A model generated the notes under the pieces. It saw nothing but the letters and a program-made list of their open reading frames with translations. It did not search any database and was not told the DNA's origin. This document shows positions 1-64,000 of a stretch of 64,000 nucleotides of DNA, piece by piece. This DNA is from an uncultured Eubacteriales bacterium (GTDB taxonomy: Bacteria > Bacillota > Clostridia > Lachnospirales > Bianqueaceae): positions 1 through 64,000 of the forward strand of contig OMYN01000004.1 in assembly GCA_900315265.1 (NCBI GenBank). Reading direction: 5' to 3'. Numbering within the stretch: the stretch's first letter is position 1; the number at the start of each line of letters is the position of its first letter. A program made the translations under genes and the position numbers.

Positions 1-49
1 TCTCCTGATGATGATCACCTCCCGAATAAAGGACAGTGTACCACATCCG

Positions 50-97
50 GGACATTTTCATTTTTGGTTTATCAGGACATTATCATTTTTGGCTTAT
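50..97. repeat. Two direct repeats resembling an insertion-sequence end
   Basis: Two 23-bp copies lie at 50-72 and 75-97. Both read GGACATT(T/A)TCATTTTTGG followed by (T/C)TTAT, so they differ at only two positions and repeat with a 25-bp period. Short, closely spaced repeats beginning GGACATT are typical of the transposase-binding termini of IS21-like and related integrase-core elements in Clostridia; that family assignment is from memory. No transposase is visible because the window begins 49 bases upstream. The rest of 1-126 shows no gene. Confidence 0.45.
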
Positions 98-126
98 AGG
101 GATCGCAAAGAAAATGAAATTTAGAC

Positions 127-155
127 TTGCATTCGAGCACGGTTTTTGATACAAT
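127..155 (+). promoter_or_regulatory. Probable sigma-A promoter of rpmB
   Basis: TTGCAT (127-132), a 17-base spacer and TACAAT (150-155) lie about 130 bases upstream of rpmB. This leaves an untranslated leader of roughly 120 bases in which I see no strong hairpin. Confidence 0.55.
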
Positions 156-283
156 ACCATTGCTGTGTTTTTAGCGAATACGTTCGGTTAAGGGATATTT
201 CCTCGGCCGGTTCCGTGTAATGGCTTATGCGGACATATATATCGTAATTTACGCAAGATGAAGAATGAAGGAGGTTACGTATC

Positions 284-469
284 ATGGCAAAATGTGATAT
301 CTGTGGGAAGGGACTTCTGTTCGGAAACAAAGTCAGCCATTCGCATAGAAGATCGAACAAAGCTTGGAAACCGAATATCCGCACCGTCAAAGCAAATGTA
401 AACGGTACGGTTAAAACGCTCCATGTATGCACCAACTGCCTGAAATCCGGCAAGGTTGAGCGTGCTTGA
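284..469 (+). CDS. rpmB: Large ribosomal subunit protein bL28
   Basis: bL28 is a small basic protein of the 50S subunit. The 61-residue product has the family start MAKCDICGKG, the HSHRRSNKAWKPN core and two CxxC pairs (CDIC near residue 4, CTNC near residue 49). It is therefore the zinc-binding Cys4 form. An AAGGAGG ribosome binding site lies just upstream of the ATG. It is monocistronic here: its own promoter is upstream and a perfect terminator follows 30 bases after the stop. In many Clostridia rpmB neighbours the asp23/fakA genes; here a minus-strand LysR gene lies between them. Confidence 0.97.
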   Translation: MAKCDICGKGLLFGNKVSHSHRRSNKAWKPNIRTVKANVNGTVKTLHVCTNCLKSGKVERA

Positions 470-501
470 TCATTCTCATCTTTAATTATATGAAGATACA
501 G

Positions 502-531
502 ACGGCCTGGTCTTTTGACCAGGCCGTTTTT
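502..531 (+). terminator. Intrinsic terminator of rpmB
   Basis: An 11-bp perfect stem ACGGCCTGGTC / GACCAGGCCGT with a TTTT loop is followed by a T run. Confidence 0.92.
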
Positions 532-534
532 GTG

Positions 535-579
535 CAAAAAAACAGCCGTCCTTGAAATCGCTCAGGGGCAGCTGTTTTT
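535..579 (-). terminator. Probable terminator of the LysR gene
   Basis: The arms ACAGC (542-546) and GCTGT (571-575) extend inward with mostly paired bases and one mismatch. On the minus strand the hairpin is followed by a seven-T run (535-541 read as complement), as expected at the end of the LysR gene. The plus strand also has a short T run, so it may work both ways. Confidence 0.65.
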
Positions 580-604
580 GTTTGATCTCAGGACCTTTCT
601 GATC

Positions 605-1561
605 TCAGGACTCAGTGCCTGCAGGAGTTTTTTGCACGCCTTCTACCGTATCCAGAATGTTTTTCAGTGCCTGGACATATTCAGCCCCGATATGGGTAAG
701 CGTATGATTTTTGATGGTGATATAACCGATGTCCATGTCACTGTTGGTGTTTTCCTCGTCGGAAGCAAAGGGGACCGATATAAAGTCGTTGCCGTTGAGT
801 TCTTCGCTGATGATACCGGGGCATAGGGTATACCCGTTCAGACCGACCATCAGGTTCAGATTAGTGGCGCGATCGTTGGTATGGATCATGCGGGGATAGT
901 TGTTGTAGCTGAGGATCTCTTCCGCATAATAGGCGGATGGATTGTTGCCCTGGTCGAAAGACAGGCAGGGGTAGTCGGTTAGCATGTCAAAACTGATGGA
1001 GGAACATTTGGCCAAAGGATGGTTCTTATAGAGGTAAACAAATGCCTCTACATCGATCAGATGATGAAATTCCAGATTGCTGGCGGCCAGCTGCCGGTTA
1101 ATGACTTTACGGTTAAAATCCGACAGGTAAAGGATGCCGATCTCGCTGCGCATGGAAGCGGTATCGTCGATAACTTCCTGGGTCCTTTTTTCCATGATGG
1201 AAAAGTCATATTTATTGGTGTCATACTGGCGGACCAGATCGACAAAGGCTTTTACTGCGAAGGAATAGTGCTGGGTCGACACGGAAAACTTGCGTTTGAT
1301 CTGGGCTGGATCACTGTAGGTCTTCTGCAGATCGTCAAATTGGGAATAGACCTGCTGGGCCCGCTGGATGAACTCACGACCGTCGTTAGTCAGGGTCATG
1401 CCGTGACCGGACCGGTTAAAGATGGTGATCCCCAGCGATTTTTCCAGCTCTCTGAGAGCATTGGTCAGGGAGGGTTGTGAAACGAATAATTTTTCTGCCG
1501 CTTTATTGATGGAGCCTGTTTCGGCGATCTCAAGGGCGTAGCGGATCTGTTGTATCGTCAT
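605..1561 (-). CDS. LysR-family transcriptional regulator
   Basis: A 318-residue protein with a standard LysR winged helix-turn-helix at residues 1-60 (MTIQQIRYALEIAETGSINK, then the recognition segment LFVSQPSLTNALRELEKSLG) and a periplasmic-binding-protein-like effector domain from about 90 to 300. The length is normal and I see no breaks. LysR proteins usually control a divergent gene and themselves in response to a small ligand. The divergent neighbour is the housekeeping asp23-fakA-recG operon, which is not an obvious target, so the regulon and ligand cannot be named. A 16-bp perfect palindrome overlaps its own -10 box, which suggests autoregulation. The gene interrupts an otherwise common rpmB-asp23 neighbourhood. 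Confidence 0.9.
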   Translation of the reverse strand: MTIQQIRYALEIAETGSINKAAEKLFVSQPSLTNALRELEKSLGITIFNRSGHGMTLTNDGREFIQRAQQVYSQFDDLQKTYSDPAQIKRKFSVSTQHYSFAVKAFVDLVRQYDTNKYDFSIMEKRTQEVIDDTASMRSEIGILYLSDFNRKVINRQLAASNLEFHHLIDVEAFVYLYKNHPLAKCSSISFDMLTDYPCLSFDQGNNPSAYYAEEILSYNNYPRMIHTNDRATNLNLMVGLNGYTLCPGIISEELNGNDFISVPFASDEENTNSDMDIGYITIKNHTLTHIGAEYVQALKNILDTVEGVQKTPAGTES

Positions 1562-1605
1562 AGTCGTACCTTATACTTTTAAGATTTGCCAAGTGTCATA
1601 ATGGA

Positions 1606-1645
1606 ATAATAAATTTATTATAGCATAGTGCTCCAAGCACGGAAA
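1606..1645 (-). promoter_or_regulatory. LysR gene promoter with overlapping palindromic operator
   Basis: On the minus strand TATAAT (1622-1617) lies 17 bases downstream of a weak -35 TTTCCG (1645-1640). The perfect 16-bp palindrome ATAATAAATTTATTAT (1606-1621) covers most of the -10 box. Palindromes of this sort with a T-N11-A core are what LysR proteins bind; binding here is inference. Confidence 0.5.
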
Positions 1646-1677
1646 AGGGCTAAGGCAGTCTTCCCGGTTTGTTTATA

Positions 1678-1706
1678 TTGTTTTTACGGTTAATTTCGTA
1701 TATAAT
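1678..1706 (+). promoter_or_regulatory. Promoter of the asp23-fakA-recG operon
   Basis: TTGTTT (1678-1683), a 17-base spacer and a perfect TATAAT (1701-1706) lie 45 bases before the asp23 start. Confidence 0.75.
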
Positions 1707-1751
1707 CAAAGACGATTCTTACGGGATCTACCTTACATAGGAGGTTACAGG

Positions 1752-2120
1752 ATGGCAGCGAAATACACGACCGATATCGGCAGTATCATAATTGATGATG
1801 AAGTCATTGCAAAAACGGCCGGCATGGCAGCTCTTGATTGCTACGGTGTTGTCGGCATGGCTTCTACCAATGTCAAAGACGGCTTGGTACAGCTGCTGTT
1901 GGGCGACAGCCTGACAAAAGGCATTAAGGTTTCTTCAGATGGTGATGCGGTCAGCATCGAGTTTCATATCATCGTTGAATACGGCACCAACATTTCAACG
2001 ATCGCCGATAACCTGATCAGCAATGTCAAATACAGTGTAAAAGATCTTCTAGGCATCGACGTGGCGGATGTGACGGTCTTCGTCGAAGGCATCCGTACCG
2101 ATAAACAGGAAAAAGCATGA
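1752..2120 (+). CDS. Asp23/Gls24 family protein (YloU-like)
   Basis: A 122-residue protein of the Asp23 family: a single small domain with no signal peptide or membrane segment. It contains the typical segment IIDDEVIAKTAGMAALDCYG (residues 14-33) and a C-terminal VTVFVEGIR. Family members are linked to envelope stress and fatty-acid or lipid homeostasis; the B. subtilis relative YloU is encoded next to the fatty acid kinase YloV, as here. The start has a good AGGAGGT site. The next gene begins within 20 bases, so the two are translated from one message. Confidence 0.88.
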   Translation: MAAKYTTDIGSIIIDDEVIAKTAGMAALDCYGVVGMASTNVKDGLVQLLLGDSLTKGIKVSSDGDAVSIEFHIIVEYGTNISTIADNLISNVKYSVKDLLGIDVADVTVFVEGIRTDKQEKA

Positions 2121-2139
2121 TTAGGTGGAGGCTTTTAGA

Positions 2140-3750
2140 GTGAACAGCATTCAGGCAGATAAGTTCCGGCAGATGGTTGTCGTAGGTGCCAATAAACTGG
2201 AAGAAAACAAGAAAATGGTCGACGAGATGAATGTGTTCCCGGTACCCGACGGGGATACCGGCACCAACATGTCGCTGACAGTTACATCAGCTGTAAAAGA
2301 AGTCCTGGGATCCGGGTCCGATTCGGTGTCGGATCTTGCCAAGGCCGTTTCTTCGGGAGCGCTCAGAGGGGCCCGCGGAAATTCCGGCGTTATCCTGTCC
2401 CAGCTTTTCAGAGGCTTTTATAAGGGAATCAAGGGATCGAACGATATCAATGCCGTCGCCTTTGCTACCGGTATGCAGAAGGGTGTCGAAACGGCCTATA
2501 AAGCGGTCATGAAACCGAAGGAAGGCACGATTTTGACCGTGGCAAAAGGAGCAGCCCAGGCAGCTGTCGAAGAAGCCCTAAAGACGGACGATATGGTGGA
2601 AGTCATGCAGGCGGTAGTCAGGGCCGGAGAAGAAACGCTGGCCCAAACTCCCGAGATGCTGCCCGTCTTAAAGGATGCCGGGGTCGTCGATTCCGGCGGA
2701 CAGGGCCTTGTTTTGATCTACGAAGGTTTCCTGGACGCTTTGAAACGGGAAGACAATGACCTGGATGCCCTGCTGGCGCTTCAGAAAGATGATAAGGCTC
2801 AGGCAGTGAAACAGGAAGACGAATACTGCGTTGAACTGGTCATCGAAACGTCAGATGCCGGTAAAGCTCAGCAGGAGCTGGAAGGTTTTCTTCCTACCGC
2901 AGGCGAAAAGAGCATCGTGATCGCTGAAGGTAAGAAGGTAAGCCTTCACGTCCATACCAAGGATCCCGGTATCGTACTTACGAAAGCCCGGGAATTCGGC
3001 AGTCTTACTCTGGTCAAAGTCGAAAATATGCGCCTGTCTCATAACCATGTGCTGAACCTTCAGCAAAAGCAGAAGGCCGAGGCTCCCGCCAAACCGGTCG
3101 GATTTGTTACGATCTCCGCCGGAGAGGGCCTTGCACAGATCTTCCAGCAGCTGGGAGTTGATTATGTCATCAGCGGAGGACAGACCATGAACCCCAGCAC
3201 GGATGATATCATCAATGCGGTCGATCAGGTAAATGCTAAAGATATCTTTGTTCTTCCCAACAATAAAAACATCATCCTTGCGGCCCAGCAGGCCGAGAAA
3301 CTGGTAAAAGATAAACAGCTCCATGTGATCCCGACCCGCAATATCCCTCAGGGTATTTCGGCTATGATCAGTTATATGCCGGGTGAATCCGTGGATGATA
3401 ATATTGCCGGTATGACCGAGGGCATCGACAATGTTGTTTCCGGATCCGTTACTTATGCGATCCGTGATACCTCTATGAACGGCTTTACCATTCAGGCCAA
3501 TGATATCCTGGCACTGAAGAATGAAGATATCGTCAAGGTCGGAAAGGATCTGAAAGAGACTACCTGTCAGCTTCTGGACAGCATGATCGGCGAGGGTACA
3601 AGCATCGTTACGATCTATTACGGTAAAGACGCGACTCAGGATCAGGCCGAAGAGCTTAAAGCGTATGTCGCTCAGAAATATCCCCAGGTCGAAGTCGAAG
3701 TAAACGAAGGCGGACAGCCTATCTACTATTTCCTTCTGTCGGCCGAATAA
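2140..3750 (+). CDS. fakA: Fatty acid kinase subunit FakA (DhaL domain, YloV-like)
   Basis: FakA phosphorylates fatty acids held by a FakB (DegV-family) partner to give acyl-phosphate for phospholipid synthesis. The N-terminal DhaL kinase domain carries PDGDTGTNM near residue 36 (the ATP/metal-binding aspartates) and SGALRGARGNSGVILSQ near 75-90. The middle and C-terminal DAK1-like parts complete the usual length of about 540 residues. I chose the GTG at 2140 because AGGTGGAG lies 9 bases upstream; the GTG at 2125 falls inside that site and would add five residues. No fakB is in the window. Together with Asp23 and RecG this forms a tight operon. Confidence 0.9.
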   Translation: MNSIQADKFRQMVVVGANKLEENKKMVDEMNVFPVPDGDTGTNMSLTVTSAVKEVLGSGSDSVSDLAKAVSSGALRGARGNSGVILSQLFRGFYKGIKGSNDINAVAFATGMQKGVETAYKAVMKPKEGTILTVAKGAAQAAVEEALKTDDMVEVMQAVVRAGEETLAQTPEMLPVLKDAGVVDSGGQGLVLIYEGFLDALKREDNDLDALLALQKDDKAQAVKQEDEYCVELVIETSDAGKAQQELEGFLPTAGEKSIVIAEGKKVSLHVHTKDPGIVLTKAREFGSLTLVKVENMRLSHNHVLNLQQKQKAEAPAKPVGFVTISAGEGLAQIFQQLGVDYVISGGQTMNPSTDDIINAVDQVNAKDIFVLPNNKNIILAAQQAEKLVKDKQLHVIPTRNIPQGISAMISYMPGESVDDNIAGMTEGIDNVVSGSVTYAIRDTSMNGFTIQANDILALKNEDIVKVGKDLKETTCQLLDSMIGEGTSIVTIYYGKDATQDQAEELKAYVAQKYPQVEVEVNEGGQPIYYFLLSAE

Positions 3751-3751
3751 A

Positions 3752-5869
3752 ATGGAAGAGCTCGATCGCATTCCGATATCGGATCTGAAGGGGATCGGTC
3801 CGGGCAGGGCCCAGCAGTTTGCCTCACAGGGTATAAAGACCGTATCGGATCTTTTGGAATATTATCCACGTCAATATCTGGATGAGCGTACCAGAACCGC
3901 TATCAGTGATATTCAGCCGGGCACGGATGTATTGATCCGGGCCCGGCTGATTTCTGAGCCGAAGAATTTCCATAAGGGACGCTTTACCATCACCAATGCC
4001 AGGGCTGCCGATGAGACTGGACAGCTGGCCTTGGTCTGGTTCAATCAGCCTTTCATGGTCAAAAATCTGAAAGCGGGCGAGATCTATCTGTTCAGAGGGC
4101 GTGTCAAGCAGAATTACAGCCGCCTGCAGCTGGTCAGTCCGGAAGTACGTAAAGCGGAAAACAGTCTGCCCGGCCTGGTCCCGGTTTATCCTCTGGGAGG
4201 AGGCCTGACCCAGAAGGTAGTTTTTTCAGCGACAGGTCAGGCCCTTGATAAATTAGAGCCGGATCAGGATATGCTTCCGCCCATCTACCGCCAGGACATG
4301 CTGCCTTACGATGAAGCCGTCAGGGCTATGCATAGGCCGGAAACCTTTTCCCAGGTAGAAAAAGGACGCGAGAGGCTGGTTTTTGATGAATTGATGATCC
4401 AGCAGCTGGCATTAAGACGGGTCAGGGCCCAGCGGCAGAAAGATAACAAGGGCGTTGTGATACGGCCGGATCTTTCAAAGGTCCGGGTTATGGAGGAAAG
4501 TCTTCCTTATTCGCTCACAGATGCCCAAAAACGTACACTGGATGAGATCCTGAAGGATCTTGCCTCGGACAGGGCCATGAGCCGTCTGGTCCAGGGCGAT
4601 GTGGGAAGCGGTAAGACGATCGTTGCTTTCCTTGCCGCATATGCGGCTTATCTGTGCGGCTATCAGACTGCCTTGATGGCGCCTACCGAGGTGCTGGCTA
4701 AACAACACCTGGAATCTGCACAGAAACTGCTTGCGCCTGCGGGAATGAAGGTGGCTCTTCTGACCGGCAGTGTAAGCGGAAAGGACCGGCAAAGTGTCCT
4801 GGAAGGCCTGGCTTCAGGGTCCATCGATTTTGTGATCGGTACTCACGCCTTGATTTCAGATCCGGTGGTTTTTCATGATCCGGGACTGGTCATCACAGAC
4901 GAACAGCACCGTTTCGGCGTCCGCCAGCGCCTTGCCTTATCCGAGAAAGGTGCTATGACAAATGTACTGGTCATGACCGCTACTCCCATCCCGCGCACGC
5001 TGGCTATGATCTTATATGGCGATATGGACATTTCCATCATCGATCAAATGCCTCCCGGGCGCACACCGGTCAGGACTTTCAGCGTTGACACCAGTTATGA
5101 ACCCCGTTTATATGCTTTTATGAGAAAGCAGGTCCGGGCCGGCCGCCAGGTCTATATCATCTGCCCGATGGTAGAAGAAAGTGCCGGTCAGGAGGATGCG
5201 GACACGTCGGAGCCTTACATGGAACTGGACAGCGAGGAAAAGGAAGAAAAAAGCGAGAATGCCAAACTTCCTTTGAGGCCCGCGGTCCAATACCGGGATT
5301 TTCTTCAGAAGGAGGTTTTTCCGGATCTGACAGTAGGGCTTTTGCACGGGAAGATGAAGCCTAAGGAAAAAGAAGCCGTTATGGAAGCGTTTGCCCTTGG
5401 GCATGTACAGATCCTGGTATCAACTACTGTTGTGGAAGTAGGCGTCAATGTCCCTAATGCGACCTTGATGGTTGTCGAAAACGCTGAGCGGTTCGGACTG
5501 GCCCAGCTTCATCAGCTGAGGGGCCGGGTCGGACGCGGCAGCGCCGAATCCTTCTGCGTCCTTGTCAGCGACAGTCATTCGGTCCTGACCAGAAAGCGGC
5601 TGAAGACCCTGTGTGACTCGACTGACGGCTTTTATATCGCCGAGGAAGATCTACATTTGCGGGGAGCGGGCGATGTGTTCGGACTTCGCCAGCACGGCCT
5701 TCCGGATTTCAAGCTGGCGGATCTGTACCGGGATACCGGGATCCTGCACAAGGCCCAGCAGCTGGCGGAAACGATCATGGAGGCCGATCCGGATCTGAAC
5801 CAGCTGGAGCACCGGAAGATACGCTTAAGACTGGATCAATTCATGGACCGGGCTGTCACGGAGGGGTAG
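3752..5869 (+). CDS. recG: ATP-dependent DNA helicase RecG
   Basis: RecG remodels stalled replication forks and branch-migrates Holliday junctions. The 705-residue protein has the N-terminal wedge OB fold (about 60-150), Walker A GDVGSGKT near residue 282, DEQH near 383, TATPIPRT, and the C-terminal HQLRGRVGRG and LRGAGDVFG motifs. The ATG follows the fakA stop by one base and lacks a clear ribosome binding site, so translation is probably coupled. Residues about 471-510, inside helicase domain 2, hold an unusually long acidic insertion rich in Glu, Asp and Ser. The first residues IPISDLKGIGPGRAQQF are canonical. Confidence 0.97.
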   Translation: MEELDRIPISDLKGIGPGRAQQFASQGIKTVSDLLEYYPRQYLDERTRTAISDIQPGTDVLIRARLISEPKNFHKGRFTITNARAADETGQLALVWFNQPFMVKNLKAGEIYLFRGRVKQNYSRLQLVSPEVRKAENSLPGLVPVYPLGGGLTQKVVFSATGQALDKLEPDQDMLPPIYRQDMLPYDEAVRAMHRPETFSQVEKGRERLVFDELMIQQLALRRVRAQRQKDNKGVVIRPDLSKVRVMEESLPYSLTDAQKRTLDEILKDLASDRAMSRLVQGDVGSGKTIVAFLAAYAAYLCGYQTALMAPTEVLAKQHLESAQKLLAPAGMKVALLTGSVSGKDRQSVLEGLASGSIDFVIGTHALISDPVVFHDPGLVITDEQHRFGVRQRLALSEKGAMTNVLVMTATPIPRTLAMILYGDMDISIIDQMPPGRTPVRTFSVDTSYEPRLYAFMRKQVRAGRQVYIICPMVEESAGQEDADTSEPYMELDSEEKEEKSENAKLPLRPAVQYRDFLQKEVFPDLTVGLLHGKMKPKEKEAVMEAFALGHVQILVSTTVVEVGVNVPNATLMVVENAERFGLAQLHQLRGRVGRGSAESFCVLVSDSHSVLTRKRLKTLCDSTDGFYIAEEDLHLRGAGDVFGLRQHGLPDFKLADLYRDTGILHKAQQLAETIMEADPDLNQLEHRKIRLRLDQFMDRAVTEG

Positions 5870-5908
5870 CGATTCGGAGCTTTTGGAAGACAAAATAGGG
5901 GTGCTATC

Positions 5909-5936
5909 TTGACTTTTTTGCTTGATTCTATAAAAT
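5909..5936 (+). promoter_or_regulatory. Promoter of the rsmD-coaD cluster
   Basis: TTGACT (5909-5914), a 16-base spacer and TAAAAT (5931-5936) lie in the 160-base gap after recG. Confidence 0.6.
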
Positions 5937-6031
5937 AAGGAAAAGGATTGTTACTCCTTTGGAATGTATTTCTTAGAAAGGATCTATATCCGAAAGAGTC
6001 CATGATCCTGTTTTTTGTTTAAGGGGTTTGT

Positions 6032-6595
6032 ATGACCAGAGTCATTGCGGGTGAATTTCGCGGAAGAAAGCTGATCACACCGGACGGTATCAAGACCAGG
6101 CCGACGACAGACCGCTGTAAAGAGGCTTTGTTCGGTATGCTGCAGTTTGATCTTGAAGGGGTATCCTTTCTCGATCTCTTTGCCGGAAGCGGTCAGATCG
6201 GTATCGAAGCACTTTCCCGCGGGGCGTCTTTTTCTGTTTTTGTGGAGCAGGCTTCCGATGCGCTTGCCTGTATCCGTCAGAATCTGATCTCTCTTCAGCT
6301 GACCGGGCAGGCAGAGGTGATACCGATGTCTGTGGAACGGGCGCTGGCCCGCCTCTCCTATTCAGAAAAGAAGTTTGACTATATCTTTCTGGATCCTCCC
6401 TATCAGAAGGGATTGGAAGAGGTCACGCTGGGACAGATCGTAAAAGCAAATGTCCTGAAGGAGGGCGGAACGGTCATTGTCGAGTCTTCTTCCCAGACGG
6501 ATGTCCGTTCGGACGAACTGGAGTGCTTCAAGATCAAAACCTATAAAACAACACGCTTTACGTTTTTCCGGCAAAACAGTAATCTGCCGGTTTAG
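6032..6595 (+). CDS. rsmD: 16S rRNA (guanine966-N2)-methyltransferase
   Basis: RsmD methylates G966 of 16S rRNA on the assembled small subunit. The 187-residue product has the family start MTRVIAGEFRGRKL, the S-adenosylmethionine-binding FLDLFAGSGQIGIEALSRGA (residues about 46-65) and the catalytic DPPY near residue 120. It is followed 12 bases later by coaD, the usual pairing in Firmicutes. The start is the only in-frame ATG matching the family N terminus. Confidence 0.95.
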   Translation: MTRVIAGEFRGRKLITPDGIKTRPTTDRCKEALFGMLQFDLEGVSFLDLFAGSGQIGIEALSRGASFSVFVEQASDALACIRQNLISLQLTGQAEVIPMSVERALARLSYSEKKFDYIFLDPPYQKGLEEVTLGQIVKANVLKEGGTVIVESSSQTDVRSDELECFKIKTYKTTRFTFFRQNSNLPV

Positions 6596-6607
6596 AAAGG
6601 CGGACAC

Positions 6608-7084
6608 ATGCAGATAGGTGTTTATCCGGGCAGTTTCGACCCGGTTACACTGGGACATCTGGATATCATCGACCGTGCGTCAAGACTGTGTGATCATTTG
6701 GTGGTCGGCGTTCTTCAGAACGGATCCAAGTATCCTATGTTTACGCTGGACCAGCGCATCCGTATGCTGAAAAAAGTTACCGAGCCTTACGGCAACGTCG
6801 ATGTTCTTTCCTTCGACGGGCTTTTGGTGGACTTTTTGAAGCAGCAGGATGCCAAGATCGTTTTCAGAGGTCTCAGAGCTGTCACGGATTTTGAGTATGA
6901 GCTTCAGATGGCTCAGACCAATCATTCGCTGTATCCGGAGATGGAGACGGTGTTCCTGACGGCGAATGTACAGTATTCTTATTTGAGTTCTACGATTGTC
7001 AAAGACGTCCTGGTTCATAACGGGGATATCAGTAATTTTGTTCCGGCGCCGGCAATCGATATGATTAAACAGTTTAGGAGGTAG
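6608..7084 (+). CDS. coaD: Pantetheine-phosphate adenylyltransferase
   Basis: CoaD transfers AMP from ATP to 4'-phosphopantetheine, the penultimate step of coenzyme A synthesis. The 158-residue length is standard. GSFDPVTLGH (residues 8-17) is the nucleotidyltransferase TxGH motif, FRGLRAVTDFEYELQMAQ (about 88-105) lines the substrate site, and YSYLSSTIVKDV (about 122-133) carries the ISSTxxR-like motif. The AGAAAGGCGG site lies just before the ATG. It is in one operon with rsmD and the coiled-coil gene, which starts four bases after its stop. Confidence 0.97.
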   Translation: MQIGVYPGSFDPVTLGHLDIIDRASRLCDHLVVGVLQNGSKYPMFTLDQRIRMLKKVTEPYGNVDVLSFDGLLVDFLKQQDAKIVFRGLRAVTDFEYELQMAQTNHSLYPEMETVFLTANVQYSYLSSTIVKDVLVHNGDISNFVPAPAIDMIKQFRR

Positions 7085-7088
7085 CAGT

Positions 7089-7637
7089 ATGGACCGTCAG
7101 ATGCAGATCGAAGAGATCCTGGCTTCCATGGAGGAGTATTTGGAACAGGCTAAGGGAGTTCCTTTCAGCGACAAGTTTATGGTAGACAGAGAGAAACTGT
7201 TTGATATGATCACGGATATCCGTCTGAAGATGCCTACGGAGATCGAACAGTCCAAGTGGGTGCTGGAAGAAAAGAACCGCATTATCGTCGAGGCTCAGCA
7301 GGAAGCCGCTCAGAAGATCAAGGAAGCCGAGGAAGAAAGGCTGAAGATGATCAATGAGCATGAGGTCACCAAGAAGGCCTATGCCCAGGCTGAGGAGATC
7401 GTTGATAATGCCAAGAGAGTCTCCAAAGATATGCGTATGGGTGCCAAAGAGTATGCCGATGATCTTCTAATGCAGATCGACGATCAGATGAAGCAGCTTG
7501 CCAGCTTTACCAATGAGGAAATGTCCAAGGTCATGAGCAATCTGGATGCCCGCAGCAAGGATTTCACCCAGCTGATCGACCAGAAGAGCCGCATCCTGCA
7601 GCAGAACCGTAAGGAACTGGATATTCACCGCGACTGA
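7089..7637 (+). CDS. Coiled-coil protein of unknown function downstream of coaD
   Basis: A 182-residue, highly charged, almost wholly helical protein with no signal peptide, membrane segment or enzymatic motif. After a short N-terminal region (MDRQMQIEEILASMEEYLEQ) a long coiled coil runs from about 50 to 170, with EAQQEAAQKIKEAEEERLK in the middle, like ATPase b/H subunits or DivIVA. Homologues beside coaD are common in Clostridia and are often labelled ATPase or V-type ATPase subunit H only because of the coiled coil. Nothing here supports ATP hydrolysis. A strong GGAGG site precedes the ATG. Confidence 0.8.
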   Translation: MDRQMQIEEILASMEEYLEQAKGVPFSDKFMVDREKLFDMITDIRLKMPTEIEQSKWVLEEKNRIIVEAQQEAAQKIKEAEEERLKMINEHEVTKKAYAQAEEIVDNAKRVSKDMRMGAKEYADDLLMQIDDQMKQLASFTNEEMSKVMSNLDARSKDFTQLIDQKSRILQQNRKELDIHRD

Positions 7638-7689
7638 TCCTGACGGACCTTACCGGTATATTATTTTTTGAAAGGTGGACCATATATTT

Positions 7690-9240
7690 ATGGATACAGA
7701 GGAAAAGGTTGAACAGCGCCGGAAAGAAGCCGCCAAGCTTAAAAAGAGAAATCAGCGCCGTGAAAAATCTAAAGTTACTCCCAGAGCAAAGCACATACTG
7801 ATCGGTATCGCTGTAGTGATCGCAGCGGCAGCTATCGCTTTTGTGCTGATCTTTCCCAACACGGGTCTTTCCCGGCGTGTTATGACGGCTTTTACCGTCG
7901 GCGATGAGAAGGTCAGTGTCGCTGAATACAGCTATTATTACCGTTCTGCTTACTCCAGCTACTATAATATGATGGTTCAGTATGTCGGTGAAGAAAATGT
8001 ATCGATCGATCGCAGCCAATCCCTGACCAAACAGAAGATGTCCGACGGCACGACCTATGCGGATTATTTCAGTAAACAGGCTATCGACAACCTGACTAAA
8101 ATGATCGTTCTGTCAAGCGAAGCGGAAAAGGCTGATTTCAAGATCAGCGATGATGACCAGAAGCAGTATGACGAACTGATCGATAACATCAAAACGGCTG
8201 CTAAGAGCGCCCATGTCAGCATAAACAGCTACCTGGGTTCTTCCTACGGCCTTGGCTTTAATCTGGATATGTTCAAAAAATGCCTGAAGCGGGAACTTCT
8301 GGCAGATGCCTGGCAGGATCATATCACCAACGATAAAGAATATACCGATGACGAGTATGAATCCTATTATCAGGATCATAAGGATACCATCGATACGGTC
8401 GATATCCGTGTTGAACAATTTGCCGTAAAAGACGCATCAAGTGAAGACAGTTCCTCCGCCGAAGACAGCAGCAGCGAGGCTGTTACCATTGCTGAGTGCG
8501 AGGCAGATGCAAACGCTTTTTACGATCAGGTAACGGATGAACAATCCTTCTCCGATCTGGCTCTGGCCCGCGCTAAAGAAATCGATGGCGAGGATGCCAA
8601 GGATGAGACCCTGTCCAAGAACCAGACCCTTACCGGGCTTGGCTACATCGACACCGATCTGGCTTCCTGGGCATTTGACGCGTCCAGAAAGGCCGGCGAC
8701 AAGACGGTCCTTGAAAACGCCAACAAGACAGCCTACTATGTTGCCTATATCGTCCGTCCCAGAGGAAGAGAAGAGACCAAGGTCGTCAATTTCCGTCAGA
8801 TCCTGATCACGACCAGCTCGGATGATGATCAGGCTGCGATCGATAAAAAGGAAGAAACCGCTCAGATCCTTTATGATAAGTGGCAGGAAGAAGGCGGTTC
8901 GGAAGAGTCTTTCGAAGCTTATGCTGTTTCCAACAGCGAGGATACCAATTCTGCCAAGAACGGCGGCCTTTATGAGAACGCATATCCGGGGCAGATGGTA
9001 ACGCCTATCGATGACTGGCTCTTCGACCCCAGCCGCAAAGCGGGAGATTCCGGTATCGTCCAGAGCTCCTATGGATTCCATCTTCTTTATTATGTAGGCC
9101 AGGGAGATGCCAAGTGGAAGGTAGATGTCGAGAGCGATATGCGTACCGACGACTACAACGAGTACTATGACGGAGTTTCCAAAGATTATACTGTTAAAGA
9201 AAATAAACTGTTTATGAGATACCGCAGCGAACCGATCTGA
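7690..9240 (+). CDS. Membrane-anchored parvulin-type peptidyl-prolyl isomerase (PrsA/SurA-like)
   Basis: About 516 residues. A basic cytoplasmic N terminus precedes one membrane segment (about 34-55, rich in Ile, Ala, Val), so the rest is outside the cell. A SurA-like helical region is followed by a Ser/Asp/Glu linker near 245-265 and a parvulin rotamase domain near 360-480 (FRQILITT, GGLYENAYPGQM, SSYGFHLLYYV). It probably helps fold secreted proteins. There is no lipobox, unlike PrsA, so it is anchored by the helix. I chose the ATG at 7690, 11 bases after AAAGGTGG; a GTG at 7675 lies inside that site. The gene ends at a strong terminator. Confidence 0.85.
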   Translation: MDTEEKVEQRRKEAAKLKKRNQRREKSKVTPRAKHILIGIAVVIAAAAIAFVLIFPNTGLSRRVMTAFTVGDEKVSVAEYSYYYRSAYSSYYNMMVQYVGEENVSIDRSQSLTKQKMSDGTTYADYFSKQAIDNLTKMIVLSSEAEKADFKISDDDQKQYDELIDNIKTAAKSAHVSINSYLGSSYGLGFNLDMFKKCLKRELLADAWQDHITNDKEYTDDEYESYYQDHKDTIDTVDIRVEQFAVKDASSEDSSSAEDSSSEAVTIAECEADANAFYDQVTDEQSFSDLALARAKEIDGEDAKDETLSKNQTLTGLGYIDTDLASWAFDASRKAGDKTVLENANKTAYYVAYIVRPRGREETKVVNFRQILITTSSDDDQAAIDKKEETAQILYDKWQEEGGSEESFEAYAVSNSEDTNSAKNGGLYENAYPGQMVTPIDDWLFDPSRKAGDSGIVQSSYGFHLLYYVGQGDAKWKVDVESDMRTDDYNEYYDGVSKDYTVKENKLFMRYRSEPI

Positions 9241-9279
9241 TGATTTTTGCGCACGGCCTTATATCGCCTGAAACATAGA

Positions 9280-9315
9280 AATACCGCAGGACTGGTTAGT
9301 TCCTGCGGTATTTTT
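9280..9315 (+). terminator. Terminator between the parvulin gene and tmcAL
   Basis: A 12-bp perfect stem AATACCGCAGGA / TCCTGCGGTATT with an 9-base loop is followed by five Ts on the plus strand. It lies between convergent genes and may also stop tmcAL transcripts weakly. Confidence 0.88.
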
Positions 9316-9349
9316 CGTGTCCGGATCATGGCACTGGACAAAGTGCGTT

Positions 9350-10603
9350 TTATACGATCAGCAAAGGTTCTGACAGCTCATTCTGGCAGACAGCAGGGGA
9401 AAGAGAGGCGTATATGCGCGACCAGGTAAGTTCCCGGCGGAACAGGTCCCGGGCCGGGTCCGGAAGATCTTTCATTTGACGGGCAGGGTTGATGATTACG
9501 GGAAGGTCGGCCTTATGGGTCAGCTCGGATAACAGAGGCAGCTGATCTTTTCTAACGCCCAGGACCCGTATATAAGACGGACCTTTGGCAAAGTCATATT
9601 CGTTTTTAAAGCTGCGGCTGATCCCCAGCGTTATATTAAGAAGAATGCGGTTCAAACGCGAAGTCGGATAGCGTTTTGTCTTGATAAGGTCCAGGAATTT
9701 GCTGTAAGACGGTGTCGGCAGAGGGGCCGATATAAGTCTGTTTTCCAGCCCTTCAGCGACTTCGTCAATGTCGGACAGCTTTGCGGCGTCGATGCGGGCC
9801 AGCTGGTCGATCAGATAAGCATAGAATCTTTCGTAGGAAGCCTTGTCAAGAGCCGTGCTGCGGCCTTTTTTATCCCTAAGATAAGGCAGGCTCCCATGTG
9901 GCAGGTAAGGGCTGATATCCTGCCCTTCCAGTGACAAACGGCGGACCGACCGGGCGGACAGGAAACGGTCCGGCCCGGATACCTCAGCCGGGGAGACATC
10001 CTGGTCATGTCCGGAACCTTTTCTGGTGACGGGGATCAGTTTCCAGCCCGGATCCGTGTTTTCTTCTTCTTCCAGGCGGCGGATCGCCTTCAGATACTCC
10101 AGGACCAAAACATCGTTAGGACCGGTGGGTAGAGCCTGCCCCAAAAGATCCTCCAATGCGCGCTGCCGGGCCTGGGCAAAAGGCAAGGGCTCGGACAGAT
10201 ATCTTCGAAGGAGGGTTTGGTAGGCGGGGTCCTCGGGAAACAGTAAAGAGGAAGCTCTTTTCAGCACAGGCAGGTGGGACTCGTCTTCCATACCGAAGGA
10301 CAGGGCATCGATCATGTGACTGTGGTAGAGAAGGCTGACACCGCCGAAGGCAAACCATTCCGCTGTAGCGGCAGCATAGAGGGTGGGCAGTTCCAGGACC
10401 ATGGATACTCCTGACGAAAGAGCCATACGGGTACGGGTGAATTTATCCCACATGGCCGGCTGGGCCCTCTGTACATAATTGCCGCTCATGACAGCAATAA
10501 CGGCATTTTGTGAACAGGAGGGCATAGCCTGCAAGGTCTTTGCCAGATGATAGTCATGACCTTTATGAAACGGATCATATTCACAGATGATGCCTGCTTT
10601 CAA
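9350..10603 (-). CDS. tmcAL: tRNA(Met) cytidine acetate ligase (YlbM family)
   Basis: TmcAL acetylates the wobble cytidine of elongator tRNA-Met using acetate and ATP. The 417-residue product opens with MKAGIICEYDPFHKGHDYHL, whose nucleotidyltransferase HxGH-type motif (HKGH, residues 14-17) is the adenylation site. The segment VMSGNYVQRAQPAMWDKFTR (about 39-58) is diagnostic. The start is a TTG, supported by AAAGGAGG 11 bases upstream and by the family N terminus. It stands alone on the minus strand, converging on the parvulin gene and diverging from groES. Confidence 0.93.
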   Translation of the reverse strand: MKAGIICEYDPFHKGHDYHLAKTLQAMPSCSQNAVIAVMSGNYVQRAQPAMWDKFTRTRMALSSGVSMVLELPTLYAAATAEWFAFGGVSLLYHSHMIDALSFGMEDESHLPVLKRASSLLFPEDPAYQTLLRRYLSEPLPFAQARQRALEDLLGQALPTGPNDVLVLEYLKAIRRLEEEENTDPGWKLIPVTRKGSGHDQDVSPAEVSGPDRFLSARSVRRLSLEGQDISPYLPHGSLPYLRDKKGRSTALDKASYERFYAYLIDQLARIDAAKLSDIDEVAEGLENRLISAPLPTPSYSKFLDLIKTKRYPTSRLNRILLNITLGISRSFKNEYDFAKGPSYIRVLGVRKDQLPLLSELTHKADLPVIINPARQMKDLPDPARDLFRRELTWSRIYASLSPAVCQNELSEPLLIV

Positions 10604-10767
10604 GACTTTCAGCGCCTCCTTTCTTTTGGCTTATTATAGGGGCGGTGCGCCGGACTCGTCAATCGAAGAAAGGTTCTTCTTATTTTATAAAAATGAGTAA
10701 AACAGCGATAAAATGAGATAAATAGAGATTAAAAGAGAATATGGTCAATAATTCGATTTTTTATTAT

Positions 10768-10796
10768 TTGCACGCGCACAGTAAAAACGCTAATAT
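10768..10796 (+). promoter_or_regulatory. groESL promoter
   Basis: TTGCAC (10768-10773), a 17-base spacer and TAATAT (10791-10796). The -10 box sits inside the 14-bp perfect palindrome CGCTAATATTAGCG (10788-10801), a possible second operator besides CIRCE. Confidence 0.75.
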
Positions 10797-10809
10797 TAGC
10801 GATAGTTGG

Positions 10810-10836
10810 TTAGCACTCAAAGCAAATGAGTGCTAA
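10810..10836 (+). promoter_or_regulatory. CIRCE element (HrcA operator)
   Basis: A perfect consensus TTAGCACTC-N9-GAGTGCTAA starts about 14 bases after the -10 box, so HrcA bound here would block transcription initiation of groESL outside heat shock. hrcA itself is not in the window. Confidence 0.98.
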
Positions 10837-10873
10837 TAAATAAAGAGCTTGATTACTAAGGAGGGTTTATATT

Positions 10874-11161
10874 ATGAAGATAAGACCATTAGGCGACAAA
10901 GTCGTCGTTAAACAGCTCGAAGCAGTGGAGACTACCAAATCCGGTATCATCCTGACCGGCAATGCTAAGGAAAAACCTCAGGCTGCCGAAGTCATCGCAG
11001 TCGGCCCCGGCGGAACCGTAGACGGTAAAGAAGTTAAGATGGAAGTTAAACCTGGTCAGAAGGTTATGTATTCGAAATATGCCGGCACCGAGGTTAAACT
11101 GGAAGATGAAGAATATATCATTCTGAAGCAGAGTGATATTCTGGCGATCGTAGAAGATTAA
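10874..11161 (+). CDS. groES: Co-chaperonin GroES
   Basis: GroES is the heptameric lid of the GroEL chamber. The 95-residue protein is of normal length: MKIRPLGDKVVVKQLE at the start, the mobile loop ETTKSGIILTGNAKEKPQ (about 19-36), and the VGPGG and KYAGTEV motifs. An AAGGAGG site lies 8 bases before the ATG. It is first in the CIRCE-controlled operon with groEL, 24 bases upstream. Confidence 0.98.
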   Translation: MKIRPLGDKVVVKQLEAVETTKSGIILTGNAKEKPQAAEVIAVGPGGTVDGKEVKMEVKPGQKVMYSKYAGTEVKLEDEEYIILKQSDILAIVED

Positions 11162-12808
<1,647 letters not shown>

Positions 12809-12837
12809 TTTTAAAACAGATTCATACAGGAACGATG

Positions 12838-12866
12838 AAGGCCGGCTGCTCGAAGCAGCCGGCCTT
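12838..12866 (+). terminator. Hairpin after groEL
   Basis: A 13-bp perfect stem AAGGCCGGCTGCT / AGCAGCCGGCCTT with a three-base loop. It lacks a proper T run (TTAAAC follows), so it may protect the 3' end as much as terminate. Confidence 0.6.
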
Positions 12867-12875
12867 AAACATGTT

Positions 12876-12904
12876 GTGACAAATCAAAAAATATATGGTA
12901 TGAT
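12876..12904 (+). promoter_or_regulatory. Promoter of the AraC regulator-ispF pair
   Basis: GTGACA (12876-12881), a 17-base spacer and TATGAT (12899-12904) lie 75 bases before the regulator start. Confidence 0.6.
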
Positions 12905-12978
12905 AATTGTCATTCGGATCTTTCCAAGCGGTCCCCGCATAGGGACCGGATTCGTGATTTTTCGTTAATAGGAGTTTT

Positions 12979-13803
12979 ATGGACGCGTTCACTATCTGTG
13001 CTGATTCGTATAACCCGAATGTTCTCTTTCATTACCTGGACGACGCCGGCTATGAAATGAAGGAGCACAGTCATGATTTTCTGATGTTGTATTATGCCCC
13101 ATCCGGAAGCTGTACGGTCATGATCGATCATACCGATTACCAGCTTGAACAAGGCGATATAGCCGTGATCAGCGCCCATCATCTTCACGGACACAGAAAA
13201 AGCCAGTCGCCTATTTTCCATTTGGGATATGAGAATCTTTATGTTAAAGGATGCCCTGTCAATTCTCTCCCTGTAGATCATCCGGTCGTTACTCCCAAAA
13301 GATATGCCCGTCAGATCTATTCCTGCTATCGGGCTATCATGGAAGAGCAGAGCGAAAAAGAAGCCGGCTGGGAGCTGATGACCCGAGTCAAAAGCATTGA
13401 GTTTCTGACCTGGCTGATCAAAGAGATCATGCCGCAGGAAAGTCCCAAACTGGACCAGTATATCCAGCTGAAAATGTATGATAAGGGGACGATCGCCCGC
13501 ATGATCACAGCCTACTTCAAAGAGAATTATATGAAGAAGATCTCGGTCGAGGAGCTTTCTCACTATACTTACCTGAGTACGACTTATGTCACCAAGATCT
13601 TTAAAGAGGAAACAGGCAGTACCCCAATCAATTACCTGATCTCGATCCGGATGAATAAGGCGAAAGATCTGCTTCAGGATCAAACTTTATCTGTCAAAGA
13701 AGTGGCCAAGTCAGTAGGTTATGACGACCCTTATTACTTCAGTAAACTTTTTAAGAAACATTGCGGTATCTCACCGACCCTGTACCGGAAGGAAGGAAAA
13801 TAA
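12979..13803 (+). CDS. AraC-family transcriptional regulator
   Basis: A 274-residue AraC/XylS regulator. An N-terminal cupin-like sensing domain (about 10-100; EHSHDFLMLYYAPSGSCTVM and YQLEQGDIAVISAHHLHGH) is followed by a C-terminal double helix-turn-helix (about 175-270; ISVEELSHYTYLSTTYVTKI and SVKEVAKSVGYDDPYYFSKL, then FKKHCGISPTLYR). AraC proteins with this layout usually sense sugars and regulate neighbouring catabolic genes, but the only close neighbour is ispF, one base downstream. The ligand and targets cannot be inferred here. The start has a TAGGAG site at proper spacing. Confidence 0.92.
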   Translation: MDAFTICADSYNPNVLFHYLDDAGYEMKEHSHDFLMLYYAPSGSCTVMIDHTDYQLEQGDIAVISAHHLHGHRKSQSPIFHLGYENLYVKGCPVNSLPVDHPVVTPKRYARQIYSCYRAIMEEQSEKEAGWELMTRVKSIEFLTWLIKEIMPQESPKLDQYIQLKMYDKGTIARMITAYFKENYMKKISVEELSHYTYLSTTYVTKIFKEETGSTPINYLISIRMNKAKDLLQDQTLSVKEVAKSVGYDDPYYFSKLFKKHCGISPTLYRKEGK

Positions 13804-13804
13804 T

Positions 13805-14308
13805 ATGATCCCTGTAAGAGTAGGCATGGGGTATGATGTCCACCGCCTGACCGAAGGAAGGAAACTGATCCTGGGAGGGATAGAGATCCCTTTTGAGAAA
13901 GGACTGGAAGGACATTCGGATGCCGATGTCCTTGTCCATGCTATCATGGATGCGATCATAGGTGCGCTGGGAGAAGGAGATATAGGTCACTGGTTTCCGG
14001 ATACGGACGACTCTTATTTAAATATTTCCAGCCTGGTGCTGCTGAAAAAAGTGGTCGGCCGCATGAAGGAGGAAAATTACGGGATCGGAAATATCGATGC
14101 CTGTCTGATTGCTCAGCGGCCCAAGATCGCCCCTTACATTCCCGCTATGAAAAAGACTCTGTGCCGGACTATGCAGATCGATGAGCAGGCATTGAATCTG
14201 AAAGCAACTACTGAGGAAAAGCTTGGTTTTACCGGCAGAGGCGAAGGAATGGCTGCTCAGGCTGTCTGCCTCCTGGTCAGGCAAGAGGAAGATTGCGAAA
14301 GAATTTGA
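13805..14308 (+). CDS. ispF: 2-C-methyl-D-erythritol 2,4-cyclodiphosphate synthase
   Basis: IspF makes the cyclodiphosphate in the MEP isoprenoid pathway, also represented here by dxr and ispG. The 167-residue product has the family start VGMGYDVHRL with metal ligands Asp11 and His13, GHSDADVLVHAIMDA (third ligand His), the LKATTEEKLGFTGRGEG motif and normal length. An in-frame reading further upstream exists but overlaps the AraC gene; the ATG at 13805 matches the family and has AAGGAAGG upstream. Co-transcription with the AraC gene is likely because only one base separates them. Confidence 0.97.
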   Translation: MIPVRVGMGYDVHRLTEGRKLILGGIEIPFEKGLEGHSDADVLVHAIMDAIIGALGEGDIGHWFPDTDDSYLNISSLVLLKKVVGRMKEENYGIGNIDACLIAQRPKIAPYIPAMKKTLCRTMQIDEQALNLKATTEEKLGFTGRGEGMAAQAVCLLVRQEEDCERI

Positions 14309-14317
14309 GAAAAATCG

Positions 14318-14346
14318 TTGACATTAATTTGTGACTGTGATAGTAT
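14318..14346 (+). promoter_or_regulatory. Promoter of the tRNA cluster
   Basis: A consensus TTGACA (14318-14323), a 17-base spacer and TAGTAT (14341-14346), starting 9 bases after the ispF stop. Confidence 0.85.
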
Positions 14347-14404
14347 AACCATTGTCGCGAACGAAGAAGCCACTTCGAACTGGTTTCGATGGGGTTGACG
14401 CGCT

Positions 14405-14491
14405 GCCGGAATGGCGGAATTGGCAGACGCACAGGACTTAAAATCCTGCGGGACTTATCATCCCGTACCGGTTCGACCCCGGTTTCCGGCA
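14405..14491 (+). tRNA. tRNA-Leu (anticodon TAA)
   Basis: The acceptor arms GCCGGAA and TTCCGGC pair fully. The anticodon loop contains TAA (CTTAAAA), a long variable arm (GCGGGACTTATCATCCCGT) marks a class II tRNA, and the T arm is CCGGTTCGACCCCGG. No CCA is encoded. Confidence 0.96.
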
Positions 14492-14496
14492 TACAT

Positions 14497-14569
<73 letters not shown>

Positions 14570-14656
14570 TCGATCATCGATGGGATATCGGTCATTGATA
14601 CCGTATCGTGTCAATGATTAGCAGACGATGCAAAACATCAGTGCTGCTGGTGCTTT

Positions 14657-14727
14657 GCGGGTGTAGTTCAATGGTAGAACACTAGCCCTCCAAGCTAGAT
14701 ACGAGGGTCCGATTCCCTTCACCCGCT
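14657..14727 (+). tRNA. tRNA-Gly (anticodon TCC)
   Basis: Arms GCGGGTG / CACCCGC, D arm AGTTCAATGGTAGAAC, anticodon loop CCTCCAA, T loop GGTCCGATTCC. 71 bases; no CCA encoded. The 87-base spacer from tRNA-Phe contains the short inverted repeat TCATTGA / TCAATGA, perhaps a processing structure. Confidence 0.95.
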
Positions 14728-14730
14728 TAT

Positions 14731-14804
14731 GCGTGCATAGCTCAGCTGGATAGAGCGTCTGGCTACGGACCAGAAGGCCGCGGGTTCGAATCCTACTGCA
14801 CGCA
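14731..14804 (+). tRNA. tRNA-Arg (anticodon ACG)
   Basis: Arms GCGTGCA / TGCACGC, D arm AGCTCAGCTGGATAGAGC, anticodon loop CTACGGA, T arm CGGGTTCGAATCCTA. 74 bases; no CCA encoded. The ACG anticodon needs TadA to make inosine. Last gene of the cluster. Confidence 0.96.
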
Positions 14805-14809
14805 CTGAA

Positions 14810-14841
14810 AAGAGAACTGATCATGTCAGTTCTCTTTTTTT
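14810..14841 (+). terminator. Terminator of the tRNA cluster
   Basis: An 11-bp perfect stem AAGAGAACTGA / TCAGTTCTCTT with a five-base loop and a seven-T tail; also positioned to serve convergent comM. Confidence 0.92.
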
Positions 14842-14861
14842 GTGTCTTATTACAACGCTTG

Positions 14862-16403
14862 TCAGATACGGTCCTCGATTGAGGGAGAATAGCGGTACTG
14901 CAGAGCTTCTATCAGGTGTTCCCTTTCAATGGTCAGAGATTCGTCGATATCCGCCAGGGTGCGGGCCGTCTTTAATAACTTATGGTAGGCGCGCATGGAC
15001 AGAGACAGGTTTTCCATAACCTTGGCCAGAAAGTTTTTTTCTGTGCTTCCAAGAGGGCAAAAGGCTTCTATCTCTTTAACGTTCATGCGGGAATTATACA
15101 TGGTCCCCGATTGAAAACGATTTTGCTGCATCCGGGTGGCACGCAGGATCTGCTCCCGGGCCTTGGCAAATGTAAGGACTGAGGGTTTATCCATATCAGA
15201 AGGGTCGACAGGTCTGAGATTGAGTACAAGATCGATACGGTCCAGTATGGGAGAGTTGATTTTCTGATAATACTGACGGATGCGGAAAGAGGAGCAGGTA
15301 CACCGGCTTTTATCGGGAAAATAACCGCATGGGCATGGATTCATGGCTCCGATCAGCAGAAAGTCAGCCGGGTAGACAAAATCCCCCTGAAGGCGGCTGA
15401 CACGGATCTTGTGTTCCTCCAAAGGCTCCCGCAGGCCTTCCAGAGAGGACCTTCGGATCTCGGCGAACTCATCTAAAAATAAGATCCCTTTGTGAGCCAG
15501 CGTCACTTCGCCCGGTTTAGGCATAAGGCCGCCGCCTAACAGGGCCTGGTCGGTGATGGAATGGTGAGGCTGACGGAAAGGCCTTTCTGTCATCAATGAA
15601 CAACCGGCAGGTAGAAGTCCGCTGCAGCTGTAGATCTGAGTCAGTTCCAGTTTTTCCTGATAGGAAAGGGGAGGCATCAAAGAAGGAAGGCAGCGCGAGA
15701 GCAGCGTCTTCCCGCAGCCGGGAGGTCCGATCAGCAATAGATTGTGCATACCGGATGCGGCTATGACCAGCAAATGTTTGGCTATCTCCTGCCCTTTTAT
15801 TGAATCAAATAAAGATGGCCCTGGAGAAATTTCCGATCCCTCGGCGGGATGGGAGGGCTCAAGGCGGATCTTATGGGTCAGGACCTGAAGAGCCTCGGAC
15901 AGACTATGAAGCCCGCAGACGGAAAGAGACGAGCACAGCGCCCCTTCCCGGGCATTTTCCAAAGGAAGGTACAAGGCTTTGGGAGCAGGGTCGAGTCCAC
16001 TGACGGAACCGGCTATAGATAAGGCGCCGTATAATGGTTTTACAGTTCCGGATAAAGATAATTGGCCCAGAAAGACGGCCTGTGATAAAGCCTTTCCCGG
16101 GATCAATCCCAGACAGGCGGCAATCAGAAGGGCAATGGGCAGGTCTAATATTTTCGTGGCGGCGCCTGTTAAAGACGCGACCCTGGGATCGATGGGACGG
16201 ATGTTTACGGTGATACGGGAAGCCGGAAGAGTGATGCCCGCGCTTTTTAAAGCACTTCTGATCCGTTCTCTGGTATCGGTCTCTGTGCCGCTTGAAAGTC
16301 CCACGATGGTAAAAGAAGGAAGACCGTTGCCGATATAGCATTCGATCTCCAGGGGAAGGGCAGATAAACCGACGATGACGGCCCCTTTTGTTGTCTGATA
16401 CAT
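14862..16403 (-). CDS. comM: YifB/ComM-family AAA+ ATPase (Mg chelatase-like)
   Basis: ComM-family hexameric helicases promote branch migration during integration of transforming DNA. The 513-residue protein has the N-terminal ChlI-like domain (GLPSFTIVGLSSGTETDTRERI), Walker A GPPGCGKTLLSR near residue 225, Walker B ILFLDEF, and the cysteine-rich CPCGYFPDKSRCTCS segment typical of the family. A TTAGGAGG site precedes the ATG. It lies divergent from dprA, another transformation gene, a neighbourhood common in Clostridia. The rest of the competence machinery is outside the window, so function in uptake of DNA is inferred only from family. Confidence 0.93.
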   Translation of the reverse strand: MYQTTKGAVIVGLSALPLEIECYIGNGLPSFTIVGLSSGTETDTRERIRSALKSAGITLPASRITVNIRPIDPRVASLTGAATKILDLPIALLIAACLGLIPGKALSQAVFLGQLSLSGTVKPLYGALSIAGSVSGLDPAPKALYLPLENAREGALCSSLSVCGLHSLSEALQVLTHKIRLEPSHPAEGSEISPGPSLFDSIKGQEIAKHLLVIAASGMHNLLLIGPPGCGKTLLSRCLPSLMPPLSYQEKLELTQIYSCSGLLPAGCSLMTERPFRQPHHSITDQALLGGGLMPKPGEVTLAHKGILFLDEFAEIRRSSLEGLREPLEEHKIRVSRLQGDFVYPADFLLIGAMNPCPCGYFPDKSRCTCSSFRIRQYYQKINSPILDRIDLVLNLRPVDPSDMDKPSVLTFAKAREQILRATRMQQNRFQSGTMYNSRMNVKEIEAFCPLGSTEKNFLAKVMENLSLSMRAYHKLLKTARTLADIDESLTIEREHLIEALQYRYSPSIEDRI

Positions 16404-16560
16404 ATAATGCCTCCTAATAAATGGTTCCGATGATAGTATCGCGGAAAATCATGAGCTGGAAGTCCCGGAGCAGTCTGATTTGAAAATTGTGGATAAAACA
16501 GTGCCGTACAGGACAATATTTCCCGGACGTAACCATGACCTTCGACGTCAAATTTTGAGT

Positions 16561-16620
16561 AGAATATAACAAATATATAATATATTATAAAATTATATAC
16601 ATAAAATAATTATAATTACG
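16561..16620. other. Very AT-rich tract upstream of dprA
   Basis: About 60 bases are almost pure A and T (AATATATAATATATTATAAA and similar), in sharp contrast with neighbouring genes near 50 percent GC. The whole 16404-16693 gap holds the comM start signals on one side and the dprA promoter on the other, and no gene that I can see. The tract may act as an UP element or a melting region. Confidence 0.6.
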
Positions 16621-16629
16621 GCAAAAGTG

Positions 16630-16658
16630 TATACAAATCGACTTTATAAGTTTATAAT
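16630..16658 (+). promoter_or_regulatory. Probable dprA promoter
   Basis: TATACA (16630-16635), a 17-base spacer and a perfect TATAAT (16653-16658), preceded by the AT-rich tract. A transcript would begin near 16665. Confidence 0.55.
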
Positions 16659-16693
16659 CAAGGTATTGTTTGGAGCACGGTCCCTTCCTCGTG

Positions 16694-18043
16694 ATGGAGA
16701 GCAAATACGAAAAAGATTCGATCGTCGATCGATCTGACATCGATCGTTTAATTTTCGAGCTGGTCGTCTGCAGCGGTCTTAAAAACGGCCAGGTGGGACA
16801 ATATCTGGGACGGAAAAAGCAGGTCTGGAGCCTGTTGGACCAGTTGGATAAAGAAGGAGTATCCCTTTTCGACAGGACCGGCGAAAAGAATGAGGCAGCC
16901 GGTATCTGGGGCATCCGGGATAACTTTCAGGCAGGCCGACTGACCGACGGGATGAGAAAAAAACTGAAACAGTTTTTTTCGGCGAGGCTGACAGATCCCG
17001 GTTTTGGTGCGGAAGCGGAAAAAGTGATGGAAATCATGGAAAGAGAGGGTGTCCGGACGCTCTTCAGGGATGATCCGGCTTATCCTGCCTTATTGAACCA
17101 GATCGAAGACCCGCCGGCAGTATTATTCTGCAAGGGCAGCACTGCCCATCTGAATGATATGAGCATTGCCTTTTCCGGTTCCAGAACAGCATCGGCTTAT
17201 GGTATCCGCTGCGTTTATGAGACAGCCATGTGCTGCGGACAAAAGGGCATTACGATCGTCAGCGGACTTGCCAAAGGCATCGACGGAGCAGCTCATAAGG
17301 CGGCCATTGATTCGCAAGCTCCAACTATCGCGGTCCTGCCCACCAGCCCGGACAAATGTTATCCCAAGATCAATCTCTGGCTCTATCACGAAATCCTGGA
17401 TAAAGGGGGACTGGTCGTTTCGGAACAGGTGCCCGGTTTTCCCATCAGCAAGTTGTCTTTCGTGGAGCGCAACCGCATCATTACCGGTCTCAGCCCGGCT
17501 CTGGTGGTGGTGGAAGCCAGTGTGCGCAGCGGATCGATCCAAACGGCTTCCAAGGCGATGGACCAGGGGCGGGAGGTCTATGTGGTCCCGGGCAGTATCT
17601 TTGATTCCTCTTTCGTTGGATCCCATCTGCTGATCCAGGACGGAGCCAACGTATTGACCGCGCCGGACTGCCTGGCCCGCTTTTATGATCAGGACCAGGA
17701 AAGGATCGGACAGGATGCCACCTGTCAGAATGACACCTGTCAGAATGACACCTGTCAGAATGACAGGGAGAGGCAGGAAAAGATAAAGCTTCTGAGGAGC
17801 CATCATGAGACACCTAGGTCCGCTTACCGTGAGGAAAACAAACTTACCCGGCAGCATGAAAAATGGATCGAAAAGGCAGGTGAGGATGCCTGGCTGGATC
17901 CATATCTGACGGATATGGGTGTGTCCGGACAGGACATCATCGATCGGAGCGGGAAGGATCCCGTACAAGTTCTGAAATCGATTTCCGAGCTGGAGATCAA
18001 GGGCCTTGCGGTCAGACAGGGAGGACTGGTCTATAAAAAGTGA
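16694..18043 (+). CDS. dprA: DNA-processing protein DprA
   Basis: DprA loads RecA on incoming single-stranded DNA. The protein (449 residues from the ATG at 16694) has an N-terminal helical part, the Rossmann-like core (FSGSRTASAYG, VSGLAKGIDGAAHKAAI, FVERNRIITGLSPALVVVEA, SGSIQTASKAM) and a C-terminal winged helix (about 395-449). It is longer than the common form of about 360-380 because a low-complexity linker joins core and wing. The linker includes three perfect copies of a 15-bp repeat (17720-17764) encoding TCQND. The start is uncertain: a TTG at 16670 has a weak AAGG site but would be nearly leaderless given the promoter, and the ATG lacks a clear site. Confidence 0.9.
   Translation: MESKYEKDSIVDRSDIDRLIFELVVCSGLKNGQVGQYLGRKKQVWSLLDQLDKEGVSLFDRTGEKNEAAGIWGIRDNFQAGRLTDGMRKKLKQFFSARLTDPGFGAEAEKVMEIMEREGVRTLFRDDPAYPALLNQIEDPPAVLFCKGSTAHLNDMSIAFSGSRTASAYGIRCVYETAMCCGQKGITIVSGLAKGIDGAAHKAAIDSQAPTIAVLPTSPDKCYPKINLWLYHEILDKGGLVVSEQVPGFPISKLSFVERNRIITGLSPALVVVEASVRSGSIQTASKAMDQGREVYVVPGSIFDSSFVGSHLLIQDGANVLTAPDCLARFYDQDQERIGQDATCQNDTCQNDTCQNDRERQEKIKLLRSHHETPRSAYREENKLTRQHEKWIEKAGEDAWLDPYLTDMGVSGQDIIDRSGKDPVQVLKSISELEIKGLAVRQGGLVYKK
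17720..17764 (+). repeat. Three tandem copies of a 15-bp in-frame repeat within dprA
   Basis: ACCTGTCAGAATGAC is repeated three times without change and in frame, encoding TCQND three times. Each unit contains TGTCA-GAA-TGACA, a perfect inverted repeat, so single-stranded DNA or RNA here can form small hairpins. Confidence 0.97.
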
Positions 18044-18044
18044 T

Positions 18045-18074
18045 TTGCAAATCCCGGGCGGTTTGTGCTATGCT
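18045..18074 (+). promoter_or_regulatory. topA promoter
   Basis: TTGCAA (18045-18050), an 18-base spacer and TATGCT (18069-18074), immediately after the dprA stop and 36 bases before topA. Confidence 0.55.
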
Positions 18075-18110
18075 TACCCACCGTAGAAGGTTTATTTCGG
18101 GAGGAAGTTA

Positions 18111-20219
18111 ATGGCGAAATATCTGGTGATCGTAGAGTCACCTGCGAAAGCGAAAACGATCAAGAAGTTTTTAGGAAGCAATTATATGGTTACGGCTTCC
18201 AACGGTCATGTAAGAGACCTTCCCAAAAGCCGCTTAGGTGTTGATGTTGACAACGATTTTGAACCTCACTATATAACCATCCGCGGGAAAGGAGAACTGC
18301 TGGCGCAGCTCAAATCGGAAGCTAAAAAAGCAGACAAAGTCTATCTGGCGACCGACCCTGACCGCGAGGGAGAAGCGATCTCCTGGCATCTGGCTTATGC
18401 GCTGGGCCTGCCCGAGAGCCAGATCCATCGGGTCACTTTTAATGAAATCACAAAAACGACTGTAAAAGCGGCAATCAAAAAACCGCGAAAGATCGACCGG
18501 GATCTGGTCGATGCCCAGCAGGCAAGACGGGTCCTTGACCGTCTGGTAGGTTATGAGATCAGCCCTATCCTATGGAAAAAAGTAAAGAGAGGTCTGTCGG
18601 CGGGCCGCGTACAGGCGGCAGCGCTGGAGCTTTTGTGCAACCGTGAAGACGAGATCAATGATTTTGTTCCTAAAGAATTCTGGACGATCGAAGGCGCCTT
18701 CACAGATGGAAAAGGCATGGCGCTGGAAGCCAAACTGACTCGTTTCCAGGGGCAGAAAGTGGAAATCGAAAATCAGGAGCAGGCATCGGAGCATCTGGAC
18801 CGGATCAAAGGGATAGCCTCTTTTGCCGTTGAAAGTGTCAAAAACGGCCAGAGGGTGCGCAAAGCGCCGGATCCCTTTACGACCAGCACCCTGCAGCAGG
18901 ATGCCAGCCGCCGCCTGAATTTTTCACCGGCCAAAACGATGCGCCTTGCTCAGCAGCTGTATGAAGGGATCGAAGTCAAGGGCCGGGGACTTACCGGCCT
19001 GATCTCTTATCTGCGAACGGATTCGACCCGTATTGCGGAAGAAATGCAGCAGGCTGCCAAAGAATATATCAGCAGTCAGTACGGAGATCCTTATACCAGG
19101 ACCGGAAGCGTTAAAACGAAAAAACAGACGGTCCGTATCCAGGACGCTCATGAGGCCATCCGTCCTACGGATGTGACACTGGATCCTAAAATGCTGGAAG
19201 AGTCTTTGAGCCGCGATCAGTACCGCCTGTATAAGCTGATCTACGAGCGTTTTCTGGCCAGTCAGATGGCAGACGCGGTCTACGAAACTCAGCATGTTAC
19301 TATTGGGGCGGGAGATTATACTTTTGATGCTTCCGGATCGCGCCTTGGTTTTGCCGGCTTTATGAAGGTCTACAAGGAAGAGGACGAACAGGAAACCGAC
19401 GAAGAAAAAATCAGTCCGGCCAAAGTAGGACAGACCCTTTCCCTCGACCGGATACAAAAGCTGCAGCACTTTACGCAGCCTCCGGCCCGCTTTACTGAAG
19501 GACTTCTGGTCAAGGCTCTGGAAGAAAACGGAGTCGGGAGGCCTTCGACCTATGCGCCTACCATCCAGACCCTGGCTGCCCGCAACTACGTGACCAAAGA
19601 GAAAAAGGTCCTGTATGTAACAGAGCTGGGGAACATCGTCCACGGGATCATCCGGCAGTACTTTGCTTCCATCAATGACCTTCATTTTACGGCTCAGATG
19701 GAATCCGAGCTGGATGACGTAGAGAACGGAAAAGAAAACTGGAAGGAAGTCATCCGCCAGTTCTATGACAGTTTCGAGCCCCAGGTAGAAAAGGCGATGG
19801 AAGAACTGGAAAAGGTCAAGATCGAGGATGAGTCTACCGATGTGATCTGTGATAAATGCGGACGTCATATGGTGCTAAAGATCGGTAAATACGGCAAGTT
19901 TTATGCCTGCCCCGGATTTCCGGAATGCCGCAACACCAAGCCGTATTTTGAAAAGATCGGTGTCACCTGCCCTAAGTGCGGCGGTCAGATCCTGATCAAG
20001 AAGACGAAAAAAGGACGAATCTATTACGGATGTGAGAATTATCCCGACTGTGATTTCATGTCCTGGGATCGACCTTCTCAAAGGGAATGTCCCAAGTGCG
20101 GGCAGAGATTGTACGAAAAACGCGGGAAACAGCGTAAGCTGGTCTGCCTGAATCCGGGCTGCGGCTATGTTCTTCCGATCGAAGACGAAAAGCAGCCGGA
20201 GGCCGATGCGCTCCAGTAA
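18111..20219 (+). CDS. topA: DNA topoisomerase I
   Basis: TopA relaxes negative supercoils. The 702-residue protein has the TOPRIM start LVIVESPAKAKTIKKFLG, the acidic DPDREGEAISWHL motif (about 82-94), the catalytic tyrosine in SYLRTDSTR near residue 300, and three C-terminal zinc ribbons (CxxC pairs in CDKCGRHM, CPKCGGQIL and CPKCGQRLY, about 585-690). The last ribbon ends in LNPGCGYV. A GGGAGGAAG site precedes the ATG. In related genomes hslVU/codY or flagellar genes often follow; here the next gene is a sigma factor. Confidence 0.98.
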   Translation: MAKYLVIVESPAKAKTIKKFLGSNYMVTASNGHVRDLPKSRLGVDVDNDFEPHYITIRGKGELLAQLKSEAKKADKVYLATDPDREGEAISWHLAYALGLPESQIHRVTFNEITKTTVKAAIKKPRKIDRDLVDAQQARRVLDRLVGYEISPILWKKVKRGLSAGRVQAAALELLCNREDEINDFVPKEFWTIEGAFTDGKGMALEAKLTRFQGQKVEIENQEQASEHLDRIKGIASFAVESVKNGQRVRKAPDPFTTSTLQQDASRRLNFSPAKTMRLAQQLYEGIEVKGRGLTGLISYLRTDSTRIAEEMQQAAKEYISSQYGDPYTRTGSVKTKKQTVRIQDAHEAIRPTDVTLDPKMLEESLSRDQYRLYKLIYERFLASQMADAVYETQHVTIGAGDYTFDASGSRLGFAGFMKVYKEEDEQETDEEKISPAKVGQTLSLDRIQKLQHFTQPPARFTEGLLVKALEENGVGRPSTYAPTIQTLAARNYVTKEKKVLYVTELGNIVHGIIRQYFASINDLHFTAQMESELDDVENGKENWKEVIRQFYDSFEPQVEKAMEELEKVKIEDESTDVICDKCGRHMVLKIGKYGKFYACPGFPECRNTKPYFEKIGVTCPKCGGQILIKKTKKGRIYYGCENYPDCDFMSWDRPSQRECPKCGQRLYEKRGKQRKLVCLNPGCGYVLPIEDEKQPEADALQ

Positions 20220-20259
20220 AACCTGACAAACAAGCCTGTGTGCCTTATGCGGGAAACAT

Positions 20260-20880
20260 ATGGCATACAAATATTCCGATCAGACAAAGACAGACCCGGA
20301 GAGTCATGTCCGGAAACTGACTCTTCCGGAAAAACAGATGGTAGAAGAAAATCTTGCCCTGGTACCTTATACGGTGGCAAGGATATACCGTGTCCTGCCC
20401 CAGGCAGCGGATTTTGAAGATCTGATGCAGTACGGTTTTCTGGGCCTTGTCGAAGCTGCCGACAGTTTCGACGGCTGCCGAAAGGTGCAGTTCAGTACGT
20501 ATGCCTGTATCAGGATCAGGGGAGCGGTACTGGACGGGTTCAACCGGAATGAACGCCCTTTGAATGAGTATTTTTACCGTCCGGAGGACTGTGAGTCGGG
20601 GCAGCTGCTCCTGAAAGAGGACACCTGTCTGCAAACTTTCATGCAGGATGAAAAGAGTCTTGAGGAAGAAGCTTTTCCTCAGGAGGAGGAAGAAAAGAAG
20701 GTACTGGCCGCGGCTTTTCAGACCCTGGACCGGGAAGAAAAGGAAGTCGTGTGCGCTGTTTATTATGAAGGCTATTCCTTAAGGGCTCTGGCAAGGCTGT
20801 GCTGCCTGCCCAGATCTTATCTTGCCAGGATCCATAAAAGCGCTTTGGAAAAGCTGAAGAAACAGCTGATGAAACCGTAA
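20260..20880 (+). CDS. FliA/WhiG/SigD-like sigma-70 family factor
   Basis: A 206-residue alternative sigma factor. Region 2 (about 25-95) has EENLALVPYTVARI, DFEDLMQYGFLGLVEAADSF and VQFSTYACIRIRGAVLD, which is the pattern of SigD/FliA/WhiG; SRIRGAMLD-like wording is diagnostic of that group. Region 4 (about 145-200) is shorter than usual: LDREEKEVVCAVYYEGYSLRALARL, with a helix-turn-helix ending SYLARIHKSALEKLKKQL. Region 3 is poorly conserved and acidic (EEEAFPQEEEEKK). It sits in the same place as sigD in B. subtilis, just before rpsB, but no motility gene is present. The upstream site is weak (GGGAA), and it probably shares the topA transcript. Confidence 0.85.
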   Translation: MAYKYSDQTKTDPESHVRKLTLPEKQMVEENLALVPYTVARIYRVLPQAADFEDLMQYGFLGLVEAADSFDGCRKVQFSTYACIRIRGAVLDGFNRNERPLNEYFYRPEDCESGQLLLKEDTCLQTFMQDEKSLEEEAFPQEEEEKKVLAAAFQTLDREEKEVVCAVYYEGYSLRALARLCCLPRSYLARIHKSALEKLKKQLMKP

Positions 20881-20896
20881 GAAATATAATTTGTTC

Positions 20897-20925
20897 TTTA
20901 CAAACGCCTGACGAAATGGTAAAAT
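20897..20925 (+). promoter_or_regulatory. rpsB-tsf promoter
   Basis: TTTACA (20897-20902), a 17-base spacer and TAAAAT (20920-20925). A transcript would start near 20930, giving an untranslated leader of about 128 bases. Confidence 0.75.
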
Positions 20926-20929
20926 ACAG

Positions 20930-21057
20930 TTTCGTGAGGCGTTTTGTGCACTCACGAAAATACCACACTTTCCGCCGTGCCCGTCCATGGTGCCGCTTTT
21001 TAGCGGTTAAGCGGGGCAGCAACGGAAAGGCGGATAAAAACCTTTGGAGGTACTCTT
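20930..21057 (+). promoter_or_regulatory. Structured 5' leader of rpsB
   Basis: Two structured parts are visible. The first is a perfect 9-bp hairpin TTTCGTGAG / CTCACGAAA (20930-20959) at the very 5' end. The second is a nested fold with helices TCCGCC/GGCGGA (20971-20976 with 21029-21034), TGCCC/GGGCA (20978-20982 with 21014-21018) and CCGCT/AGCGG (20993-20997 with 21002-21006), ending 10 bases before the GGAGG site. Ribosomal protein operons are often autoregulated through such leaders; binding by S2 is inference. Confidence 0.55.
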
Positions 21058-21801
21058 ATGAGCGTCATTTCTATGAAACAGCTTCTGGAAGCCGGTGTAC
21101 ATTTCGGACATCAGACCAGAAGATGGAACCCCAAAATGGCTCCTTACATCTTTACGGAGCGCAACGGGATCTATATTATCGATCTGCAGAAGACCAGCAA
21201 AAAGATCGATGAAGCTTACGAGGAGATCAAAAAGATCGTAGCTGACGGCGGCACGGTCCTGTTCGCCGGCACCAAGAAGCAGGCTCAGGAAACCATGAAG
21301 ACCGAAGCAGAACGCTGCGGCATGTTCTATGTGAACAATCGCTGGCTGGGCGGTATGCTGACCAACTTCAAGACCATCCGCAGCCGTGTTGCCCGTATGG
21401 AAGAGCTGGAAAAGATGGAAGAGGACGGCACATTTGATGTCCTGCCCAAGAAGGAAGTTATGAACCTTCGCAAAGAGCTGGACAAACTGCAGAAAAACCT
21501 GAACGGTATCCGCAAGATGGAAAAACTGCCGGATCTTATCTTCATCGTTGATCCTCACAAAGAAAGAATCGCTGTACAGGAAGCTCATAAACTGGGTATC
21601 AAGACCTGCGCGATCGTTGATACCAACTGCGATCCTGAGGAAATCGGTCTGGTCATCCCGGGCAATGATGACGCGATCCGCGCCGTTAAGCTGATCGCCG
21701 GCATGGTTGCCGATGCAGTCATCGAAGCTAAGCAGGGTGAAGTCCTGACCGATACCGAGGAAACCGAAGATACCGAAGATAATCAGGAGGAAAATGAATA
21801 A
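21058..21801 (+). CDS. rpsB: Small ribosomal subunit protein uS2
   Basis: uS2 binds late to the 30S head-body junction and helps recruit S1. The 247-residue protein starts [20 protein letters not shown], contains [14 protein letters not shown] and ends in an acidic tail rich in Thr and Glu ([12 protein letters not shown]). The tail is encoded partly by a 9-bp tandem repeat. A strong TTGGAGG site lies before the ATG. Its stop overlaps the tsf start by one base (TAATG), so the pair is translationally coupled. Confidence 0.99.
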
Positions 21802-22727
21802 TGGCAGCAATTACCGCTAAAATGGTCAAAGAGCTCAAGGACATTTCGGGCGCCGGCATGATGGAGTGCAAAAAAGCACTGTCCGAAGCAAACGGCGACG
21901 TTGATGCCGCAATTGAGATCCTTCGCAAAGCCGGCGTTGCTATGGCCGCTAAAAAGGCCGGCCGCATTGCCGCTGAAGGTCTGGTTGCTGTCAAGCTTTC
22001 CGATGATCTGAAAAAAGGCGCTATTGTCGAAGTTAACTCCGAGACCGATTTCGTAGCTAAGAACGAACTGTTCATTAACTATGTAAATGACGTTGCTTCT
22101 CAGGCTCTGGCGACCAAAGCAGCCACTCAGGAAGAGTTCCTGGCAGACAAATGGCTGGCAGATCCCAGCAAGACCGTTGAAGACGTCCGCACCGAGAAAG
22201 TCGGCGTTATCCACGAGAACATTCAGATCCGCCGTTTTGCTACCCTTGAATCCGACGGATTTGTCGCTTCTTACGTTCACGCAGGCGGCCGCATCGGCGT
22301 TCTGGTTGCTTTTGACGTTAAAGAAGTCAACGACGCAGTGAAAAAGGTCGGCAAAAACATTGCCATGCAGATCGCCGGTATGAATCCTCTGTTCTTAAAG
22401 GACAGCGAGGTTCCGGAAGATTTCATGGCCAAGGAAAAGGAAATCATCATGGCTCAGATCGCTGAGACCGCCGGTGACAAACCGCTGGCCATCCGGGAGA
22501 AGATGAGCATCGGTAAGCTGCACAAACGTATGCAGGAGGTCTGCCTGGTAGACCAGGAGTATTTCCTTGACGACAAGCTGACCGTTTCCAAATATCTGCA
22601 GCAGGCTTCCAAAGAGCTTGGCTTCCCCATCAATGTTACCGGTTTCATCCGCTGGGAGTGCGGTGAAGGTATCGAGAAGAAGAAGAACGATTTCGCAGCA
22701 GAAGTCGCAGAGCAGATGAACAAGTGA
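21801..22727 (+). CDS. tsf: Elongation factor Ts
   Basis: EF-Ts exchanges GDP for GTP on EF-Tu. The 308-residue protein has the N-terminal UBA-like [20 protein letters not shown], the MMECKKAL and NSETDFVAKN motifs and a full-length coiled-coil/dimerisation core. It overlaps rpsB by one base and ends at a strong terminator 45 bases downstream, so rpsB-tsf is a two-gene unit. pyrH, which usually follows directly, is 3.5 kb away here because a mannosidase gene has been inserted. Confidence 0.99.
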   Translation: MAAITAKMVKELKDISGAGMMECKKALSEANGDVDAAIEILRKAGVAMAAKKAGRIAAEGLVAVKLSDDLKKGAIVEVNSETDFVAKNELFINYVNDVASQALATKAATQEEFLADKWLADPSKTVEDVRTEKVGVIHENIQIRRFATLESDGFVASYVHAGGRIGVLVAFDVKEVNDAVKKVGKNIAMQIAGMNPLFLKDSEVPEDFMAKEKEIIMAQIAETAGDKPLAIREKMSIGKLHKRMQEVCLVDQEYFLDDKLTVSKYLQQASKELGFPINVTGFIRWECGEGIEKKKNDFAAEVAEQMNK

Positions 22728-22771
22728 TCTTTCCCTGTTCATTCTCCCTGAAATAAAATACCGATTGAATC

Positions 22772-22807
22772 AAACAGGAGTTCCGTTTAAGGAGCTCCTG
22801 TTTTTTT
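22772..22807 (+). terminator. rpsB-tsf terminator
   Basis: A 13-bp stem (AAACAGGAGTTCC / GGAGCTCCTGTTT, one G-U pair), a six-base loop and a seven-T run. Confidence 0.93.
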
Positions 22808-22842
22808 GAGCCCATTTCTGTGCAGTCTGCTCAGATTCGGCG

Positions 22843-22871
22843 TTGTAATTCGGCCTCTCCTATGCTATTAT
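22843..22871 (+). promoter_or_regulatory. Promoter of the GH38 mannosidase
   Basis: TTGTAA (22843-22848), a 17-base spacer and TATTAT (22866-22871), 77 bases before the start. The leader contains the short inverted repeat GCAGC / GCTGC near 22901-22916. Confidence 0.65.
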
Positions 22872-22947
22872 CGTTAGCGGTTTACTCGTTTTTCTGTAGG
22901 CAGCTTGCTGGCTGCAGACGGGATTTCTCAATAAGAGGAGGATTTGA

Positions 22948-25900
22948 ATGGGAATCATGCATTCCGAAATGACCGGCAGGCTTGATCATTGGATGCGCAC
23001 GCTGAAAAATGATTTTTACAAGCCGCTCGGCCGCATCGACTGGACCTCGTTTACTACCATGGACGAGCTGTCTTTTGAAGATGCTGTGAAAGGTCCCTTT
23101 CAGCCGGTAGAAACCGGTTATACCTGGGGACATTTACATGAATACGGATGGTTTAAAGGATCGCTGACTCTTCCTAAAGAAGCGGAAGGAAAACGAATCG
23201 TTCTGAACTTAGCCCCCGGCGGCGAATCGACCTTGTTTGTTAACGGAAAGGCGTTCGGTACCTACCGTGCCGACTGGGTCATCGAACCGCATCATTTTTA
23301 TGAAGATAACTGGATCACGGCCAACGGTCATGAGGGTAATACTTATGAAATCCTGATGGAAACCTATGCCGGTCAGTATTACGCCACCGGCCCCGGGTGT
23401 GCGACCGGTCCTGTTCTTCCCGGTTATTACAAGGATCCCAAGACCGACGGACAGAGGGTCACTCTGGGCGAGTGCACCTATGGCATCTTCAACGAGGATG
23501 CTTACCAGCTGTGGCTGGATGTCGATACCCTGAACAATCTGCTCCAGACGCTGGATCCGGACTCTCTGAGAGCTTCCAAGATTGCGGATGCTTTGGAACA
23601 ATTCACCCTGACGGTCGATTTTGAGCAGGATCAGGAAGCCCGCAATGCCGATTACCGTAAGGCCCGCCAGGCTCTTCGGCCTGTCATGGAGGCTCACAAC
23701 GGTTCAACCGCTCCTACCTTCTACTGCATCGGCAACTCTCATCTGGATCTTGCCTGGCTGTGGCCTATGCACGAGACCTACCGCAAGACGGCCCGTACCT
23801 TTGCGGCCCAGCTGCGCAACATCGAAATGTATCCGGATTATAAATATATCCAGTCTCAGCCCGCTTCCTATGAGATGTGCCGCAAGTACTATCCCGAGCT
23901 GTTTGAGCGCATTAAGAAAGCCATCAAAGGCGGGCAGTGGATCGCTGACGGCGCTATGTGGGTAGAACCGGATACCAATATGTCATCCGGCGAGGCTCTG
24001 ATCCGTCAGCTGGTTCACGGCAAACGCTATTATAAAGAAGTGCTGGGTGTGGATTCCCATACCTTGTGGCTGCCGGATACCTTCGGTTATACCGGAGCGC
24101 TGCCTCAGATCTTAAAGAGCGCCGGCGTTGATTACCTGGTTACCCAGAAAATCTACTGGTCCTACAATGAAGGGGAGAAATTCCCCTATCATTACTTCAC
24201 CTGGGAAGGCATCGACGGCACCAAGATCACGGCTTTCTTACCCACCAGCTACACCTATTACACCAATCCGGTCACGGCTAATAAGGTTTGGAAAGAGCGC
24301 ACTCAGAAGAGAGATCTGGATGCCTTCCTGCTGCCTTACGGCTACGGCGACGGAGGCGGCGGACCGACCCGTGATTATATCGAGTACGTAGAGCGCCAGA
24401 AGGATCTGGAAGGCGGCGTGAAGATGAAACACGCATCCCCTCAGGAATTCTTCGAGGAACTGGACGAAAAGGGCGGCCCTGTCAACACCTACCGCGGCGA
24501 GCTGTACTTTACGGCTCATCGCGGCACCTATACCGGTCAGGCCCTGATCAAACGCAATAACCGTAAGGCAGAGCTGGGCCTGCGCGAGATGGAAATGTGG
24601 GGTTCTCTGGCTCAGACCGAAGGAAGTGCTGTATATCCGCTGTCGGATGCGGATCGTCTGTGGAAGGAGACCCTTCTTCATCAGTTCCATGACATCCTGC
24701 CCGGTTCCGGTATCGCAGAGATCTACCGCGAAGCAGAAAAAAGGGTCGGCGCTGTCATCGAAGAAGCAGCCGAGAAGACCGAAAAACTGGCTTCGTCTCT
24801 GGTTTCCGGGACGAGCGGCCTGACAGCCTTCAACTCTCTGAGTTTTGACCGCACGGCCCTGGTCGAGATGCCGGAAGGCACCAAAGCCGCTAAGACGGCT
24901 GAGGGCGAGGTTGTTCCGGTCTTTGCTGATCCGGACGGTGTCAAAGCACTGGTGACGGTTCCCGCTGACGGCGCTGTCAGCATCCTTCCCTGCGATGATG
25001 AAAACGTCGAAGCAGAAGGTGCCTCGGTCAAAGTCCTTGCGGACGGCTTCCAGCTGTCCAATGGCAGCGTTACTGCTTTTGTCGACAGGAATGGTGAGGT
25101 TACTTCCTTCAAGCTGGCCGGCAGTGATCGCGAATTTGCCGCAGGACCCATGAACCATTTCCAGTTCTACAAAGATGTTCCCAGACTGTTCGATGCATGG
25201 GATATCGACTCCAACTATATCAAGCAGGAGCTGGACGGAGCCTATGACGTTACGGTTTCGGTCGCAAAAGAAGGCGGAGCCGAAGCAGTCCTTGAAGTCG
25301 AGGGCAAGATCGGAAATTCTACGTTCAGTCAGAAGATCGTTCTGGAAGCTGCTTCCAAGCGGCTCGAGTTCCGGACCACAGTCGACTGGAAAGAGCTGCA
25401 CCGTCTGTTAAAGGTCGGTTTCCCGGTCTCTGTTTATTCCGATAATGTGATCAACGAAATGCAGTTCGGCTATGTTGAACGTCCTGTTCACCGCAGCAGA
25501 CTGTATGATAAAGATCGTTTCGAAGTCTGCAACCATCGCTACAGCGCTCTGTCTGACGGAAGCCACGGCGCCGCTGTTCTGAATGACTGCAAATACGGTA
25601 TGAGCGCTAACGAAAACCGCCTTGAACTGACCCTGCTGACCGCTTCCGCCTGCCCTGAAATGCGGGCCGATAATCATGTTCATCACTTCACTTACGCCTT
25701 TTGCGCCTTTGAGGGTCCCTTCTCCCAGTCGGACGTCGTACGTCAGGGTCTGGATCTGAACGTGCCGGTACTGGTCGAAAAAGGAAGCCGCAAAGCCTTC
25801 TCCGCTTTCAGCGTATCCGGAGACAGTGTCCTGATCGATACCGTAAAGCCGGCTGAAGACGGATCCAAGGATCTGGTGCTTCGCCTGTATGATTCCAAGA

Positions 25901-26073
25901 AATGCGCGGGACGCTATGACGTTCGGATCGATCTTCCGGTCAAGACCGCAAAACTGGTCAATGTTTTGGAAGAAACGCTGGAGGACCTTCCTCTGGAAAA
26001 GACCGAAACAGGATATAAACTGTCTCTTGATTTCCATGATTTCGAGATCAAGTCGGTACGCCTGTCCTTCTAA
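22948..26073 (+). CDS. GH38 alpha-mannosidase
   Basis: A 1041-residue cytoplasmic glycoside hydrolase of family 38, with no signal peptide. An N-terminal beta-sandwich (about 80-190) precedes the catalytic domain, with the zinc-binding GNSHLDLAWLWPMHET near residue 262 and the nucleophile aspartate in LWLPDTFGYTGALPQI near 377. A mid helical bundle (HQFHDILPGSGI, about 575) and C-terminal beta domains follow. The enzyme removes alpha-mannose from oligosaccharides such as imported N-glycan fragments. It is a single gene with its own promoter and terminator between tsf and pyrH; no transporter adjoins it. An AGAGGAGG site precedes the ATG. Confidence 0.95.
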   Translation: MGIMHSEMTGRLDHWMRTLKNDFYKPLGRIDWTSFTTMDELSFEDAVKGPFQPVETGYTWGHLHEYGWFKGSLTLPKEAEGKRIVLNLAPGGESTLFVNGKAFGTYRADWVIEPHHFYEDNWITANGHEGNTYEILMETYAGQYYATGPGCATGPVLPGYYKDPKTDGQRVTLGECTYGIFNEDAYQLWLDVDTLNNLLQTLDPDSLRASKIADALEQFTLTVDFEQDQEARNADYRKARQALRPVMEAHNGSTAPTFYCIGNSHLDLAWLWPMHETYRKTARTFAAQLRNIEMYPDYKYIQSQPASYEMCRKYYPELFERIKKAIKGGQWIADGAMWVEPDTNMSSGEALIRQLVHGKRYYKEVLGVDSHTLWLPDTFGYTGALPQILKSAGVDYLVTQKIYWSYNEGEKFPYHYFTWEGIDGTKITAFLPTSYTYYTNPVTANKVWKERTQKRDLDAFLLPYGYGDGGGGPTRDYIEYVERQKDLEGGVKMKHASPQEFFEELDEKGGPVNTYRGELYFTAHRGTYTGQALIKRNNRKAELGLREMEMWGSLAQTEGSAVYPLSDADRLWKETLLHQFHDILPGSGIAEIYREAEKRVGAVIEEAAEKTEKLASSLVSGTSGLTAFNSLSFDRTALVEMPEGTKAAKTAEGEVVPVFADPDGVKALVTVPADGAVSILPCDDENVEAEGASVKVLADGFQLSNGSVTAFVDRNGEVTSFKLAGSDREFAAGPMNHFQFYKDVPRLFDAWDIDSNYIKQELDGAYDVTVSVAKEGGAEAVLEVEGKIGNSTFSQKIVLEAASKRLEFRTTVDWKELHRLLKVGFPVSVYSDNVINEMQFGYVERPVHRSRLYDKDRFEVCNHRYSALSDGSHGAAVLNDCKYGMSANENRLELTLLTASACPEMRADNHVHHFTYAFCAFEGPFSQSDVVRQGLDLNVPVLVEKGSRKAFSAFSVSGDSVLIDTVKPAEDGSKDLVLRLYDSKKCAGRYDVRIDLPVKTAKLVNVLEETLEDLPLEKTETGYKLSLDFHDFEIKSVRLSF

Positions 26074-26115
26074 AGCCGTTGCGAACGGATAAATCAAAGA
26101 GCAGGATGACAATAT

Positions 26116-26148
26116 AGAGAGCCGGCTAAAAAAGCCGGCTCTCTTTTT
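26116..26148 (+). terminator. Terminator of the GH38 mannosidase
   Basis: A 12-bp perfect stem AGAGAGCCGGCT / AGCCGGCTCTCT, five-A loop and five Ts. Confidence 0.93.
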
Positions 26149-26163
26149 CGATTCTTCCTCTCG

Positions 26164-26192
26164 TTGAAGCAGGAGGAAACTTGTGATATGAT
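26164..26192 (+). promoter_or_regulatory. pyrH-frr promoter
   Basis: TTGAAG (26164-26169), a 17-base spacer and TATGAT (26187-26192), 50 bases before pyrH. Confidence 0.65.
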
Positions 26193-26241
26193 AGGCGTAA
26201 GTAAGTATGTCTGATTTTCCCTTCGAAAAGGAGAGAGTTCC

Positions 26242-26937
26242 ATGTATAAGCGTATTCTGCTGAAATTATCCGGAGAAGCCTTGTCAGGCGGAAAAGGTTA
26301 CGGAGTCGATCTTGCAACGACCCGGGAAGTCGCCGGGGAGGTCAGGGAAGCCCTGAATCTGGGAGTACAGATCGGTATCGTGATCGGCGGCGGCAATTAC
26401 TGGAGAGGCCGAAGCGCGGAAGGTATCGACCGGGTCAAAGCCGATCAGATCGGTATGCTGGGCACTGTCATGAACAGCCTGTATGTGTCGGAAGTCTTCC
26501 GGACCATGGGCATGAAAACCAGTGTATATGCCCCTTATCCGATCGGCCTTTACACCGAAGTTTTCAACAAGGATAAGGCAGTGGAAGACCTTGAAAACGG
26601 CAAGGTGGTCTTTTTCAGCGGCGGAACGGGACATCCTTTCTTTTCCACCGACATGGGTGCAGCTCTTCGGGCCAAAGAGACAGACTGCGACGCCATCCTG
26701 ATGGCTAAAAACATTGACGGAGTTTATGACAGTGATCCTGCCAAAAATCCGGACGCTAAAAAGATCGACAGCCTGACTTATCAGGAAATGCTGGAAAAAC
26801 AGCTGAGAGTCATCGACCTGACAGCGGCTGCTTTCCTGGAGGACGCACAGATCCCCTGCGAACTGTTTGCCTTAAGGGAAAATAAAAGCATCAAACGTGT
26901 GGTGATGGGAGAATCCATCGGCACGACTATCCACTAA
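26242..26937 (+). CDS. pyrH: UMP kinase
   Basis: PyrH phosphorylates UMP to UDP in pyrimidine synthesis. The 231-residue hexameric amino-acid-kinase-fold protein has YKRILLKLSGEAL at the start, IGGGNYWRG (about 50-58), FFSGGTGHPFFSTD (about 130-143) and the LMAKNIDGVYDSDP motif. An AAGGAGAG site precedes the ATG. It is followed 27 bases later by frr, the conserved order in almost all Firmicutes. Confidence 0.98.
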   Translation: MYKRILLKLSGEALSGGKGYGVDLATTREVAGEVREALNLGVQIGIVIGGGNYWRGRSAEGIDRVKADQIGMLGTVMNSLYVSEVFRTMGMKTSVYAPYPIGLYTEVFNKDKAVEDLENGKVVFFSGGTGHPFFSTDMGAALRAKETDCDAILMAKNIDGVYDSDPAKNPDAKKIDSLTYQEMLEKQLRVIDLTAAAFLEDAQIPCELFALRENKSIKRVVMGESIGTTIH

Positions 26938-26964
26938 AACCACGATAAAGGAGATGTACCGCTT

Positions 26965-27522
26965 ATGACACAAGAAATCATCCAGGAGACAAAAGAGAGA
27001 ATGGAGAAGGCACTTGCCAACCTTCAGGAAGAATTCAATACCATCCGTGTCGGACGTGCCAATCCCCATATCTTAGACCGCATCGAAGTCGATTACTACG
27101 GAAGCATGGCTCCGATCCAGCAGGTTGCCAATGTGTCGGTCCCCGAAGGCCGTGTGCTGCAGATCCAGCCCTGGGATGCCCATATGCTGAAAGCGATCGA
27201 GAAAGCCATCAATATGTCAGAGATCGGGATCCATCCGACCAATGACGGCAAGGTGATCCGCCTGGTATTTCCGGAGCTGACCGAGGAAAAACGCAAAGAG
27301 ACCAGCAAGACCGTAAAGAAAAAAGGCGAAGAAGCTAAGATCGCGGTCCGTAACATCCGCCGCGACAGCATGGACAAGGTCAAAAAGGCAAAGAAAGACG
27401 GAGACCTGACCGAAGATGATCAGAAAGACCTTGAAGATAAGCTGCAGAAGCAGACGGACGAATATATCAAAAAGGTCGATCAGAAGGTGGAAGCAAAGCA
27501 GAAAGAGGTAATGTCTGTCTGA
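26965..27522 (+). CDS. frr: Ribosome recycling factor
   Basis: Frr splits the post-termination ribosome with EF-G. The 185-residue length is standard. Motifs are FNTIRVGRANPHILDRIEVDYYG (about 25-47), the hinge region, and the C-terminal coiled coil with RRDSMDKVKKAKKDG. A GGAG site lies upstream. After its stop there is a 135-base spacer containing a hairpin with a T-rich tail before uppS. Confidence 0.98.
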   Translation: MTQEIIQETKERMEKALANLQEEFNTIRVGRANPHILDRIEVDYYGSMAPIQQVANVSVPEGRVLQIQPWDAHMLKAIEKAINMSEIGIHPTNDGKVIRLVFPELTEEKRKETSKTVKKKGEEAKIAVRNIRRDSMDKVKKAKKDGDLTEDDQKDLEDKLQKQTDEYIKKVDQKVEAKQKEVMSV

Positions 27523-27578
27523 CCGTTTTGCACGAAGACTTGAAAGCACAGCCTGACGCTTGCGGCTCTGCCTGTAAT

Positions 27579-27628
27579 GCCGGCGTATTCTCGTGACACC
27601 AAGTCGTGAGTAAGCCGGCTTTTCTTTT
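27579..27628 (+). terminator. Terminator-like hairpin between frr and uppS
   Basis: GCCGGC (27579-27584) pairs with GCCGGC (27614-27619). Inside, CTC/GAG and GAC/GTC extend the stem with mismatches, and TTTTCTTTT follows. It may terminate pyrH-frr partially or act as an attenuator for the lipid-synthesis genes downstream. I found no convincing promoter between it and uppS. Confidence 0.6.
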
Positions 27629-27657
27629 GGACCGTCTTTATTTTCAAGGAGGAGCGC

Positions 27658-28386
27658 ATGAACCTTTCCGATCTTGATCCGGGAAAAATCCCGCGCCATA
27701 TTGCGATCATTCTGGACGGAAACGGCCGTTGGGCCAAACAAAGAGGTCTGATCCGCCAGCAGGGGCATAAAGCCGGGGCGGATAATGTGGAAACCGTAGC
27801 GGATATGATGATCGCGGCCGGCATCCCTTATATGACGGTATATGCTTTTTCGACCGAGAACTGGAAGCGGTCTCAGGAAGAAGTTTCCTACCTGATGGGT
27901 CTGATGCGCTGGTATCTGAAAAACTACATTAAAACGGCCCTGCGCAAGGGAATACGTCTGCGTTTTCTGGGAGACGCTTCCCGTCTTGACCAGGAATTGC
28001 AGAAACTGATCATCCATGCGGAAGAAGTCACCAAAGATATGCCCAATCTTACCTTGTCCTTTGCCATTAATTACGGGGGCAGAGACGAGATCCTCAGAGC
28101 AGTGCGGAAGGTAAGCCGCGATGTGGCGGATGGAAAGCTGGACGAAAAAGACATCGACGAGACCGTCTTTTCTTCCTATCTGGACACCAAAGGCCTTCCC
28201 GACCCGGACCTGATGATCCGGACCAGCGGCGAGGAGCGGATCAGCAATTTCCTTCTCTGGCAGCTTGCTTACAGTGAACTTTATTTTACCGACGTGTACT
28301 GGCCGGATTTTTCGGAAGAGGACCTTGAGAAGGCTATCCGGTCTTACGCAGCCCGCGACCGCCGTTTCGGAGGCCGGAAAAAATAA
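27658..28386 (+). CDS. uppS: Undecaprenyl diphosphate synthase
   Basis: UppS extends farnesyl diphosphate with eight cis isoprene units to make the carrier lipid for peptidoglycan. The 242-residue cis-prenyltransferase has IPRHIAIILDGNGRWAKQRG (about 11-30) with the catalytic aspartate, GHKAGADNV, YAFSTENWKR, and the C-terminal DLMIRTSGEERISNFLLWQ. A CAAGGAGG site lies before the ATG. It is first in the uppS-cdsA-dxr-rseP-ispG-polC run. Confidence 0.98.
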   Translation: MNLSDLDPGKIPRHIAIILDGNGRWAKQRGLIRQQGHKAGADNVETVADMMIAAGIPYMTVYAFSTENWKRSQEEVSYLMGLMRWYLKNYIKTALRKGIRLRFLGDASRLDQELQKLIIHAEEVTKDMPNLTLSFAINYGGRDEILRAVRKVSRDVADGKLDEKDIDETVFSSYLDTKGLPDPDLMIRTSGEERISNFLLWQLAYSELYFTDVYWPDFSEEDLEKAIRSYAARDRRFGGRKK

Positions 28387-28408
28387 TTCATAAGATGGAG
28401 TTACGCAT

Positions 28409-29260
28409 ATGAAAACAAGGATTTTAAGCGGTATCGTACTGGGTATCCTGATAGCAGTCCTCTTTATTTTCGGCGGACCGGTCATGCTGATTGCCCTGAC
28501 GATCATCAGTATGCTTGGCTACCTGGAATGGGTCAAGGTCCTGAAGACAGGCTCCAAAAACAAGGATTCCGGCCTGCCTCATTATCAACCCTACCTGTAT
28601 ATAGGTTTAGCCCTGATCCTCATCTGGTACCTGCTGCTTGCCTTCTGCAAACAGCAGATCCTGTCCGGACCTTTGGCCTTGTATTTTGTGCTGGGCATTA
28701 TGGCTGTTATGATGATCACCAGTATAGCGGTCTTTCCAAAGCGCAATGCGGCGGATGCAGCGCTGACGCTGACGGGAGTAGTCTACACGGGCATGATGCT
28801 TTCCTGCGTTTATCTTGTCCGCCAGACACCCAAAGGGCAATTCTGGGTATGGTACCTGCTGTTCGTATCCTGGGGCAGCGATACCTGCGCCTACTTCGTG
28901 GGCAGGGCCCTGGGCAAGCATAAAATGGCTCCTGTCCTGTCGCCTCATAAAACCGTGGAAGGTGCGGCCGGCGGTATCGTCGGATCCATCCTTCTGTGCC
29001 TTTTGTTCGGCCTTATCTGTGCCGGCACGGCTCAGGTCGATATGGGGGTCATGATCAAGATCTCCCTTCTGATCGGTCTGGTAGGGGCCGTGGTTTCCGA
29101 ACTGGGCGATCTTTTTGCTTCTTCGATCAAACGGACGATGAACGTTAAGGATTACAGCCACCTGATCCCCGGACACGGCGGCATACTGGACCGTTTTGAC
29201 AGCATGATCCTGGCTGCACCTTTCGTAATGGGGATCCTGCATATTTTCGGAGCCGTATAA
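28409..29260 (+). CDS. cdsA: Phosphatidate cytidylyltransferase
   Basis: CdsA makes CDP-diacylglycerol from phosphatidic acid and CTP, the branch point of phospholipid synthesis. The 283-residue integral membrane protein has about eight hydrophobic segments (for example GIVLGILIAVLFIFGG at the N terminus). The family signature near residues 240-270 (SSIKRTMNVKDYSHLIPGHG, then GILDRFDSM) is intact. dxr begins on the base after its stop. Confidence 0.97.
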   Translation: MKTRILSGIVLGILIAVLFIFGGPVMLIALTIISMLGYLEWVKVLKTGSKNKDSGLPHYQPYLYIGLALILIWYLLLAFCKQQILSGPLALYFVLGIMAVMMITSIAVFPKRNAADAALTLTGVVYTGMMLSCVYLVRQTPKGQFWVWYLLFVSWGSDTCAYFVGRALGKHKMAPVLSPHKTVEGAAGGIVGSILLCLLFGLICAGTAQVDMGVMIKISLLIGLVGAVVSELGDLFASSIKRTMNVKDYSHLIPGHGGILDRFDSMILAAPFVMGILHIFGAV

Positions 29261-30439
29261 ATGAAACAGATTTGTGTACTGGGGAGCACGGGCTCCATAG
29301 GCACCCAGACTCTGGATGTGATCCGGGCTATCGGCAGGGATCCCGGTTTTGAGATGGAGGTCACGGCCCTGGCGGCCGGAGGGGCCCGTCCCCGCCTTTT
29401 TGCTCAGCAGATCGCTGAATTCCGTCCCCGTCTGGCAGTCGTATATGATACGGCTAAGGCGGAAGAGGTAAAAGAACTTGCTCGATCCCTGTCCGCGGAC
29501 CATCCCTTGACCACTGAATTTGTCAGCGGCATGGAGGGTCTTGATCAGGCTGCGTCCGCTCCTTTTGTCGATACAGTCGTCACGTCGCTGGTGGGCATGA
29601 TCGGGATCGAACCTACCGTTTCGGCCATCCGATCCGGCAAAACCATTGCTCTGGCAAACAAGGAGACCTTGGTCTGTGCCGGAGCCCTGATCAAAGAGCT
29701 GGCCGATCAGCGAAAGGTCCGTATCCTTCCGGTCGATTCGGAACACGGAGCGGTTTTTCAGTGTCTTCAGGGCGTTGACCATGAAAATCTGAAAAAGATC
29801 TGGCTGACGGCGAGCGGAGGACCTTTCCGAGGTTTCAGCCGGGAGCAGCTTGAAAAAGTTACTCTGAGCCAGGCCCTTCATCATCCCACCTGGTCTATGG
29901 GGGCCAAGATCACGATCGACAGTGCTACCTTGATGAACAAGGGACTGGAGATGATCGAGGCTAAGTGGCTGTTCGATGTGGATATCGACCAGGTACAGCC
30001 CATCATTCATCCCCAGAGCCTGGTACATTCCATGATCGAGCTCAGGGATGGGTCGGTCCTGGCCCAGCTTGGCCCGACGGACATGAGACTGCCCATTGAG
30101 GTTGCCCTGACTTATCCCAAACGGGGAAAGGCGGTCGTTGAACCTCTTGATTTCAGAAAGGTCAGTGCCATGACCTTCGAAGAGATCGATGAAAAGGTTT
30201 TTCCCGCGACTGCCATGGCCCGGGAAGCAATGAAAGAGGGCGGCCTTTGTCCGGCTGTTTTCAACGCGGCCAACGAGATCGCGGTCGACCGTTTCCGCAA
30301 GGGTCAGATCGGTTTTTGCGATATCTACCGGCTGGCAGACAAAGCCCTTAGTGCCGGGATCGGGAAAGGGTACGCAAATAGAAATTATTCGCTGGAAGAG
30401 GTGCTGCAAATCCGGCAGCAGGTGGAGAACTGGCTGTGA
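29261..30439 (+). CDS. dxr: 1-deoxy-D-xylulose 5-phosphate reductoisomerase
   Basis: Dxr converts DXP to MEP with NADPH, the first committed step of the MEP pathway. The 392-residue protein has the NADPH-binding GSTGSIGTQTLDVI (about 7-20), ALANKETLVCAG (about 130), the metal-binding PVDSEHGAVFQCL (about 158-170) and LTASGGPFRG. It begins directly after cdsA with no spacer and overlaps rseP by four bases (GTGA), so translation is coupled across the three genes. Confidence 0.98.
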   Translation: MKQICVLGSTGSIGTQTLDVIRAIGRDPGFEMEVTALAAGGARPRLFAQQIAEFRPRLAVVYDTAKAEEVKELARSLSADHPLTTEFVSGMEGLDQAASAPFVDTVVTSLVGMIGIEPTVSAIRSGKTIALANKETLVCAGALIKELADQRKVRILPVDSEHGAVFQCLQGVDHENLKKIWLTASGGPFRGFSREQLEKVTLSQALHHPTWSMGAKITIDSATLMNKGLEMIEAKWLFDVDIDQVQPIIHPQSLVHSMIELRDGSVLAQLGPTDMRLPIEVALTYPKRGKAVVEPLDFRKVSAMTFEEIDEKVFPATAMAREAMKEGGLCPAVFNAANEIAVDRFRKGQIGFCDIYRLADKALSAGIGKGYANRNYSLEEVLQIRQQVENWL

Positions 30440-31551
30440 ATACTGTCTTATATATCATCCTTACCTTGTTGGTCTTCACTCTGATCGTATCGATCCATGA
30501 GTGGGGCCATTTCATTATGGCCCGCAAAAACGGGATCTTTGTCGAAGAATTCGCGATCGGAATGGGACCGGCCATCTTTAAGCATACGACCAAAAAGAAG
30601 ATGGTTTTCTCCATCCGCCTGTTTCCCCTGGGAGGTTTCTGCCGTATGAAAGGGGAGGAAGCCGAGCAGACGGAGGACGGACAGCTGATCTACAATAAGA
30701 AGGATCCGGATTCCTTCAATGCCAAGTCGGTAGGAAGGCGGGCCAGCGTGATCGCCGCCGGCCCCATTATGAACTTTATCCTGGCTTTTGTCCTGCTGCT
30801 GGTTGTCAATGCGTGTTTCGGGTATACCGATCCCAAGGTCGTATCCGTAGAAGCGGATTATCCCGCTGCAAAAGCCGGATTGGAAGAAGGGGACCGCTTA
30901 TATAAGCTGAACGGGGAGAGGATCCATGTTTACGATAAGGTCCAGTTCCTTCTGATGAATTACCAGGAAGGTCAGACGGTCGACCTGGCTGTTAAAAAGC
31001 CGGATGGTTCGATCAGGGACATGAAGTTTCAGCTCAAATATGACCAGAAGGAAGAGCGGTACCGTATGGGCTTTACGGTTGCCTCTTCCGGCCGCCTTAC
31101 GGATATGATGAAAGACCGGGGTGTATGGAAAGGCCTGGGCTGCTGGATCAGCAGCAGCTTCTGGGCTCTTCTTTTTGATATCGAGATCACCTTCCGCAGT
31201 ATCGGTATGCTGCTCACCGGGAAAGTGGGCATGGATGCTTTGACCGGTCCTATAGGCATGGTCAGCGTGGTGGGGCAGACCTACCAGGCAGCCTCCGCTT
31301 ACGGGATCGGTGCCGTTTTAGGGAGTTTTGCCAACCTGATCATTCTGATCAGCGCTAACCTTGGTGTCCTGAACCTTTTCCCTATCCCCGGTCTTGACGG
31401 ATCGCAGCTTGTTTTTCTGATCATCGAGAAGATCCGCCGTAAACCGATGAATGTAAAGATCCAGAATATTATCTTTCTGATAGGCTTTATCCTGCTGTTC
31501 GGCCTGATGATAGCCGTCGGCATTAATGATGTCATGAACCTTGTCCGCTAA
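30436..31551 (+). CDS. rseP: Site-2 intramembrane metalloprotease RseP
   Basis: RseP (RasP in B. subtilis) cleaves within membrane-spanning segments of anti-sigma factors and leftover signal peptides. The 371-residue protein has the zinc-binding HEWGH (HExxH) in its first membrane segment near residues 17-21. One PDZ domain lies in the middle (about 130-200), and the C-terminal NLFPIPGLDGSQL carries the third zinc ligand (LDG motif). Start is GTG, overlapping dxr. No anti-sigma substrate is recognisable in this window. Confidence 0.96.
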   Translation: MNTVLYIILTLLVFTLIVSIHEWGHFIMARKNGIFVEEFAIGMGPAIFKHTTKKKMVFSIRLFPLGGFCRMKGEEAEQTEDGQLIYNKKDPDSFNAKSVGRRASVIAAGPIMNFILAFVLLLVVNACFGYTDPKVVSVEADYPAAKAGLEEGDRLYKLNGERIHVYDKVQFLLMNYQEGQTVDLAVKKPDGSIRDMKFQLKYDQKEERYRMGFTVASSGRLTDMMKDRGVWKGLGCWISSSFWALLFDIEITFRSIGMLLTGKVGMDALTGPIGMVSVVGQTYQAASAYGIGAVLGSFANLIILISANLGVLNLFPIPGLDGSQLVFLIIEKIRRKPMNVKIQNIIFLIGFILLFGLMIAVGINDVMNLVR

Positions 31552-31560
31552 GGAGGAAGC

Positions 31561-32613
31561 ATGTATACACGGGATGAAACAAAAGTCGTTCATATAGGAA
31601 ATGTCGCGATCGGCGGTGGAAATCCCATCCGTGTCCAGTCTATGTGCAATACTCATACGGCAGATGTCCGGGCGACCGTCGGTCAGATATTGCAGCTGGA
31701 AGAAGCCGGCTGCGAGCTGGTCCGGGTCACGGTGCCCGATCAGGACAGCGCCGATGCTCTGACCGAGATCAAGAAACAGATCCATATCCCACTGATCGCG
31801 GATATCCACTTTGACTGGCGTATGGCCGTCGAAGCGATGAAACACGGAGCCGATAAGATCCGCATCAATCCGGGAAACATCGGCACAAAAGAAGATCTTA
31901 GCAAAGTCATCGATGAAGCCAAGGCCCGGCAGATCCCCATTCGTGTCGGGGTCAACTCCGGTTCGGTTGAAAAAGATCTGCTGGATAAATACGGCGTTTG
32001 CAGCCGTTCCCTGGCGGAATCGGCTCTCCGCAGTGTCGATTATGTGGAAAGCCTGGGTTACGACAATCTGGTAGTTGCCATTAAAGCTTCCAATGTGCCC
32101 CTTTGTGTGGAAGCCAATGAAGTTTTCGCCCGTTATTCGGATCATCCTCTGCATATCGGCATTACAGAGGCCGGCACTTATCACGACGGCACTATCAAGT
32201 CTGCTTTGGGCTTTGGTATTCTGCTGCACGAAAAATTGGGCAACACTATGAGAGTGTCTCTGACAGCCGATCCGGTCGAAGAAGTAAAGGCTGCCTGGAA
32301 GATGCTGAGCTTTATGAATATCCGTAAACAAGGCGTTGAAATCATATCCTGTCCTACCTGCGGGCGGACACAGATCGATCTGATCCCTCTGGCCGAGCAG
32401 GTGGAAAAAGCCCTTGCTCATATCAAAAAACCTCTGAAGGTCGCTGTCATGGGCTGCATCGTTAACGGTCCCGGAGAAGCAAGGGAGTGCGATTTCGGCA
32501 TCGCCGGCGGCAAAGGGGTAGGACTCTTGTTCCGCAAGGGACAGATCATCAAAAAAGTTCCCGAGGACCAGTTGCTGAGCGCGCTGGTAGAAGAGGCAGA
32601 GCGATATGAATAA
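31561..32613 (+). CDS. ispG: (E)-4-hydroxy-3-methylbut-2-enyl-diphosphate synthase
   Basis: IspG is the iron-sulfur enzyme that makes HMBPP in the MEP pathway. The 350-residue protein has VQSMCNTHTADV near the start, the TIM-barrel part (LIADIHFDW), and the cluster-binding cysteines in SCPTCGRTQID and VMGCIVNGPGEA. The AAGGAGG site is 4 bases before the ATG. Its last eight bases overlap the polC start. With dxr and ispF the window holds three of the MEP genes. Confidence 0.98.
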   Translation: MYTRDETKVVHIGNVAIGGGNPIRVQSMCNTHTADVRATVGQILQLEEAGCELVRVTVPDQDSADALTEIKKQIHIPLIADIHFDWRMAVEAMKHGADKIRINPGNIGTKEDLSKVIDEAKARQIPIRVGVNSGSVEKDLLDKYGVCSRSLAESALRSVDYVESLGYDNLVVAIKASNVPLCVEANEVFARYSDHPLHIGITEAGTYHDGTIKSALGFGILLHEKLGNTMRVSLTADPVEEVKAAWKMLSFMNIRKQGVEIISCPTCGRTQIDLIPLAEQVEKALAHIKKPLKVAVMGCIVNGPGEARECDFGIAGGKGVGLLFRKGQIIKKVPEDQLLSALVEEAERYE

Positions 32614-35600
32614 AGCGATGACGCTGAAAGATGCGTTCGACGCTTTCGGGGACGTTGAACGGGCAGAAGCACTGGCAAAGTCTCTTTATGTGGAAAATAT
32701 CGTTTATCATAAAGAAACCAATCAGCTGGTGCTGACCATGCAGGAAGGAACAAAGCTCAGCAGAAGTGACGAAGCGGTCCTGACCGCCTGCCTCGATCTG
32801 TTCCTGAACGGTCCTTCTATCCGTTTTAAGGCGTCACAGAAAGAAAAAAAGCAAGACCGGTATCAGCATCTGTCTAATGAAAGCTGCCGGCAGAAGATCC
32901 TGTCCCAGATTCAAAGCAGGGATCCGGCTGCCGGTGCTTTGCTTAAACAGTGTTCCTTTGATTTTACCGACAAAGATCATCTGACCGTTACCTGCAGTCC
33001 TTCCACCATGCGTTTTCTTAACTTCCGTCATATCGATGCGGAAAAGATCGTGGAAGACGCAGTCGAATCGTTAGGAGGCAGGGCTGCCGTTACGATACTG
33101 GAAGGCGGGACCAAGAAAGGTAAAGACGAGGCCCTGTCCGATCCTATGGAAGAAATGATGAAAGCACAGCTTTTGTCGAATGCTTCCGATGATATGGACA
33201 CGCTACCCTCAATTGGAGAACCTGCCATTGCAGAACCTGCAATTGCAGATTTTCCGGCGCCATGGGAGGATCTGCCTCAGGAAGATAAAGCATCCAGGCC
33301 TGCAGGGCCGGAGCCTGAAATGCCGGAAAAAGCGGCGCCTGAACCTGAAGAAACAAAAGAAACGGCGCCTAAGCCCGAGCCAGCAGCGCCTCAGAAAGCG
33401 GAGCCGCAGGCGCCTGCCCGCAGGACCAACCGCGTCCTGTGCGGCCGCCCCATCAATACGAAAGATCTGATCCCCCTGTCCAAGTGTGATGTCGAACGCA
33501 GGGGAGTCGCGACTCAAGGCATCGTCTCGCAGATGGGCATCCGCGAGATCCGCAACGGCAAAGGACTTTTGACCCTTCGTATTACTGATTACGTAACCAC
33601 GGTCCAGGTCAAGGCCTTTGTTGTCATGAAGTCTTACCACGACAAGATTGAAAACAATCTGTCAAAGGGCGATACGGTCATGGTAAAAGGCAACCTCATG
33701 ATGGACACCTATGCCCAGGAGCTGGCTCTTACCGCGAATTCCATCGTGTTGTGCGCCGAGCCTATGAAGATCGACGAAGAAAAAAAGGCAGCAATCGATT
33801 CCATGGTTTACGGCTATCCTTTCGAAGGGGAAGCCATGCCCATCCGCCGGATCCTGGACCAGCATTATGAAGGTAAAGTCATCGTCCAGGGCGATATTAT
33901 TACCAATGAGACTAAGGAACTGCGCAACGAGCGCAGTCTGGTCACCATCGATATCACGGATTATACGGATTCTATTTCGGTAAAAGTCTTTTTTGATAAC
34001 GAAGATCTGGATAAGAAAGTGGGTCTGATCAAGAAAGGAAAGCAGATCAAAGTAAAGGGAGTCTGCTCTTTTGACGAAAAATTCTCCCATGAGTTCCAGA
34101 TCATGGCCGATGCCATAGCTCCTTCCAAACTGCCTCTTAAACCGGAGCGCAAGGACACCTGGGAAGGAGAAAAAAGAGTCGAGCTGCACGCTCATACCAA
34201 GATCAGCGAAATGGACGCGGTCACCGACCCGGGAGAACTGGTCCGGCAGGCTGCCCGCTGGGGTCACAAAGCCGTCGCCATTACGGACCACGGAGTGGTA
34301 CAGGGCTTTCCCAGCGCTATGGACGCAGTCGAAGAACTGCGTAAAAACGGCCAGGACATCAAGGTCATCTACGGGGTCGAGGCCTATCTGGTCGACGACA
34401 CCAAAAAAGCAGTTTATAAAGAGCACGGACAGAATTTCGACAGTCCTTACGTAGTTTTTGATATCGAAACGACCGGCTTTGACAAAGAAAAAGACCAGAT
34501 CCTGGAGATAGGTGCGGTCAAGGTCGAAGGCGGTAAGATAACGGACCGTTACAGTCAGTTCATCGACCCTGAGCGCCATATCCCCGACAATATCACCAAG
34601 CTTACTTCCATCACGGACCAGGATGTCAAAGGCCAGGGTACGATCGACAAGATCCTGCCGGAATTCAAAAAGTGGGTGGGGGACGCGGCCCTGGTGGCCC
34701 ACAATGCCTCTTTTGATACCGGATTTATAGCCAATAAGAACGAAAAATTAGGGTATCAGCCCATGGATAATACCATCGTGGATACCCTGGAAATATCCCG
34801 AGGCCTCTTCGACCTTAACCGTTATACGTTGGACAGCATTTCCAAGCATCTGGGTGTATCTCTGGAGAACCATCACAGGGCGGTCGACGATGCGGGGGCT
34901 ACGGCTGAGATTTTTGTCAAATGCCTGGACCTGTTGAAAAAAGACGGTCTTACCCAATTGTCCGAAGTCAACCGGTACATTCATGACCACACGGATGTCA
35001 AAAAGCTGCGTTCCCACCATGCCATCATCCTGGTCAAGAACCTGAAAGGCCTGCGCAATCTTTACGAGTTGATTTCTCTTGCCCATATCAAGTATTTCCA
35101 CCGTCAGCCCCGTACGCCCAAATCCGAGGTCGACCGCCTCAGAGAGGGCCTTTTGGTCGGATCGGCCTGCTCAGCAGGCGAGCTGTACGAAGCCGTGCTG
35201 GAAAACGACCGTCCCGAAGAAATCGAACGTATCCTCAGTTTTTATGACTATCTGGAGATCCAGCCGGTCACCAACAACGAGTATCTGATCGACGATAAAG
35301 AGCACGATCAGGTTAATACGGTCGAAGATCTTCAAAATATCAACCGCCGTATCGTGGAACTGGGGAAAAAGTACCATAAACCGGTCGTGGCTACCTGTGA
35401 TGTCCATTTCAAGGACCCCCAGGACGCCATCTTCCGCAAGATCCTGCTGGCTTCTATGGATTACAAGGATGTGGACAAGATGCCGGCCTTGTACTTCCGG
35501 ACGACCAATGAGATGATGGGCGAATTTGCCTATCTGGGACCGGAAGACTGCCGTAAGGTGGTCATCACCGGCCCCAACCTTATCGCCGACCAGATCGAGC

Positions 35601-37522
35601 ATTATCTCCCCGTTCCCAAGGGCCAGTTCTCGCCTGTCATCGAAGGAGCGGAAGACGAACTGAGAACGGTCTGCTACGAGAAGGCTAAATCCATGTACGG
35701 AGATCCTCTGCCCGAGATCGTTCAGGAGAGGCTGGACAGGGAGCTTAACTGTATCATTTCCAATGGTTTCGGTACCTTGTATATCCTGGCCCGCCGCCTG
35801 GTCCTTCATTCGGTAGCGGACGGATATTATGTAGGCAGCCGCGGTTCGGTCGGTTCTTCCTTTGTGGCGACCATGGCTGGCATTACCGAGATCAATCCTT
35901 TAAAAGCCCACTATTACTGCAAGAAATGCCACTATTCGGACTTTGATCCTCCTGAAGCAAGAAAAAATCCCGGTATGAGCGGGTTCGATCTGCCGGATCG
36001 CAAGTGTCCGGTCTGCGGAACTCCCCTTACCAAAGACGGCCAGGAGATCCCTTTCGAAGTTTTCCTTGGTTTCAAAGGGGACAAGGAGCCGGATATCGAC
36101 CTGAACTTTTCGGGCGAATATCAGCCCCGGGCCCATGCTTATGTCGAGGAGATGTTCGGAAAGGATCATGTATTCAGGGCCGGCACTATGGGAGGTCTGG
36201 CGGAAAAGACAGCATACGGTATGGTGCGCCATTATTTGGAAGACCGTCATCTGACCCGCAGCAATGCCCAGATCAATTACCTGATATCAGGATGCCTGGA
36301 TGTCAAACGGACCACCGGTCAGCATCCGGGCGGACAGATCATTGTGCCCAAAGGCTACAGTGTGTATGACTTTACTCCTGTCCAGCATCCGGCCAATGAT
36401 ATGACGACCGATATCGTCACGACCCATTACGACTATAACCAGCTGCACGGTCGTCTGCTCAAGCTGGATATACTGGGCCATGATGATCCCACCATGATCC
36501 GTATGCTGGAGGATCTGACCCACACGGTGGCGACGGATGTTCCTGTCAACGATAAAGATGTTATGTCTCTTTTCCTGGGAACAGAGGCGCTGGGAGTCAC
36601 ACCCGAACAGATCGGGAGCCCGGTCGGAACCTATGGTATTTCCGAGTTCGGCACCCATTTCGTAAGGCAGATGCTGGTGGAGACCAAACCAAAGAGCTTT
36701 TCGGATCTGGTCCGCATCTCCGGCCTGTCTCACGGCACCAATGTATGGAATAAAAACGCCCAGGAGATCGTTGCCCAGGGCATAGCCCCCATTTCGGAAT
36801 GTATCTGTACCCGTGACGATATCATGGTCGATCTGATCCATGACGGGCTGGATAAATCGCATGCCTTCAAGATCATGGAGATCGTCCGTAAAGGTAAAAA
36901 GACAGGCGGTCTGAAACCGGAGCATATAGCCGAGATGAAGGAACACGGAGTGCCGGACTGGTATATTGAATCCTGTAAGAAGATCCAATACCTTTTCCCC
37001 AAAGGCCACGCAGCGGCTTACGTGACCATGTCCCTTCGGATCGCTTACTATAAAGTGCATTACAAAGAGGCCTATTATGCGGCTTACTTTACTATCCGGG
37101 CGGACAGCTTTGATTACGAAACCATGGCCATGGGGGAAGACAAGGCCAGGGCTGCCAAGCAGGCCATCGAAGATAAACCGGTAGACGAACAGACAGCCAA
37201 GGATAAAGAGACTCACACCCTCCTGGAACTGGTAGTGGAGTTCTACTGCCGCAAATGCCAGTTCCTGCCTCTGGATCTGTATCAGTCGGACAGCCATAAA
37301 TTCCGGCTGGTCGACGGCAAGTTGCTGCCTCCTTTTGATACCATCCAGGGTATGGGGCAGACAGCGGCCGAGTCTATCGTCGAAGCACGCAGGGACGGCC
37401 CCTTTGCTACCATTACCGACTTTCTGGACAGGACCAAAGTGAGTCGTACCATCACCGATACCATGAAGAGGCTGGGTGTCTTCAAGGATACGCCCGAAAC
37501 CGACCAGATGAGCCTGTTTTAA
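32606..37522 (+). CDS. polC: DNA polymerase III alpha subunit, PolC type
   Basis: PolC is the replicative polymerase with its own proofreading exonuclease. At 1638 residues it is about 200 longer than B. subtilis PolC. Order: N-terminal domain (about 1-200), Pro/Glu/Ala-rich linker (about 206-278), two tandem OB folds (about 280-385 and 403-505), PHP domain (VELHAHTK near 525) carrying an inserted DnaQ-like exonuclease (FDIETTGF near 617), zinc finger (CKKCHYSD...CPVCG, about 1104-1140), and polymerase palm (KEPDIDLNFSGEYQ near 1160). The end MSLF is a beta-clamp-like tail. The two OB folds resemble each other (REIRNGKGLLTLRITDY against KELRNERSLVTIDITDY); B. subtilis PolC has one. It overlaps ispG by eight bases. 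Confidence 0.98.
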   Translation: MNKAMTLKDAFDAFGDVERAEALAKSLYVENIVYHKETNQLVLTMQEGTKLSRSDEAVLTACLDLFLNGPSIRFKASQKEKKQDRYQHLSNESCRQKILSQIQSRDPAAGALLKQCSFDFTDKDHLTVTCSPSTMRFLNFRHIDAEKIVEDAVESLGGRAAVTILEGGTKKGKDEALSDPMEEMMKAQLLSNASDDMDTLPSIGEPAIAEPAIADFPAPWEDLPQEDKASRPAGPEPEMPEKAAPEPEETKETAPKPEPAAPQKAEPQAPARRTNRVLCGRPINTKDLIPLSKCDVERRGVATQGIVSQMGIREIRNGKGLLTLRITDYVTTVQVKAFVVMKSYHDKIENNLSKGDTVMVKGNLMMDTYAQELALTANSIVLCAEPMKIDEEKKAAIDSMVYGYPFEGEAMPIRRILDQHYEGKVIVQGDIITNETKELRNERSLVTIDITDYTDSISVKVFFDNEDLDKKVGLIKKGKQIKVKGVCSFDEKFSHEFQIMADAIAPSKLPLKPERKDTWEGEKRVELHAHTKISEMDAVTDPGELVRQAARWGHKAVAITDHGVVQGFPSAMDAVEELRKNGQDIKVIYGVEAYLVDDTKKAVYKEHGQNFDSPYVVFDIETTGFDKEKDQILEIGAVKVEGGKITDRYSQFIDPERHIPDNITKLTSITDQDVKGQGTIDKILPEFKKWVGDAALVAHNASFDTGFIANKNEKLGYQPMDNTIVDTLEISRGLFDLNRYTLDSISKHLGVSLENHHRAVDDAGATAEIFVKCLDLLKKDGLTQLSEVNRYIHDHTDVKKLRSHHAIILVKNLKGLRNLYELISLAHIKYFHRQPRTPKSEVDRLREGLLVGSACSAGELYEAVLENDRPEEIERILSFYDYLEIQPVTNNEYLIDDKEHDQVNTVEDLQNINRRIVELGKKYHKPVVATCDVHFKDPQDAIFRKILLASMDYKDVDKMPALYFRTTNEMMGEFAYLGPEDCRKVVITGPNLIADQIEHYLPVPKGQFSPVIEGAEDELRTVCYEKAKSMYGDPLPEIVQERLDRELNCIISNGFGTLYILARRLVLHSVADGYYVGSRGSVGSSFVATMAGITEINPLKAHYYCKKCHYSDFDPPEARKNPGMSGFDLPDRKCPVCGTPLTKDGQEIPFEVFLGFKGDKEPDIDLNFSGEYQPRAHAYVEEMFGKDHVFRAGTMGGLAEKTAYGMVRHYLEDRHLTRSNAQINYLISGCLDVKRTTGQHPGGQIIVPKGYSVYDFTPVQHPANDMTTDIVTTHYDYNQLHGRLLKLDILGHDDPTMIRMLEDLTHTVATDVPVNDKDVMSLFLGTEALGVTPEQIGSPVGTYGISEFGTHFVRQMLVETKPKSFSDLVRISGLSHGTNVWNKNAQEIVAQGIAPISECICTRDDIMVDLIHDGLDKSHAFKIMEIVRKGKKTGGLKPEHIAEMKEHGVPDWYIESCKKIQYLFPKGHAAAYVTMSLRIAYYKVHYKEAYYAAYFTIRADSFDYETMAMGEDKARAAKQAIEDKPVDEQTAKDKETHTLLELVVEFYCRKCQFLPLDLYQSDSHKFRLVDGKLLPPFDTIQGMGQTAAESIVEARRDGPFATITDFLDRTKVSRTITDTMKRLGVFKDTPETDQMSLF

Positions 37523-37555
37523 GGGCAAAGAAGGCACAAAAGGTATGAAAAAAGC

Positions 37556-37584
37556 TTGAAAGAGCCTGTAAATGGTGCTATAAT
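37556..37584 (+). promoter_or_regulatory. Promoter of the rimP-nusA-infB operon
   Basis: TTGAAA (37556-37561), a 17-base spacer and a perfect TATAAT (37579-37584). A 9-bp hairpin AGAGTGAGC / GCTCACTCT (37614-37637) lies in the leader, without a T run; its role is unknown. Confidence 0.8.
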
Positions 37585-37671
37585 CATTCGTAATTTAATA
37601 ATTATGATAAAGGAGAGTGAGCTTGACGGCTCACTCTTCTGATGTATTGGGACAAATTTCAGGAGGGAAGA

Positions 37672-38145
37672 TTGAAAAAGCAGGAACTGATCGCGTACGT
37701 GGAAAAGATCGCTTCGGATCTGTGCAGCCAGAACGGTTACGACTTGTGGGACGTGGATTATGTCAAAGAGGGACCCGACTGGTATCTGAAGGTCTTTTGC
37801 GACAAAGAAGGCGGTTTCTCCATTAACGACTGTGTCTTGATGTCGCATGCCTTGGAAGAGATCATCGATAAAGGAGATCCCATCGATAATCCTTATGTTC
37901 TGGAAGTCAGCTCCCCCGGGCTTGACCGGCCGCTGAAAAAGGATAAGGATTTTCTCCGCAGTCTGGGCAAGATCGTGGACGTGAAGACTTTCCAGCCTCA
38001 GGGCGATGCCGGAAAATCTTTCCAGGCTCTGCTGAAAGGCTATGATCCCCAGACTCAGACCCTTTCTCTGGAGCTTGAGGACGGCCGTCCCCTTACTCTT
38101 ACCAAAAAAGATTTATCCGCCGTTAATCTGGCAGTAATTTTCTGA
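37672..38145 (+). CDS. rimP: Ribosome maturation factor RimP
   Basis: RimP assists early 30S assembly. From the TTG at 37672 the product is 157 residues, the usual length, and contains GYDLWDVDYVKEGPDWYLKV and the LEVSSPGLDRPLKKDKDF motif. I prefer this TTG because AGGAGG lies five bases upstream; an ATG at 37642 would add ten residues and has no ribosome binding site. It is first in the rimP-nusA-rnpM-ylxQ-infB-rbfA operon and is followed 22 bases later by nusA. Confidence 0.93.
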   Translation: MKKQELIAYVEKIASDLCSQNGYDLWDVDYVKEGPDWYLKVFCDKEGGFSINDCVLMSHALEEIIDKGDPIDNPYVLEVSSPGLDRPLKKDKDFLRSLGKIVDVKTFQPQGDAGKSFQALLKGYDPQTQTLSLELEDGRPLTLTKKDLSAVNLAVIF

Positions 38146-38167
38146 TTCAGGAGGTATATGAAAAATA

Positions 38168-39295
38168 ATGAATGAACTGATACAAGCCTTAACACAGGTC
38201 ACCAATCAGACCGGTATCGACAAAGAGCTGGTGTTCGAAGCTCTGGAGACTTCGATCCTGGCTGCGTGCAAGAGAAACTTCGGCACGTCCGACAACATCG
38301 ACGTGAACATCAACCGTAAGACCGGCGACTACACCGTTACCGCGAAAAAGGATGTTGTCAGCGAAGCAGACCTTACCAATAAAAACACGCAGATCTCGAT
38401 CAGCGATGCTTTGAAGATCGATTCGGCTTATCAGATCGGTGATGTCTGCCAGGTACCTCTGGACCCCAAAAAGTTCGGACGGATCGCCGCTCAGAATGCC
38501 AAACAGATCATCGTACAGCGCCTTCACGAAGAAGAGCGCAGCCTGATCTATAACGATTACAAGAGCAAAGAATTCGAAATGGTCACCGGCCTGATCCAGC
38601 GTAAGGAGCGCGGAAACGTTTACCTGAACCTGGATGATAAGGTCGAAGCCCTCCTTCCTGCCAAAGAGCAGATCGTGGGCGAGGAATATCCCCTCAACCG
38701 CCGCATCAAGGTGTACGTCGAAGAAGTCAAGGATCAGCAAAGAGGCCCTATGATGATCGTATCGCGGACCCATCCGGAGCTGATCAAGCGCTTGTTTGAA
38801 CAGGAAGTGCCCGAGATCCACGACGGCATCGTCATGATCAAGAGTATTGCCCGTGAGGCAGGCAGCCGCAGCAAGATGGCGGTCTACAGCCGCGATCCCA
38901 TGGTCGATCCTCTGGGAGCCTGCGTAGGGCCCGGAGGCAACCGTGTCAATGCCATCGTCAAAGAGCTGGGCGGCGAGAAGATCGATATCGTGATCTGGTC
39001 CCAGGAGCCTTCCAAGTTTATTGCCATGGCCCTGAACCCGTCCGAAGTCGACCGGGTCGATGTGGATGAAGAAGGAAGGACGGCATCCGTCGTCGTTCCG
39101 GATTCCCAGCTGTCTCTGGCCATCGGAAAAGAAGGACAGAACGCCCGTCTGGCGGCAAAACTGACCGGTTACAAGATCGATATCAAATCCGAGACCCAGG
39201 CTAAACAGGCTCAAAGCGAGGATGATTACGATTTTGACTTTGACTTCGATTTTTCCGATGAGGACGAAGAAGCCGACGACGAGATGAAATCATGA
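38168..39295 (+). CDS. nusA: Transcription termination/antitermination factor NusA
   Basis: NusA binds RNA polymerase and modulates pausing, termination and antitermination. The 375-residue Gram-positive form has the N-terminal domain (1-130), S1 domain (about 135-200; GNVYLNLDDKVEALLP), two KH domains (about 230-345; DPLGACVGPGGNRVNAIVKEL and LAIGKEGQNARLA). It lacks the C-terminal acidic repeats of E. coli. Instead it ends in a short tail of alternating Asp-Phe (DYDFDFDFDF) followed by acidic residues. It overlaps rnpM by four bases (ATGA). Confidence 0.98.
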   Translation: MNELIQALTQVTNQTGIDKELVFEALETSILAACKRNFGTSDNIDVNINRKTGDYTVTAKKDVVSEADLTNKNTQISISDALKIDSAYQIGDVCQVPLDPKKFGRIAAQNAKQIIVQRLHEEERSLIYNDYKSKEFEMVTGLIQRKERGNVYLNLDDKVEALLPAKEQIVGEEYPLNRRIKVYVEEVKDQQRGPMMIVSRTHPELIKRLFEQEVPEIHDGIVMIKSIAREAGSRSKMAVYSRDPMVDPLGACVGPGGNRVNAIVKELGGEKIDIVIWSQEPSKFIAMALNPSEVDRVDVDEEGRTASVVVPDSQLSLAIGKEGQNARLAAKLTGYKIDIKSETQAKQAQSEDDYDFDFDFDFSDEDEEADDEMKS

Positions 39296-39576
39296 TCAAA
39301 ACCAGAAAAACGCCGCAGCGTACTTGTCTTGGCTGCAGGCAGGCGAAGGATAAAAAAGACCTGATCCGCATCGTAAAAAGCCCCGATGGGACCGTTTCGG
39401 TGGACCTTACCGGGAAAAAGTCCGGAAGAGGAGCTTATCTGTGCCCCGATCCCAACTGCCTGGAGAAAGCAGTCCGGTCGAAAGCACTGGAAAGATCCCT
39501 GGGTGCTGCCATCGATGAAAAGGTCTTTGACGAACTCAGGCTGCAGCTTAAAGAAAGAACGGAAAAGGAAGAATAA
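39292..39576 (+). CDS. rnpM: YlxR family protein (RNase P modulator RnpM)
   Basis: A 94-residue YlxR protein, lately described as an RNase P modulator in B. subtilis; that role is known for the relative and only inferred here. Family motifs are RTCLGCRQAKDKKDLIRIV near the start and KKSGRGAYLCPDPNCLEKA. It is translationally coupled to nusA (ATGA overlap), and ylxQ follows three bases later. Confidence 0.95.
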   Translation: MIKTRKTPQRTCLGCRQAKDKKDLIRIVKSPDGTVSVDLTGKKSGRGAYLCPDPNCLEKAVRSKALERSLGAAIDEKVFDELRLQLKERTEKEE

Positions 39577-39579
39577 GCG

Positions 39580-39906
39580 GTGGACATGGATCGTCAGAAA
39601 CTATTGAATATGCTGGGGCTGTGCAGGATCTCGGGCAATCTGAAAAGCGGAGACGCTATGTGCGAGGAAGCGATCCGTCAGAGGAAGGCCGAGCTGGTCC
39701 TGATCGCTAAGGATGCATCGGACAATACCCGGAAAAAGTTCAAAGATAAAGCCTCCTTCTACAAGATCGAGGCGGTGGATCTTCCCTTCGATAAAAGCGA
39801 GATGGGAAAGGCCATGGGCTTTGGCGAGCGATCGGTAGCAGCCGTGACCGACAAAGGTCTTGCGGACAGTTTACGGCAAATGATACATAAGGTAATGGGA
39901 GAATAA
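39580..39906 (+). CDS. ylxQ: L7Ae-like ribosomal/RNA-binding protein YlxQ
   Basis: A 108-residue member of the L7Ae/L30e kink-turn-binding family, usually found between rnpM and infB. Motifs: LLNMLGLCRISGNLKSGDAM at the start, ELVLIAKDASDNTRKKF, and the C-terminal GKAMGFGERSVAAVTDKG. I start at the GTG (39580) with AAGGAAG eight bases upstream; an ATG two codons later is possible. Kink-turn binding is known for relatives and not shown here. Confidence 0.9.
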   Translation: MDMDRQKLLNMLGLCRISGNLKSGDAMCEEAIRQRKAELVLIAKDASDNTRKKFKDKASFYKIEAVDLPFDKSEMGKAMGFGERSVAAVTDKGLADSLRQMIHKVMGE

Positions 39907-39909
39907 ATA

Positions 39910-42867
39910 GTGGCAAAGTTAACAGTTCAGACATTGGCGGAAAAACTGAACAAATCAGCAAAAGAAGTGATCCGGGTGTGCGAGGAACTTAATATTTTCG
40001 TACCGAACGAATCCTCTACGCTGACTAAGGAAGAAGCAGCCGGTGTTATTGAAAAGATCACCGGCAAGAAGCCCAGAATAACCAGAAGGCCTAAAGAAGG
40101 GGCTAATGGGGAGGAAGCGGGGAAAGCCGCTTCCGAGAGCCGGATCAAAGAGCAGGAGGCCGCCGGGACGGCACCTGCTGCACCTTCCAAAACGGAAGCG
40201 ATCGATCAGCCTGCCTCTGTAGATCCGTCAGCGCAAAATAAAGAAAATTCTGCTGCCACGGACAAAGAGGACAAGCAGGCTGCTCAGGAAAAGACCGGTG
40301 ACCTGAAACCTCTCGGCGTAAAAGAGCAGCGCGAAGTTCCGCATCCTAGGGTCCGCCCCAGAAAAGAAGCGCCTGATAAGACGGTAAAGACGGAAAAGAC
40401 TGTTTCCGCAGCAAAACCGCAGCCTGCAAAAGCTAAGAACGCGCAGCCTGCCAAACCGGCTGCAAAAGCGGCGGCCAAAACCGGAACCGAAACAGCAGCA
40501 GATAAGGCATCCCAAGAAGTGGCCGGTCCTAAGATCGTTCCCAATGACGTGAAGATCGTCAATGCGATCCGGCCGGCTTCATCCAGAAATACCCCTCAGG
40601 TGCGGCCTCAGGTACGTCCTGCGGTCCGTCCCTCGGTACGCCGGCAGGAGCCTAAGGACGGTCAGGGAACCGACCGTTCGTCCGCAAGACAAGGCACAGG
40701 CGTGAAAAGTCAGGGCCGCCGTCCCGCTCAGGGACAGGCCCGTCCGGGGATGAGTCGTGACGGAGCAAGAAAGCCCCAGAGTCCGGACGGCCGTTTTCAA
40801 AGCAAGGATAAGGATGCGGCAGGTGTGCGCAGACCTTCTTCCCGTCCGGCAGCAAAAAGACCGGCAGGAGGACGCGGAGGCGACTCCTATGACATGGGTA
40901 TTTCTCAGCCGGACCGCCGCGGTCCGGAGAAACCGGTCAAAAAGTCAGATAAGCGTTATCAGGAACGTCAGAGAAACAGTGAGTCCGAGCAGTATAAGAA
41001 TAAGAAGAATCAGCTGATCCAGGAGGCCAACTACCTGGATGACGACCGCCTGTCCCGTCATAAAAAGAGACCAGTCAAACATGTGGCTGAAAATGCTGTG
41101 CCCCAGGAAGAGGATGATATCAAGATCGTAGCTCTTCCTGAGTCCATGACCGTTAAAGAGCTGGCCGATATGCTTCATAAGCCGCTCCCGGTTATCATCA
41201 AGGCCTTGATGGGCAAGGGTATCATGGCAGGTCTGAACCAGGTCATCGAGTATGATCAGGCGGAAGAACTTGCTTCCGAGATGGATATCCTGGTCGAGCA
41301 TCAGGTCGAGGAGGACATCTTCAAGAAATATGCGGAGTATCAGGATGCTCCCGAAGATCTTGTTCCCCGTTCTCCGGTCGTTGTCGTTATGGGTCATGTC
41401 GATCATGGTAAAACTTCTATTCTGGATGCTATCCGTCATACCAATGTGACCAGCCGCGAAGCAGGCGGTATCACCCAGCACATCGGTGCATCGGTGGTCA
41501 ATGTGGGCGGACGCCGCATCACTTTCCTGGATACCCCCGGACACGAAGCATTTACGGCTATGCGTATGCGCGGTGCTATGGTTACCGACATTGCCATCCT
41601 GGTCGTTGCGGCGGATGACGGTGTTATGCCTCAGACCATTGAGGCCATCAACCATGCCAAAGCGGCTAAGGTCCAGATCGTGGTGGCCATCAACAAGATG
41701 GATAAGCCCGGCGCTAACCCTGAAAGGGTCAAGGAAGAGCTGACCAAGTATGATCTGGTCCCCGAGGATTGGGGAGGAAATACTATCTGTGTGCCCTGTT
41801 CCGCTGTCAAGCATGAGGGCATCGATGATCTTTTGGAAAATGTCCTTCTGGTAGCGGATATGCTGGAACTGAAAGCCAACCCCGACGCTCCTGCTTCCGG
41901 TGCGGTCATCGAATCCCAGCTGGATAAAGGACGCGGTGCGGTCGCTACCATCCTGGTACAAAGAGGTACTCTGCAGGTGGGCGATCCCATCGTTGCCGGC
42001 AAGACCTTCGGACGTGTAAAGACCATGACCGACGACAAAGGCAAACGTATCAAGAAGGCGGGGCCTTCCACTCCTGTTGAGATCACAGGCCTTTCCGAAG
42101 TTCCGACAGCCGGCGACATGTTCTACGAAACCGAGTCGGATCATGAAGCCAGACTGCTGGCTGAAAAGGTAAGCGCCCGTGAGCGCGCCAAGATGATCGA
42201 GGGCAACAAGAAGGTCAACCTGAACGATCTGTTCTCCGATATCCAGTCCGGCAATGTCAAAGAGCTGAATATTCTGGTCAAAGCCGATGTTCAGGGTTCG
42301 GTCGAAGCCGTCAAACAGAGTTTGGAGAAGCTGTCCAATGACGAAGTCAAAGTCAACGTCATTCATGGGGCCGTCGGCGGGATCAATGAGTCCGATATTA
42401 TGCTGGCTTCTGCGGCCAATGCCATTATCATCGGCTTTAACGTCCGGCCCGACGCGGCAGCCAAATCGGTCGCCGAAGAGCAGAAGGTCGATATCCGTCT
42501 GTACCGCATCATTTATGACGCTATCAACGATATCACCGCGGCCATGAAAGGTATGCTGGCTCCTACCTTTGAGGAGAAGATCAACGGCCACGCTCAGGTC
42601 CGCCAGATCTTCCATGCTTCGGGTCTCGGAACGATCGCAGGAAGCTATGTTACCGACGGAAAGATCGTTCGGGGCAGCCAGGTACGTCTGCTGCGTGACA
42701 ATATCGTTGTATTCGAAGGGCCTATGGCTTCGCTGCGCCGTTTCAAAGACGACGTCAAAGAGGTCGCGACTGGTTACGAATGCGGTATTATGCTTGAAAA
42801 ATTCAATGACGTAAAAGAAGGCGACGTCATCGAAAGTTATTCTATGGAAGAAATCAAGAGGGATTGA
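39910..42867 (+). CDS. infB: Translation initiation factor IF-2
   Basis: IF-2 is the GTPase that brings fMet-tRNA to the 30S subunit and joins the subunits. The 985-residue protein begins with the IF2-N helix bundle ([20 protein letters not shown]). A long, low-complexity Ala/Lys/Pro/Arg-rich stretch follows to about residue 405, then a second IF2-N ([20 protein letters not shown]). The G domain starts near 490 ([24 protein letters not shown]), and the C-terminal tRNA-binding domains come last. Start codon is GTG. The disordered N terminus (repeats of [10 protein letters not shown]) is longer than in B. subtilis. Confidence 0.98.
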
Positions 42868-42870
42868 TCG

Positions 42871-43305
42871 GTGCAGAGACGAAATAAAAACCGCACCGGA
42901 CGCATCAACGAAGCTATCAAAGAAGAGATGGCCCTGATCCTTAGGGACATGAAGGACCCCCGGATCGATATGATGACGTCGGTCGTAAAGGCAGATACCA
43001 GCCGGGATCTTAAGTACTGCAAGGTCTATTACAGTGTGCTGGGAGATGCCGATAAAAAAGAAGAAACCAAAGAAGGGCTTCAGTCAGCGGCCGGATTTAT
43101 CCGCAAGCAGCTGGCTGAACGCCTCAACCTCAGGGTGACCCCGGAACTCACCTTTATCGAAGATGACTCCATCGAGTACAGCGTATATCTGGAGGAAAGG
43201 ATCAAACAGATCCATTCGGAAGATGAAGAAAAAGCCTTGAAAGCAGGCCGCCGCCTGGATCAGGACAGCGAGGATCAGGGTCTCTCGGATCAGGAAGTTC
43301 ACTGA
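42871..43305 (+). CDS. rbfA: Ribosome-binding factor A
   Basis: RbfA matures the 5' end of 16S rRNA and is needed in the cold. The 144-residue protein has the RINEAIKEEMALILRDMKDPRI start, the KH-like YCKVYYSVLGD core, and LTFIEDDSIEYSVYLEERI. The C terminus adds about 25 acidic residues. Start is GTG, three bases after the infB stop. Confidence 0.96.
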   Translation: MQRRNKNRTGRINEAIKEEMALILRDMKDPRIDMMTSVVKADTSRDLKYCKVYYSVLGDADKKEETKEGLQSAAGFIRKQLAERLNLRVTPELTFIEDDSIEYSVYLEERIKQIHSEDEEKALKAGRRLDQDSEDQGLSDQEVH

Positions 43306-43306
43306 T

Positions 43307-44317
43307 ATGACAAGGGAAGAATTTGCAAAGCTTTTGAAGCGTTTCCTGGACCGCAGCGATCGTTTTCTGATCAGCGGGCACATCCGGCCCGACGGGGACG
43401 CGGTCGGTTCTTCGACCGCCCTGGCCCTGGCCATCCGGAATATGGGCAAAGAGGCGATCCTTGTGCAGGATCCGGACGCTCCCCGCTATAATCAAGTCGT
43501 GGGAGCGGTCCCCCTTCTGGGAGCAGAGGTCAAAATGAAAGATGCCGGACGCGAGTTTACGACCGGCAGCGATTTTGCTTTTATTATGGTCGATTGTTCG
43601 GAACCGGAAAGGTGCGGCAGGGCGGGGGACGCCTTGATGGCAGCCACGTCGTCCCTGTCGATCGATCATCATGTGACAAGCGGCCAGGCTGCCGATTTTT
43701 CCTATGCGGAGCCGCAGACTAGTTCTACCTGCGAGATCCTTTACTGGCTGTTCCGCATCCTGGATATAGAAGTGACCCTGCCTATAGCTAACGCCCTTTT
43801 TATGGGACTTGCCTACGATACCGGCGGTTTCCGCCACAACAATGTGTCGGCAGACTCTTTCCGGATGGCGTCGGATCTCAGACAGATCGGCGTTGACTCC
43901 AGTTATTACATGAACTACCTTTTCTATACGAAAAAATTGTCCGAGGCAGCCGCTCTGGCCGCATCCGTGATGAAGGCAAAGTTAGTGGATGATCGGTATC
44001 TGTTCTCCATTATGTCCCAGGACGATTTTACCAGGATCGGAGTCAGTCCTAAGGAAGCGGACGGGGTAGCCGGACAGCTTTCTGAAGTGGAAGAGGCCCA
44101 GTGTGTGGTGTACATCCGCCAGATCGAGGATCATACCATCCGAGTCAATATGCGGTCCAAGACGGATGATATCGATGTAGCCAGGATCGCCTCCCTGTTC
44201 GGAGGAGGAGGGCACGTTAGGGCGGCCGGCTGTACCTTTACCAACGAGGCGCTTTTGAACGTACAAGAGTCCATTTTGAAAGCCCTGCGAAGACAAAGAC
44301 AGGAGAAGGGCCTTTAA
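43307..44317 (+). CDS. nrnA: DHH-family nanoRNase/phosphoesterase NrnA
   Basis: NrnA degrades very short RNAs and also dephosphorylates 3'-phosphoadenosine 5'-phosphate, replacing Orn in many Firmicutes. The 336-residue protein has the DHH motifs GHIRPDGDAVGSS (about 25-37), VDCSEPERCG, SIDHHVTS and the C-terminal DHHA1 domain with FGGGGHVRAAGC. It starts one base after the rbfA stop and ends against the truB ATG, so it belongs to the same operon. Confidence 0.95.
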   Translation: MTREEFAKLLKRFLDRSDRFLISGHIRPDGDAVGSSTALALAIRNMGKEAILVQDPDAPRYNQVVGAVPLLGAEVKMKDAGREFTTGSDFAFIMVDCSEPERCGRAGDALMAATSSLSIDHHVTSGQAADFSYAEPQTSSTCEILYWLFRILDIEVTLPIANALFMGLAYDTGGFRHNNVSADSFRMASDLRQIGVDSSYYMNYLFYTKKLSEAAALAASVMKAKLVDDRYLFSIMSQDDFTRIGVSPKEADGVAGQLSEVEEAQCVVYIRQIEDHTIRVNMRSKTDDIDVARIASLFGGGGHVRAAGCTFTNEALLNVQESILKALRRQRQEKGL

Positions 44318-45220
44318 ATGGACGGAGTCGTGATCATTAATAAAGAAAAGGGCTTCACTTCTCAGGATGCTTTACGGGTCGTCAAGGGGATATTGGAAGT
44401 CTCTAAAGTCGGTCATACCGGTACCCTGGATCCGGATGCGACGGGAGTCCTGCCCGTTTGTATCGGCAAGGCGACTAGGATAGCCGAGATCATAGCGGGA
44501 AAAGACAAAGAATATGTAGCCAAGCTGGTCTTCGGGTCGGAAACAGATACTCAGGATGCCTCCGGTGTGGTGACCAGGTCCTGTTTCTACCGATTTGACC
44601 CTGACAAGGCCAGAGAAGCGGCTTTATCGTTTATCGGCAGTTACTCGCAGATACCTCCCATGTATTCTGCCGTCAAGGTCAACGGACGCAAACTTTATAA
44701 GCTGGCCCGGCAGGGCATGACGGTAGACCGTCAGCCGCGTACGGTCACGATCTATGACCTGGACATCCGGGACATGGATGAAGGCGGGATGACCATCCGT
44801 GTTGTTTGTTCGAAAGGTACCTATATTCGAACATTATGTGAAGATATTGGGCGGAAGACCGGCTATTTAGCCCATATGACCAGCCTGGTGAGGACCCGGA
44901 CAGGTCCGTACCGCCTGGAAGAGGCTATGACCCTGAAAGAGTTGGAAGCCTTGGTCAAAGCGGGGAAAAAGGACCAGGTCATCACAGATCTGAACACCTT
45001 GTTCGAAGATCTTCCGGTTTGGAAAGTGGTACCGGAAGAAGAGATTTTTTTGTTGAACGGGAATTATCTGACCTATCCGGCGGAAAAAGTGCCGGGTGAG
45101 GTTGGAGACTTATGGCGTATGCAGACGTCCGACGGGCATCTGGCAGGTTTGTACAAGATCAGTCAGGTTCTGGAAAACGGGACGATGAAACGGCTTCGCG
45201 CTTATAAAATGTTCGTGTAA
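44318..45220 (+). CDS. truB: tRNA pseudouridine55 synthase
   Basis: TruB makes pseudouridine 55 in the T loop of all tRNAs. The 300-residue protein has GVVIINKEKGFTSQDALR at the start, the catalytic aspartate in GHTGTLDPDATGVLPV (about 33-48), and the C-terminal KGTYIRTLCEDIG motif. It is adjacent to nrnA with no spacer and followed 9 bases later by ribF. Confidence 0.98.
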   Translation: MDGVVIINKEKGFTSQDALRVVKGILEVSKVGHTGTLDPDATGVLPVCIGKATRIAEIIAGKDKEYVAKLVFGSETDTQDASGVVTRSCFYRFDPDKAREAALSFIGSYSQIPPMYSAVKVNGRKLYKLARQGMTVDRQPRTVTIYDLDIRDMDEGGMTIRVVCSKGTYIRTLCEDIGRKTGYLAHMTSLVRTRTGPYRLEEAMTLKELEALVKAGKKDQVITDLNTLFEDLPVWKVVPEEEIFLLNGNYLTYPAEKVPGEVGDLWRMQTSDGHLAGLYKISQVLENGTMKRLRAYKMFV

Positions 45221-45229
45221 GGAGGACCG

Positions 45230-46201
45230 ATGAGAACGATCATGGGGAAGGATCCTGCCCCCGAAAAACCGATCGTTGCCGCGATCGGAGACTTTGACGG
45301 GGTCCACATGGGCCACCGGGCGCTTTTAAGCAGTCTTTCTGATATGGCGGATACCGTCTTTGAAAAGGAGGAGGTCCGTCCGCTTAGGACTGTTCTTACC
45401 TTTGACCCTCATCCCCGGAAACTGTTGGGGGATACAGACCTTAAGCAGATCTACAGTCTGGACGGGAAGCGGGAGCTGATGGAAGAAAGCGGCCGGGTCG
45501 ATCAGATGATCGTGATGCCTTTTACCGGTCAGCTGATGCACATGGCGCCTAAGGATTTTTTCGAAAAGATCCTGATCCGGCAGCTTGGCTGCCGGGGAGT
45601 CGTCGTAGGTGATAATTTCCATTTCGGAGATAAAGGCGCCGGGAGCGCGGAGGACCTCAGCGCAATGTGTCAAAAGGCCGGGATCGGATCCGTCATCGTG
45701 CCTCGTGTGGTCATGGATCAAAGTCCGGTTTCTTCGACCAGGATCCGGGAACTGCTTGAAAACGGACAGGTCGCGGAGGCAGACCGGCTCCTGGGCCGGC
45801 CCTATTTTATCGAAGGTACGGTACAGCAGGGCAAGCATCTTGGACGAAGGCTCCACACGCCGACCATCAATGTGCCCCTTGATCCTGCCTGCCTGATCCC
45901 CAGAAAGGGAGTGTACGCGACCTTGGTAAAAGCGGATGGAATCTGGTATGATAGTATCTCAAATGTAGGCAACAATCCTACCTTCGGTGGAGAAGCAACC
46001 AGGCTGGAAACCTTTTTGTTTGATTTTAAGGGCGACCTTTACGGAAAACAGGTCCGGGTCGAACTGCTTTCTTTTGTCCGTCCGGAACGGCGTTTTGAAG
46101 GTGCACCTGCACTTGAAGAGCAGCTGCAAACAGATATACAATATGTTCGTCGATTTCTGAAAGAGTATGGAGGACATCATGAAGAAGTATGGTGTAAATG
46201 A
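45230..46201 (+). CDS. ribF: Bifunctional riboflavin kinase/FAD synthetase
   Basis: RibF converts riboflavin to FMN and then FAD. The 323-residue protein has an N-terminal nucleotidyltransferase domain (AAIGDFDGVHMGHRALL near 20-35; VGDNFHFGDKGAG; SSTRIRELLENG) and a C-terminal flavokinase domain (GTVQQGKHLGRRLHTPTINV; NVGNNPTFGGE). Its coding region includes the ribosome binding site and start of alaS (overlap of 23 bases), so alaS is coupled to it. Confidence 0.97.
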   Translation: MRTIMGKDPAPEKPIVAAIGDFDGVHMGHRALLSSLSDMADTVFEKEEVRPLRTVLTFDPHPRKLLGDTDLKQIYSLDGKRELMEESGRVDQMIVMPFTGQLMHMAPKDFFEKILIRQLGCRGVVVGDNFHFGDKGAGSAEDLSAMCQKAGIGSVIVPRVVMDQSPVSSTRIRELLENGQVAEADRLLGRPYFIEGTVQQGKHLGRRLHTPTINVPLDPACLIPRKGVYATLVKADGIWYDSISNVGNNPTFGGEATRLETFLFDFKGDLYGKQVRVELLSFVRPERRFEGAPALEEQLQTDIQYVRRFLKEYGGHHEEVWCK

Positions 46202-48821
46202 ATTAAGAGAGATGTATCTTTCCTTCTTTGAATCGAAAGGGCATCTTCGCATGAAGAGCTTTTCGCTGGTACCTCAGCACGACAACAGCCTGCTGCTGAT
46301 TAATGCCGGCATGGCCCCCCTGAAGCCTTATTTTACCGGTCAGGAGATACCGCCCAGACGCCGCGTTACCACCTGCCAGAAATGCATACGTACCGATGAT
46401 ATCGAAAACGTCGGTAAAACGGCCCGCCACGGCTGCTTCTTCGAGATGTTGGGAAACTTTTCCTTCGGTGACTATTTCAAACGGGAAGCCCTTCACTGGA
46501 GCTGGGAATTTCTGACCGAAGTGGTCGGTATGGACAAGGAGCGTCTGTATCCTTCCGTATACCTGGATGATGACGAAGCCTTCAAGATCTGGCATGAAGA
46601 GATCGGCGTTCCGGAAAACAGGATCTATCGTTTCGGCAAAGAAGATAACTTCTGGGAGCACGGAGAAGGTCCCTGCGGCCCTTGCTCGGAAATCTATTAC
46701 GACCGCGGAGAAAAATACGGATGCGGTAAACCTACCTGCGGGCCCGGCTGCGACTGCGACCGTTATATGGAAGTCTGGAACGATGTATTTACCCAGTTTT
46801 ACGGAGACGGTAAAGGAAATTATTCCGAACTGAAGCAGAAGAACATCGATACGGGCATGGGCCTGGAGCGTCTGGCGGTAGCCTGCCAGGACGTTGATTC
46901 CATGTTTGACATCGATACTCTAAGAGCGATCCGCGACAGGGTCTGCCAGATCGCCGGTGTCGGATACGAACAGGGCAACCATCAGAATGATGTGTCCATT
47001 CGTGTCATTACAGACCATGTGCGGGCCATTACCTTCATGATCTCGGACGGTATCCTGCCCTCCAACGAGGGAAGAGGCTACGTCCTGCGCCGTCTTCTCA
47101 GACGCGCGGCCCGTCACGGCCGTCTTCTTGGTATCGACCATCCCTTCCTGGTCGATGTTGCCGATGTGGTCATCACTTCTTCCTGTGACGCTTATCCGGA
47201 ACTTGCCGAGAAGAAAGACTATGTAAACAAGATCCTCACCAATGAAGAGGAAAGCTTCTACAAGACGCTGGAATCGGGCCTGGATATCCTGAACGGCTAT
47301 GTGGCCGACCTCAAAGATAAGAACCAGACCGTCCTGTCCGGCAAGGATGCCTTCCGCCTGTACGATACCTATGGCTTCCCGGTCGACATGACCGCGGATA
47401 TCCTGGAGGAATCCGGCATGACGCTGGATCAGGAAGGCTTTACCGCTGAGATGGAATCTCAGAGGATGCGCGCCCGTTCCGCCCGCACCGTTACCAATTA
47501 CATGGGTGCTGCCGTTACGGTCTATAATAAACTGGATCCATCGTTAAAAACCGTTTTCGACGGCTATGACAAGACTTCTATGGAAGGAGCGGACATCCTG
47601 GTCATCACCGGTCAGGATGATTTGGTCGATACCGCTTCCAAGGGAGAAAAAGTTACCGTGTTTACCGATACGACTCCTTTCTATGCCGAAATGGGCGGAC
47701 AGGTCGGAGACAAGGGAACGATTACCACCGCGACAGGTATGGTCCGCGTCGATAAGACCATCCATGCGATCGGCGATAAGATCGGCCACGTAGGAGAGGT
47801 CGTAGAGGGCGTTATTCAAAAGGGGCAGAAAGCGACCATGATCGTAGACGCCTCTTCCCGTCTCGCAACGGCCCGCAACCATACAGCGACTCATCTTTTG
47901 CAGAAAGCCCTTCGCAATGTACTGGGTACTCATGTCGAGCAGGCCGGTTCCCTGGTCGATCCCGAGCATCTTCGTTTCGATTTCACGCATTTTGAACCTA
48001 TGACCAAAGAAGAGCTGAAACAGGTCGAGTCGGAAGTCAATGAGGAAGTTATGGCTGCTCTTCCTGTTACCACCCGCGTCATGTCTCTGGACGATGCCAG
48101 AAAGACCGGTGCTATGGCCTTGTTCGGTGAGAAATACGGCAGTAAAGTCCGTGTCGTATCCATGGGAGACTACAGTATCGAACTGTGCGGCGGTACTCAT
48201 CTTACCAACACGGCTCAGATCGGCAGCTTCAAGATCCTGTCCGAACAAGGTTCAGCAGCCGGTGTACGCCGTATCACGGCTGTTACCGGGACCGGAGCAC
48301 TGGCATATTACCAGAAGATGGAAGACGAACTCGATCAGACGGCTTCTATTCTGAAGGCTAAAAAAGAGGAAGTTGCCAAGGCAGCTTTAAGTCAGCAGGA
48401 GAAGATCCGTCAGCTGCAGAAAGAGATCGATTCTCTGAAGGATCAGATGGCCAGCAGCGCTGCTTCGGACGTTCTGTCCAAGGCAGTGGATGTAAAGGGC
48501 GTCAAAGTCCTGGCTTCCTATGAGCCCGATCTTGACGTTGCCTCTCTGAAGGTTCTGGGCGACAACCTGAAAGAAAAGCTTGGTGACAGCGTAGTCATTC
48601 TTGCCTGCGGAAAAGATAAACTTGTCTTTGTTGTCATGGCTACCGACGGTGCCGTAAAACGCGGCGCTCATGCCGGAAACATTGTCCGTGAGGCTGCAAA
48701 ATGCGCCGGCGGAAACGGAGGCGGCCGTCCCAACATGGCACAGGCCGGAGGAAAAGACGCGTCTAAAGTGCAGGATGCTTTGTCCAAGGCCCTGGAAACT
48801 GCTAAAGATCTGATCAAATAA
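46179..48821 (+). CDS. alaS: Alanyl-tRNA synthetase
   Basis: AlaS charges tRNA-Ala. The 880-residue protein has the catalytic domain (LINAGMAPLKPYFTGQ; MLGNFSFGDYFKREA), the editing domain with zinc ligands HTATHLL (about 560) and CGGTH (about 665), and the C-terminal coiled-coil/C-Ala domain. I choose the ATG at 46179 because GGAGG lies five bases upstream within ribF; an ATG at 46167 would add four residues and overlaps that site. I see no T-box leader, since it begins inside the ribF gene. Confidence 0.97.
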   Translation: MKKYGVNELREMYLSFFESKGHLRMKSFSLVPQHDNSLLLINAGMAPLKPYFTGQEIPPRRRVTTCQKCIRTDDIENVGKTARHGCFFEMLGNFSFGDYFKREALHWSWEFLTEVVGMDKERLYPSVYLDDDEAFKIWHEEIGVPENRIYRFGKEDNFWEHGEGPCGPCSEIYYDRGEKYGCGKPTCGPGCDCDRYMEVWNDVFTQFYGDGKGNYSELKQKNIDTGMGLERLAVACQDVDSMFDIDTLRAIRDRVCQIAGVGYEQGNHQNDVSIRVITDHVRAITFMISDGILPSNEGRGYVLRRLLRRAARHGRLLGIDHPFLVDVADVVITSSCDAYPELAEKKDYVNKILTNEEESFYKTLESGLDILNGYVADLKDKNQTVLSGKDAFRLYDTYGFPVDMTADILEESGMTLDQEGFTAEMESQRMRARSARTVTNYMGAAVTVYNKLDPSLKTVFDGYDKTSMEGADILVITGQDDLVDTASKGEKVTVFTDTTPFYAEMGGQVGDKGTITTATGMVRVDKTIHAIGDKIGHVGEVVEGVIQKGQKATMIVDASSRLATARNHTATHLLQKALRNVLGTHVEQAGSLVDPEHLRFDFTHFEPMTKEELKQVESEVNEEVMAALPVTTRVMSLDDARKTGAMALFGEKYGSKVRVVSMGDYSIELCGGTHLTNTAQIGSFKILSEQGSAAGVRRITAVTGTGALAYYQKMEDELDQTASILKAKKEEVAKAALSQQEKIRQLQKEIDSLKDQMASSAASDVLSKAVDVKGVKVLASYEPDLDVASLKVLGDNLKEKLGDSVVILACGKDKLVFVVMATDGAVKRGAHAGNIVREAAKCAGGNGGGRPNMAQAGGKDASKVQDALSKALETAKDLIK

Positions 48822-48863
48822 TTAGCGGCCGCTATAAGATAGTCCGTAAAAAACAATAATCGA

Positions 48864-48907
48864 GGGCAATTGTCAACCATTTATTGAAAATAGGTTGACA
48901 ATTGCCC
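48864..48907 (+). promoter_or_regulatory. BirA-type biotin operator upstream of bioY
   Basis: TTGTCAACC-N14-GGTTGACAA (48870-48901) matches the TTGTAAACC-type half-sites of the biotin repressor BirA. The repeat extends to a 15-bp perfect arm GGGCAATTGTCAACC and its complement (48864-48878 and 48893-48907). The right half-site covers the -35 box of the bioY promoter, so binding would repress it. The same inverted repeat may help terminate alaS transcripts. birA is not in the window. Confidence 0.85.
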
Positions 48908-48923
48908 TTTGTTTATGTAAGAT
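48895..48923 (+). promoter_or_regulatory. bioY promoter
   Basis: TTGACA (48895-48900), a 17-base spacer and TAAGAT (48918-48923). The -35 box is part of the BirA half-site. Confidence 0.85.
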
Positions 48924-48989
48924 TGCCTTTGGTCCTCGGTTGAAAACTGCCGGGGACACTGGAAATTTTCTTTAAAGAAGGTACATCTT

Positions 48990-49556
48990 ATGAGCAAAAC
49001 ATCCTCTTCTCACACTCATGTCCGTGATCTTGTATTCAGCGCCCTGGGTGCCGTTTTGATCGCCATCTGTTCCTGGATCTCCATACCGGCTCCTTCGGGA
49101 ATCTCATTCACTCTGCAGACCATGGGCGTCGCTCTGGTGTGCGCCTTGCTGGGCGGCCGCCGGGGAACCATTTCGGTTATCATTTATCTGCTGCTCGGCC
49201 TGGTCGGTGTTCCGGTGTTTGCCGGTTTCAGCGGGGGACCGGGAGCCTTTGCCAGCGTGGCAGGCGGTTATTTGGTCGGCTTTCTCTTCACGGCTCTGGT
49301 CATGTGGGGCTTTGAAAAACTGTCGAAGAAGTGGTGGGTTCTGCTGATCTCTATGATCGTAGGGCTTTTTGCATGTTATGCTTTTGGTTCCGTATGGTTC
49401 TACATTTTCTGCACCAGCCAGGGCAAAGCAGTCACCATGGCCTACGTTCTGGGCATCTGTGTCCTTCCTTTCCTGGCCTGGGATGGGGCTAAGATCGCTG
49501 TAGCCATGATCCTTACCGGTATCCTCAGACCTCTTCTGGCAAAAGTTCTTCGCTGA
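48990..49556 (+). CDS. bioY: Biotin ECF transporter substrate-binding protein BioY
   Basis: BioY is the biotin-binding membrane S component of the energy-coupling-factor transporter. The 188-residue protein has about six hydrophobic segments and the family motifs IPAPSGISFTLQTMGVALVC, LLGLVGVPVFAGFSGGPGAF and YLVGFLFTAL. No EcfA/EcfT or biotin synthesis gene lies nearby, so it probably uses a shared ECF module encoded elsewhere. Its promoter carries a BirA-type operator, which supports a biotin role independently of the protein. Confidence 0.96.
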   Translation: MSKTSSSHTHVRDLVFSALGAVLIAICSWISIPAPSGISFTLQTMGVALVCALLGGRRGTISVIIYLLLGLVGVPVFAGFSGGPGAFASVAGGYLVGFLFTALVMWGFEKLSKKWWVLLISMIVGLFACYAFGSVWFYIFCTSQGKAVTMAYVLGICVLPFLAWDGAKIAVAMILTGILRPLLAKVLR

Positions 49557-49654
49557 TAGCAGGACTTGTTATTTTATATCGATAGTTGTATGACGAATCC
49601 GAAAACTTGTAAAAAGACCTTTATATGAATTTTTTGTAAAAATCACGAAAATCC

Positions 49655-49684
49655 TTGCTCTACAAGTGTCATGTGTGATATCAT
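49655..49684 (+). promoter_or_regulatory. Promoter of the S1-domain gene
   Basis: TTGCTC (49655-49660), an 18-base spacer and TATCAT (49679-49684), 43 bases before the start. The rest of the 170-base gap after bioY shows only AT-rich sequence. Confidence 0.5.
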
Positions 49685-49726
49685 ATAAAAGTCTGGAACT
49701 ATATAGAGAATTGTGAGGGTTTTGCT

Positions 49727-50851
49727 ATGGAAGAATCAATGGATATGAATCAACTGCTGGAGCAGGATACCGCTATGAGACCGGTTCACAACGGACAGCT
49801 GCTGACTGGTGAAGTTGTGGAAAATACCGGCGATCAGGCCATACTTAATGTAGGCAGAATGTATGACGGTGTGCTGACACAGGATCAGCTTCCGGAGGGT
49901 GAGACGCTGGACCAGTTTCCGGTCGGGACACAGATGAATCTGTCTGTTGTAAAAGTTGACACTAAGAACAGTCAGATCATCCTCTCCAAGAAAGATGCTG
50001 ACCGTGTGAAGGTTTACGAAGAGCTGAACGAACTCAAAGAGAGCGGTGCTCCTCTGACCGTTAAAGTCGTATCGGTCGTTAAGGGAGGACTTAGGGTCCG
50101 CTACAAGGGAGTGCAGGGCTTCGTTCCGGCTTCTCATGTTGATACTCATTATACAGAAGATCTTGACCAGTTCGTTGGTAAAGAGATCGATACAGAGGTC
50201 ATGGAAGTCAATCAGGAACGCCGCGAGTTTACCGCAAGCCGCCGCAACCTGCTGAAAAAGCAGCGTGAGGAAGCCAAGGCAAAAGCACTGGCTACTTTGA
50301 AAGTCGGCGACCGCGTCGAGGGTACGGTAGTCCGCATCGAGCCTTACGGAGCTTTCATCGAGATTATGCCCGGTGTATCCGGTCTGCTTCATATCAGCGA
50401 TATGTCCTGGAGCCGCATCAAGCATCCGTCAAATGTGCTGAAAATGGGTGACCATGTTGTAGTCGGTGTCAACCAGGTCGATCAGGAGAAAGGCCGTATC
50501 GGTCTGTCCCTGAAAGATGTAACGGAGAATCCCTGGGAGAATCTGCCTTTCCAGACCGGCGATATCATTGACGGCTGCACAGTCAACCGCATCATTTCCA
50601 GCGGTGCCTTTGTACAGGTTTCCGACCAGCTCGAAGGTTTCCTGCCTATCTCTCAGATTGCCGACCGCCGTCTTGAGAGTGTCAATGAGGTCCTTAAGGT
50701 CGGTGATCTGATCTCTGTCCGTATCCTGAATATCGATAAAGATCAGCTTCGTCTTTCCGTTTCCATGAAGGGCGTTGACCAGCAGAATGTCAATGTCAGC
50801 GAACCAGCTGCCGATACTAAGACTGAGGAAGCAGAGAACAAGGCCGAATAA
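49727..50851 (+). CDS. S1-domain RNA-binding protein (ribosomal protein S1 homologue)
   Basis: A 374-residue protein with four S1 RNA-binding repeats: about 22-90 (LTGEVVENTGDQAILNV), 110-175 (VKVVSVVKGGLRVRYKGVQG), 195-265 (GTVVRIEPYGAFIEIMPGVSG) and 280-348 (CTVNRIISSGAFVQVSDQLEG). An acidic tail follows. This is the short S1-like protein of Firmicutes (YpfD type), which binds mRNA but is not always a stable ribosomal protein. In other Clostridia it is often fused or adjacent to ispH; it stands alone here. It has its own promoter and a strong terminator. Confidence 0.92.
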   Translation: MEESMDMNQLLEQDTAMRPVHNGQLLTGEVVENTGDQAILNVGRMYDGVLTQDQLPEGETLDQFPVGTQMNLSVVKVDTKNSQIILSKKDADRVKVYEELNELKESGAPLTVKVVSVVKGGLRVRYKGVQGFVPASHVDTHYTEDLDQFVGKEIDTEVMEVNQERREFTASRRNLLKKQREEAKAKALATLKVGDRVEGTVVRIEPYGAFIEIMPGVSGLLHISDMSWSRIKHPSNVLKMGDHVVVGVNQVDQEKGRIGLSLKDVTENPWENLPFQTGDIIDGCTVNRIISSGAFVQVSDQLEGFLPISQIADRRLESVNEVLKVGDLISVRILNIDKDQLRLSVSMKGVDQQNVNVSEPAADTKTEEAENKAE

Positions 50852-50878
50852 GCAGTAAAGTCTGAGTACGATATAAAC

Positions 50879-50936
50879 AAACGCTTTTGACCGGAAGAAG
50901 GTTCATAGCCTTCTGACGGTAACAAAAGCGTTTTTT
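50879..50936 (+). terminator. Terminator after the S1-domain gene
   Basis: The outer arms AAACGCTTTTG / CAAAAGCGTTT (11 bp) enclose an inner stem ACCG..AGAAGG / CCTTCT..CGGT, and a six-T run follows. Confidence 0.9.
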
Positions 50937-50992
50937 ATGTATATGTTATGCTTTAACAGAACACTGAATATTTAAAGGGGGTGACCTTGTAG

Positions 50993-51392
50993 TTGGCGGT
51001 TAGAAAAACCAGCAAAGGAAGTGCCTTACTTTTGTCGGAAAGGCCTATCTATCGTAAAATCGTGATATTTGCCTTTCCTTTATTTTTAAGCAACCTCTTC
51101 CAGCAGCTTTACAACGCAGCCGATTCCCTGATCGTAGGAAATCTGATCGGATCCGATGCCTTAGCGTCTGTTTCATCATCGGGCAATCTGATCTTTCTTT
51201 TGGTTGGTTTTTTTAGCGGTATTGCCATGGGTGCGGGTGTCGTTATTGCTCATGCCTTCAATCGATGTCGTCAACTGGGCATAACCGATAACCTGGACCC
51301 TGGCTTCGATCAACTTTTTGATTTACTATCTGTCAGTCGACTGGCAGCATGGGACCGACAAGAAAACCGCTAAAGAAAAGAGTCAGCGCTAA
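50993..51392 (+). pseudogene. MATE efflux transporter remnant (internal deletion)
   Basis: The first 90 or so codons, from a TTG at 50993, read as a normal MATE N terminus (RKIVIFAFPLFLSNLFQQLY, NAADSLIVGNLIGSDALASV, FLLVGFFSGIAMGAGVVIAH). The frame then runs into 37 unrelated codons to a stop at 51373. In a second frame, 51291-51392 reads TWTLASINFLIYYLSVDW and a basic tail, which is a typical MATE C terminus. About 300 middle codons, holding most membrane segments, are missing, and the ends are in different frames. The product cannot transport anything. Because the remnant is still well readable, the loss looks fairly recent. Confidence 0.85.
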
Positions 51393-51406
51393 AGGACAGA
51401 GGATTC

Positions 51407-51435
51407 TTGACAGGCATCATTCGGGATGTTACGAT
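51407..51435 (+). promoter_or_regulatory. ppk promoter
   Basis: A consensus TTGACA (51407-51412), a 17-base spacer and TACGAT (51430-51435), just after the MATE remnant. Confidence 0.7.
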
Positions 51436-51468
51436 AAACCTGTTTAAAGATTTGTTCGAGGTAAGTAG

Positions 51469-53757
51469 ATGATGCGACATCTTTTTTTTAGTGGCTTACC
51501 GAAGTTATTAAAAAATATAGGAAAGTTTTTTGCCAAAGGTAAACTGAGTACGAAAAACAGTCCTGCAGATAAGTCAGGGCTTCAATCGGAAGGAGATAAA
51601 AGGCAAATGGAGACAGCGGCTAAACCGGTCATCGAAAACGGACAGGACGAGCATAACCGCTCCGTATATGTCAATCGTGAACTGTCCTGGCTGAAGTTCA
51701 ATGAGCGTGTTCTGGAGGAAGCGGAAAACGAGCGCAATCCTTTATGTGAAAGGATGACTTTCGCATCGATCTACCAGACCAACATGGATGAGTTTTTCAT
51801 GGTCCGTGTCGGTTCTCTGATCGATGAGATGATGATTTCTCCTATGTCTATGGATTCCAAGACCGGTATGACGCCTAAGGAGCAGATCGATGCCATTACC
51901 AAACGGGTCAACGAACTGATTCCCAGACGGGACAAAGATTATCAGAACCTGATGAACGAACTGGCTCAGCGGGAGGGTATCCGACTGGTCGATTTTCATA
52001 AGATCGACCGGGAAGAAAGCCTGAAACTGGAAAAATACTTTGATTCCGAAATGATGCCACTTTTGGCTCCTAACGTTGTTACCAAAAAACAGCCGTTCCC
52101 CTTTCTGAACAACCGCGAGATCTATGCGGTCGCTGTCATTGAGAACGAAAAGGGCAAGGAGAGGCTGGCCATTATTCCCTGTGCATCCGCTAATTTCCCA
52201 CGTCTGATCGAGGTGGGCTCGGGCAGCGGCGTCTATATGCTGTCTGAAGAGCTGATCCTTCATTTTCTGCCCAAGATCCTTCCCAATTATACGGTCGTGT
52301 CCAAGAGCCTGATCCGTATCACCCGCAACGCAGATATCGATGCGGACAACCTTTATGACGATGAACTGGACTATCGTGAGTTCATGGTCGAACTGATCAA
52401 GAAAAGGAAGCGGCTTCTGCCGGTCCGTCTGGAAATGTCCCGCGAGATGGACGATAAGATCATAGACGTTTTATGCACCTATCTGAAGATCGAGCGCAGT
52501 CAGGTCTTCCGCTATCAGGAGCCTTTGGATCTGTCCTTCGTTTTCCAGTTCCAAGACGTGCTCAGACAAAAGCCGGAGCTTTTCTATACCAAGAGGGTCC
52601 CGCAGAAGAGTCCTATGTTTGAATCCAAAAGACCCATCCTGGACCAGATCAAAGAGGGGGATAAGTTCCTGTCCTATCCTTACAACAGCATCAATCCTTT
52701 CCTGCAGATGCTGAGAGAAGCGGCTGAAGATGAGAATGTCCTTTCGATCAAGATGACCCTGTACCGTGTTGCGAAACAGTCCAAGGTCGTCGAGTCTCTG
52801 ATCGAGGCAGCTGAAAACGGCAAGGAAGTCCTGGTACTGGTTGAGCTGAAAGCCCGTTTCGATGAGGAAAACAATATCTATTGGTCCCGCCGCCTGGAGG
52901 CGGCAGGCTGCCATGTCATTTACGGTATGCCGGGCTATAAAGTACATTCCAAACTTTGCCTGATCACCCGCCGCCTCGACGGAGAGACTCAGTACTTTAC
53001 CCAGATCGGTACCGGCAACTATAATGAAAAAACGGCGCGTATGTATACGGATCTGTGCCTGATGACAGCTGACCAGCGGATCGGTGAGGAAGCGGTCAAA
53101 GTTTTCCAGAACCTGGTCAAAGGGGAGGTCATGGAGCATACGGATTACCTGCTGGTTGCTCCCAAGTGCCTGCAGGATCCTGTCATCCGCATGATGGATG
53201 AACAGATCCAGCTGCAGAAAGAAGGAAAACAGGGCTATATCGGTATCAAGGTCAATTCCTTATCGGACAAACGTATCATCAATAAATTGATCGAGGCGTC
53301 CATGGCCGGCGTTAAGGTAGAAATGGTCATCCGCGGCATCTGCTGTCTGCTGCCGGGCCTGCCGGGTCTCACCGATAATATCCGTATCGTCAGCATTGTC
53401 GGACGTTTTCTGGAGCACTCCCGGATCTATATCTTCGGAAAGCCGACAGCGGATGATCCGGAGGCAGATAAGATCTATATCGCCTCGGCGGACTATATGT
53501 CCCGCAATACCATCCGCCGCGTCGAGGTCGCCGCTCCCATCCTGGATCCTGCCATCAAGCAGAAACTGCGTGATTTCTTCAACACACAGATGAATGATAA
53601 CGTTCAGGCGCGGGAACTGCTCAATTCCGGAAGCTATGTCCGCGTACACAACGATAAAGCTCCCTTGAATTCCCAGGAGTACTTTTACGAACAGGCATAC
53701 CGGGAGGCCGGAGAGCCTTTGCCCGAGGAAGCACCGAAAACAGAAGGCCTGTCCTGA
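51469..53757 (+). CDS. ppk: Polyphosphate kinase 1
   Basis: PPK1 polymerises the terminal phosphate of ATP into polyphosphate. From 51469 the protein is 762 residues. The N domain begins at RSVYVNRELSWLKFNERVLE (about 64), the head domain is in the middle, and the C1/C2 phospholipase-D-like domains carry the phosphorylated histidine in YKVHSKLCLI near 492 and IGTGNYNEKTARMYTDL. The first 46 residues are basic and low-complexity and not part of the family. An alternative ATG at 51607 (with AGGAG 11 bases upstream) would remove them; the ATG at 51469 also has a GAGGT site and fits the promoter. Confidence 0.95.
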   Translation: MMRHLFFSGLPKLLKNIGKFFAKGKLSTKNSPADKSGLQSEGDKRQMETAAKPVIENGQDEHNRSVYVNRELSWLKFNERVLEEAENERNPLCERMTFASIYQTNMDEFFMVRVGSLIDEMMISPMSMDSKTGMTPKEQIDAITKRVNELIPRRDKDYQNLMNELAQREGIRLVDFHKIDREESLKLEKYFDSEMMPLLAPNVVTKKQPFPFLNNREIYAVAVIENEKGKERLAIIPCASANFPRLIEVGSGSGVYMLSEELILHFLPKILPNYTVVSKSLIRITRNADIDADNLYDDELDYREFMVELIKKRKRLLPVRLEMSREMDDKIIDVLCTYLKIERSQVFRYQEPLDLSFVFQFQDVLRQKPELFYTKRVPQKSPMFESKRPILDQIKEGDKFLSYPYNSINPFLQMLREAAEDENVLSIKMTLYRVAKQSKVVESLIEAAENGKEVLVLVELKARFDEENNIYWSRRLEAAGCHVIYGMPGYKVHSKLCLITRRLDGETQYFTQIGTGNYNEKTARMYTDLCLMTADQRIGEEAVKVFQNLVKGEVMEHTDYLLVAPKCLQDPVIRMMDEQIQLQKEGKQGYIGIKVNSLSDKRIINKLIEASMAGVKVEMVIRGICCLLPGLPGLTDNIRIVSIVGRFLEHSRIYIFGKPTADDPEADKIYIASADYMSRNTIRRVEVAAPILDPAIKQKLRDFFNTQMNDNVQARELLNSGSYVRVHNDKAPLNSQEYFYEQAYREAGEPLPEEAPKTEGLS

Positions 53758-53797
53758 GAAGGTCTGTAAACAAGAAAGTTAGTGTAATAAGAAATCA

Positions 53798-53838
53798 AAA
53801 AGCCGCTGGCCGTCCCAAGAGACGGTTCAGCGGTTTTT
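53798..53838. terminator. Bidirectional terminator between ppk and the pyridoxal kinase gene
   Basis: CCGCTG / CAGCGG and GCCGTC / GACGGT form a long interrupted stem. Five Ts follow on the plus strand, and four to five As precede it (Ts on the minus strand). It serves convergent ppk and pdxK. Confidence 0.85.
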
Positions 53839-53867
53839 ATAGTGAGCTTATTATATTATAGGCAAAA

Positions 53868-54728
53868 TCAAAGATAGGGACGCATACGGTTGATCAGGGA
53901 AGGCAGTTCTTTTTCAAAGTGCAGGCCGTTCCAGTGGTTGCCCTGTCGGTCGGCTGGCTCTTCCAGCATAGTGCGTCTGACGCAGTCCAGGGTGAATTCA
54001 CAAGCTATGGGAACTGCCTTAGAGGCAGGAACATGATAAAGAAGGCAGGCCGTCATGACGGCCGCGAACAGATCGCCTGTCCCATGGTAATGCCCCGCCA
54101 TTTCTTCTGTCTGATAAAGGCCTACACGCACGCCTTCTTCAGTCTGATAGAGACTTTCATCCTGCCAGGCAGCGGCAATGCGGCGGTCATTGCTCCCGTA
54201 TTTTCCCTTCAGACCGGTGATGACCCGGGTCCCCCGGCAGGGGATCTTTTCCATCAGGACTTCCAACGAAATATCCGTCTGATAGGGCAGGTCCGCCAGA
54301 GCAAAAGCCTCGGTCAGATTGGGAAGGACCAGATCCGCCCTTTGGGCCAGATGCCGGAAAGCAGCGGCCGTGTCCCGGTCAACGGCGGGGTAGAGCCTGC
54401 CGTCATCGCCCATAGCCGGGTCCAGCACAACTTTAGCCTCAGGCCAGGTATCGAGAACTTTTTCAACGATCGACAGCTGCTTAGGACCTGTCAGATAACC
54501 GATCTGAATACAGTCGAAAGAAAGCCCGAGAGCAGTAAAGTGGTCAAGGATTTTTTCCATCGAGTCGGTCAGGTCCAGAATAAAGGGATCGTTAAAACCG
54601 GTATGTGTCGATAACAGGGCCGTGGGCAGAAGGGAGGTCTCCAGCCCCAGACTGCTCAGGACCGGCAGAGCCAGTGTGGTCGAACATTTTCCGTAACAGG
54701 CAATATCCTGCACCGTCAATACTTTCAT
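53868..54728 (-). CDS. pdxK: Pyridoxal/pyridoxine kinase
   Basis: A 286-residue ribokinase-fold kinase of the PdxK/PdxY group. It phosphorylates vitamin B6 vitamers for the salvage pathway. Motifs: MKVLTVQDIACYGKCSTTLA at the start, HTGF near 45, VVLDPAMGDDGRLY (about 100-113), and the anion-hole/catalytic GTGDLFAAV near 217. A GGAGG site lies within the end of the GH32 gene. It overlaps that gene by four bases (ATGA), so it is the last gene of a GH2-GH32-kinase operon. Because the partners are sugar hydrolases, another substrate is conceivable; the motifs favour a B6 vitamer. Confidence 0.88.
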   Translation of the reverse strand: MKVLTVQDIACYGKCSTTLALPVLSSLGLETSLLPTALLSTHTGFNDPFILDLTDSMEKILDHFTALGLSFDCIQIGYLTGPKQLSIVEKVLDTWPEAKVVLDPAMGDDGRLYPAVDRDTAAAFRHLAQRADLVLPNLTEAFALADLPYQTDISLEVLMEKIPCRGTRVITGLKGKYGSNDRRIAAAWQDESLYQTEEGVRVGLYQTEEMAGHYHGTGDLFAAVMTACLLYHVPASKAVPIACEFTLDCVRRTMLEEPADRQGNHWNGLHFEKELPSLINRMRPYL

Positions 54729-55876
54729 TCCCGACCTCCTTGACCGATGAGAGTATCCGACAGCCAGCCGGACACATTACAGGTGCCCTTGTTGATAAAG
54801 ACCTCTACCGACTTGGTATCCTCCAGGATCCGTATATCGCTGATATGGTCGAATTCTTTATCAAAAATAGGCTTTTCAGTGTCAGTTACAGTCACATGAT
54901 TTCCCAAGACTTTGACTTTGTCCGAGTTTGACGTCAGGTAAGGTTCCAGCTCTTTGACTGGTTCAAGATGGACCATGTCGTTGCTGTCGACGGTCAGGCA
55001 GCGGGAAGCCGTCAAAGCTCCGGCGGTATAGGCTCCTGGCGTCAAGGGCTTGCCCCAGTGGTAATGCCAGGCAATGACGATGCGGCGCCCGTCAGGCGCC
55101 TGAAAGCTTTGAGGAGCGTAAAAATCAGGCCCCTGTTCGGGAGTCTGTTCTTCTGTGCAGGTGAAGGTCTTTCCGTCAAAGTCGCCCACCATGATACGGC
55201 AGCTGGCCTGTAAGGTCTGCATCCTGGAATAAAGCAGAACATAGCGGTCCCGTCCGTCTTCCGACCGGATCTTGAAAAAGTCGGGACACTCCGGAACGAT
55301 GCCTAACTGCTCTCCCCGGACCAAAGGTCCCTGATAATCCCAGTGGACCAGATCGTCCGAGCGGAATAAGAGGACCATAGGGGTAAAGGAAGTGCCTGCA
55401 TATTCCCGGCTCCCGCAGACCATGTAGTAATGCCCGTCCATATAGGTGACCTTGGGATCCCTGAAATCTCCGTTCGAAGCAGGGCTGCCGCTATTGACCG
55501 GGCACTTGGGAAGAATAGGATTGCCACTATATTTGGTAAAATGGAAACCGTCATCACTGTAAGCCATACACTGGGTCTGTCCCCAAAGATTGGATACAGC
55601 TGTGTAAAAGACATATAGACGCCCGTCTTTAACAATGGCGGAGCCTGAAAAGCAGCCTCCGCCATTTTCGTAGACCTGGTCGGGCCGAAGAGCGATCTCT
55701 ACCTCTTTCCAGTGGACCAGATCACTGCTGACGCAGTGGCCCCAGTGCATGGGTCCCCAGACCGGCTGATAGGGAAAATGCTGAAAAAAGGCATGGTACA
55801 GACCTTTGTAATAGACCAGTCCGTTGGGATCGTTCATCCACCCGAAAGAAGGCTCAAAGTGATAGTTAAAACGCAT
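54725..55876 (-). CDS. GH32 glycoside hydrolase (sucrose/fructan hydrolase)
   Basis: A 383-residue family 32 enzyme with no signal peptide, so it is intracellular. The five-bladed propeller holds the nucleophile motif WMNDPNGL (residues 13-20), GSAIVKDG, the stabiliser in FRDPKV (about 138), and the acid/base motif ECPDFFKI (about 196). Family members cleave beta-fructosides such as sucrose or levan fragments. The C-terminal beta-sandwich is short: after about residue 315 only some 65 residues remain, while most GH32 enzymes have 450-500 in all. The final KSVEVFINKGTCNVSGW matches the last strands of the normal sandwich, so the domain appears shortened inside. It starts two bases after the GH2 stop. 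Confidence 0.9.
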   Translation of the reverse strand: MRFNYHFEPSFGWMNDPNGLVYYKGLYHAFFQHFPYQPVWGPMHWGHCVSSDLVHWKEVEIALRPDQVYENGGGCFSGSAIVKDGRLYVFYTAVSNLWGQTQCMAYSDDGFHFTKYSGNPILPKCPVNSGSPASNGDFRDPKVTYMDGHYYMVCGSREYAGTSFTPMVLLFRSDDLVHWDYQGPLVRGEQLGIVPECPDFFKIRSEDGRDRYVLLYSRMQTLQASCRIMVGDFDGKTFTCTEEQTPEQGPDFYAPQSFQAPDGRRIVIAWHYHWGKPLTPGAYTAGALTASRCLTVDSNDMVHLEPVKELEPYLTSNSDKVKVLGNHVTVTDTEKPIFDKEFDHISDIRILEDTKSVEVFINKGTCNVSGWLSDTLIGQGGRE

Positions 55877-55878
55877 AT

Positions 55879-58356
55879 TTATTTTCCGATCGAGTATACA
55901 TTTCTTACGATCAGGTCCGAAGTCAGATCTTCTTTACTTACCGCCTGGTCGGAATGACCTTTTATAACTTGGGGATCGGTACCGGTAAGATCGAAATCGT
56001 TGTCGGACAGTTCCAGATCATAATGATCCCAGTCGATTTCCACGTATTTTGCATACTTTTTAGCGCTGACGGTGATCAGAAAGTCATGGCCGGATATGCC
56101 CGCCGGGTCGTCTTCGATCGAGCAGACAAGCTCAGGATCCTTGAAGGTAAAGTTCTTGGGCTTGATAAAGATCAGAGACGATGAGGTGATCATCTGATCA
56201 TTTTGGTCGAGCAGCTGGAAGGCCAGCAGGCGGTCTCTTTCATGACCTTTGATCTGAGAAGTCAGATCCAGGGTCACCACATCGTCAGCCTTCAAAGTAC
56301 CGATGGATACTTCTGTCAGACCGGAAGACAGGATGTTCAGATCGGTGTCCATTACCTGATACTGAACAGTGCCACTGAATGCTTCTCTGGTTTCGTTGGA
56401 CAAAGACAGAACGACGTCGGTGCCGTCCTCATGGGCCGACAAAAGGACCGGAGCAAAGAAGCGTTTGGAACCGTACATAAGAGCTTTCCAGCGTCCGAAA
56501 TAGTCGACCGAAGCCCAGGAAGCGACCGGCCAGCAGTCGTTGACCTGCCAGTAGATGGATCCCATGCAGCGGCCGCGGAAGCGGCGGTAATGCTCAACGC
56601 CCAGACGGATGGCATCCAGCTGCAGCAGCTGTGACGCGTATACCAGGGAGGGGAAATCGTAGGGATACAGATAATTGGCAGACAGATAATTCAGGATCTT
56701 ACCGTTGCCGGACCGGCATTTCTGATGATCTTCCATGACGTTGCTGAAGGGGTTCAGATCGCCCTCTTCAGCAAAGGTGCGGATCGTCTTCATGCTGGGG
56801 AAGGATTCGAAACCGAATTCCGACAGGAAGCGGAAATAATACTGGCGGTAGCTTTCGAAAGGAATGGAACCATGCCATGCTCCCCAGTAATGGACATCGC
56901 CGCGGTTTTCATCATTGGGATCGTCGAAACCGCCTCCCGAGGAAGGAGAGGAGGGCCAGTAAAAGGTATCGGGAGCCTCTTTCCGGCAGATATCCGGCAG
57001 GATATGTTCGTACAGATTCAGATAATCCATTCTTGCCAGCTGATCGTCTTTATAGCCCGGCCAGTTGACCATGGCCGTTTCCATTTCGTTGTTGCCGCAC
57101 AGAAGGCCCAAAGAAGCGTGATGGCGGATGCGGCGCAGGTTATCGACGAATTCCTTTTTGATATTGGCGGTCATCTCTTCCGACAGATAGGCTTCGACAC
57201 AAGCGAACATGAAGTCCTGCCATACTACCAGGCCGTATTTATCGCACATATCATAGAAATCATCGGAAGGATAGGAACCGCCGCCCCAGACACGGATGGA
57301 GTTGAAATTGGCCCTGGCGCAGTCACTGATCAGCTTTTCGGTACGCTGGCGGGACAGGCGGGGGAGAAGGGAATCCTCGGGGATATAGTCGGCGCCCATG
57401 GCAAAGATCTTGACACCGTTGACTACAAAGCAGAACTCGCTGCCCCAGCGGTCTTTAGCTGTGCTGACGGTCAGCGAACGGATGCCGATGGTACGGCTAG
57501 TCTCATCCAGTACCCTGTCGTCTTTGGTCAGAGTAACAGCGACCGTATATAAAGGCTGGCTGCCGTAGCCGTGAGGCCACCACAGCTGGGGATCGTTCAA
57601 GGTGATCTCGGCCTTGGTGCCGGTAAAGGTAAAGGGAGTCTCGGTCCCGTCGGGCGCCGCGATCACACCGGACAATACGCAGCCTTTAGCCTGATGGGCG
57701 GTCTCAGCCGAGATGCTGAGGGTAACGGTTTTGGCAAAGCCGTCGACGATGTCATCCTTGAAGGACTGGCGGATCATCAGATTGGTCAGGCGGTCGGTAT
57801 CGTAAGACAAGAGCTCGACCGGGCGGAAAAGGCCCATATCCGGCAGCTGCGGACCCCAGTCCCAGCCGAACATGCAGTGAGCCTTGCGAAGATGGCCGAA
57901 GCCGCTGACGGCGTCGTCGCTGCCGACAAGACGATGTTTGGCCTGTTCGGCGGCAATGTAGCGGGTGGTAGAGGAGAATTTAAGCTCCAGGCGGTTGACG
58001 CCTTCGGTAAGGATACCGGCAGCGTCAAATTCCCAGGTACGGTGCATGTTGTTGGTATGGCCCAGATACTGGTCGTTCAGATAAAGATCACACAAGGTAT
58101 CGATACCTAAAAAGCGAAGGATCTGGTGACTTTTGGCCGCGTCTTCGGCGGATACTTCGAAACCGCAGACAGCCGTTACATCCAGGTCGGACAGGCACAG
58201 TTCCTTCTTGTCATTTTCACGCCAGAAGGGATCTTCGATGCGGCCCGCGTCCAAAAGCACCTGATACATGGAAAAAGGTACGGTGCAGGGATAGCGGCCT
58301 TCGACATCGAAACGGTCATGATGGGGAACGATCATGGTCCAGTCTTTCAGAATCAT
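55879..58356 (-). CDS. GH2 beta-mannosidase
   Basis: An 825-residue cytoplasmic family 2 hydrolase of the beta-mannosidase group. An N-terminal jelly-roll (about 1-180; MHRTWEFDAAG, GWDWGPQLPDMG) and Ig-like domain precede the TIM barrel with the acid/base glutamate in LLCGNNEMETAMVNW near 418 and the nucleophile in LSEFGFESFPSM near 512. C-terminal beta domains follow. It removes terminal beta-mannose from short mannosides or N-glycan cores. It is first in the operon with GH32 and pdxK and has its own promoter divergent from addB. A TGGAGG site precedes the ATG. Confidence 0.94.
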   Translation of the reverse strand: MILKDWTMIVPHHDRFDVEGRYPCTVPFSMYQVLLDAGRIEDPFWRENDKKELCLSDLDVTAVCGFEVSAEDAAKSHQILRFLGIDTLCDLYLNDQYLGHTNNMHRTWEFDAAGILTEGVNRLELKFSSTTRYIAAEQAKHRLVGSDDAVSGFGHLRKAHCMFGWDWGPQLPDMGLFRPVELLSYDTDRLTNLMIRQSFKDDIVDGFAKTVTLSISAETAHQAKGCVLSGVIAAPDGTETPFTFTGTKAEITLNDPQLWWPHGYGSQPLYTVAVTLTKDDRVLDETSRTIGIRSLTVSTAKDRWGSEFCFVVNGVKIFAMGADYIPEDSLLPRLSRQRTEKLISDCARANFNSIRVWGGGSYPSDDFYDMCDKYGLVVWQDFMFACVEAYLSEEMTANIKKEFVDNLRRIRHHASLGLLCGNNEMETAMVNWPGYKDDQLARMDYLNLYEHILPDICRKEAPDTFYWPSSPSSGGGFDDPNDENRGDVHYWGAWHGSIPFESYRQYYFRFLSEFGFESFPSMKTIRTFAEEGDLNPFSNVMEDHQKCRSGNGKILNYLSANYLYPYDFPSLVYASQLLQLDAIRLGVEHYRRFRGRCMGSIYWQVNDCWPVASWASVDYFGRWKALMYGSKRFFAPVLLSAHEDGTDVVLSLSNETREAFSGTVQYQVMDTDLNILSSGLTEVSIGTLKADDVVTLDLTSQIKGHERDRLLAFQLLDQNDQMITSSSLIFIKPKNFTFKDPELVCSIEDDPAGISGHDFLITVSAKKYAKYVEIDWDHYDLELSDNDFDLTGTDPQVIKGHSDQAVSKEDLTSDLIVRNVYSIGK

Positions 58357-58400
58357 ATGAAAACCTCCACAAGAGAAATACGTGCAAAATTACAGACGTG

Positions 58401-58429
58401 ATAGTAGCACGGCTTTTATTTTTATGCAA
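58401..58429 (-). promoter_or_regulatory. Promoter of the GH2-GH32-pdxK operon
   Basis: On the minus strand: TTGCAT (58429-58424), a 17-base spacer and TACTAT (58406-58401). Confidence 0.75.
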
Positions 58430-58460
58430 GATTATCTAAGGATCCGAAAAACCGGCTGCC

Positions 58461-58488
58461 TTGAAAAAAGGCACAGAGCACGTATAAT
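58461..58488 (+). promoter_or_regulatory. addB promoter
   Basis: TTGAAA (58461-58466), a 16-base spacer and a perfect TATAAT (58483-58488), 33 bases before addB and back to back with the GH2 promoter. Confidence 0.8.
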
Positions 58489-58521
58489 TATGATAGATAA
58501 TTTCCAAAAGAAGGAGATATC

Positions 58522-61500
58522 ATGAAGCTTTGCATCCTGGCAGGACCGCCGGCTTCGGGCAAGACCAGCCGGATCTTTAAAGAGATCGCCTCTTTGACCG
58601 AATCCGATCCCTTAGCTAAGGTCATTTATATGGCACCGGAGCAGGTAACGTTGAAGGCAGAGCAGGCTCTTCTGGAAGCCATTCCTTCTCATGCCATGCT
58701 AGGCGCTCAGGTTTTGAGTTTCAAACGCCTGGCCTATTCGGTTTTTGAAGAGACCGGACTGGGAGCGGTTACTTTTTTGGATGACGTGGGAAAAAGTATG
58801 CTGCTTGAAAAAGCAGCCCGTCAATGCGAAAAGGATCTTCTTTATTATCAGACCAGTGTGTCCAAGCGTGGCTTTATCGGCCTGTTAAAGGTCATGATGA
58901 CCGAGATCATCCAATATAAGATCTCGGATGAAAAACTGGAGGGATTCGAAAGATCCCTGAAAGAGGAATCGATCCTGCGCCTTAAGATCCATGATATCCG
59001 CCTGATCATGGAACAGGTCAGAAAAGACCTGGGTCAGACCTCTCTTCCGTCCGAGTCTCTGCTGGATCTTTTAGAAGAGCGTATCCCTAAGTCCAGGGAA
59101 CTGGAAGGGGCTAAGATCTATCTGGACGGCTTCAACGGTTTTACCCCTCAGCAGTATCAGGTATTGGAGCAGCTGCTTTGCAAGGCCGATTCGGTCACGG
59201 TTGCTCTGACCATTTCTCCACAGGCCTATCAAGAGACCTTTGAAAGAGGCATCCGCATCAGTGACCTTCGTTTGAATCCCTTTTTATCCGTTCAGAAAAC
59301 CTTACTGAAATTAAATGATCTCTGCAGCCGGCTTGGGGCGGTCCAGACGGTTACAACAACGGAAAAAACATATCAGCCGGAAGAGATCTCCCATGTGACC
59401 GAGCAGATGATCCTTTCGTCACCGGCTCCCTGGAAAGGGCGGGCCGAGCATGTCTTCAGCTTCCAGGCGGAAGACCCTCAGGAAGAGGTCAGACAGCTCT
59501 GCCACCGGATCCTCTATCTGGTCAGAGACAGGGGCTTTTCCTACCATGATATCAATGTCGTCTGCGCCGATATGGACCGGTACAGTCCCTTTATCCGCCG
59601 CCAGGCGGCCCTTTACCGCATACCGGTCTTTCTTGACCAGAAAGCTGACGTTTCTCTGAATCCTTATGTCCAGTTTATCGAGGCGGCCTTATCGATGGTA
59701 ACGACCGGTTTTTCCCAGGAGTCTGTCATAACCCTGCTGAAGACCGGCCTGACGAATCTAACGGAAGACCAGTCGGATCAGGTCGAAAACCGGGCCCGAA
59801 AAGAAAACTGGATCGGCATCGACCGTTTCAAAAACGGTCTTGCTTCCATGCAGGAGGAAGGAAACGGCTATCCGGAGCTGGGACAGGCGCTGGATACCTT
59901 CTATCAAGCGACAAAAGGGCGCCGGACCGTTGCCGAATTCGACCGGGCTTTACGGGATCTGACGGTCTTCTGCCATATCCCCCAGCATTTGAGCCGGGCC
60001 GCTCAGGACCTTGAAAAGGATACAGACGAGCTGACCATTCAGACCGGACGCCTCCTTTTAGCGGACCAATATAACCGTATCTACGAGCAGGTAGACCGCA
60101 TCCTTGACCAGCTGGATCTGGTCCTGGGCAGTCTGGTGACGGATTTTACGGATTATGCAGAGCTCTTGCGTATTGGCATCAGCCAGTGCCGTATGGGGCA
60201 GGTGCCTTCGACCATGGATGAAGTAACGGTTGCGGATTTTGACCGATCGGTCCTGTGGCAGAGCAGAGTAGTCTTTATCATCGGCCTTAACGGAGTCTCC
60301 TTCCCTAAAGTTTCTTCGTCCGGAAGTCTGCTGACGGATCAGGAAAGAGTAGCTGTCGGACAAAAACTGGAGATGGCCGGTTCCGAAAAAGAAAAGCTGA
60401 TGGAACAGTATTACCGCCTCTATCAGGACATGGGCAAAGCCGGCCGGTATCTGTACCTGACCAGCAGTCTCAACCAGACGGACGGCAAGGCAGCCGGCCT
60501 TTCTCCCATCTGGAAAGCGCAGGATAAATGCCTGGGCCCGGATCACCTCATGGACGATCCGGCCGTTGTTTCCACACCGGACGCCTTGCTGATGGAAGAG
60601 GGACGGAATCTGACGGGTACGGTAGGAAGCTGGATCATGAAGGAGCCTTCTCTCAAACGCCAGACCGATATGATCCTGAGCGGGAAAGCTCTTCGCGATC
60701 ATCAGGAGCCTTTGACGAAAGAAGCAGCCTCTCTGATCGACCCTTCGGGGAAAAGTATGTCCGTGTCCCGCCTGGAGACCTATGCTCAGTGCCCTTATGA
60801 ATTTTTCCTTACCTACGGACTCCGCCTTCGTCCCAGGGAGGAAGCCAGGGTCAGCCGTCTGGATGACGGAACGATCCTGCATCAGCTTTTGGCGGATGCC
60901 GGAAAAGAACTGGAGAGCGAACTGACGGATAAGGAAGCGGAAAAGCTGGTGGATAAGCTGATCCGGAATCAGACCCAGGAGTATCAGCTTTACCATACTA
61001 CCGGTCAGTTTCATTATTATTGGAACAAATTGAAAAAGACCGCTGCCAGAAGTTTTGAGATCGTGTCGAAACAGGCGGCTCAGTCCGATTTCAAACATAC
61101 CGCTTTTGAATGGGAATTCGGACCCGGCAGGGCCGGACAGGCTGTCCGCCTTCATCTTAAGAACGGTAAGGACGTTATGTTGGAAGGAAAGGTGGACCGG
61201 ATCGACTTATGGTCCGAGAAAAAAGACCGCTATATTCAGATCGTCGACTATAAATCCGGACAAACTTCTTTCAGCGGACAGGATCTTTACAACGGTATAC
61301 AGCTGCAGCTGCCCATTTATATGGAAGCCTGCCGGCGGCAGTTCAAGGCTAAGCCGGCCGGTTTCTTCTACTTCCACCTGACCTTGTCCCCGGTCAGCGC
61401 CCTGGCCAAGGACGGCCAGCTTAGGACAAAAGAGGAAATTGCCGAGGAACAGATCAAAAACAGTAACCTTGACGGGGTCTTTACCAGCAGCGTGGACACG

Positions 61501-61887
61501 GTCAGTCATATGGATCATTCTCTTGCCCTGGGCGGGCGTCAGGTCCTTAATGCCAGGCTTACCAAAACAGGAGGTCTGTATAAAGGAAATCAGGCCCTGG
61601 ATGCGGACGGATTCGAAAAAATCGGGGACCTGGCCCTTAACAGGGCACGGCAGCTGGCCCGGTACATGCAGAAGGGATATATACGACGGTCGCCGCTCGA
61701 GGATAAGGAAAGTTCCTTTTGCAGCTACTGCCCCTATAAAAGTGCCTGTCCTTACGACAGGACGGTCAGAGGGACCGTTGTCAGACCTAAAATAGGGAAG
61801 ACCGGCTGGAGCGATTTTACGGAAGAAATGCTGGATAAACCGGAAGAGCTATATTTTGATGCGGATCAGAAAGGAGCGAAGCGGTGA
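58522..61887 (+). CDS. addB: ATP-dependent nuclease subunit AddB
   Basis: AddB is the partner of AddA in the helicase-nuclease that processes double-strand breaks for RecA. The 1121-residue protein has a Walker A motif AGPPASGKTSRI (about 6-17), an inactive helicase core, and a C-terminal RecB-like nuclease domain (HLKNGKDVMLEGKVDRID; QIVDYKSGQ with the catalytic Asp and Lys). The Fe-S cluster cysteines are CPYEFF near 757 and CSYCPYKSACPYD near 1067-1078. AAGAAGGAG lies before the ATG. addA, which usually follows, is not here: the next gene is dgt, overlapping by four bases. Confidence 0.95.
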   Translation: MKLCILAGPPASGKTSRIFKEIASLTESDPLAKVIYMAPEQVTLKAEQALLEAIPSHAMLGAQVLSFKRLAYSVFEETGLGAVTFLDDVGKSMLLEKAARQCEKDLLYYQTSVSKRGFIGLLKVMMTEIIQYKISDEKLEGFERSLKEESILRLKIHDIRLIMEQVRKDLGQTSLPSESLLDLLEERIPKSRELEGAKIYLDGFNGFTPQQYQVLEQLLCKADSVTVALTISPQAYQETFERGIRISDLRLNPFLSVQKTLLKLNDLCSRLGAVQTVTTTEKTYQPEEISHVTEQMILSSPAPWKGRAEHVFSFQAEDPQEEVRQLCHRILYLVRDRGFSYHDINVVCADMDRYSPFIRRQAALYRIPVFLDQKADVSLNPYVQFIEAALSMVTTGFSQESVITLLKTGLTNLTEDQSDQVENRARKENWIGIDRFKNGLASMQEEGNGYPELGQALDTFYQATKGRRTVAEFDRALRDLTVFCHIPQHLSRAAQDLEKDTDELTIQTGRLLLADQYNRIYEQVDRILDQLDLVLGSLVTDFTDYAELLRIGISQCRMGQVPSTMDEVTVADFDRSVLWQSRVVFIIGLNGVSFPKVSSSGSLLTDQERVAVGQKLEMAGSEKEKLMEQYYRLYQDMGKAGRYLYLTSSLNQTDGKAAGLSPIWKAQDKCLGPDHLMDDPAVVSTPDALLMEEGRNLTGTVGSWIMKEPSLKRQTDMILSGKALRDHQEPLTKEAASLIDPSGKSMSVSRLETYAQCPYEFFLTYGLRLRPREEARVSRLDDGTILHQLLADAGKELESELTDKEAEKLVDKLIRNQTQEYQLYHTTGQFHYYWNKLKKTAARSFEIVSKQAAQSDFKHTAFEWEFGPGRAGQAVRLHLKNGKDVMLEGKVDRIDLWSEKKDRYIQIVDYKSGQTSFSGQDLYNGIQLQLPIYMEACRRQFKAKPAGFFYFHLTLSPVSALAKDGQLRTKEEIAEEQIKNSNLDGVFTSSVDTVSHMDHSLALGGRQVLNARLTKTGGLYKGNQALDADGFEKIGDLALNRARQLARYMQKGYIRRSPLEDKESSFCSYCPYKSACPYDRTVRGTVVRPKIGKTGWSDFTEEMLDKPEELYFDADQKGAKR

Positions 61888-62891
61888 ATATTCGGGAACA
61901 GATCGAGGAAAGAGAGAAGCTGATCTTAAAAAACCCGGCTTCCTGGAGCGTCAACAGCAAAGGACGGGAGCGTCCTGAAGAAGAAAGCGATATGCGGACC
62001 TGCTATATGAGGGACAGGGACCGCATCCTGCACTGCAAGTCTTTCCGGCGCATGAAGCATAAGACACAGGTCTTTCTGTCTCCGGAGGGGGATCATTACC
62101 GGACGAGGCTGACCCATACCCTCGAAGTTTCCCAGATCGCTCGTACGATCTCCCGGGCTTTATGTTTAAACGAAGATCTTACCGAAGCGATCGCCCTGGG
62201 ACATGACCTTGGCCATACTCCCTTCGGTCATGCCGGCGAAAGAGTGCTGGATAAGGAGTCTCCCTATCACTTTTCTCATGAGCAGCAAAGCCTTCGTATC
62301 GTGGAAAAACTGGAAAACGGAGTAGGACTCAACCTGACATACGAAGTCAGAGACGGGATCGTCAATCATTCTATGAAATCCACTCCATCGACCGAAGAGG
62401 GAAAGGTCGTTCGTTTTTCCGATAAGATCGCCTATATCAATCATGATATCGATGACGCGATCCGCGGGCATATCCTGACGGAAGAGGACCTTCCCAAGGA
62501 GCCCTGCGAAGTCCTGGGCCACAGCTTCCGCGACCGGATCAACTGTCTGGTCCATGACGTAATTGAGACGAGCCTTCAGGAAGGCAGTGTGCAGATGTCC
62601 CCTACCGTGGAAAAAGCCATGATGGACCTCAGAGCGGCCATGTTCCAGGAGGTGTATATCGGTTCCGAAGCCAAAAAGGAAGAAAAAAAAGCGGAAGAAA
62701 TGATCGGGATCATTTACCGCAAGATCCTGGAAGACCCTTCCTGGCTGCCCGAGTCCAGCCTGGAAAAGCTTAAGGAGGGCAGCGACCCCATTGAGGTGCT
62801 GATCTGCGATTATATCGCTTCTATGTCGGACAATTTCGCCCTGCATATTTTTAAAGAAATGTATGTTCCTTCCGGCTGGTCCATCCTTTAA
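61884..62891 (+). CDS. dgt: dGTPase-like HD-domain triphosphohydrolase
   Basis: A 335-residue HD-superfamily protein of the dGTP triphosphohydrolase type that hydrolyses dNTPs to the nucleoside and triphosphate. The metal-binding residues are in RTRLTHTLEVSQIA (His) and LGHDLGHTPFGHAGE (HD), about 75-118. IAYINHDIDDAIRG holds the final Asp. It starts with GTG overlapping the addB stop (GTGA) and has AAAGGAG upstream. In many Clostridia it precedes dnaG and rpoD, as here. The substrate range is not visible from sequence. Confidence 0.93.
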   Translation: MNIREQIEEREKLILKNPASWSVNSKGRERPEEESDMRTCYMRDRDRILHCKSFRRMKHKTQVFLSPEGDHYRTRLTHTLEVSQIARTISRALCLNEDLTEAIALGHDLGHTPFGHAGERVLDKESPYHFSHEQQSLRIVEKLENGVGLNLTYEVRDGIVNHSMKSTPSTEEGKVVRFSDKIAYINHDIDDAIRGHILTEEDLPKEPCEVLGHSFRDRINCLVHDVIETSLQEGSVQMSPTVEKAMMDLRAAMFQEVYIGSEAKKEEKKAEEMIGIIYRKILEDPSWLPESSLEKLKEGSDPIEVLICDYIASMSDNFALHIFKEMYVPSGWSIL

Positions 62892-62913
62892 AAAATAAAA
62901 ATAAAAAAAGGAA

Positions 62914-62958
62914 AAACAAAGACCTTACAGAATTATATAAATAGGTCCTTGTTTTTTT
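62914..62958 (+). terminator. Terminator between dgt and dnaG
   Basis: AAACAA-GACCT pairs with AGGTC-TTGTTT (one mismatch) around a loop of about 17 bases, followed by a seven-T run. It ends just 7 bases before the dnaG ribosome binding site. Confidence 0.7.
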
Positions 62959-62979
62959 ATGGGAAGGAGGAAGTCCGCC

Positions 62980-64000
62980 ATGCCCTTGTATTCGGAAGAG
63001 ATCATCCAGCAGGTACGGGAGGCCAATGACATCGTTGACGTGATCGGAAGCTATGTCACCCTTCAGAAAAAGGGAAGCAGTTATTTCGGACTTTGCCCCT
63101 TTCACGGTGAAAAAACTCCGTCCTTTTCCGTCAATCAGCGGGAGCAGTTTTTTTATTGTTTCGGCTGCCATACCGGAGGCAATGTGATCACTTTCATTAT
63201 GAAGATCGAGAACATGACGTTTCCGGAGGCTTTGAAATATCTGGCCGACCGGGCTCATATCGATCTTCCGGAGGCAGAAGTCTCCGAGGAAGAAAAGAAA
63301 AGGATACACCGCAGGGAACGTCTTTTGTCGGCTGCCAAAGAAACCGCCCGTTTCTATTATTACCAGCTGACCAGGACCCCTCAGGGAAAGCGGGGCCTTG
63401 AATATCTGGATCAGCGCCAGGTGACCGAAGAGTACCGCCGCAAGTTCGGACTTGGCTATTCGCCGGTCAGCCGCGACATGCTTTTCAAGTACTTGTCGTC
63501 CAAAGGCTATACGACTGAAGAAATGCTGGCGGCCGGTCTTGTCAGCGGCAGGGAAGGGGCCGTTTTCGACCGTTTCTTCAACCGGGTCATGTTCCCTATT
63601 TTTGACACACAGGGACGGCCTATTGCTTTCGGAGGGCGCATCATGGGTCAGGGGGAGCCTAAGTATCTGAATTCTCCCGACAGTGAACTGTTCAACAAAC
63701 GCTACAACTTATACGGCCTTTCCATTGCCAAACGGTCGCGCAGAGACTTTCTGATGATGGTCGAAGGGTATATGGATGTCCTGTCCCTTCATCAGGCAGG
63801 ATACGACAATGCCGTTGCCAGTTTGGGCACGGCGCTGACCTCTCAGCAGGCTCTTTTGATGAAGCGGTATACCGACAAGGTCATCCTTTGTTATGACTCC
63901 GACCGTCCCGGCACCCAGGCAGCAAGGCGGGCCATCCCGATCCTGAAAGGGGCCGGCCTGGACGTAAAGGTCATGCAGGTCCCCTCCGGCAAGGACCCGG
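62980..64000 (+). CDS. dnaG: DNA primase, 5' part (cut by the window end)
   Basis: DnaG makes the RNA primers at the replication fork. The reading frame is open from the ATG (GGAAGGAGG upstream) to the window end, giving 340 residues of an expected 600 or so. The zinc-binding domain uses Cys39, His42, Cys60 and Cys63 (CPFHGEKTPSF and YCFGC). The RNA polymerase domain has GGRIMGQGEPKYLNSPDS. The TOPRIM fold has VEGYMDVLSLHQAG near 260, LGTALT and LCYDSDRPG. It is incomplete only because the window stops. Confidence 0.97.
   Translation, partial: MPLYSEEIIQQVREANDIVDVIGSYVTLQKKGSSYFGLCPFHGEKTPSFSVNQREQFFYCFGCHTGGNVITFIMKIENMTFPEALKYLADRAHIDLPEAEVSEEEKKRIHRRERLLSAAKETARFYYYQLTRTPQGKRGLEYLDQRQVTEEYRRKFGLGYSPVSRDMLFKYLSSKGYTTEEMLAAGLVSGREGAVFDRFFNRVMFPIFDTQGRPIAFGGRIMGQGEPKYLNSPDSELFNKRYNLYGLSIAKRSRRDFLMMVEGYMDVLSLHQAGYDNAVASLGTALTSQQALLMKRYTDKVILCYDSDRPGTQAARRAIPILKGAGLDVKVMQVPSGKDP

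Follow-up and report, generated by a model that had tools for sequence, protein, structure and literature searches.

A gene between topA and rpsB encodes an orphan sigma factor of 206 aa in the window, by which we mean the whole 64,000-nucleotide stretch of DNA analysed here. Our results suggest that this protein is probably a descendant of FliA/SigD that has been re-tasked to a few non-flagellar promoters and is still a working sigma factor. Its gut-type bacterial family lacks FlgM and detectable flagella, has kept the gene in one place under protein-level selection, and has lost sigma region 3 in ten of its species.

The sigma gene occupies the sigD position in a family without flagella

The sigma gene (20260-20880, forward strand) starts with an ATG codon 40 bp behind topA (DNA topoisomerase I; 18111-20219, forward strand) and is followed after 177 bp by rpsB (ribosomal protein S2; 21058-21801, forward strand). 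No flagellar genes are present between topA and rpsB in the window. Both neighbours were identified as ORFs, with family orthologs that are 57-71% identical and in the same place for topA and 78-89% identical for rpsB. The source genome is 2.16 Mb and 97% complete, and 19 genomes from five genera of its family, f1, were examined. The earlier note had placed a SigD-like factor directly between topA and rpsB, and the ORF positions, the Pfam matches and the top ranking of the FliA_WhiG model bear this out.

Further loci were sought by a scan with TopA. In 18 of the 19 family genomes, topA or topA-codY is directly followed by an ortholog of the sigma gene, so the placement of this gene is not due to chance. 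In the nineteenth genome (G017, 66% complete) the topA-rpsB stretch is missing, and rpsB was not found there either. The gene immediately downstream is rpsB for 16 of the 18 orthologs; in G009 and G013 genes other than rpsB come after the sigma gene. In G007, G010, G011, G013 and G014, a codY gene still separates topA from the sigma gene (L036 9984-10835, L062 2264-3031), whereas the window's genus has none at that place; the identity of CodY was confirmed with Pfam in two loci.

In motile genomes of the order, sigD encodes a full-length FliA of 246-269 aa and stands at the end of the che operon, at most loci after cheC-cheD or a cheD-type gene and before FapA- or DUF6115-type genes. This arrangement agrees with the flgB-fliA locus described for Roseburia and Eubacterium, which ends with fliA and has codY just upstream of it (PMC3720852).

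FlhA was detected in none of the 19 family genomes, compared to 35 of 39 genomes from other families of the order. FlgM was likewise absent from all 19, and none of them has a flagellin above the cut-off; a Flagellin_N match in G002 was sub-threshold (20 bits against a cut-off of 26.6). On the strength of these negative searches for FlhA, FlgM and flagellin, we rejected the possibility that flagella are encoded elsewhere in the genome. A complete flagellar gene set elsewhere, which the earlier note had named as evidence that would speak against its interpretation, was not found, and this check did not refute that interpretation.

Retention of the sigma gene is not automatic once motility is lost, as rpsB is not preceded by a sigma gene in three FlhA-negative genomes from other families of the same order (G028, G047 and G032). 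The Lachnospiraceae loci L108-L111, L113 and L135 also have no sigma gene between topA and rpsB; at the level of the locus, their layout is topA-(codY)-rpsB, or topA and two other genes followed by rpsB. Two uncharacterised and apparently membrane-anchored genes were seen between codY/topA and rpsB in L109 (8958-10970) and also in L108, L110, L111 and L135, and the second gene of this pair has a weak YceG-like match. Taken together, the synteny in the family, the absence of FlhA and the dN/dS values reported below support the collapse of the fla/che locus proposed earlier and the maintenance of the sigma gene by selection since motility disappeared.

Region 3 is replaced by an acidic linker and the promoter-reading residues are altered

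Pfam identified two sigma domains in the window protein. Sigma region 2 (residues 29-99; 20344-20556, forward strand) matched PF04542 (Sigma70_r2, 51.4 bits), has mostly high pLDDT and aligns with WhiG without gaps. Sigma region 4 (residues 152-201; 20713-20862, forward strand) matched PF04545 (Sigma70_r4, 32.5 bits) over positions 1-50 of the 50 in the model, and its -35 helix is altered. The segment between these two regions, 46 residues long, gave no match to Sigma70_r3 (PF04539) and contains 14 D/E against 4 K/R. Most of it is an acidic disordered linker (residues 101-138; 20560-20673, forward strand; pLDDT below 50) in the place of region 3. AlphaFold, run with the family alignment, produced confident helical domains at residues ~20-100 and 139-205 and disorder at residues 101-138. 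The acidic replacement of region 3 was correctly described in the earlier note; its description of region 4 as short was wrong, given the end-to-end Pfam match and the full set of helices predicted at pLDDT above 90. The top Foldseek matches were B. subtilis sigma-D, WhiG and sigma-28/FlgM in a search driven by the individual domains, the global rmsd being nearly meaningless because of the flexible linker.

Motile relatives have 85-91 residues between regions 2 and 4. Of the family members, eight have 66-85 residues there and ten, the window protein (46) among them, have 34-48. Among 13 family members searched with Pfam, Sigma70_r3 was detected in only two, whereas regions 2 and 4 were both detected in all 13. 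On a tree of TopA and RpsB, the ten shortened copies require three changes, at least two of which are forced by the starred branches. Repeated erosion of region 3, on at least two occasions, is therefore probable.

Region 2 of sigma factors binds core RNA polymerase, melts DNA and recognises the -10 element. To locate the residues that changed, we set the 18 family copies against 18 FliA sequences from the order. Of the family copies, 94-100% keep the region 2 scaffold residues D52, G60, A64, F76 and A80. The residues at or after region 2.4 that are invariant in FliA (R93, D96, W97, P99 and R103) are mostly replaced, and with them the motif D96-W97-xP-R that invariably follows region 2.4 in FliA is mostly gone. 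The -35 recognition helix reads LPRSYLARIH in the window protein compared to VSESRVSQLH in motile relatives. Nearly all motile relatives carry VSESR[VI]SQ, and this sequence is altered in 18 of 18 family copies, differently in each genus, with E222 retained in none of them, Q227 in one and R224 in four.

Searches for SigD-type promoters

We searched the genomes for SigD sites with the pattern TAAA-N14-16-GCCGATA and with another derived from the flagellin promoters of motile relatives. In the family, such sites occurred at about the frequency of the reversed control, and the 19 motile control genomes were also unenriched, so the count has no power. For the promoters that the FliA group recognises, TAAA-N15-17-CCGATAWAW, these counts gave no enrichment in the family or in the motile controls. 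The sites that were inspected lay mostly inside ORFs, and these genome-wide counts, powerless as the unenriched motile controls make them, identified no target promoter of the sigma factor. Two individual candidates were rejected. The recurring sequence TAAAGxTxTTTCxGTTCAGGCCGATA in G004, G005 and G006 looks, by eye, like conserved coding sequence of the opposite strand (L086 ORF), and an intergenic site 18 bp ahead of a lipoprotein gene in G005 and G006 did not recur in other species.

The sigma gene is under purifying selection but diverges rapidly

None of the 18 orthologs contains a stop codon or frameshift. The dN/dS of the sigma gene was 0.25 for G005-G006 (95% bootstrap interval 0.14-0.49), 0.155 for G015-G018 (0.09-0.23), 0.15 for G008-G015 (0.10-0.23) and 0.21 for G009-G016 (0.13-0.33). 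The corresponding values for G005-G006 and G015-G018 were 0.06 and 0.04 for TopA and 0 and 0.03 for RpsB. Purifying selection on the sigma protein is thus about four times weaker than on TopA. Between the window species and its congeners, the sigma protein is 27-32% identical, compared to 62-67% for TopA and 84-89% for RpsB. The intact frames in 18 of 18 orthologs together with dN/dS values of 0.15-0.25 suggest a selected protein and not debris, although a dN/dS about four times that of TopA could also mean that constraint is weakening.

The main rival to a re-tasked sigma factor is that the gene is a relic which accidentally outlived the flagellar operon and is decaying, with the missing region 3 and the altered helices as marks of relaxed selection. 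The very fast divergence among congeners, the loss of residues invariant in FliA and the failure of the SigD-site searches to yield a regulon fit such decay. Against it stand the intact gene in all 18 species, the dN/dS values well below 1, and the Pfam matches for regions 2 and 4 in all 13 members searched. In addition, the gene was kept through a radiation of five genera, while no sigma gene occupies that place at loci outside the family that lack flagellar genes. We therefore consider decay unlikely.

A model for a re-tasked sigma factor

In the reading that we favour, re-tasking of a working sigma factor, the gene would descend vertically from the sigD/fliA of an ancestor that had flagella. 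The other genes of the fla/che operon would have been deleted from topA-codY-[fla/che]-sigD-rpsB before the family radiated, and FlgM would have been lost too. The protein would still act as an alternative sigma factor, with region 2 melting DNA and, judging by the sequence conservation of its scaffold, probably binding core RNA polymerase, and with region 4 reading the -35 element. The loss of region 3 and the replacement of residues that read the -10 and -35 elements would have given it an ECF-like two-domain layout and a lineage-specific promoter preference. Since it lies 40 bp behind topA, the gene is probably expressed from the topA or topA-codY transcript. Its supply would then be set by co-transcription with topA, and with codY where present, instead of by the flagellar secretion checkpoint, which cannot operate as FlgM is absent. 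The best inference is that it has a regulon outside motility. This regulon would be small, comprising one or a few non-flagellar promoters.

Many promoters depend on a given sigma factor, and for this reason its specificity is as a rule strongly conserved. A more far-reaching possibility, which we put forward tentatively, is that here a flagellar sigma factor repeatedly shed its middle domain and became ECF-like without an anti-sigma factor, its promoter-reading surface drifting from species to species together with one or a few dedicated target promoters. If true, the family would represent a natural experiment in sigma-promoter co-evolution.

It is also conceivable, though we give it little credence, that the protein is no longer a sigma factor and instead binds RNA polymerase or DNA as a regulator, for instance by acting locally on the topA/rpsB-tsf region. 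The better preservation of the region 2 scaffold than of the promoter-reading residues, and a gene that adjoins rpsB in 16 of 18 cases, would suit such a role. Region 4, however, is still a complete helix-turn-helix domain, descent alone accounts for the position of the gene, and the copies in G009 and G013 are not next to rpsB.

Assignment to the FliA/SigD group

FliA_WhiG was the best group-level NCBIfam model for the window protein, scoring 92.8 bits compared to 57 for SigB/F/G and 56 for SigK; this score and that of the closest ortholog, G007 (115.6 bits), are below the curated cut-off of 189.6 for this model (TIGR02479). For the window protein and for five diverse orthologs, FliA/WhiG-type models topped the group-specific ranking. 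The alignment of the G007 copy spans the entire FliA_WhiG model including region 3, and this form joins the short copies to FliA. Region 2 of the window protein aligns with that of WhiG without gaps, while its alignment with SigA covers three residues fewer in SigA. In an unrooted sigma tree, the family copies formed one group (90/89) beside FliA on very long branches, owing to which the tree alone cannot place them inside FliA. The SigD ancestry claimed in the earlier note is supported by the HMM ranking and by the position between topA-codY and rpsB; together with the intermediate form in G007, these features point to descent from FliA/SigD.

That the gene originated in another sigma group (SigB/F/G or ECF type) and entered the locus from there is very improbable: members without region 3 score about equally with the sigma70-ECF superfamily model and with FliA, and the family copies form their own group in the unrooted tree, but FliA/WhiG models beat SigB/F/G in all members tested, G007 covers the full FliA model, region 2 sides with WhiG and not SigA in its spacing, and the position is exactly that of sigD.

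Viewed by its features, the window protein has the position expected of the FliA/SigD/WhiG group (topA-codY-[fla/che]-sigD-rpsB) and lacks region 3, the VSESRxSQ helix, a FlgM partner and a flagellar regulon. It resembles ECF sigma factors in having regions 2 and 4 only, joined by a flexible linker. ECF descent is contradicted by a region 2 that is nearest to FliA/WhiG and by relatives within the same family that bear region 3, and no anti-sigma gene adjoins it, the neighbours being topA/codY and rpsB.

Relation to known sigma factors

Sigma-28 has outlasted the flagellar regulon in other bacteria. The non-flagellated Legionella species L. oakridgensis and L. longbeachae kept FliA and in some cases FlgM, and for L. 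oakridgensis both proteins are described as functional, with expression of FliA-dependent genes (PMC5655016). In contrast to L. oakridgensis, which keeps FlgM, family f1 has no FlgM, has lost region 3 in ten species and has replaced DNA-reading residues. Chlamydia trachomatis also has sigma-28 without flagella and provides a precedent for a tiny retained regulon, as knockdown significantly lowered the transcripts of hctB and tsp only (PMC10597470); there, however, the role is developmental, in an intracellular parasite, and the locus is different. A survey found FliA matches in 41% of non-motile genomes, a figure that may include other sigma factors (PMC12199754). The earlier suggestion that a FliA-type factor kept without motility would be new is thus too strong, orphan FliA/sigma-28 in general being already known from the non-flagellated Legionella and Chlamydia. 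Within the open-access literature searched, three features appear to be new: a whole family has kept the sigma factor in the absence of FlgM, region 3 has been lost repeatedly so that the layout approaches that of ECF factors, and the recognition helix has been rewritten in one lineage after another.

B. subtilis SigD and Lachnospiraceae FliA share with the window protein the region 2 scaffold and the ancestral position downstream of topA-codY (PMC3720852), and differ from it in their length of ~255 aa, region 3, the VSESRVSQ helix, FlgM and the flagellated cells in which they act. WhiG of Streptomyces (PDB 6pfj, 7lq4), the top PDB sequence match and among the top structural matches, is likewise a FliA-group sigma factor with a non-flagellar job; unlike the window protein, it has all three domains, an anti-sigma factor, RsiG, and a different locus. 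The order of region 2, flexible linker and region 4 recalls ECF (group 4) sigma factors, and the structures of M. tuberculosis SigK and SigL align with it, yet here a group 3 ancestor reached this layout by losing region 3, and there is no adjacent anti-sigma gene. The family therefore offers a comparative series for the re-tasking of alternative sigma factors and for the approach of group 3 to the ECF layout. It also carries a warning for annotation, in that a 'FliA/WhiG' label or match does not imply motility.

Other features of the locus and genomes

A strong hairpin lies between the sigma gene and rpsB (20899-20948, forward strand; RNA fold of -25.7 kcal/mol for 20885-20960, z -4.6), and may be either the terminator of the topA-sigma transcript or a leader element of rpsB. 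A sigma-70-like promoter match overlaps this hairpin. An Rfam search of the locus returned no family, a group II intron match being below the gathering score. Genus g1 appears to be without the sporulation-type sigma factors found in the other genera of the family, and in G001 only SigA and the orphan sigma factor were detected at the search threshold. The orphan gene is thus retained even where searches detect no sporulation sigma factors. Further downstream in the window, tsf and pyrH are separated by a gene for an alpha-mannosidase-like protein of 1041 aa (22948-26073). The relatives G001, G003 and G007 have homologs near tsf too, so this insertion is old.
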